IMG/VR virus record: IMGVR_UViG_3300048590_000223
Location: 1 to 22,970 of that record
Direction: 5' to 3' (one strand)
Source: a virus
Length of the DNA stretch: 22,970 nucleotides
Part shown: piece after piece, positions 1 through 22,970 of the stretch
Layout: each line of letters opens with the position of its first letter
Numbering within the stretch: position 1 is the first letter of the stretch
Translations under genes and position numbers: made by a program
The notes under the pieces: generated by a model
The model's database searches: none
The model's input: the letters and a program-made list of their open reading frames with translations, nothing else
What the model was told of the DNA's origin: nothing

Positions 1-648
1 ATGATCGCGCTGCGCGGGGCGTATCAGACGATCGCGAGTGCGGTCCACGCATCGGCAGGCCAGGCGGGCGACAACGTAGACCTGACGATCGAATACCCGG
101 CCCTGACGATCACCGAGGACAACTGCGCGGTCCTGCTGGTGATCTCGCACAATGACGACCTGGCCTCGGGCGCGCTGTCGTTCAGCACCCCGGCCGGATT
201 CACGAAGGTCGGTGATTACGACACGACGCTCGGCGGCGATCACTCGTTTGCGATTTACGAGCAGATCCAGACCACCGCGACGAGTATTTCCGCCGGCACG
301 GTCACGAAGTCTGGCGGCGGTGGCGCGGTCAATGCCGCGATCATCCTGGCACTCAAGGCCAGTGTCGCGAATCGTTACGTGAAGCTGCTTGCCAACGCGG
401 TCGCGGCGAGCGAGACGGGCATCGAGGGCGTGGTGCTCAACGCCACGCGCGATACCGTCATCGGCGAGTTCACCGGGCAAGAGTTCGAGGCGTCGCTCGA
501 GGGCGGCGAGGCCGTGTTGCTGATCCCGACGAACGCTATCACCCCGAACGGCGAGAGTCTCACCACGTCCGACACTCCCACCGTCTTCGCCTACAACGCC
601 ACGGACTCGATCATCGGGCCGGGCCCTGCAACCGTGATCGAGGTCTAA
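1..648 (+). CDS. Phage virion-associated protein, probably 5'-truncated by the window edge
   Basis: The frame is open from the first base and ends at TAA 646-648, abutting the next gene at 649. The first codon happens to be ATG, but the N-terminal text (IALRGAYQTIA) resembles the end of a repeated beta-sandwich unit found in phage surface proteins, where an IALRG strand closes one domain. The true start is therefore probably upstream of the window. Residues 25-115 look like one beta-rich domain (PAGFTKVGDYDT, then a glycine run and IILALKAS). Residues 120-215 form a second beta-rich segment. No catalytic motif, signal peptide or membrane segment is seen. The position, upstream of other structural genes, suggests a virion or fibre-attachment protein. 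This is inference from fold-like character and context. Confidence 0.75.
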   Translation: MIALRGAYQTIASAVHASAGQAGDNVDLTIEYPALTITEDNCAVLLVISHNDDLASGALSFSTPAGFTKVGDYDTTLGGDHSFAIYEQIQTTATSISAGTVTKSGGGGAVNAAIILALKASVANRYVKLLANAVAASETGIEGVVLNATRDTVIGEFTGQEFEASLEGGEAVLLIPTNAITPNGESLTTSDTPTVFAYNATDSIIGPGPATVIEV

Positions 649-1146
649 ATGGCAATCGTCGCAACCGACCTGAAGTTCTACTTGTCCGGCGGCGGATCGA
701 ACACCGATCCCGATGCTGCATTGGGCGGGGCGATCTCCACCGCGCAAGCCTCCTCGAACCTGCTCGACGACATCGGCACGGCCGAGGCGGCGGCGGGTGA
801 GAGCGAGTACAGGGCGATCTTCGTCAAGAACACGAACGCCACCGACACAGCCTACGCGGTCAAGGTGTGGATCGCCTCGAACACGATCGCCACCTCGACG
901 GCGTTGCAGATCGCACTCGCGGATGAGGGGGTCGCGAACACCATCGAGACGGTTGCCAACGAGGGCACCGCGCCCACCGGGCCGACGTTCGACGACGCCG
1001 AGGACGAAGCGAACGCGCTCACGATCGGCAACCTCGCGCCCGGTGAAGCGCACGGCGTCTGGGTCAAGCGCACTGTGGCGGCCACAACGGTTGCGTTCCC
1101 GAACGACACCGCCACCCTTCGAGTCAAGGCGAACACCGCAGCATGA
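649..1146 (+). CDS. Small phage virion protein (hypothetical)
   Basis: A 165-residue protein starting at ATG directly after the preceding stop. Its stop overlaps the next start (ATGA at 1143-1146). The text is beta-rich with many T, A and N residues (DLKFYLSGG, YAVKVWIAS, GEAHGVWVKRTVA), the style of small phage capsid or tail-surface proteins. Proteins beginning in this style (LKFYLSGG followed by NTDP) are common in phage structural clusters, but I know of no assigned biochemical role. The GEAHGVWVKR segment followed by a final beta strand resembles the end of an immunoglobulin-like or jelly-roll domain. No signal peptide, cysteine cluster or membrane segment. Tight coupling to both neighbours supports a co-translated structural gene. 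Confidence 0.8.
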   Translation: MAIVATDLKFYLSGGGSNTDPDAALGGAISTAQASSNLLDDIGTAEAAAGESEYRAIFVKNTNATDTAYAVKVWIASNTIATSTALQIALADEGVANTIETVANEGTAPTGPTFDDAEDEANALTIGNLAPGEAHGVWVKRTVAATTVAFPNDTATLRVKANTAA

Positions 1147-1856
1147 GTCTAGCCTGGGGTCCAAGACTGACCGGCGGATCTCTCTCGTGGGGTGCGAGAG
1201 AGGCCAGCACGACCGAGGGCGTCATCAACGGCTCGGCCGAGGTGCTGTCGTCGGTCGAGCGCGACCTGGGGCTGTTCTGGACCGTCCACGGTGGGGTCGA
1301 GTCGGACCTGTCGCTGCTGTGGCAGGTCGAAGCGGATCCGGTGACGGCCGTCGAGTCGGACCTCACGCTGACGTGGAACGTCATCACCGAGGCGGGCACG
1401 TCGGTTGAGCGCGACCTCGTGCTGCTCTGGCAGCGCGGCGGATCGGTCACGACTTCGCTGAACCTGCTCTGGCAGGTCGGCCCGTCGCTCGACGTGGCGG
1501 GGGCGGCACCTGTGCGCCGGCCGCTCAAGCACCCGGGCTGGGAGCGCAAGCAGGCGATGGACCAGCTCGCGCGCGAGCGGGCGATGGAGCGCAGCATTCG
1601 GGCGAAGCTCAGTCCCGAGCCGGTCCAGACCAATCCCGCGCTCGAGGTGCAGCAGCCTCCGCAGCGCAATACGACGCAGATGGCCGCGAGGCTGGTGGCC
1701 GCCTCGCCCGTAGCCGCCGCAAGGCAGCGCGCGCTCGAAGCCGGCATTGCAGCACAACGCGCGCGGGTCGAGATTCAAAAACTGCAGCCCGAACTGCTGG
1801 CCGCGCGACAGCGAGCGAGTTATCGCGTGATCGAGCAACTGTTGAGGCAAGCCTGA
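1143..1856 (+). CDS. Virion protein with tryptophan beta-repeats and helical C-terminus
   Basis: A 237-residue protein with two parts. Residues 37-112 hold five repeats of the pattern VExDLxLxW. The key tryptophans are at 46, 60, 78, 96 and 110 (spacings 14, 18, 18, 14), each the end of a predicted beta strand. Residues 120-237 are charged and helical, rich in A, R, E and Q, and contain a PGW motif at 131-133, RERA at 144-147 and an IR pair at 152-153. The same C-terminal signature recurs in the gene at 6140-6688, so the two look like paralogues with different N-terminal modules. The gene overlaps its upstream neighbour by ATGA and its downstream neighbour by TGATG. The function is probably a structural or fibre-attachment role; no enzyme motif is visible. 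Confidence 0.8.
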   Translation: MSLAWGPRLTGGSLSWGAREASTTEGVINGSAEVLSSVERDLGLFWTVHGGVESDLSLLWQVEADPVTAVESDLTLTWNVITEAGTSVERDLVLLWQRGGSVTTSLNLLWQVGPSLDVAGAAPVRRPLKHPGWERKQAMDQLARERAMERSIRAKLSPEPVQTNPALEVQQPPQRNTTQMAARLVAASPVAAARQRALEAGIAAQRARVEIQKLQPELLAARQRASYRVIEQLLRQA

Positions 1857-3196
1857 TGCCGCTGGTGATGCACGCGACGAGTCCGGTGAGGCGGGCGAAA
1901 GCCGCGCCGATTGTGGCTGAATACGCTGGCTACACACCGACGATCTACGCCGCGCCTGCCGATGTTGGCAGTGGCGACGGGTCGAGTGAAGCGAATGCGA
2001 TGGACCTCGCAACAGCCATGACCAATGCGACGGCTGGGGACATCGTTGGTTGCATTCCAGGCACGTACATCGGAACCCCAAGCGGTACGCGATGGATCAC
2101 GATGTTCAAGTGCCCGAACAGCGGCACATCGGGGTCGCCAATAGTGTTCGTTGCTAAGTACCCGGCTGCGGCGAATCTATCCAATGAAGCGAACTGGTCC
2201 GAACTGCGGTCTGATAATACTTCTGTCAAGAATGCGGTGATTGGCAGTGGTGAGGGTCAGGACTATCAGTACTTCATCGGCTTCTACATAGACTTCATCT
2301 ATGTTCCGCCGCGCCCGTCGAATGGCACTGTAGTCGTCGGCGGGGCTACCGAAGTGATTGGCACGAGGATCGAACAATTCGTGTTCGACCAGACGGAGCA
2401 GGTCGATTCCGACAACTACAACTGCATTTTCATTCAGAACACCGATGGCGTGGTGGTGAAGAACTGCGTGTTCCGTAACTCATCGGGGAGCGGGAATCAC
2501 AACGTATCGTCAATTACGACCTACGGTGCGCTGAACACAGTCATCGAAAACAACACTTGGACGAGCGCCAGCCGCGGCGTTTACATCAAGGGCGACGATC
2601 AGGGCGGCACACGGTTCAACTCGGCCACGATCCGCTACAACCTGTTCGATGTTTCGGGCGGCGCAGTAGACATTACGACAGTCGATTCCGTGGAAGCGGC
2701 AGGCGTCTACAACAACCTGTTCGTCGGTGGCGCGAAAGGCGTGACCTACGAGAACAGCGCCGCGAGCCTGATGCGGAATGCAAAGATCGAACGCAACACC
2801 TTTGTTAATCACACAGTACAGTCTGTGTATGCCGAATCTGGTCTTTCACTGACTGGATGCACGTTTAAGGACAACGTGGTTGCGCTGCTGTCTTCAAGCG
2901 CGTCGAAGATGGGGATATTCGCCTCCGCAGTGACCAATCTGGATTGTGATTACAACCTGTACTACGAATCCGGTGCGTCTGTGCAGTTCGATTTGCTCGG
3001 CTCGCCCTACACCGGCCTTGCTGCATGGGCGTCCGCTTCAAGCAAAGACGGGAACTCAGACGAGGCAGATCCGCAGTTCGTAGATTCCGGTGCCGGCAAC
3101 TATCGCCGCACCGGGTCAGGCGATACAGGGTCAAGTACGGGCGGTATTCGTGGCTGCTATGTCTCGGGCAGCGAGCAAATCGGAGTGACTGTGTAA
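1856..3196 (+). CDS. Right-handed beta-helix tailspike-like protein
   Basis: A 446-residue protein whose text from about residue 30 onward has the look of pectate-lyase-like parallel beta-helix proteins: short strands separated by N/G turns, with recurring N-x-x-F/I-x-N patterns such as NCIFIQNTDGVVVKNCVFRN, VIENNTW, YNLFDVSG, VYNNLFVGG, IERNTFVNH and FKDNVVAL. The N-terminus (GSGDGSSEANAMDLATA, then GDIVGCIPGTY) matches the usual entry to such domains, where a repeated region follows an ASP-like cap. Phage proteins of this fold are often host-polysaccharide-binding or depolymerising tailspikes. No catalytic residues can be assigned by eye. The start is the ATG of TGATG. Base composition is lower in GC than downstream genes (33 of 60 at 2161-2220, 29 of 60 at 2821-2880), suggesting recent acquisition. 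Confidence 0.8.
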   Translation: MPLVMHATSPVRRAKAAPIVAEYAGYTPTIYAAPADVGSGDGSSEANAMDLATAMTNATAGDIVGCIPGTYIGTPSGTRWITMFKCPNSGTSGSPIVFVAKYPAAANLSNEANWSELRSDNTSVKNAVIGSGEGQDYQYFIGFYIDFIYVPPRPSNGTVVVGGATEVIGTRIEQFVFDQTEQVDSDNYNCIFIQNTDGVVVKNCVFRNSSGSGNHNVSSITTYGALNTVIENNTWTSASRGVYIKGDDQGGTRFNSATIRYNLFDVSGGAVDITTVDSVEAAGVYNNLFVGGAKGVTYENSAASLMRNAKIERNTFVNHTVQSVYAESGLSLTGCTFKDNVVALLSSSASKMGIFASAVTNLDCDYNLYYESGASVQFDLLGSPYTGLAAWASASSKDGNSDEADPQFVDSGAGNYRRTGSGDTGSSTGGIRGCYVSGSEQIGVTV

Positions 3197-3957
3197 TGGC
3201 CCTGCTTTTCTTCTGGCGCTGCGAAGGCACGACGCTCGACGGCACGCACGACTACAGCGCCGGGGACACGACTGCAACGCTCAACAGCGGGGCATTGATT
3301 AACGCCGACGCCGCCCGAATTGGAACAAACGGGCTTGACATCCCGACCGCAAGCGATAACGCGCGGTTCGATGCCGCGAGCATCATTGCTCCGGCTGTGG
3401 GGTCGTTGGCGTTGTCTGTACGGTTCACGACGTTTGCGTCTGGCAGATCGGTAGCATGGGCGTTTGGAACGAACACGCTAGACCAGATTTTGCTAGAAAC
3501 GACAGGAACCGATGACGCCACGGGGCGGGAACTGCGCATCAGGTATCGCTCAACGACGGGAGGCGCGGAGAACGTCGTCCTTGCAACGACTGCTGCGGAT
3601 TTGGCGCTGGCGACGTGGTATGGCGTGGTCATTCGATGGGATGCGACCGCAAATCTGCTGAAGCTGGAAATCTACAACGATGACGGAAGCCTCAGAACCG
3701 AGGTATCAAGTACAAGCGCGATCAGCCCACCGGCTGATCTTGTCTCGATGTGGTGGGGCGAGAGCGGGGCGGGTGCAATCGACTTGCATCTTGACAATTT
3801 GTTCATTGCCGACACCTACGAAGAGCCGCTAGAAGATTTCCTAGACATTACGTCGTACACCGAATATGGCGCTGCTGGTGGCGACCCTGAAGGCTCCCTG
3901 ATTCAAGGCAAACTTTTGCGCGGCGGGCTGCTGCTCGGCGGCGTGCTTGTAGCATGA
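3196..3957 (+). CDS. LamG-like (concanavalin A-like) virion protein
   Basis: A 253-residue protein. The frame stays open upstream to 3025, but the natural start is ATG 3196-3198, which overlaps the previous stop (TAATG) and gives MALLFFWRCEGTTLDG, a typical entry to a LamG/concanavalin A-like sandwich. The middle has the expected strand sequence: LALSVRFTTFAS, ELRIRYRST, WYGVVIRWDATANLLKLEIY, then DLHLDNLFIADTYEEPLEDF. The tail ends in a hydrophobic, glycine-rich LLRGGLLLGGVLVA, common at the end of small phage virion proteins. Such domains bind carbohydrate or act as structural lids; which applies here is unknown. The last 55 bases overlap, antisense, the end of the HNH gene. The base composition is as low in GC as that of the beta-helix gene before it. 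Confidence 0.78.
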   Translation: MALLFFWRCEGTTLDGTHDYSAGDTTATLNSGALINADAARIGTNGLDIPTASDNARFDAASIIAPAVGSLALSVRFTTFASGRSVAWAFGTNTLDQILLETTGTDDATGRELRIRYRSTTGGAENVVLATTAADLALATWYGVVIRWDATANLLKLEIYNDDGSLRTEVSSTSAISPPADLVSMWWGESGAGAIDLHLDNLFIADTYEEPLEDFLDITSYTEYGAAGGDPEGSLIQGKLLRGGLLLGGVLVA

Positions 3958-4457
3958 GCGCGCTTCTTCTTTGCCCGCCATCTGCGCATCCGCTTCGTCG
4001 CGGCGGCTTTGTGCGTCTTGTCCCAGTTGGCGCGACAAGCGCGGCAGTGTCGAGCGCCCGTCCGAGCGTTGATATAGGTGTTCTCAGGCGTGTAGGCATG
4101 TCCATGAGGACAATGCGTCTTCGACTTTTGCAGCACGCCGCTGGATTTTCCGGCATCTCCGCGTCGGACGTTCACTTCGTGCGCAACTGGTTCGAGGTGT
4201 TTTGGGTTGACGCACGACGGGACTCGGCAAATGTGGTCGAGGTCCGCTCCTTGTGGGATTGGACCGACCAGAAGCTCGTAAGAGAATCGATGCGCCCCGA
4301 CCAGGCGCAGGCCGTTCCAGAACACTCCGTACCCGAGTGGGGTGTGGGCAGCAGTCCACAGCCAGCATTTCGGGGTCTTCTTGATTTTCGGCCAGAATCG
4401 TTGTTCCGCCGTCTGCGACGGGCCTATGAATTTGCCTGTGCCGGCGTCATGTTTCAT
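3903..4457 (-). CDS. HNH homing endonuclease, antisense to the structural train
   Basis: A 184-residue minus-strand protein with a clear HNH core: AHRFSYE with His56, then D74-H75, C77, C82, N84 and H87 in the segment DHICRVPSCVNPKHLEPV (74-91). This is the pattern of HNH nucleases that need DH...N...H for metal binding and catalysis. Residues 116-141 add a probable zinc-binding knuckle (CPHGH, then CRAC). The C-terminus is basic (KRMRRWRAKKKR). Flanking genes on both sides run plus, so this is a free-standing selfish endonuclease inserted between them. The neighbouring coding ends look intact. No strong Shine-Dalgarno precedes ATG 4457; a TTATAAAT box lies just upstream of the start (plus positions 4465-4472, within about 10 bases). 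Its plus-strand shadow at 3954-4484 has no family features and is rejected. Confidence 0.9.
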   Translation of the reverse strand: MKHDAGTGKFIGPSQTAEQRFWPKIKKTPKCWLWTAAHTPLGYGVFWNGLRLVGAHRFSYELLVGPIPQGADLDHICRVPSCVNPKHLEPVAHEVNVRRGDAGKSSGVLQKSKTHCPHGHAYTPENTYINARTGARHCRACRANWDKTHKAAATKRMRRWRAKKKRAHATSTPPSSSPPRKSLP

Positions 4458-4486
4458 GCCGTATTTATAACACAGGAACGGTAACG

Positions 4487-6136
4487 ATGCATCCCGTTTA
4501 TTACGTCCCGGCTGGAGATGTTCTCCCTATATTTTTTAGCACCTACGACGGGGGGACTGGTGCTTCGGTGACCATGACTGGGTTGGCGGTGACAGATATA
4601 GAAATCTATCGCGACGGCAGCACCACGCAACGCGCAAGCGATGCTGGATATACGCTGCTCGACACGGACGGCATCGATTTCGACGGCCTCACCGGCATCC
4701 ACGGGTTTTCCATCGACACGGGCGACAACACCGACGCCTCGTTCTACACCGTTGGATCGTGGTTCCACGTCGTCGTCTCGGCGGTGACGGTGGACGCGCA
4801 GGCGGTCAGCTTCGTCGCTGCGGCGTTCCGCATCATGGCGGCCGAAGGTGTCGCGGGCGTGCCGGATGTCAACGCAACGCACTGGAACGACACGGCGGTA
4901 ACGACCCCGCCAGCGGTCAACGTCACGCAATTGAGCGGTGACAGCACGGCGGCAGACAACGCCGAGGCATTCTTCGACGGCACGGGCTATGCGGGAACGA
5001 ACAATGTAATCCCGACCGTGACAACGCTGACGGGGCACACGGCACAGACGGGCGATGCGTATGCTCGGCTCGGCGCACCGGCAGGGGCCAGCGTCAGCGC
5101 GGACGTGGCGGCGATCAAGGCCGAAACCGCGACCATCGTGGCCGACACGGGTGAATTGCAGACGGATTGGGCCAACGGTGGGCGTCTTGACCTGCTGCTC
5201 GACACGGCTGCGGCGGGCGGGGCTGCGGCTTCCTACGGCATCGTCCACGAAGGCACGGCGCAGTCGGCAACCGGCACGACGCTGGTGCTGGCGTCCGGGG
5301 CTGCGTTTGCCAATGACGAACTAATCGGGGCCACGATCCTGATTACGGGCGGCACTGGCGTCGGGCAGGCGCGCATCATCACCGATTACGTCGGCTCGAC
5401 GGACACGGCGACGGTCGATACGTGGACGACGACGCCGAGCGGGACGATCACTTACAAGGTGTTCGGAACACCGCCAGCTTCGGCCACGGCGGTTCCGGCG
5501 GTCAATCTCGTACAGGTGGCAGGTTCAACCACGGATGTCTCGGCGCTCGCCACGAACGTCGCGGCGATCCTCGTGGACACCGGCACGACGCTCGACGGCA
5601 AGCTCAACACGATTGACGACTTCCTCGACACGGAAATCGCCGCGATTTTGGCCGACACGAACGAGCTGCAAACCGACTGGGCGAACGGTGGTCGGCTCGA
5701 CTTGCTGCTTGATGGCGCGGCCAGTGCAGGTGATCCGTGGACGACGGCGCTCCCCGGCGCGTACGGGGCTGGCACGGCGGGCTATCTGATCGGCACGAAC
5801 CTCGACGCCACGGTTTCCTCGCGTGCCACGCAGACGAGCGTCGATACGGTGGACAATCTGATCGATACCGAGGTGGCGGCAATCAAGTCGGTAGTCGATG
5901 ACATTCTCGTAGACACCGGCACCACGCTCCCGGCGACGCTCGCGACCATCAGCGGATACGTCGACACCGAGGTGGCGGCCGTGCTGGCGGCGGTGGATAC
6001 GGAAGTCGCGGCGATCAAGGCCAAGACCGACTCGCTGACGTTCACGGTGGCCGGTCAGGTGGATGCGAACATCCAGTCTATCAACGACGTGGCACTGACG
6101 GGAGACGGTTCAGCGACCCCGTGGGGCCCGGCGTAA
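4487..6136 (+). CDS. Long fibre-like virion protein with coiled repeats
   Basis: A 549-residue protein with an AGGAA ribosome site (4474-4478) eight bases before ATG. Residues 1-125 form a beta-rich head: VYYVPAGDVLPIFFSTYDG, TDIEIYRDG, GIHGFSIDTGDN. The rest alternates beta segments with alanine/aspartate-rich helical repeats of the type DTEVAAIKA, AAILVDTGTTL, TLATISGYVDTEVAAV, suggesting a trimeric fibre shaft. The segment ELQTDWANGGRLDLLLD occurs twice, at residues 223-239 and 393-409. The middle also carries paired VNVTQLSGD and VNLVQVAGS segments. No enzyme motif is seen. The protein has the typical look of an adsorption or baseplate-like accessory fibre. GC is low at the first ~70 bases and rises afterwards. 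Confidence 0.82.
   Translation: MHPVYYVPAGDVLPIFFSTYDGGTGASVTMTGLAVTDIEIYRDGSTTQRASDAGYTLLDTDGIDFDGLTGIHGFSIDTGDNTDASFYTVGSWFHVVVSAVTVDAQAVSFVAAAFRIMAAEGVAGVPDVNATHWNDTAVTTPPAVNVTQLSGDSTAADNAEAFFDGTGYAGTNNVIPTVTTLTGHTAQTGDAYARLGAPAGASVSADVAAIKAETATIVADTGELQTDWANGGRLDLLLDTAAAGGAAASYGIVHEGTAQSATGTTLVLASGAAFANDELIGATILITGGTGVGQARIITDYVGSTDTATVDTWTTTPSGTITYKVFGTPPASATAVPAVNLVQVAGSTTDVSALATNVAAILVDTGTTLDGKLNTIDDFLDTEIAAILADTNELQTDWANGGRLDLLLDGAASAGDPWTTALPGAYGAGTAGYLIGTNLDATVSSRATQTSVDTVDNLIDTEVAAIKSVVDDILVDTGTTLPATLATISGYVDTEVAAVLAAVDTEVAAIKAKTDSLTFTVAGQVDANIQSINDVALTGDGSATPWGPA
5153..5203 (+). repeat. First copy of 17-codon repeat inside the fibre-like gene
   Basis: It encodes ELQTDWANGGRLDLLLD. 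A second copy with identical amino acids lies at 5663-5713. Comparing codons by eye, 12 of 17 differ, all synonymously, so the peptide has been conserved after an old duplication. Confidence 0.9.
5663..5713 (+). repeat. Second copy of 17-codon repeat inside the fibre-like gene
   Basis: Identical 17-residue peptide to the copy at 5153-5203, 170 residues further on, with 12 synonymous codon differences. Confidence 0.9.
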
Positions 6137-6139
6137 CCG

Positions 6140-6688
6140 ATGGCCGTATGGGCGAGCGGCGCGTGGGCTTCCGGCGCGTGGGCGTCGGGAGCCTGGGCCG
6201 CGGGCGCGGCGAACTTCGATTGCTGGGCCGATGGCGCATGGTCGCCGGGCGCGTGGGCGGTCGGCGCATGGGGTGAATCCGAAACCCCACCCGTCGTCGT
6301 TGTTCCGCCCCCGTCTCCCGGCGGCGACGATCGCCCGCCCGGCTGGAGCAAGCGCCGCGCGAAGCTGAAGCTCAATCGTGAGCGCGCGCTCACTGAGCAG
6401 ATCCGTGACATCTATCGCGAACTCACCGCGGACCCCGAGGCCGCCGCACGGGTCGAGGCGCTGCTCGCCCCGGTGGTGCCGCCCGCCCCAGCGATGGGCG
6501 AGTCCGAAGTGGCTCGAGTGGCCGCACTCGAGGCGCGCGCCGATGCGCTGCGACGGCGGGCCGATGCGATGGACGCGCAGGCGATCGAGGTCGAGATCGC
6601 GCTGCGGGTCATGTACGGCGAAATGCAGGACCGCCTGATGGCCGACGACTGGGAAGCCATCCAGGTGCTGCTCTCTGAGGTGCTGTAG
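6140..6688 (+). CDS. Virion protein with tryptophan pentad repeats and helical C-terminus
   Basis: A 182-residue protein. Residues 4-44 hold a pentad repeat W-A-x-G-A, with tryptophans at 4, 9, 14, 19, 29, 34, 39 and 44. Position 24 in register is alanine. A proline/valine linker (47-63) leads to PGW (67-69), a basic stretch KRRAKLKL, then RERA (80-83), LTEQIRDIYRELT (84-96), and helices rich in A/R/E to the end. The C-terminal signature is shared with the gene at 1143-1856, and the IRDIYREL stretch resembles the repeated motif of the downstream scaffold. No enzyme motif is seen. The gene stop overlaps the next start (TAGTG). Likely a virion or assembly protein; precise role unknown. Confidence 0.8.
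   Translation: MAVWASGAWASGAWASGAWAAGAANFDCWADGAWSPGAWAVGAWGESETPPVVVVPPPSPGGDDRPPGWSKRRAKLKLNRERALTEQIRDIYRELTADPEAAARVEALLAPVVPPAPAMGESEVARVAALEARADALRRRADAMDAQAIEVEIALRVMYGEMQDRLMADDWEAIQVLLSEVL
6149..6271 (+). repeat. Tandem 15-bp coding repeat (W-A-x-G-A pentads)
   Basis: Eight in-register pentads with one interruption, encoding the tryptophan ladder at the N-terminus of the 6140-6688 protein. The period is five residues throughout, with tryptophan replaced by alanine at one register position (residue 24). Confidence 0.85.
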
Positions 6689-7065
6689 TGCCTTTGTACG
6701 AATGGTCATGTGGGACGTGCGGCCGTCACGAGGAGGGCTTCAGGACGGTCGCCGAGCGCCACGACGCGCCGGCCTGCCACGGGCAGCGCATGGGCATCGT
6801 GATCTCGGTCGCGGGCGTGCAACCCGATCTGCCCGGCTACCAGAGCCCCACCACGGGGCGCTGGATTGAGGGGCGGGCTGCGCGCCGGGATGACCTGAAG
6901 CGCTCGGGGGCGCGCCCGTGGGAAGGGTTTACCGCCGAGAAACAGGAGGCGCAGAAACGCCTCGCCGAAGCTGAAGCACGCGCGGATCGAAAACTCGACA
7001 CCGCCGTGCGCAGCGCTTATCACCAACTGCCGCCCGCCAAACGACGGGCACTGGAGACGCCATGA
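6688..7065 (+). CDS. Small FmdB-like zinc-ribbon protein upstream of the scaffold
   Basis: A 125-residue protein with a GTG start (6688-6690) that overlaps the previous TAG. It opens MPLYEWSCGTCGRHEE, a treble-clef/zinc-ribbon start as in FmdB regulators, with C8 and C11, and a second half-site at C30-H31. The middle segment GYQSPTTGRWIEGRAARRDDL is of a type I associate with small phage proteins found just before scaffold genes. The C-terminus is a coiled helix of E/K/R and A. The function is unknown: it could be a DNA- or protein-binding accessory of head assembly. The overlap with the scaffold start (ATGA at 7062-7065) suggests translational coupling. Confidence 0.75.
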   Translation: MPLYEWSCGTCGRHEEGFRTVAERHDAPACHGQRMGIVISVAGVQPDLPGYQSPTTGRWIEGRAARRDDLKRSGARPWEGFTAEKQEAQKRLAEAEARADRKLDTAVRSAYHQLPPAKRRALETP

Positions 7066-8111
7066 CCGAGGAAACCCTCGTAGACGCCACCCCGACCGAC
7101 ATCACGCCGGCCGCCGTTACCCCCGAGCCCGTCGCGCCGGTTCAAGCCGAGCCGTCGATGGAGGAGACGATTCGCGAGACGTACCAGAAGCTCACGAATC
7201 CCGCTCCGACCCGCGAGCGTGGGCCGGATGGCAAGTTCCTGCGCACCGAACCAGCCGCAGCGCCCGGCGACACGGACGGGGTGGCGGAGGCGCAAGAGAT
7301 TGCCGCCGCCCCGCCTCCCGAGCCGAAACCGTGGGAACAGCCCCCGAACACCTGGAAGAAGGAAACCGCGGCCCAGTTCGCCGCACTCCCCGAGCCGGTC
7401 AAGCAGGAAATCCACCGCCGCGAGGAGGACTTCCACAAGGGCATCGCGCAGTACCGGGATGCCGCCGCATTCGGGCATTCGATGTTCGAGGACATCAGCC
7501 CGCACTTCGACACGATCCGCCAGTTGGGTGGCACGCCCAAAGAGGTGGTGCGCGAGGTGATGGGTGCGTGGCGCGCGCTCGCCACCGGCAGCCCTGAACA
7601 GAAACGGTCCACTCTGTTGCAACTCGCGCAGGGCTACGGTATCAGTCTCAACGAACTGGCCGACCCGCGTTACCGCGGCGAGCAGCCGGCTCCCGAACTT
7701 GCCCCCGTTCTACAACGCCTCGGGCAGCTCGAGCAGACGATTACCGAAAGCCAACGCGCCCGCGAAGAGGCCGAACATGCCGAGCGTGTGTCGGCCGCTC
7801 AGAAGTTCCTGAGCGACCCGAAGCACGAGCACATGGACACCGTCTTCGAGGACGTGGTGGCACTGGTCAGGGCTGGACGCGATCCCGAGCAAGCCTACGA
7901 ACAGGCGATCTGGGCGCACCCTGAAACGCGCGCGAAGCTGATGGCGAAACAAGACGCCGAGCGACGTGCGCGTGAGGCGGCCGAGGCCGCCGCCGCCAGA
8001 AAGGCCGCCGCCGTCAACGTGCAGCGCCGCGGGACACCCCCGGTCGCCGCCAAGCCCGGCACGATGGAGGACACCATCCGCGAGACGTACCGCAGCCTGC
8101 ACAACGGCTGA
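7062..8111 (+). CDS. Capsid scaffolding protein
   Basis: A 349-residue acidic, helical, proline-rich protein placed directly before the major capsid gene, the expected scaffold position. The N-terminus (1-30) is proline- and threonine-rich. The core (100-300) is coiled, with long runs of E, R, A and Q. No transmembrane or catalytic motif is seen. A near-identical helix motif appears at both ends: SMEETIRETYQKL at 32-44 and TMEDTIRETYRSL at 334-346. Scaffolds commonly bind the coat protein through a terminal helix, so the second copy is a good candidate. The start is ATG overlapping the previous stop. The 48-base gap to the capsid gene contains the perfect palindrome GTGGCGCCAC (8122-8131). 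Confidence 0.85.
   Translation: MTEETLVDATPTDITPAAVTPEPVAPVQAEPSMEETIRETYQKLTNPAPTRERGPDGKFLRTEPAAAPGDTDGVAEAQEIAAAPPPEPKPWEQPPNTWKKETAAQFAALPEPVKQEIHRREEDFHKGIAQYRDAAAFGHSMFEDISPHFDTIRQLGGTPKEVVREVMGAWRALATGSPEQKRSTLLQLAQGYGISLNELADPRYRGEQPAPELAPVLQRLGQLEQTITESQRAREEAEHAERVSAAQKFLSDPKHEHMDTVFEDVVALVRAGRDPEQAYEQAIWAHPETRAKLMAKQDAERRAREAAEAAAARKAAAVNVQRRGTPPVAAKPGTMEDTIRETYRSLHNG
7157..7185 (+). repeat. 29-bp repeat, N-terminal scaffold motif copy
   Basis: It encodes the MEETIRETY motif. It matches 26 of 29 bases with 8063-8091, the mismatches all at codon third positions. Confidence 0.85.
8063..8091 (+). repeat. 29-bp repeat, C-terminal scaffold motif copy
   Basis: Second copy of the scaffold motif, encoding MEDTIRETY just before the stop. 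26 of 29 bases match the copy at 7157-7185. Confidence 0.85.
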
Positions 8112-8145
8112 ACGTCACCGGGTGGCGCCACGTAACCACGCATCC

Positions 8146-8152
8146 AAGGAGA
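8146..8152 (+). promoter_or_regulatory. Strong ribosome-binding site of the capsid gene
   Basis: AAGGAGA lies seven bases before ATG 8160. It is among the best Shine-Dalgarno matches in the window, fitting the highest expression demand of the capsid gene. Confidence 0.85.
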
Positions 8153-8159
8153 TTGCCAG

Positions 8160-9149
8160 ATGGCATCACCCGGTCAGTCCAGTCTGTTCACGACGTTCAC
8201 CGAACTCGTGACCACGACCTACCGCAACCACAAGAAGGAAGTTGCGGACAACGTCTCGAACCACAACGCGCTGTTCCGGCGCCTGACGCAGAAGGGCAAG
8301 ATCCGTCGCGAGGACGGCGGCCTGTCGATCGTCGAGGGTCTGGAGTACGCCGAGAACTCGACGTACACCCGCTACAGCGGCTATGACCCGCTCAACGTCG
8401 AAGCGGTCGACGTGCTGTCGGCTGCGGAGTATCCGTGGCGCCAGGTGAGCGTGAACGTCGCGGCCTCGGGCCTCGAGATCCGCTCCAACTCGGGCGAGAA
8501 CCGCATCGTCAACCTGGTCAAGACGAAGATCAAGAACGCGCAGAAGTCGATGGCGAACGGACTGGCCGAGGACCTGTACTCGGCGGGCTCCCTGTCGAAC
8601 CAGATCGGCGGCCTGCAGAGCATCATCGCGGATGCCGGCACGGGCACGGTGGGCGGCATCGACTCGTCCACGTTCACGTTCTGGCAGAACGTCGTGCAGT
8701 CCGCCGCAGCGCCGTTGCAGGGCGGCTCGGCGATCACGCCGGGGTCCACGACGATCGAGTCGCTGATGCTGCCCCTGTACCTGCGCCTCACGCGCGGTGC
8801 GGATCATCCTGACCTGATCGTGATGGACGAGACCTACTTCACGTTCTTCGAGCAGTCGCAGACCAGTCTCAAGCGCTACGCGCCGGACGATGATGGTCAG
8901 GCGGGCATGCTGGCGATGAAGTACAAGAACGCCGACGTGTTCCACGACAGTTCAGCGAGCGGCATTTCCGCGGCTCACGGCTACTTCATCAACACCGACT
9001 ACCTGTCGATGGTGGTGCATCAGGACGCCGACATGGAGATCATGCCCGAGCTGCGCTCGATCAACCAAGACGCGGTGGTGGTTCCGGTAATCTGGCAGGG
9101 AAATCTCTGCTGCTCGAACCGGAAGCTCCAGGGCGTGATGAAGGCATAA
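8160..9149 (+). CDS. Major capsid protein
   Basis: A 329-residue protein directly after the scaffold with a strong ribosome site. The N-terminal helix (TELVTTTYRNHKKEVADNVSNHN), the early loop IRREDGGLSIVEGLEYAENSTY, the central AAEYPWRQVSVNVAASGLE, and the C-terminal strand WQGNLCCSNRKLQGVMKA are the pattern I associate with the HK97-fold capsid family found in many podovirus-like phages (Bordetella BPP-1-like and relatives). The order scaffold, coat, decoration agrees. No protease or cleavage site is seen, consistent with scaffold-assisted rather than protease-matured assembly. Confidence in the role is high; the exact subfamily is a recollection and not checked. Confidence 0.93.
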   Translation: MASPGQSSLFTTFTELVTTTYRNHKKEVADNVSNHNALFRRLTQKGKIRREDGGLSIVEGLEYAENSTYTRYSGYDPLNVEAVDVLSAAEYPWRQVSVNVAASGLEIRSNSGENRIVNLVKTKIKNAQKSMANGLAEDLYSAGSLSNQIGGLQSIIADAGTGTVGGIDSSTFTFWQNVVQSAAAPLQGGSAITPGSTTIESLMLPLYLRLTRGADHPDLIVMDETYFTFFEQSQTSLKRYAPDDDGQAGMLAMKYKNADVFHDSSASGISAAHGYFINTDYLSMVVHQDADMEIMPELRSINQDAVVVPVIWQGNLCCSNRKLQGVMKA

Positions 9150-9162
9150 GGGAGCACATCAC

Positions 9163-9657
9163 ATGGCATTTCGTATCACGTCTCAGGTGCTCGGTTCGCA
9201 GCCGATCGCAGACAGTTCCGACACGGCGAATCACGCGCTCGGCACGATCGTCACGGCGGTCGATCCGACGTTGGGCGGCGGCGAGTTCATCTACCTGAAG
9301 GGCGTTGCCTCGACGGTGGTGGGCTCGATCGTCAACTACGACGACGGCTTCCAGACCGCGCTCGACTCGACGGCCGTCACCGGCCCGCCGCGTCCGCTCG
9401 CGATTGCGATGTCGGCCAACGACGCGGGCGACTATGGCTGGTATCAGATCAGCGGTCTCGCGGTCGCGACGAAAGCGGCGGCTGTGTCGTTCGCGGACGG
9501 TGCCAACTTCGGCTCCGGCTCGGGCCTCGCGGTTGCGGCGGCCACTGGATCGATCATCCAGGGCGCCGTCGTGCGCACGGTCGCGTCGGCGAAGTCGGGT
9601 GTCGTCACGGTGGCGGTGGCGATCAACCGCCCGGCCAACGGGACCGACATTTCATAA
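9163..9657 (+). CDS. Capsid decoration/head-stabilising protein
   Basis: A 164-residue protein 13 bases after the capsid gene, preceded by GGGAG. The text is beta-rich and glycine/alanine-rich (GEFIYLKGVASTVVGSIVNYDDG, GWYQISGLAVATKAA, SIIQGAVVRTV), the look of small capsid cement proteins. It ends just before a strong terminator. No enzyme motif. The role is inferred from position and composition; it could alternatively be a minor head protein. Confidence 0.8.
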   Translation: MAFRITSQVLGSQPIADSSDTANHALGTIVTAVDPTLGGGEFIYLKGVASTVVGSIVNYDDGFQTALDSTAVTGPPRPLAIAMSANDAGDYGWYQISGLAVATKAAAVSFADGANFGSGSGLAVAAATGSIIQGAVVRTVASAKSGVVTVAVAINRPANGTDIS

Positions 9658-9666
9658 CTCCCCCTG

Positions 9667-9696
9667 GGGGCGGGCCTTCGGGCTCGCCCCTTTTTT
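9667..9696 (+). terminator. Intrinsic terminator after the capsid/decoration genes
   Basis: A ten-base-pair stem (GGGGCGGGCC, one G-T wobble with GGCTCGCCCC) closes a TTCG loop and is followed by TTTTTT (9691-9696). The ribosome site GGAGG of the next gene begins immediately after the T run. Confidence 0.92.
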
Positions 9697-9701
9697 GGAG
9701 G
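9697..9701 (+). promoter_or_regulatory. Ribosome-binding site abutting the terminator
   Basis: GGAGG directly follows the terminator T run and lies four bases before ATG 9706, supporting that start over the out-of-frame ATG at 9702. Confidence 0.8.
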
Positions 9702-9705
9702 ATGG

Positions 9706-11082
9706 ATGAGCCGACCGACCACGACCGTGGTACAGCTTCCGTATAGGAACCCGCACGCCACGGCCCCGCTCATCCTGCCGGTGCTCGTCGTGTCGAACAC
9801 GCCCGACGAAGACATCGAGCGCAACATCGCCGCCAACAGCGCACTCGACCTCGCGTGGATCGGCCCACGCCCGGCGCACGATCGGGTGGCGATCATGTGC
9901 GGTGGCGGGCCGTCGATTGCGGACCATCTGGACGAAATCCGCAGCACCGAGGGGACGCTGTTCGCGATGAACGGCGCGTCGCGGTTCCTGCACGAACACG
10001 GCATCACGGTCGATTACCAGGTGATCGCCGATGCCAAACTGGAGACGGCGGCGCTGGTGGACCCTGATGCGGGAAGCCACCTGTTCGCCTCGCAAGTAAA
10101 CCCCGAGACGCTCGCTCGCGCGCCCGATGCAACGCTGTGGCATCTCTGTGTCGATGAGACGATGGATCGATTGTTTCCCGTGGAACGTCGGCGCGCGGGC
10201 GGGTACTCGCTGATCGGTGGTGGAGCTTCGGTTGGCAATTCCGCGCTCTGCCTCGCCTACGTGATGGGCTACCGGCGCTTCGAGTGCTACGGGTACGACT
10301 CCAGCCACCGCAACGACGCGAGCCATGCTTACGAGCAGGACATGAACCGCTTCATTCCCACGGTCGAAGTGGAATGGGCCGGCGAGACGTATCTTTCCTC
10401 GGTCGCCATGAAGGCGCAGGCCGAGAAGTTCCAGATCACCGGGCAGGCGCTCGAGCAGGAAGGCTGCACGATCAACCTGCACGGCGACGGCCTGCTGCCC
10501 GCGATGTGGAACACCGACGCCTCGAACCTGACCGAGTGCGACAAGTACCGCCTGATGTGGGCGACCGACAGTTATCGCTGCGTTTCCCCCGGCGAGAAGG
10601 CGGTGCCGCTGATCCTCGCGCACTTGAAGCCCGCGGGGCTGGTGCTCGACTTCGGCTGCGGGACGGGGCGCGCCTCGCTGGCGCTCGCGAAGGCGGGCCT
10701 CGACGTGCTGCTGATCGACTTCGCGGACAACTGCCGCGACGAGGAAGCGATCGGCCTGCCGTTCCTCGAGTGGGATCTCACCCGCCCGCTGCCGCCGCAC
10801 GCGCACTACGGGATCTGCTGCGATGTCATGGAGCACATCCCGACCGAAGACGTGCCGGCCGTGCTGGCGAATATCGCGATGGCGGCCGACAACGTGTTTT
10901 TCCAGATCAGCACCGTGCCTGACGACATGGGCGCGCTGATCGACGAACCGCTGCACCTGACCGTGCGACCGCATGAATGGTGGCACGAGCAGTTGTCGCG
11001 GTTCGGTTCCGTGACCTGGGAGCAAACGCTGCCGGGCGCGTCGTGTTTCATTCTGAGGAGTTCCACATGCCCATCGCACTGA
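9706..11082 (+). CDS. DUF115/MptE-like domain fused to a SAM-dependent methyltransferase
   Basis: A 458-residue protein with two enzyme-like domains. Residues 60-240 resemble the DUF115 / MptE-like family: IMCGGGPSI (63-71), MNGASRFLHEHGI, then YSLIGGGASVGNSALCLAYVMGYRRFECYGYDSSH (167-201). Such domains are known from archaeal 6-hydroxymethylpterin diphosphokinase and from bacterial flagellin glycosylation loci, and are annotated in some phage proteins. Residues 300-445 are a class I methyltransferase: LDFGCGTGRASLALAKAG (314-331, SAM loop), VLLIDFADN (335-342), and YGICCDVMEHIP (368-379). It lies just behind the capsid terminator and before assembly genes. No structural role is apparent; substrate unknown. 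It overlaps the following gene by 16 bases. Confidence 0.85.
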   Translation: MSRPTTTVVQLPYRNPHATAPLILPVLVVSNTPDEDIERNIAANSALDLAWIGPRPAHDRVAIMCGGGPSIADHLDEIRSTEGTLFAMNGASRFLHEHGITVDYQVIADAKLETAALVDPDAGSHLFASQVNPETLARAPDATLWHLCVDETMDRLFPVERRRAGGYSLIGGGASVGNSALCLAYVMGYRRFECYGYDSSHRNDASHAYEQDMNRFIPTVEVEWAGETYLSSVAMKAQAEKFQITGQALEQEGCTINLHGDGLLPAMWNTDASNLTECDKYRLMWATDSYRCVSPGEKAVPLILAHLKPAGLVLDFGCGTGRASLALAKAGLDVLLIDFADNCRDEEAIGLPFLEWDLTRPLPPHAHYGICCDVMEHIPTEDVPAVLANIAMAADNVFFQISTVPDDMGALIDEPLHLTVRPHEWWHEQLSRFGSVTWEQTLPGASCFILRSSTCPSH

Positions 11083-11654
11083 TGCCCCAGCGCCCGCCCT
11101 TCGTGACCTTCGAGCAGCGCGCCGTCGAAGACCGCAATGCCTCGATCGCCGCCGGGGGCCTCGTGATGCGCGATGTCGATTACGTGATCGTGCGCCAGGT
11201 GGGCAGCAAGGACACCGTAGAGAAACTGGCCGACGAATGGCTGAATGACCTTGACCGTCTGGTGCAGAACGGCACCTACCCGGCCGAGTGGGCGCGGCAC
11301 TTCCGCGAGAAGTACATGGCGTTCAAGGCGGGGCAGTCCGAGCCCGAGTTGGGCCTGTCGGTGCGGCAATGGCCGTCGCTGTCGAAGGCGCAGGCCGAGA
11401 ACTGCATCGCCGCGGGGGTGCGCACCGTCGAGGACGTGGCGAACATGAACGAGCCCACGATGCAGCGCGTCGGCATGGGTGCGCGCGAGTTGAAGGCGAA
11501 GGCCAAGACGTACATCGAGAGCCGCGACGCGAACAAGGCCGCCGAGCAGATCACGGCCCTGCGCGCCGAGTTGGACAACAAGAACACGCGCATCGAAACG
11601 CTCGAGCAGCGGCTCTCGGCGCTCGAAGCACAATCCGGTAAGCGGCGCGCATGA
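11067..11654 (+). CDS. Helix-hairpin-helix-like phage protein with coiled coil
   Basis: A 195-residue protein. The frame is open upstream to 10977, but the start is ATG 11067, six bases after GAGGAG (11055-11060), giving MPIALMPQRPPFVTFEQRAVEDR, a start typical of a protein family placed before the adaptor in podovirus structural loci. Residues 118-150 (TVEDVANMNEPTMQRVGMGARELKAKAKTY) read as a helix-hairpin-helix or SAP-like segment, and 158-188 as a coiled coil. It may be a minor head or assembly factor. It overlaps the next gene by ATGA. Confidence 0.82.
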   Translation: MPIALMPQRPPFVTFEQRAVEDRNASIAAGGLVMRDVDYVIVRQVGSKDTVEKLADEWLNDLDRLVQNGTYPAEWARHFREKYMAFKAGQSEPELGLSVRQWPSLSKAQAENCIAAGVRTVEDVANMNEPTMQRVGMGARELKAKAKTYIESRDANKAAEQITALRAELDNKNTRIETLEQRLSALEAQSGKRRA

Positions 11655-12358
11655 ACCTGCTCGCCATCGTTCGTGCTGCGTGCGCCGAGCTGTCGCTCCC
11701 GCAGCCCTCGGCGGTGGTGGGGGCGACCGACCAGACGGCCGTGCTGATGCTGGCGCTCGCGAACAGCGAGGGGCGGGACTTGTCACGCAGGTATGCGTGG
11801 CAGGCGCTCACGCGCGAGGCCACGTTCACGACGGTGGCCGCGGAATCGCAGGGCACGCTCGCCGGCATCGTGAGCGGCCAACTGGTGCGCTACATCGTCA
11901 ACGACACGATCTGGAACCGCACCACCGGGGAGCCGGTGCTCGGCCCCCGGGCGGGGACGATCTGGCAGGGCTACAAGGCGGTGACGTTCTCGAGTCCGCT
12001 CAACGAGTACCGCATCCGCGGCAACGAACTGCTGTTCATCCCGACCCCCACGGCGGGGCACACCTGCGCGTTCGAGTACGTGAGCCGGTACTGGTGTACG
12101 GACGTGACGGGAGCGACCTACCGCGATGCGTTCGCGGCGGATACCGACCTCGCGCTCATCGATGACGAACTGCTGCTCTCGGGTCTCTTGTGGCGCTGGC
12201 GCAAGGCGAAGGGGTTCGACTACGCCGAGGAGCACATGCACCACGAGCGCCAGGTCGCCGACGCGATGGCGCGCGATGGGACCAAGCCGATCCTCGACAT
12301 GGCCGGGCCGATGGATCACGGCCTGCCGGTGGCGATCGGGCGGGTGATCGGGACGTGA
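11651..12358 (+). CDS. Head-tail adaptor / tail tubular protein A-like
   Basis: A 235-residue protein. The helical N-terminus (LLAIVRAACAELSLPQPSAVVG), central strand region (TIWNRTTGEPVLGPRAGTIWQGYKAV, EYRIRGNELLFIPTPTAG) and helical C-terminus (LIDDELLLSGLLWRWRKAKGFDYAEEH) match the general look of small phage adaptor proteins such as P22 gp4 and T7 gp11. The position before a longer nozzle-like protein agrees. No catalytic motif. The overlap with the preceding gene is ATGA and with the next is GTGA. Family placement is by recollection. Confidence 0.75.
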   Translation: MNLLAIVRAACAELSLPQPSAVVGATDQTAVLMLALANSEGRDLSRRYAWQALTREATFTTVAAESQGTLAGIVSGQLVRYIVNDTIWNRTTGEPVLGPRAGTIWQGYKAVTFSSPLNEYRIRGNELLFIPTPTAGHTCAFEYVSRYWCTDVTGATYRDAFAADTDLALIDDELLLSGLLWRWRKAKGFDYAEEHMHHERQVADAMARDGTKPILDMAGPMDHGLPVAIGRVIGT

Positions 12359-13926
12359 GGCAGGCGCTCCTACAAAAGCCACGCGGCGCACCGCGCTCGC
12401 GCTCGGTATCGCTGCCGCCGCCGATCGGCGGACTCAATGCGCGCGATTCGGTCGCGAACATGGAGCCCGAGGACGCGCTGCTGCTCGACAACTGGTTTCC
12501 GCGCACCACCGACGTAGCCGTGCGCAACGGCTACACGGCGCACTGCACGTTCACGGGCAACTGCGAGACGGTGGTGGTCTACACGGGCCACGCGGCCACG
12601 AAGATCTTCGTCGCGGTCAACACGACTGCGGACCTCATCATCAACGCCACCACGGCGGGGGCGATCTCGACGGCGGTGGTGGGTAGCACCGGCCCGACCG
12701 TGCAGGCGATCACGAACAGCCGCTGGGACTACGTGAACTATGGCACCGCGGGGGGCATGTTCCTGTCGATGGTGAACGGTGCCGACACGGCGCTCGAGTA
12801 CGACGGCACGACCTGGAGCACGGCGACGCTGACGCACGCGGACCTCGCTTCGACAGACGACCTGTTCACGAACGCGGTCTATGCCGAGCGGATCTGGTAC
12901 GGGGAAAAGAACACCTTCAACGTGTACTACCTGCCCGTGCGCACGAAGTCCGGCGCGATGACCAAGCTCAACGTGGGCTCGTTCTTCAAGCTGGGCGGGT
13001 CGCTCAATTCGATCGTGACCGTCACCGACGCCGCCGACGCGCTCACGGATTACATTGCGTTCGTCTCGACCGAGGGCGAGGTGATTGCCTATGCCGGGAC
13101 GGATCCCGCGACGCCGGCCGACTGGGTGCGCGCGGCGCATTTTCGCATCGGCCGCCCGGTCTGCAAAGGTCAACGAGCCTGGTGCAAGCTCGGCGCGGAT
13201 GCGCTCATCACCTGCGCGGACGGGATCGTGTCGCTGAGACGCGCGATTGCGACCGACCGCGCCGAGAATGCCTCGAGCATTTCGGACAAGATCCGCGACC
13301 TCATCAACGCCGACGTGGCCGTGCATGGGACGCGCTTCGGCTGGCAGATCGAAGTCCATCCCACGGGATCGAAGCTCATCTGCAACGTGCCGACGCTGGA
13401 GAACTCCACCTCGCGCCAGTACGTGATGAACACCCAGACCGGCGCGTGGTGCCGCTACACGGGCTGGGATGCGTTCTGCTTCGGGGTCGCAAAGGACACG
13501 CTCTACATGGGCGGGGCGGGGATTCTCGTGATCGCCGACAGCGGCAGCGAAGACGGCGGGGACTCGATCTCGACCGACTGCCGGCAGGCGTTCAACTACT
13601 TCGGGGCTCGCGGACAGACGAAGCAACTGAGCCTGATGCGCCCGATCCTGTCGATCACCGGGGCCGCCGAGGTGGCCGTGGGCGTCGATACCGACTACGG
13701 CGCGAACGCCACGCTGGCGATGCAGACCATCCAGGGCGGTGCGGGCGATCCGTGGGGCGGCGTGTGGTCCGCCGCGTGGGCGCAGGCCGCTGCGGTGTAT
13801 CGCAGTTGGTTCGGCGTGGCGGGTGAGGGGTTCGCGCTCGCACCGCGTCTCAAGACGATCACCGATGGCGTCGAAGTGACGTGGAGTGCGACCGACGTGG
13901 TTCACGAAGTGGGCGGCAGACTTTGA
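12355..13926 (+). CDS. Tail nozzle / tail tubular protein B-like
   Basis: A 523-residue protein beginning at GTG 12355, which overlaps the previous stop (GTGA). The frame is open further upstream to 12190, but that part lies inside the adaptor gene and reads as arginine-rich shadow. The N-terminus SVSLPPPIGGLNARDSVANM (about residues 14-33), followed by DALLLDNWFPRTTDVAVRNGY, is typical of nozzle-like proteins of podoviruses (the T7 gp12 / P22 gp10 position). The rest is beta-rich throughout with many W, Y, G and T, fitting a propeller-like protein. The next gene follows without a gap. Confidence 0.8.
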   Translation: MRQALLQKPRGAPRSRSVSLPPPIGGLNARDSVANMEPEDALLLDNWFPRTTDVAVRNGYTAHCTFTGNCETVVVYTGHAATKIFVAVNTTADLIINATTAGAISTAVVGSTGPTVQAITNSRWDYVNYGTAGGMFLSMVNGADTALEYDGTTWSTATLTHADLASTDDLFTNAVYAERIWYGEKNTFNVYYLPVRTKSGAMTKLNVGSFFKLGGSLNSIVTVTDAADALTDYIAFVSTEGEVIAYAGTDPATPADWVRAAHFRIGRPVCKGQRAWCKLGADALITCADGIVSLRRAIATDRAENASSISDKIRDLINADVAVHGTRFGWQIEVHPTGSKLICNVPTLENSTSRQYVMNTQTGAWCRYTGWDAFCFGVAKDTLYMGGAGILVIADSGSEDGGDSISTDCRQAFNYFGARGQTKQLSLMRPILSITGAAEVAVGVDTDYGANATLAMQTIQGGAGDPWGGVWSAAWAQAAAVYRSWFGVAGEGFALAPRLKTITDGVEVTWSATDVVHEVGGRL

Positions 13927-14343
13927 GTGCGCCGCGTCATCCTCAACGAGCGCGACCGCTGTGCCGAATGGGCGCGGCAGCGGATTCCGCATGTGGAGTC
14001 GTGGGGCGAGTGGTGCGAGGCGATCGGGCTCGAGGACGACGGCGAGCTGCTGGCGGTGGTGGTCTACAACCTCTACAGCTCGGCCGATATTGCAATGCAC
14101 ATTGCGGCGGTGCCAGGGCGACGTTGGATGACCCGCGAATTCCTGCGCGTGGCATTCCGCTACCCATTCGTGCAGTTGGGCTGCCGGCGCGTGTCGGGCT
14201 ACGTGCCGGCGTCGAATGCCGACGCGCTGCGGTTCGATCTCCACTTGGGATTCGTGCGCGAGGGCTTGCTGAGAGAAGCGCTGGTGACTGGGGAAGATGT
14301 GGTGGTGCTCGGAATGCTGAAATCTGAATGTAGGTTCCTATGA
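13927..14343 (+). CDS. GNAT-family N-acetyltransferase
   Basis: A 138-residue protein with a GTG start directly after the preceding stop. The segment GCRRVSGYVPASNADALRFD (85-104) followed by LHLGFVREGLLREAL (105-119) is the conserved GNAT C-terminal half: the strand before the helix, N-x-x-A-x-x-F helix, then LGF and a glycine/leucine turn. Residues 40-60 form the central strand pair. It sits between nozzle-like and internal virion genes. Acetyltransferases of this type occur in some phages, where the substrate is generally unknown. Length is slightly short for a full GNAT (typically about 150-170), so the acetyl-CoA loop is not clear by eye. It overlaps the next gene by ATGA. Confidence 0.78.
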   Translation: MRRVILNERDRCAEWARQRIPHVESWGEWCEAIGLEDDGELLAVVVYNLYSSADIAMHIAAVPGRRWMTREFLRVAFRYPFVQLGCRRVSGYVPASNADALRFDLHLGFVREGLLREALVTGEDVVVLGMLKSECRFL

Positions 14344-15314
14344 AAATCTATACCCGCGTCGTGATCGACATGGCGACGAGCGAAGTGCTCGAGGCCGACA
14401 GTTACGAGTACGACGGCCCCATCGCTGAGTGCAAGAAGGGCGGCAAGGCACCGAAAGCCCCCGACCCGAACGTGGTGTCTGCCGCGCAGACGCGCAGCAA
14501 TCAGGACACCGCAGCCTACAACGCGGCCCTGAACCGCACGAACACCTACACCCCCGCGGGGTCGAGCGAGTTCACCGTGACCGGAACCGATCCAAGCGGT
14601 GCGCCGATCTACCGGCAGGACGTGAAGCTCGCGCCCGATGCGCAGGCGCTCTACGACCAGCAGCTCGCGCAGTCGCGCGAACTCGGCAACGTCGCGCAGG
14701 GGATGATGAACCGCGTCGGCGAGAACTACGCGCAGCCGCTCGACACCTCGAGCGCGCCGAAACTCTACGGGGCGGATGACCTGCTCGCCGCGCGCCAGCA
14801 GGCGCAGGACGCGCTCTACAACCGCCAGACGGCCTACCTCGACCCGCAATGGCAGCAGCGCGAGGAAGCGTTTCGCACGCGCATGGCGAACCAGGGCATC
14901 ACCGAGGGCAACGAGGCGTGGCAGAACGCGAAATTCGATGAGGACCGCGCGCGCAGCTTCGACTACGGTCAGGCGCGCGATGCGGCCATTGGCGCGGGTG
15001 CGGCCGAGACCGGAATGCTCGCCGACATCTCGGGCCGCCAGCGGGCGCAGACGATGCAGGAACTGTACGCGAACCGCGCGCTGCCGCTGAACGAGTTCAA
15101 CGCGCTGCGTTCAAGCTCTCAGGTGGACATGCCGCAGTTCGAGGGTGCTGCGAACGTCAACTCCGCGAACACCGACGTGAGCGGGAACATGTGGAACGCC
15201 TACCAGGCGCAACTCGACCGCTACAACGCCCAGCAGGCGCAGTCGAACGCGATCATGTCGGGCCTGTTCGGGCTCGGCTCGGCGGGCATCGGCGCATGGG
15301 GCATGAGGGGCTGA
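14340..15314 (+). CDS. Internal virion / tail protein
   Basis: A 324-residue protein, helical and Q/N/A-rich: AAQTRSNQDTAAYNAALNRTNTY, LYDQQLAQSRELGNVAQGMMNRVG, RTRMANQGITEGNEAWQ. The pattern matches the first of the internal (ejection) proteins in podovirus loci, between nozzle-like and larger ejection proteins. A hydrophobic, glycine-rich C-terminus (NAIMSGLFGLGSAGIGAWGM) may insert in the membrane. No enzyme motif. It starts at ATG overlapping the GNAT stop; one base separates its stop from the next ATG. Confidence 0.78.
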   Translation: MKIYTRVVIDMATSEVLEADSYEYDGPIAECKKGGKAPKAPDPNVVSAAQTRSNQDTAAYNAALNRTNTYTPAGSSEFTVTGTDPSGAPIYRQDVKLAPDAQALYDQQLAQSRELGNVAQGMMNRVGENYAQPLDTSSAPKLYGADDLLAARQQAQDALYNRQTAYLDPQWQQREEAFRTRMANQGITEGNEAWQNAKFDEDRARSFDYGQARDAAIGAGAAETGMLADISGRQRAQTMQELYANRALPLNEFNALRSSSQVDMPQFEGAANVNSANTDVSGNMWNAYQAQLDRYNAQQAQSNAIMSGLFGLGSAGIGAWGMRG

Positions 15315-15315
15315 T

Positions 15316-16623
15316 ATGGCACGCAACGTCCGAGTCGTCACTGGACCCCGACCGACAGGCGAGATCGAACGCGCGCAGGAGTTCGCCGACGCGCTGATGG
15401 CGCGCTCGCTGCGCCCGCGGGGACCGGAGCAGCGCGGCCCGGTACAGGTCACGATGAGCCCGTGGGAAGGCGTCGCGCAGTTGGGCGAGGCGTTCCTCGC
15501 GCGCAAGGCGACGAACTACGCCGATAAGCTCGCCGAGGCCGAGCAGGAACGCCTGCGCGCCGCGAACGAGCAACTGGTCGGCCAGTTGGGCGGCTACAAG
15601 GATGCTCCCCGCAGGATCGAGGACCGCGCGCCGATGGCGAACTTCGGCCAGCCCACCGGGGCGCCGATCGATCTGCCCGAGGATATGCGCGTGCCGACCG
15701 AGCGGGCCGAGAAACTCGCCGCGGCGATTGCGGGCATGGATCTCGGCACGGCGAATGCGGCGTTGTCTGGTGTCTCGCTGCAGCGCCTGCTCGCCGATCC
15801 CGAGGCCGAGGAAGCGTACACGCTCACGCCGGGGTCTGCGCGCTACAAGGGCGACCGAATGATTACGGAACGGCCCACCGAGGCCAAGCAGCCCGGTCTG
15901 CCAGAGGGGATGCGCATGAACCCGCAGACGGGTCAGCCCGAGTGGATTCCCGGCTACCTTGAGGCGAAGGAGCGACTCGCCGCGGCGGGGCGATCGAGCA
16001 CGAACATCACCTACGACCCGGATGGCAGCAACCGCTACGGCGCACCGCCCCCAGGAATGTACCGCCCCGACCCATCAAAGCCGAATGTGGCGCCGATGCC
16101 CGGCGGACCTGTTGAACTCGCCGCCGAGAAGGACCGCGAACTCGCGCTTGATCGGGCGGGCACGGCGGCGAGCGATGCCGAGAACGCCAAGCTCGCGATC
16201 AAGACCGCGAAGGGACTGGTGAACTGGCGCACGACCGGGCTCGTGGGGCAGATCCTCGGCGGCATCGGCGGCACGCGCGCGCTCGATCTGCGTGAAGCAA
16301 TCAAGCCGATCCAGTCGAACGTCGCGTTCAGCCGGTTGCAGAGGATGCGCGAGGAATCGAAGACCGGCGGGGCGCTCGGCCAGGTCGCGGTGAAGGAACT
16401 CGAACTGCTGATGAGCACGATTCAGTCCCTGAACGCGGACCAGTCTGACGATCAGTTGCTGCAGAACCTTGAGTTGGTCGATCAGTATTATGACCGCGCG
16501 ATCTTCGCGTATCAGGCGATGCTCAACGAGCAGCAGGGCGGACAGAGGGACCCGCCGCAGCAGGGCAATATGGTGCCCGTCGAATCGCGCGTGAACTCCT
16601 ACCTGCAGCAGGCCGGGCAATGA
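15316..16623 (+). CDS. Internal virion (ejection) protein
   Basis: A 435-residue, charged, helical protein preceded by GAGGGG five bases before ATG. N-terminal helices (EIERAQEFADALM, YADKLAEAEQERLRAANEQL) lead to a proline/glycine-rich centre (PEWIPGYLEAKERLAAAGR, then PDPSKPNVAPMPGGP) and a C-terminal conserved-looking block (325-373) with FSRLQRMREESKTGG and ALGQVAVKELELLMST, similar to phage ejection proteins I know by family resemblance. No catalytic residues seen. It overlaps the next gene by ATGA. Confidence 0.78.
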   Translation: MARNVRVVTGPRPTGEIERAQEFADALMARSLRPRGPEQRGPVQVTMSPWEGVAQLGEAFLARKATNYADKLAEAEQERLRAANEQLVGQLGGYKDAPRRIEDRAPMANFGQPTGAPIDLPEDMRVPTERAEKLAAAIAGMDLGTANAALSGVSLQRLLADPEAEEAYTLTPGSARYKGDRMITERPTEAKQPGLPEGMRMNPQTGQPEWIPGYLEAKERLAAAGRSSTNITYDPDGSNRYGAPPPGMYRPDPSKPNVAPMPGGPVELAAEKDRELALDRAGTAASDAENAKLAIKTAKGLVNWRTTGLVGQILGGIGGTRALDLREAIKPIQSNVAFSRLQRMREESKTGGALGQVAVKELELLMSTIQSLNADQSDDQLLQNLELVDQYYDRAIFAYQAMLNEQQGGQRDPPQQGNMVPVESRVNSYLQQAGQ

Positions 16624-18536
16624 ACCCGACCGCGGTCCAATTGCTGCGCGCCAGAAAGCTCGCGATGGAGGCCGGCGACACGGAAGCGGCCGAGCTACTG
16701 AGCCAGCGCGCCCGCGAGGCGCAGATGGCCGAGGACCGCACCGAGTACGACCCGACCGCGGGCATGGGGACGGGCGAGAAACTGCGCGCGAACCTCGGCG
16801 CCGGGTTTGCCGACTGGGGCATAGGCGTGAAGCAACTCGCCGGCCAGGCGAGCGGCGAAGATGCGCGCGAGAAAGCTGCACGCGATCGGCAACTGGCCGG
16901 GAGCGTCACGGGCGGACGTGCGCTGCAATTCACGGGCGCGGCGCTTCCCGCGGTCCCGTTCGTTCCGGCGACCGTTGGCGGGGCGGTGGGATTGGGCGCT
17001 GCAACTGCCCTGGCACTCCCGACGCAATCCGACAATGTCGTGGCTGGCAAGGCGGCGCAGGGACTCGCGGGTGCCGTCACGGGCGGCGTGGTGCAGAAGT
17101 TCGGGCCGGGTGCCGTGAAGTGGGGCGCCAATAAGATCAGCGGCAAGGCGAACCAACTCGCCGACGCGATGGCGAAGCGCGGCCTCGGCACAGCGGGTCG
17201 GCGCCAGTCGATCGCCGAGCGAACCTTCCTCGGCACGGTGGACGACCCGAGGGCGGCCCTCGGTACGATCGGCCGGTATCGGGATGTCCCCGGCACGCGC
17301 CCGACGACGACGCAGATCCTCGGTGAGCGGCGCGGCCTCGAGATCGAACGCAAGCTCCGCGAGAGTGGCGGACAGGCGGCCGATGAACTCGGCGCGGCGC
17401 GTAACGCATCGAATCAGGCGCGCTACAAATACCTGCAGAGCGAACTCGACAAAGATCCCGACAAGCTCTGGCAGGCCGCGCGCGACTTTGCAGAAAGCTC
17501 GAAGGGCAAGATGCGCGTCGCACCGGGCGGCATCGACCCGCGCGGGACGCTGATCCGCGAGGCGGGGAGGTTGCGCAACTCTTATGACAACCCGCGCGCG
17601 CAGGCGGTCATGCAGGAGATTCAGGACCGCCTCAAGGTCGCGCTCGCGAAAGCACCCGACGAGCAACTCGACAGCCTGCACAAGCTGCGCATGTACGAAA
17701 TTGATGACCGGCTCGACCAGTTGACCGGATCCGATCGCAAGCTCGCGAAGGCGCTCGCCAAGGATCTCGTCGGGTTCAAGCGCGCGCTCGACAAGCGCCT
17801 CAACGAAGGCTTGAAGGGCAACAACGCCTGGGAGTCGTTCCTGACCGACTACTCGAGCAAGGCCCGAGCAGCGGGTCAGGCCGAGGCGGGCAGCGAACTG
17901 CTGCAGCGGATTGATAACCTGACCCCGACCTCGACCGGCGAGCCGGCGCTCACGAGCAATCGTGCGCTGCTGCGCAAGCAAGTCGGCGCGGTGGACGACT
18001 TCGGCAACCCGAAGTATTCGCCGCTCGCCGAGGACGCGATCTCGACCGTCGATCGCTCGCTCGATGTCGAAATGCGCCCGCTCGCGCCGGACATCCGTCC
18101 GGCTGGTTCAGCGACGCGCGCCAACTTCAACCGCGGCACGAATGAGGCCGTGCAGACTCTCGGCCCGCTGATCCACGGCCAGCCGCAGCCGCCCCCGAGC
18201 GTGCTGCCGCAGGCGGCCGGCATGGGCTCGATGGCGGGCGTCATTGCCAACCCGGTCGCGGGACTCGCGACTGCGGGCGCCACGATGGCGGCGGGCGGCG
18301 CGAGGAGTGGGCTGCGTGGCATGTCGCAGAACGCCGCGCTCGACATCGCGCAGCGCCTCTTCGCGCACTACCGCGACCCGCAGGTGGCCGTGCAGGCGCT
18401 CAGGCGTGCGGTGCAGAACCAGCAGATGCCGGCGGCGCTCGCGATGCAGGTCGCGCAGCAACTGACGCAGATGTCTGGCGTGGTCGGATCCGGGGTGATG
18501 GGGGCCGGCGCGGTGAACGCGCTGCAGGCGCCCTAG
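16620..18536 (+). CDS. Large internal virion (ejection) protein
   Basis: A 638-residue protein, the largest in the window. The N-terminus (LLRARKLAMEAGDTEAAELL) is a repeat-like helix seen in phage ejection proteins. Residues 98-135 form a hydrophobic alanine/glycine/valine segment (LPAVPFVPATVGGAVGLGAA), a candidate membrane insertion site. A long charged helical middle follows, then a second Gly/Ala-rich hydrophobic end. The type fits proteins injected with the genome to span the cell envelope. No lytic transglycosylase motif is recognised. The stop TAG overlaps, as CTAG, the stop of the antisense 45-aa gene. Confidence 0.78.
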   Translation: MNPTAVQLLRARKLAMEAGDTEAAELLSQRAREAQMAEDRTEYDPTAGMGTGEKLRANLGAGFADWGIGVKQLAGQASGEDAREKAARDRQLAGSVTGGRALQFTGAALPAVPFVPATVGGAVGLGAATALALPTQSDNVVAGKAAQGLAGAVTGGVVQKFGPGAVKWGANKISGKANQLADAMAKRGLGTAGRRQSIAERTFLGTVDDPRAALGTIGRYRDVPGTRPTTTQILGERRGLEIERKLRESGGQAADELGAARNASNQARYKYLQSELDKDPDKLWQAARDFAESSKGKMRVAPGGIDPRGTLIREAGRLRNSYDNPRAQAVMQEIQDRLKVALAKAPDEQLDSLHKLRMYEIDDRLDQLTGSDRKLAKALAKDLVGFKRALDKRLNEGLKGNNAWESFLTDYSSKARAAGQAEAGSELLQRIDNLTPTSTGEPALTSNRALLRKQVGAVDDFGNPKYSPLAEDAISTVDRSLDVEMRPLAPDIRPAGSATRANFNRGTNEAVQTLGPLIHGQPQPPPSVLPQAAGMGSMAGVIANPVAGLATAGATMAAGGARSGLRGMSQNAALDIAQRLFAHYRDPQVAVQALRRAVQNQQMPAALAMQVAQQLTQMSGVVGSGVMGAGAVNALQAP

Positions 18537-18670
18537 AATCGCATGAGCAGGAATCGCTTCAGCGCGCTGTCGGGTAGCCGGCGGATCGGCCAGGCCACCA
18601 TCGCGGCGACGAGGAACAGCCCAAGCGCGAGGAAGGGCCGCAAGAGAACCGCGCCGATGACCGTAGACAT
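18533..18670 (-). CDS. Small membrane peptide (45 aa), antisense
   Basis: A minus-strand frame of 45 residues: one long hydrophobic segment (residues 5-29, LLRPFLALGLFLVAAMVAWP in its core), then RRLPDSALKRFLLMRF, a basic tail. The text RPF...PIRRLPDSALKR resembles small phage membrane proteins found near tail-fibre genes in related phages (recollection only). The two convergent stops share CTAG (18533-18536), so the gene exactly fills the 164-base gap between the large ejection protein and the tail fibre. No Shine-Dalgarno is visible and a promoter is not seen. It is too short to be judged by homology-free means alone. Confidence 0.55.
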   Translation of the reverse strand: MSTVIGAVLLRPFLALGLFLVAAMVAWPIRRLPDSALKRFLLMRF

Positions 18671-18700
18671 GCGCCGAGCATAGCAAATCAGGAGACACCA

Positions 18701-19348
18701 GTGGCATTTGACGGCAGCGGAACATTCAGCCTCACCTACACCTGGGCGACCGAGGCGGCCAGCCCGCCGATCGCGATCTCGAAGCTCGACACCGAGATGG
18801 CGGGCATCGCCACGGGGTTGTCGCTGTGCGTGCTCAGGAACGGCAACGGCGTGCCCACGGCCGACACGCCGTGGAACGACAAGAAGATCACCGGCCTCGC
18901 CGATGCGACGCTGGCGACCGACGCGCTCAACCGGCAGACCGCCGACGCGCGCTACGGGGTGAAATCGAGCGGCAGCTTCACGATGCGCATGGGGAACGTG
19001 CTCGACAACACGGACTATGCCACCGGCACGGCGTACTGGACGCTGCAGGGCAATATCGCCGTGGTGCGCCTGCCCTATCTGGTCGCCACCACGACCGCGA
19101 CCTCGTTCTACCTGCGCGGCTTCCCGGCCGACATCACGCCGAGCCTCACCGGCAACGTCTGGCAGTCGATTGTCTGTCCGGGTTACATCAACGGCAACCA
19201 CGCCGCGGTGGCGGTGGATGTCGGCGAGACGACCTACTGGCAGGTGCGCGCGATGACGACCGCGTTCGACGGCTCGAGCAGCGCGAAGGGTATCGGCGGC
19301 AACGAATCGAGCATCGCCCCTGTCATCACGTTCATGGTCGCGGATTGA
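18701..19348 (+). CDS. Tail fibre protein
   Basis: A 215-residue protein starting at GTG 18701, preceded by AGGAGA (18690-18695). N-terminus MAFDGSGTFSLTYTWATE, then KITGLADATLATDALNRQTADARYG (about 67-91) is a classic tail-fibre helix linking head to shaft. The C-terminal half is a beta-rich receptor-binding-like domain (SFTMRMGNVLDNTD, AVVRLPYLVATTTATSFYL, VAVDVGETTYWQVRA). It is short, so it may be a small fibre or a partner of a longer one. No diversity-generating repeat or reverse transcriptase is present in the window. Confidence 0.85.
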   Translation: MAFDGSGTFSLTYTWATEAASPPIAISKLDTEMAGIATGLSLCVLRNGNGVPTADTPWNDKKITGLADATLATDALNRQTADARYGVKSSGSFTMRMGNVLDNTDYATGTAYWTLQGNIAVVRLPYLVATTTATSFYLRGFPADITPSLTGNVWQSIVCPGYINGNHAAVAVDVGETTYWQVRAMTTAFDGSSSAKGIGGNESSIAPVITFMVAD

Positions 19349-19758
19349 TCGCGCCACTCGCCATTCTGCTGCTCGCTCAGACGCTCTCGATCGAAGCGGG
19401 CATCGCGACGGGCGAGGTGCCGGCGTTGGGCGTGACGGTGGGCGGGCTCGCGGGGCCGGTGGGGGCGCACTACGAGTTCGGCTTCGACTTCGTGGGCGAC
19501 TCGCACGACTACGAGAGCACCCCGAACGCGATCGGACCGCGAGCGATGCTGGTGAAGGGCTGGAAGCAGTTCGACGCCGGGCTCGGCTTCCAGTGGTGGA
19601 ACGTCGAAAGCCGCGAGAGTTGCCAGTTCACGTTCGCGCTGCTCGCGCGCTGGCGATTCACCGAGCGATGGGCCGCGCAGTGGCGCCACGCCTCGAGCGC
19701 GAACTCGTGCCGGCCGAATCAGGGGCGGGATGTCGTAGGCATTTCACTGAGGTTTTAA
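19345..19758 (+). CDS. PagL-like lipid A 3-O-deacylase candidate
   Basis: A 137-residue protein starting at TTG 19345, overlapping the previous TGA (TTGA). The N-terminus is hydrophobic (IAPLAILLLAQT), a signal-peptide-like segment. The rest is beta-barrel-like. The C-terminal segment WRHASSANSCRPNQGRD, then VVGISLRF, aligns with the active-site end of PagL (as I recall Pseudomonas aeruginosa PagL: HYSNAGLKQPNDGIE, then a final strand ending SLFYK). His115 and Ser117 correspond to PagL His126/Ser128. Twelve residues after the serine comes Asp129, where PagL has Glu140. PagL removes the 3-O-acyl chain of lipid A in the outer membrane. The function here is inferred. No Shine-Dalgarno; translation is probably coupled to the tail fibre. 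Confidence 0.75.
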   Translation: MIAPLAILLLAQTLSIEAGIATGEVPALGVTVGGLAGPVGAHYEFGFDFVGDSHDYESTPNAIGPRAMLVKGWKQFDAGLGFQWWNVESRESCQFTFALLARWRFTERWAAQWRHASSANSCRPNQGRDVVGISLRF

Positions 19759-19770
19759 GGAACAACAACA

Positions 19771-20205
19771 ATGGGCTTCCTGAAAGAGATCCTCGACTCG
19801 CTGACCGCAGATGCTTCACCCGAAGAGCGTGCGAGAACGTACCGGCTGTTCTTTCGGGTGGTCGTCGCGGTCCACATCATCTGGGCGTGCGGGCTCCTTG
19901 CGCCGATCGGCGTGCAGGGGTTCGTGTTCGCGAACGAGGTGGACGACAAGATCCAGGCTGCGGTCGAACCGATACGCGCCGAGCTTGGCAACGTGTCGGA
20001 GAAGGTCGCGCGCACCGAGGAAATCAGCAAGCGGATCCTTGTGGGGCAAATTGCCGCACAGTTGCGCGACCTGAACCGGCTGCGGTGCACGACGAGCGAC
20101 CACGAAGTCAGGCGGCGCATGGAGCGCGATATCGAGGAAGGGGAGCAGGAATACAAGACGCTCACGGGCGAACGGTATCCGCTGGCGTCATGCGGGGAGT
20201 TGTGA
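19771..20205 (+). CDS. Membrane/coiled-coil protein of the lysis region
   Basis: A 144-residue protein with AAGGAA eight bases before ATG. One clear membrane segment at about 28-50 (FFRVVVAVHIIWACGLLAPIG), then a charged helical region 57-125 (VDDKIQAAVEPIRAELGNVSEKVARTEE) and a short cysteine-bearing tail. The position directly before the endolysin suggests a lysis accessory or a membrane-anchored regulator, but no family is recognised. It could be a pinholin-type or spanin-like protein; a lipobox is absent. Confidence 0.75.
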   Translation: MGFLKEILDSLTADASPEERARTYRLFFRVVVAVHIIWACGLLAPIGVQGFVFANEVDDKIQAAVEPIRAELGNVSEKVARTEEISKRILVGQIAAQLRDLNRLRCTTSDHEVRRRMERDIEEGEQEYKTLTGERYPLASCGEL

Positions 20206-20207
20206 CC

Positions 20208-20702
20208 ATGACCGAACCCACCTGGTTGAAACATGCCCGGACCTACGTCGGCACCGCGGAGATTCCCGGCAAGCAGACCGCCCCAGTGATCGCCCGGTGG
20301 CTGCGGGAACTGAAGGGCTGGTGGTCCGACGACGAAACGCCGTGGTGTGGGACGTTCGTCGGTGCCGTGCTGCGCGAATCCGGGCTGCCCGTCGCAAAGC
20401 ACTGGTATCGGGCGAAGGACTGGCTCAACTGGGGCGTGCCGCTCGACGCGCCGGCCGTGGGCTGCGTCGTGGTCTATGACCGCGCGGGCGGCGGGCACGT
20501 CGGGTTCGCGGTGGCGATTGATCGCTCGGACCGCATCCTGACGCTGGGCGGCAATCAGGGCAACCGGGTGAGCATCGCGCTGTTCGATCGCTGGCGCGTG
20601 CTGGGCTACCGCTGGCCGTTGGGACGGGTCGCGGAACTGGCCGCGGCGGGCCTGCTGCCGGTCGTCAAGGCGACGGGGGCCAGCTCGGGGAACGAGGCGT
20701 GA
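20208..20702 (+). CDS. Endolysin, NlpC/P60-like (TIGR02594-type)
   Basis: A 164-residue protein. The frame continues upstream as shadow; GGGGAG (20193-20198) nine bases before ATG 20208 supports that start. Motifs: PWCGTFVGAVL with catalytic Cys47, GHVGFAV with His97, and LTLGGNQGNRVSI with Asn116/Gln117 as third polar site. This Cys-His pattern belongs to the NlpC/P60-CHAP-like peptidoglycan hydrolases of the TIGR02594 type. The N-terminal YVGTAEIPGK, then VIARWLREL, is also typical. No signal peptide, so release would need the holin. It overlaps the next gene by GTGA. Confidence 0.88.
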   Translation: MTEPTWLKHARTYVGTAEIPGKQTAPVIARWLRELKGWWSDDETPWCGTFVGAVLRESGLPVAKHWYRAKDWLNWGVPLDAPAVGCVVVYDRAGGGHVGFAVAIDRSDRILTLGGNQGNRVSIALFDRWRVLGYRWPLGRVAELAAAGLLPVVKATGASSGNEA

Positions 20703-20896
20703 ACCTCACAGCCCTCGGCGGTCGGCGCTTCCTGATGACGATGGGCTGCGGGATGGCCTGCACGGTGCTGGTCTGGTTCGCGAAGATCGACGGGGCCATC
20801 TTTCGGGACATCATCATCGCCACGGTCGCGGTCTACATCGGCGGAAACACGTTCCAGAAAGTGAAGGCCAGCACGAAGGAGCAGGCCGATGCCTGA
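20699..20896 (+). CDS. Holin
   Basis: A 65-residue protein beginning at GTG 20699 and overlapping the endolysin stop (GTGA). Two hydrophobic segments: 11-29 (FLMTMGCGMACTVLVWF) and 34-50 (IFRDIIIATVAVYIGG), joined by a short turn, then a charged tail (QKVKASTKEQAD). The size, topology and place after the endolysin fit a class II holin, which forms holes in the inner membrane to release the endolysin. It overlaps the following gene by eight bases. Confidence 0.83.
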   Translation: MNLTALGGRRFLMTMGCGMACTVLVWFAKIDGAIFRDIIIATVAVYIGGNTFQKVKASTKEQADA

Positions 20897-21080
20897 GAAC
20901 CTGACCGGGATGCTGCTCTCGGACCATCTCGCCGACGCCCTCGCCGCCCTGAACCGGGCGCGGGAGGCGGCGCGGGACGAGCATCACGTCAACCATAGGG
21001 ATGTGGTGCAGCGCGAGATCACGTCCGCGGAGCATTCCATCGCGCGGGTCATTGGCCTGATCGCTGGTGCCCCGCAATGA
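20889..21080 (+). CDS. Small hypothetical protein (63 aa)
   Basis: A 63-residue helical protein (LLSDHLADALAALNRAREAARDEHH, then EITSAEHSIARVIGLIAGAP) starting at ATG inside the end of the holin. No membrane segment, cysteine or enzyme motif. The overlapping start and position suggest co-translation with the lysis module. Role unknown. Confidence 0.65.
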   Translation: MPENLTGMLLSDHLADALAALNRAREAARDEHHVNHRDVVQREITSAEHSIARVIGLIAGAPQ

Positions 21081-21156
21081 GATTCGGTGCGGGGCGCCAC
21101 GGCCCTAGACTCGGCCAGCCATCAACACGCACGCCGGATAATCGTAACCGGCATTT

Positions 21157-21161
21157 GGAGG
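21157..21161 (+). promoter_or_regulatory. Strong ribosome-binding site of a 51-aa frame
   Basis: GGAGG lies four bases before ATG 21166. It is one of the strongest Shine-Dalgarno sites in the lysis module and decides the start of the short frame before the i-spanin. Confidence 0.75.
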
Positions 21162-21165
21162 AAAA

Positions 21166-21321
21166 ATGGCGGGCCTAGGTCCTCAGTTATTCCCCGGCTT
21201 GGAGGACTCCGCGGGACCCCGAGGGGTTTCTGCTTTCGCGTCGTCAGCCGCAAATAGTGCCGGGCCAGATGTCGCCGTGTCAGCCCGCCTGGGCGACCCA
21301 CGGACGGACAGAATACCATGA
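21166..21321 (+). CDS. Small frame (51 aa) coupled to the i-spanin
   Basis: A 51-residue frame with a strong GGAGG site and ATG at 21166. The peptide is glycine-, alanine- and proline-rich (MAGLGPQLFPGLEDSAGPRG, then DVAVSARLGDPRTDRIP), with no membrane segment. Its TGA overlaps the i-spanin ATG (ATGA 21318-21321), and the i-spanin has no ribosome site of its own, so this frame could drive spanin translation. It may be a real protein or a translated leader. No family is recognised. The 85 bases before it (21081-21165) hold no gene; they contain a GCCGG-CCGGC inverted repeat at 21133-21152. Confidence 0.5.
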   Translation: MAGLGPQLFPGLEDSAGPRGVSAFASSAANSAGPDVAVSARLGDPRTDRIP

Positions 21322-21713
21322 TCCCCGTCCCGGTCATCATGGGCGCGCTCGGCAAGGTGCCGTGGCGGCTGCTGGCCGCCACGGGGCTGTTCACCGCGCT
21401 GGCCCTTGCCGGCTTCAGGGTCTCGACGTGGCACGAGTCCCACAAGGCGCTCCCGGCCGTCGAGGCCCGCCTACAGGCCGAAATTGACTGTGAGCCAGCC
21501 ACAGCCTGTCAGGAACGCGCAGAGGAACAGGCGCGGCTGGCGAGGGTCGAGGCGGAGAACGCGGCACAGGCGGCTCTGGGTAAAGCTCAGGCGGCAGAGG
21601 AAGCGGCTCGGCGGGACGCAGCGGCGTGGCGGGCCAAATATCGGCAGGCTGTCGCTACTGATCCGGGGTGCTGGGAGTGGAGCGAGCAGCCGATTCGGTG
21701 TCCAGTGGAGTGA
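21318..21713 (+). CDS. i-spanin (Rz-like)
   Basis: A 131-residue protein: short N-terminus, one membrane segment at about 17-33 (RLLAATGLFTALALAGF), then a charged, coiled helical periplasmic region (AEEQARLARVEAENAAQAAL, then GKAQAAEEAARRDAAAW) and a cysteine-containing tail ending CPVE. This is the i-spanin (Rz) architecture, linking inner to outer membrane through an o-spanin. The o-spanin candidate lies 137 bases downstream. Cys58, Cys64, Cys118 and Cys128 could allow disulfide links. The start overlaps the previous stop; an alternative ATG lies eight codons in. Confidence 0.83.
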   Translation: MIPVPVIMGALGKVPWRLLAATGLFTALALAGFRVSTWHESHKALPAVEARLQAEIDCEPATACQERAEEQARLARVEAENAAQAALGKAQAAEEAARRDAAAWRAKYRQAVATDPGCWEWSEQPIRCPVE

Positions 21714-21852
21714 GATCGTATCCCGCACTCCAAGCGAGACGTACAAGGCTATACAATTGGGCAACATTGAAAGCCGGTGGTGCGCCACGCGATAACTCGG
21801 CCACGCGACGGGCGATGCGCAGCTCGTAAGCCACATAATCTTCAAACGCCAT
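21655..21852 (-). CDS. Small hypothetical protein (65 aa) antisense between the spanins
   Basis: A minus-strand frame of 65 residues with a good site GAGGTGA just before ATG (reading minus, over plus 21856-21862). The peptide (AYELRIARRVAELSRGA, then AQLYSLVRLAWSAGYDLTPLD) reads as a compact helical protein. It overlaps the 3' end of the i-spanin by 59 bases and its ATG overlaps the o-spanin ATG (CATG at 21850-21853). It fills exactly the otherwise empty space between the two spanins. No family recognised. The plus-strand alternative in the same space has no good start. Confidence 0.6.
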   Translation of the reverse strand: MAFEDYVAYELRIARRVAELSRGAPPAFNVAQLYSLVRLAWSAGYDLTPLDTESAARSTPSTPDQ

Positions 21853-22081
21853 GCGTCACCTCATTCTGTTGCCGATCATACTGCTATCCGGCTGCGTCAC
21901 CGAGCGCATCATCGAGCGCCCCGTCCCCATCCAGCCGCCGTCCCTGTGCGTCACGGACTGCCCGGTGCCGGAGGGTGTCCCGGCGACCAATGGGGCGCTG
22001 CTTGAGGCGTACCAGGGTCTGCGTGAAGCCGTGGCTTGCTACGCTGCGCGGATGCAGTGCGTCAGGGAAATGGCCGAGTAG
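21851..22081 (+). CDS. o-spanin (Rz1-like lipoprotein)
   Basis: A 76-residue protein with a hydrophobic N-terminus and lipobox LLSGC (residues 11-15), so lipid attachment at Cys15 is expected after cleavage by signal peptidase II. The rest is proline- and charge-rich (ERPVPIQPPSL, then VPEGVPATNG), the style of an Rz1-type o-spanin that pairs with the i-spanin. The start overlaps the antisense gene start, and no ribosome site is seen on the plus strand. Confidence 0.8.
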   Translation: MRHLILLPIILLSGCVTERIIERPVPIQPPSLCVTDCPVPEGVPATNGALLEAYQGLREAVACYAARMQCVREMAE

Positions 22082-22210
22082 TCACTTCGCCGCCGGCCAG
22101 ATAGCCGCCACCGGCCCGCTGTGGGCGAGAATCCACACGATCCCCGCCGCGACCGCGAGGAACAGCAGCAGCGGGATCCAGTCCGAGACGGCGCGGGGTT
22201 TGCGTTTCAC
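22082..22210 (-). CDS. Small membrane protein (42 aa), minus strand
   Basis: A 42-residue frame with GTG start overlapping the upstream stop (GTGA). One membrane segment (residues 12-29, IPLLLFLAVAAGIVWILA) follows a basic start (KRKPRAVSD). It is absent from long-ORF tracks but fits in the operon with no spare bases, and its stop abuts the o-spanin stop (22081/22082). Role unknown. Confidence 0.65.
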   Translation of the reverse strand: MKRKPRAVSDWIPLLLFLAVAAGIVWILAHSGPVAAIWPAAK

Positions 22211-22422
22211 TTCGGCGGCTCCAGTGCTTTGATTAGTGCGCAGATCGCCAACCAGTCATCGTGGCTGCGGATCTGCACACGGTCGGCGATCACTTCCTTC
22301 GCCAGTGCAAGGCGCGCCATCGCCGCCATCAGATCAATGTAGTTGCGATCTTCTTCCAGCCCGCCAAGCGAAATTTCATCAGCCCACGGCGGCAGCACGT
22401 CGATTTTCTTCTGGAGGGTCAT
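22207..22422 (-). CDS. Hypothetical protein (71 aa), minus strand
   Basis: A 71-residue protein with ribosome site GGAGGA on the minus strand (plus 22426-22431) four to five bases before ATG. It is helical (IDLMAAMARLALAKEVIADRVQI, then DDWLAICALIKALE) with no enzyme motif. It overlaps the 134-aa gene by ATGA and the next gene by GTGA. Role unknown. Confidence 0.75.
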   Translation of the reverse strand: MTLQKKIDVLPPWADEISLGGLEEDRNYIDLMAAMARLALAKEVIADRVQIRSHDDWLAICALIKALEPPK

Positions 22423-22823
22423 GCGTCCTCCGCGAGGTGGGCGTCGATGCCATCAAGAAAGCGTCTCGCCTCTTTCCATGCCTGCCCGTCATCTGCCTTT
22501 AGCACGTCACGCAGATGCCCAACGGCTCGATCTCGTTGCGCCGCAAATACTTTGGCGTGCGCCGTCATCCGCTCGTTTTCGGCTTCTGCCTCAGCCAGTC
22601 GCGCCGATGCGTCCATGTGCAGACCAACCGCTTTCTCCATCATGTCCGTCATGTCCACCAGCGCCGCCTCCGCGTTCTCCGCACGCGCCACGATCAGGGC
22701 ACGCTCGGCCAGCAGTTCGTCCACGTAGTTCAGCAACGCCCGACGATCCAACAGCGCCTCGGTTAGGTTACCGGCACCGTCTGCGGCTGCATCGCGCTCC
22801 CTCATGGCGTCAAGGTCGATCAT
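22419..22823 (-). CDS. Hypothetical coiled protein (134 aa), minus strand
   Basis: A 134-residue, acidic, helical protein (ALLNYVDELLAERALIVARAENAEAAL, then EAENERMTAHAKVFAAQRDRAV). The text resembles small early-region phage proteins of the Ea type. Its ending FLDGIDAHLAEDA resembles the ending of the next gene upstream. A GAGG site lies about five bases before ATG. It overlaps both neighbours by ATGA. Confidence 0.75.
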   Translation of the reverse strand: MIDLDAMRERDAAADGAGNLTEALLDRRALLNYVDELLAERALIVARAENAEAALVDMTDMMEKAVGLHMDASARLAEAEAENERMTAHAKVFAAQRDRAVGHLRDVLKADDGQAWKEARRFLDGIDAHLAEDA

Positions 22824-22970
22824 GGCTGCCTCGCAAGGTGGGTGTCGATGCGGGACTCTAGGGCGAGGTCTTTATTCATCTGTTCGCAATGCTTCCGCGT
22901 ATGGAACTCGTCGCCGCGCTTCATTGCGGCTTCCCATGATCGCCGGTGCTTGCGGATGTGCGACTGTACG
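22820..22970 (-). CDS. Partial hypothetical protein cut by the window edge, minus strand
   Basis: An open frame continues from the edge to TGA at 22820-22822 (on the minus strand). Its last 49 residues are readable: VQSHIRKHRRSWEAAMKRGD, then EFHTRKHCEQMNKDLALESR and a tail ending IDTHLARQP. The stop overlaps the next start by ATGA. The tail IDTHLA resembles IDAHLA of the following gene. Start and function are outside the window. Confidence 0.7.
   Translation of the reverse strand, partial: VQSHIRKHRRSWEAAMKRGDEFHTRKHCEQMNKDLALESRIDTHLARQP

Follow-up and report, generated by a model that had tools for sequence, protein, structure and literature searches.

Matching helix motifs at the two ends of a putative phage scaffolding protein evolve in concert and covary in charge with the capsid spine helix

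How a scaffolding protein places the coat subunits of a phage head is a long-standing question, and one that is hard to see into because scaffolds are mostly disordered in procapsids. The locus described here raises it in a particular form. In the stretch of viral DNA that was analysed (the window, 22,970 nucleotides), the protein encoded directly before the major capsid protein (MCP) carries one short helix motif twice, near its start and at its very end. What would a single chain do with two such ends? The features concerned are the following, all on the plus strand.

7062..8111, +: putative internal head scaffolding protein, 349 aa; open reading frame (ORF) directly 5' of the MCP gene
7155..7193, +: N-terminal motif copy SMEETIRETYQKL, residues 32-44; isolated helix 33-45 in the model (sequence, AlphaFold2)
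7359..8018, +: helical core of the scaffold, residues 100-319 (about), between two low-confidence tethers (AlphaFold2, scaffold alone)
8061..8099, +: C-terminal motif copy TMEDTIRETYRSL, residues 334-346; isolated helix 335-348 in the model (sequence, AlphaFold2)
8160..9149, +: MCP, HK97 fold, phrog_9953 (Mx8-type major head protein) (PHROG E=8e-81; Foldseek to HK97-fold capsids)
8487..8540, +: MCP residues 110-127, first part of the spine helix; candidate docking site for both motif copies (charge covariation, model)

We call ORF 7062-8111 a putative scaffold, a name given from its position, its composition and its helical model. As in scaffold genes, it lies directly upstream of the MCP gene, with a gap of 48 bases between its end and the MCP start. 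The scaffold-then-MCP order is the same in all annotated relatives that were fetched, with the portal upstream where it is annotated; no portal was recognised in the window. In annotated phages found via their MCP, the protein preceding the MCP has 260-400 residues and is mostly labelled hypothetical. The window ORF has no family match in Pfam, PHROG or NCBIfam, and in a distant relative (L019) the protein at the scaffold position has a match at 1e-9 to phrog_3927, 'head scaffolding protein'. A match to a curated family is an annotation aid for scaffolds and not a defining property of them. Modelled alone with AlphaFold2, the protein has the elongated, helical shape with flexible termini that is found in scaffolds, with long helices at 111-154, 214-250 and 287-319 and low-confidence ends. 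A Foldseek search with this model gave no match and no solved relative. The protein does not belong to the P22 gp8 type, as the predicted model has a single terminal helix and not a helix-turn-helix, and phage searches with the scaffold and with the MCP returned no P22 match.

The MCP places the locus in the Mx8-type head module. Its match to phrog_9953 covers residues 11-327, and it is 36% identical to the Mx8 MCP. The longest helix of its model, 113-139, corresponds to the spine helix of the HK97 fold.

Several neighbouring genes are worth recording in their own right. A small ORF at 6688-7065, which begins MPLYEWSCGTCGRHEEGF and is FmdB-type zinc ribbon-like, shares four bases with the beginning of the scaffold gene, and the ORF before it (6140-6685) starts with tandem WASGA repeats (MAVWASGAWASGAWASGAWAAGA). 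Further upstream, 4487-6136 encodes 549 aa with repeated DTGTTL / DTEVAAIKA-like units and no family match, possibly a fibre or coiled structural protein, and 1856-3196 a right-handed beta-helix protein of the NosD-like kind (PF05048), which may be an enzyme or fibre associated with the tail. The ORF at 9706-11082, lying amid the head and tail genes, fuses an MptE-like domain (PF01973) to a methyltransferase domain (PF13489). The product of 12190-13926 matches phrog_5107, 'amidase', at 5e-96; relatives have at the same position a gene annotated as packaged-DNA stabilisation, head-closure or neck protein, and the 'amidase' label looks wrong.

A preliminary description of this DNA had noted the same helix motif near the start and at the very end of the scaffold, with coding DNA identical at 26/29 positions, and both observations hold. 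The copies occupy residues 32-44 and 334-346, the second stopping three residues short of the C-terminus, and the best 29-base match between them is indeed 26/29 (7156-7184 vs 8062-8090). The best 13-mer comparison of the N- and C-terminal ends has a BLOSUM score of 49, z about 8 against shuffles. When a profile of the motif was scanned over the 25 ORFs of the window, the two sites reached 35 and 31 bits, against 11 for the runner-up, and the motif was found in none of the other window proteins. The DNA identity follows from the similarity of the proteins, because codon agreement is no higher than codon usage predicts: where the amino acids agree, 5/8 codons of the window pair agree (expected 4.6), and over all homologues 135/338 synonymous codons agree against 144.8 expected from codon usage. 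A recent DNA duplication or gene conversion is thereby ruled out.

For a comparison across relatives, homologues were collected through MCP-alignment scans, giving 395 usable scaffolds, 261 of them non-redundant. Relatives whose scaffolds are 71% and 45% identical retain both copies. Nearly all relatives have the C-terminal copy, which aligns throughout, with the consensus [ST]-hydrophobic-[DER]-[DE]-[TA]-[IL]-x-x-[AT]-hydrophobic. The N-terminal copy was searched with a profile made from the C motifs of each protein's relatives, its own C motif left out; it was found in 137/260 (z>3) to 172/260 (z>2), roughly 53-66%, and the same profile found 10-11 in internal regions at z>3. Among distant relatives the motif varies from phage to phage, yet the two ends of each protein resemble one another, as in L420 (PAKSPREAVERAL/PSNSPREALQKAL), L310 (EDDIRAAMAEVSG/EDDIRAAFQEVAG) and L099 (TFEDTMSEAFDNI/SWEETMSKAYDQV). 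Between a third and half of the homologues have an N copy that is degenerate or cannot be recognised: in one large group it is degenerate (e.g. DIESAVDEVSGGL) and in others absent, so two-ended binding would not be essential everywhere. Homologues had been proposed as a check on the pair, which recurs in distant relatives; loss of one copy without other change was to count against the idea, and the clades with a degenerate N copy go part of the way there. In L009, L011 and L088-L102 the N copy has turned into a motif of its own, roughly D-[IM]-x-[SA]-A-V-x-x-[IV]-x-x-G-L-G-F, and the C copy is canonical.

The two ends are most alike within a protein. The N-C score is 26.5 within the own protein vs 18.6 with other clades, which corresponds to a centred own-protein excess of 7.71 (permutation sd 0.8, p=5e-5, 31 MCP clades); with six clades only, p=0.002. 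Internal segments compared with the C-terminus give an excess of -0.18 to 0.72. A smaller set analysed earlier, in which registers were fixed, gave an excess of 4.8 (p=2e-4), which dropped to -0.7 to 2.8 when the register was rotated. Internal segments, register rotation and shuffles together rule out composition bias as the cause of the likeness. One ancient duplication followed by drift would predict no preference for the own copy, so the excess speaks against that history as well. It is scarcely credible that the ends form an ordinary pair, be it of unrelated helices with good caps in a compositionally biased protein or of a trivial recent duplication: the motif does fit the helix-capping box [ST]-x-x-[DE], and shuffled ends, where composition alone acts, still reach an excess of 0.9 to 2.05, but the observed 7.7 is register-specific, the controls lie near zero, and the level of codon agreement rules out a recent copy. 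From these comparisons, the copies evolve in concert without DNA copying. They therefore very probably share a partner, and the simplest reading of the sequence pattern is selection on both copies for the same one.

Which partner this might be does not emerge from similarity. Partial Mantel tests on similarity matrices did not separate MCP and portal, as motif similarity tracks both that of the portal and that of the MCP (partial correlations 0.275 and 0.205), and a similarity scan for the best MCP window gave no clear site. Charge was therefore analysed. Over 130 sister pairs, the net charge of the C motif anticorrelates with that of MCP 110-127 (r -0.40 to -0.47, family-wise p 0.0002-0.0006), and as controls the net charges of the linker beside the motif, the scaffold core and the portal show no correlation (p 0.66-0.99). 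For the N motif, r is -0.23 to -0.29 at the same segment (targeted one-sided p 0.03-0.05); its strongest negative correlation falls at MCP 110-127 in two of three pair sets, in a full scan that is not significant. The net-charge correlation is flat in the window's own large clade (r -0.05), and the signal thus comes from other clades.

Single residues give a sharper picture. Among the homologues, position 3 of the C copy and MCP residue 121 carry opposite charge in 205 cases and like charge in 5; for position 3 of the N copy the counts are 117 and 1. Such counts are clustered by descent, so correlated-evolution models (Pagel-type tests) were fitted on an MCP tree built without residues 105-130, with 25 MCP columns of variable charge. 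For C3 the top three columns are 125, 121 and 118 (LRT 24.0, 21.7 and 16.6), about one face of a helix. For both C7 and C11 the top column is 113 (LRT 26.9, 88% complementary, and LRT 38.6, 87% complementary). N3 likewise has 125 (LRT 28.6) and 121 (LRT 16.2) at the top; N7 and N11 with MCP 113 are weaker (LRT 11.3 and 16.1), and N11 has a non-complementary association with MCP 22 (LRT 16.8). For the C copy, 45 scaffold-core and 28 portal columns served as controls and gave an LRT of at most 15.3.

In simulations of an independent motif the observed LRT was reached in 0/59 runs for C3-121 (maximum 7.5) and in 0/60 for C11-113 (maximum 19.8); for N3-121 only five simulations were usable. Few events can sway tests of this type, and MCP 121 switches about four times by parsimony. 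Sister pairs were counted as well, with 15 opposite and 3 alike for motif 11 vs MCP 113, and 8-10 opposite and 2 alike for motif 3 vs MCP 121; the pattern therefore does not rest on one event. As several motif positions were examined, single-pair p-values are a guide, and in these sequence comparisons the weight is carried by the agreement of independent motif positions on one MCP helix. We infer that the C copy and, on a weaker signal, the N copy have the first half of the MCP spine helix as their partner. The order of the pairing (3 with 121/125; 7 and 11 with 113) implies antiparallel packing.

Two other uses of the motif can be weighed against this. In one, the C copy binds the coat and the N copy mimics it for another purpose, taking the same coat site at one stage only, as a competitive release switch, or serving as a portal anchor. 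Such a division of labour would fit the way in which motif similarity tracks portal similarity, given above, and the more frequent loss of the N copy; in P22, moreover, release of the scaffold has been linked to its N-terminal region, and the portal is contacted by a loop at the C-terminal end (PMC12005531). We nevertheless consider it unlikely, because the charge of the N copy covaries with the same MCP residues, 121/125, as that of the C copy, and no portal column rises above an LRT of 15.3 where the C copy was tested. The idea of a start-end regulatory pair, offered in the preliminary description, found no support of its own. In the other use, the end helices would be self-association elements pairing between scaffold chains, their likeness that of a homotypic interface. 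A homotypic contact would also give two concerted copies, and the P22 and SPP1 scaffolds do oligomerise; yet this leaves unexplained the charge swaps with the MCP spine helix, which rank top among the 25 variable MCP columns, and there is no charge complementarity with the scaffold core. It appears quite improbable.

A structure model of the two proteins together was also made. AlphaFold2 was run on the in-frame scaffold-MCP stretch, with two stops taken as residues for modelling only and no read-through claimed. The fusion is predicted as an HK97-fold capsid plus isolated motif helices, and confidence in the motif helices is no higher with the MCP (N-copy blocks about 67/57 fused vs 82/71 alone).

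We suggest that the ORF encodes the internal scaffold of an Mx8-like head module and that this protein is bivalent, with an identical coat-binding helix at each end. This is the best explanation of a recurrent pair that evolves in concert without DNA copying and covaries in charge, after correction for phylogeny, with the MCP spine helix; we would put the probability of both parts together at roughly 0.72. The scaffold would be a rod, with a helical and probably self-associating core from which two disordered tethers extend. Both tethers carry the same capped amphipathic helix at their tips, and this helix would grip the spine helix of the MCP along its amino half. A single chain could then tether two coat subunits as an intramolecular double hook, presumably holding both at the same time. 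The earlier suggestion that one scaffold could contact two coat subunits is thus supported, by the evolutionary evidence of recurrence, concerted evolution and charge covariation. Tethering would raise the local concentration of coat and link neighbouring capsomers during procapsid formation, and expansion may destroy the sites and free the scaffold, by analogy with the bending of the spine helix in SPP1 (PMC6813328). Physical binding, its orientation, simultaneous binding by both ends and the role in assembly and release are what we infer from these patterns.

Solved scaffolds have one coat-binding end per chain, and according to a recent structural paper the scaffolds compared there have their coat-binding regions at the C-terminus (PMC12005531). 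The coat-binding helix is C-terminal in 80alpha and CpmB (PMC5644958) and in P22 (PMC9965877, PMC12005531), and N-terminal in SPP1 and phi29 (PMC6813328). The 80alpha scaffold binds coat through an 11-residue amphipathic helix plus a hook at its C-terminus, its coat:scaffold interface and that of CpmB have been mapped, and CpmB dimers straddle adjacent capsomers (PMC5644958). The present protein resembles the scaffold of Staphylococcus phage 80alpha and SaPI1 CpmB (PMC5644958) in its short amphipathic helix at the very C-terminus, which here would bind coat. However, those proteins have one coat-binding copy per chain instead of two, so two hooks need a dimer, and they touch the coat chiefly at its N-arm helix and in the A-P cleft (RIIK hook), while the covariation here points to the spine helix.

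In SPP1, scaffold density lies on the spine helix of the MCP at its amino end, where mutations interfere with assembly in the presence of scaffold, and the spine helix bends on scaffold release (PMC6813328). The amino end of this helix is the probable site here too, and 'double hooks' have been proposed to bridge capsomers in SPP1 (PMC6813328); the hook of SPP1 gp11 is, however, modelled at the N-terminus only, with two hooks per dimer and not per chain. P22 gp8 shares the terminal helix element, coat-binding in P22, on a helical scaffold encoded between portal and coat genes (PMC12005531, PMC9965877), but has only a C-terminal helix-turn-helix, with contact mainly to the coat N-arm; comparison of its ends (13-mer BLOSUM vs shuffles) gave no N-C similarity (z -0.3). 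T7 gp9, whose gene also directly precedes the coat gene, has no N-C pair by the same measure (z -0.4). Encapsulin cargo targeting peptides, likened here by description only, are short terminal peptides that tether an internal protein inside an HK97-fold shell (PMC11202242), although they carry cargo and not an assembly scaffold.

Terminal coat-binding helices are thus already known. In the open-access literature we found no report of a scaffold with the same motif at both ends, and what appears new is the presence of two like copies at opposite ends of one chain, evolving together.

It is more likely than not that this extends to a whole superfamily of phage scaffolds whose members have the coat-binding helix in duplicate, at either end of one chain, with concerted evolution alongside the MCP spine helix keeping the two alike. 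The monomer would then be a bivalent cross-linker of coat subunits, and the two-ended design would tune assembly and release. The motif can aid the recognition of unannotated scaffolds, and the covariation provides an interface at residue level for testing, motif 3 with MCP 121/125 and motif 7/11 with MCP 113. If the reading is true, its two matching ends would make such a scaffold bivalent with no need for a dimer.
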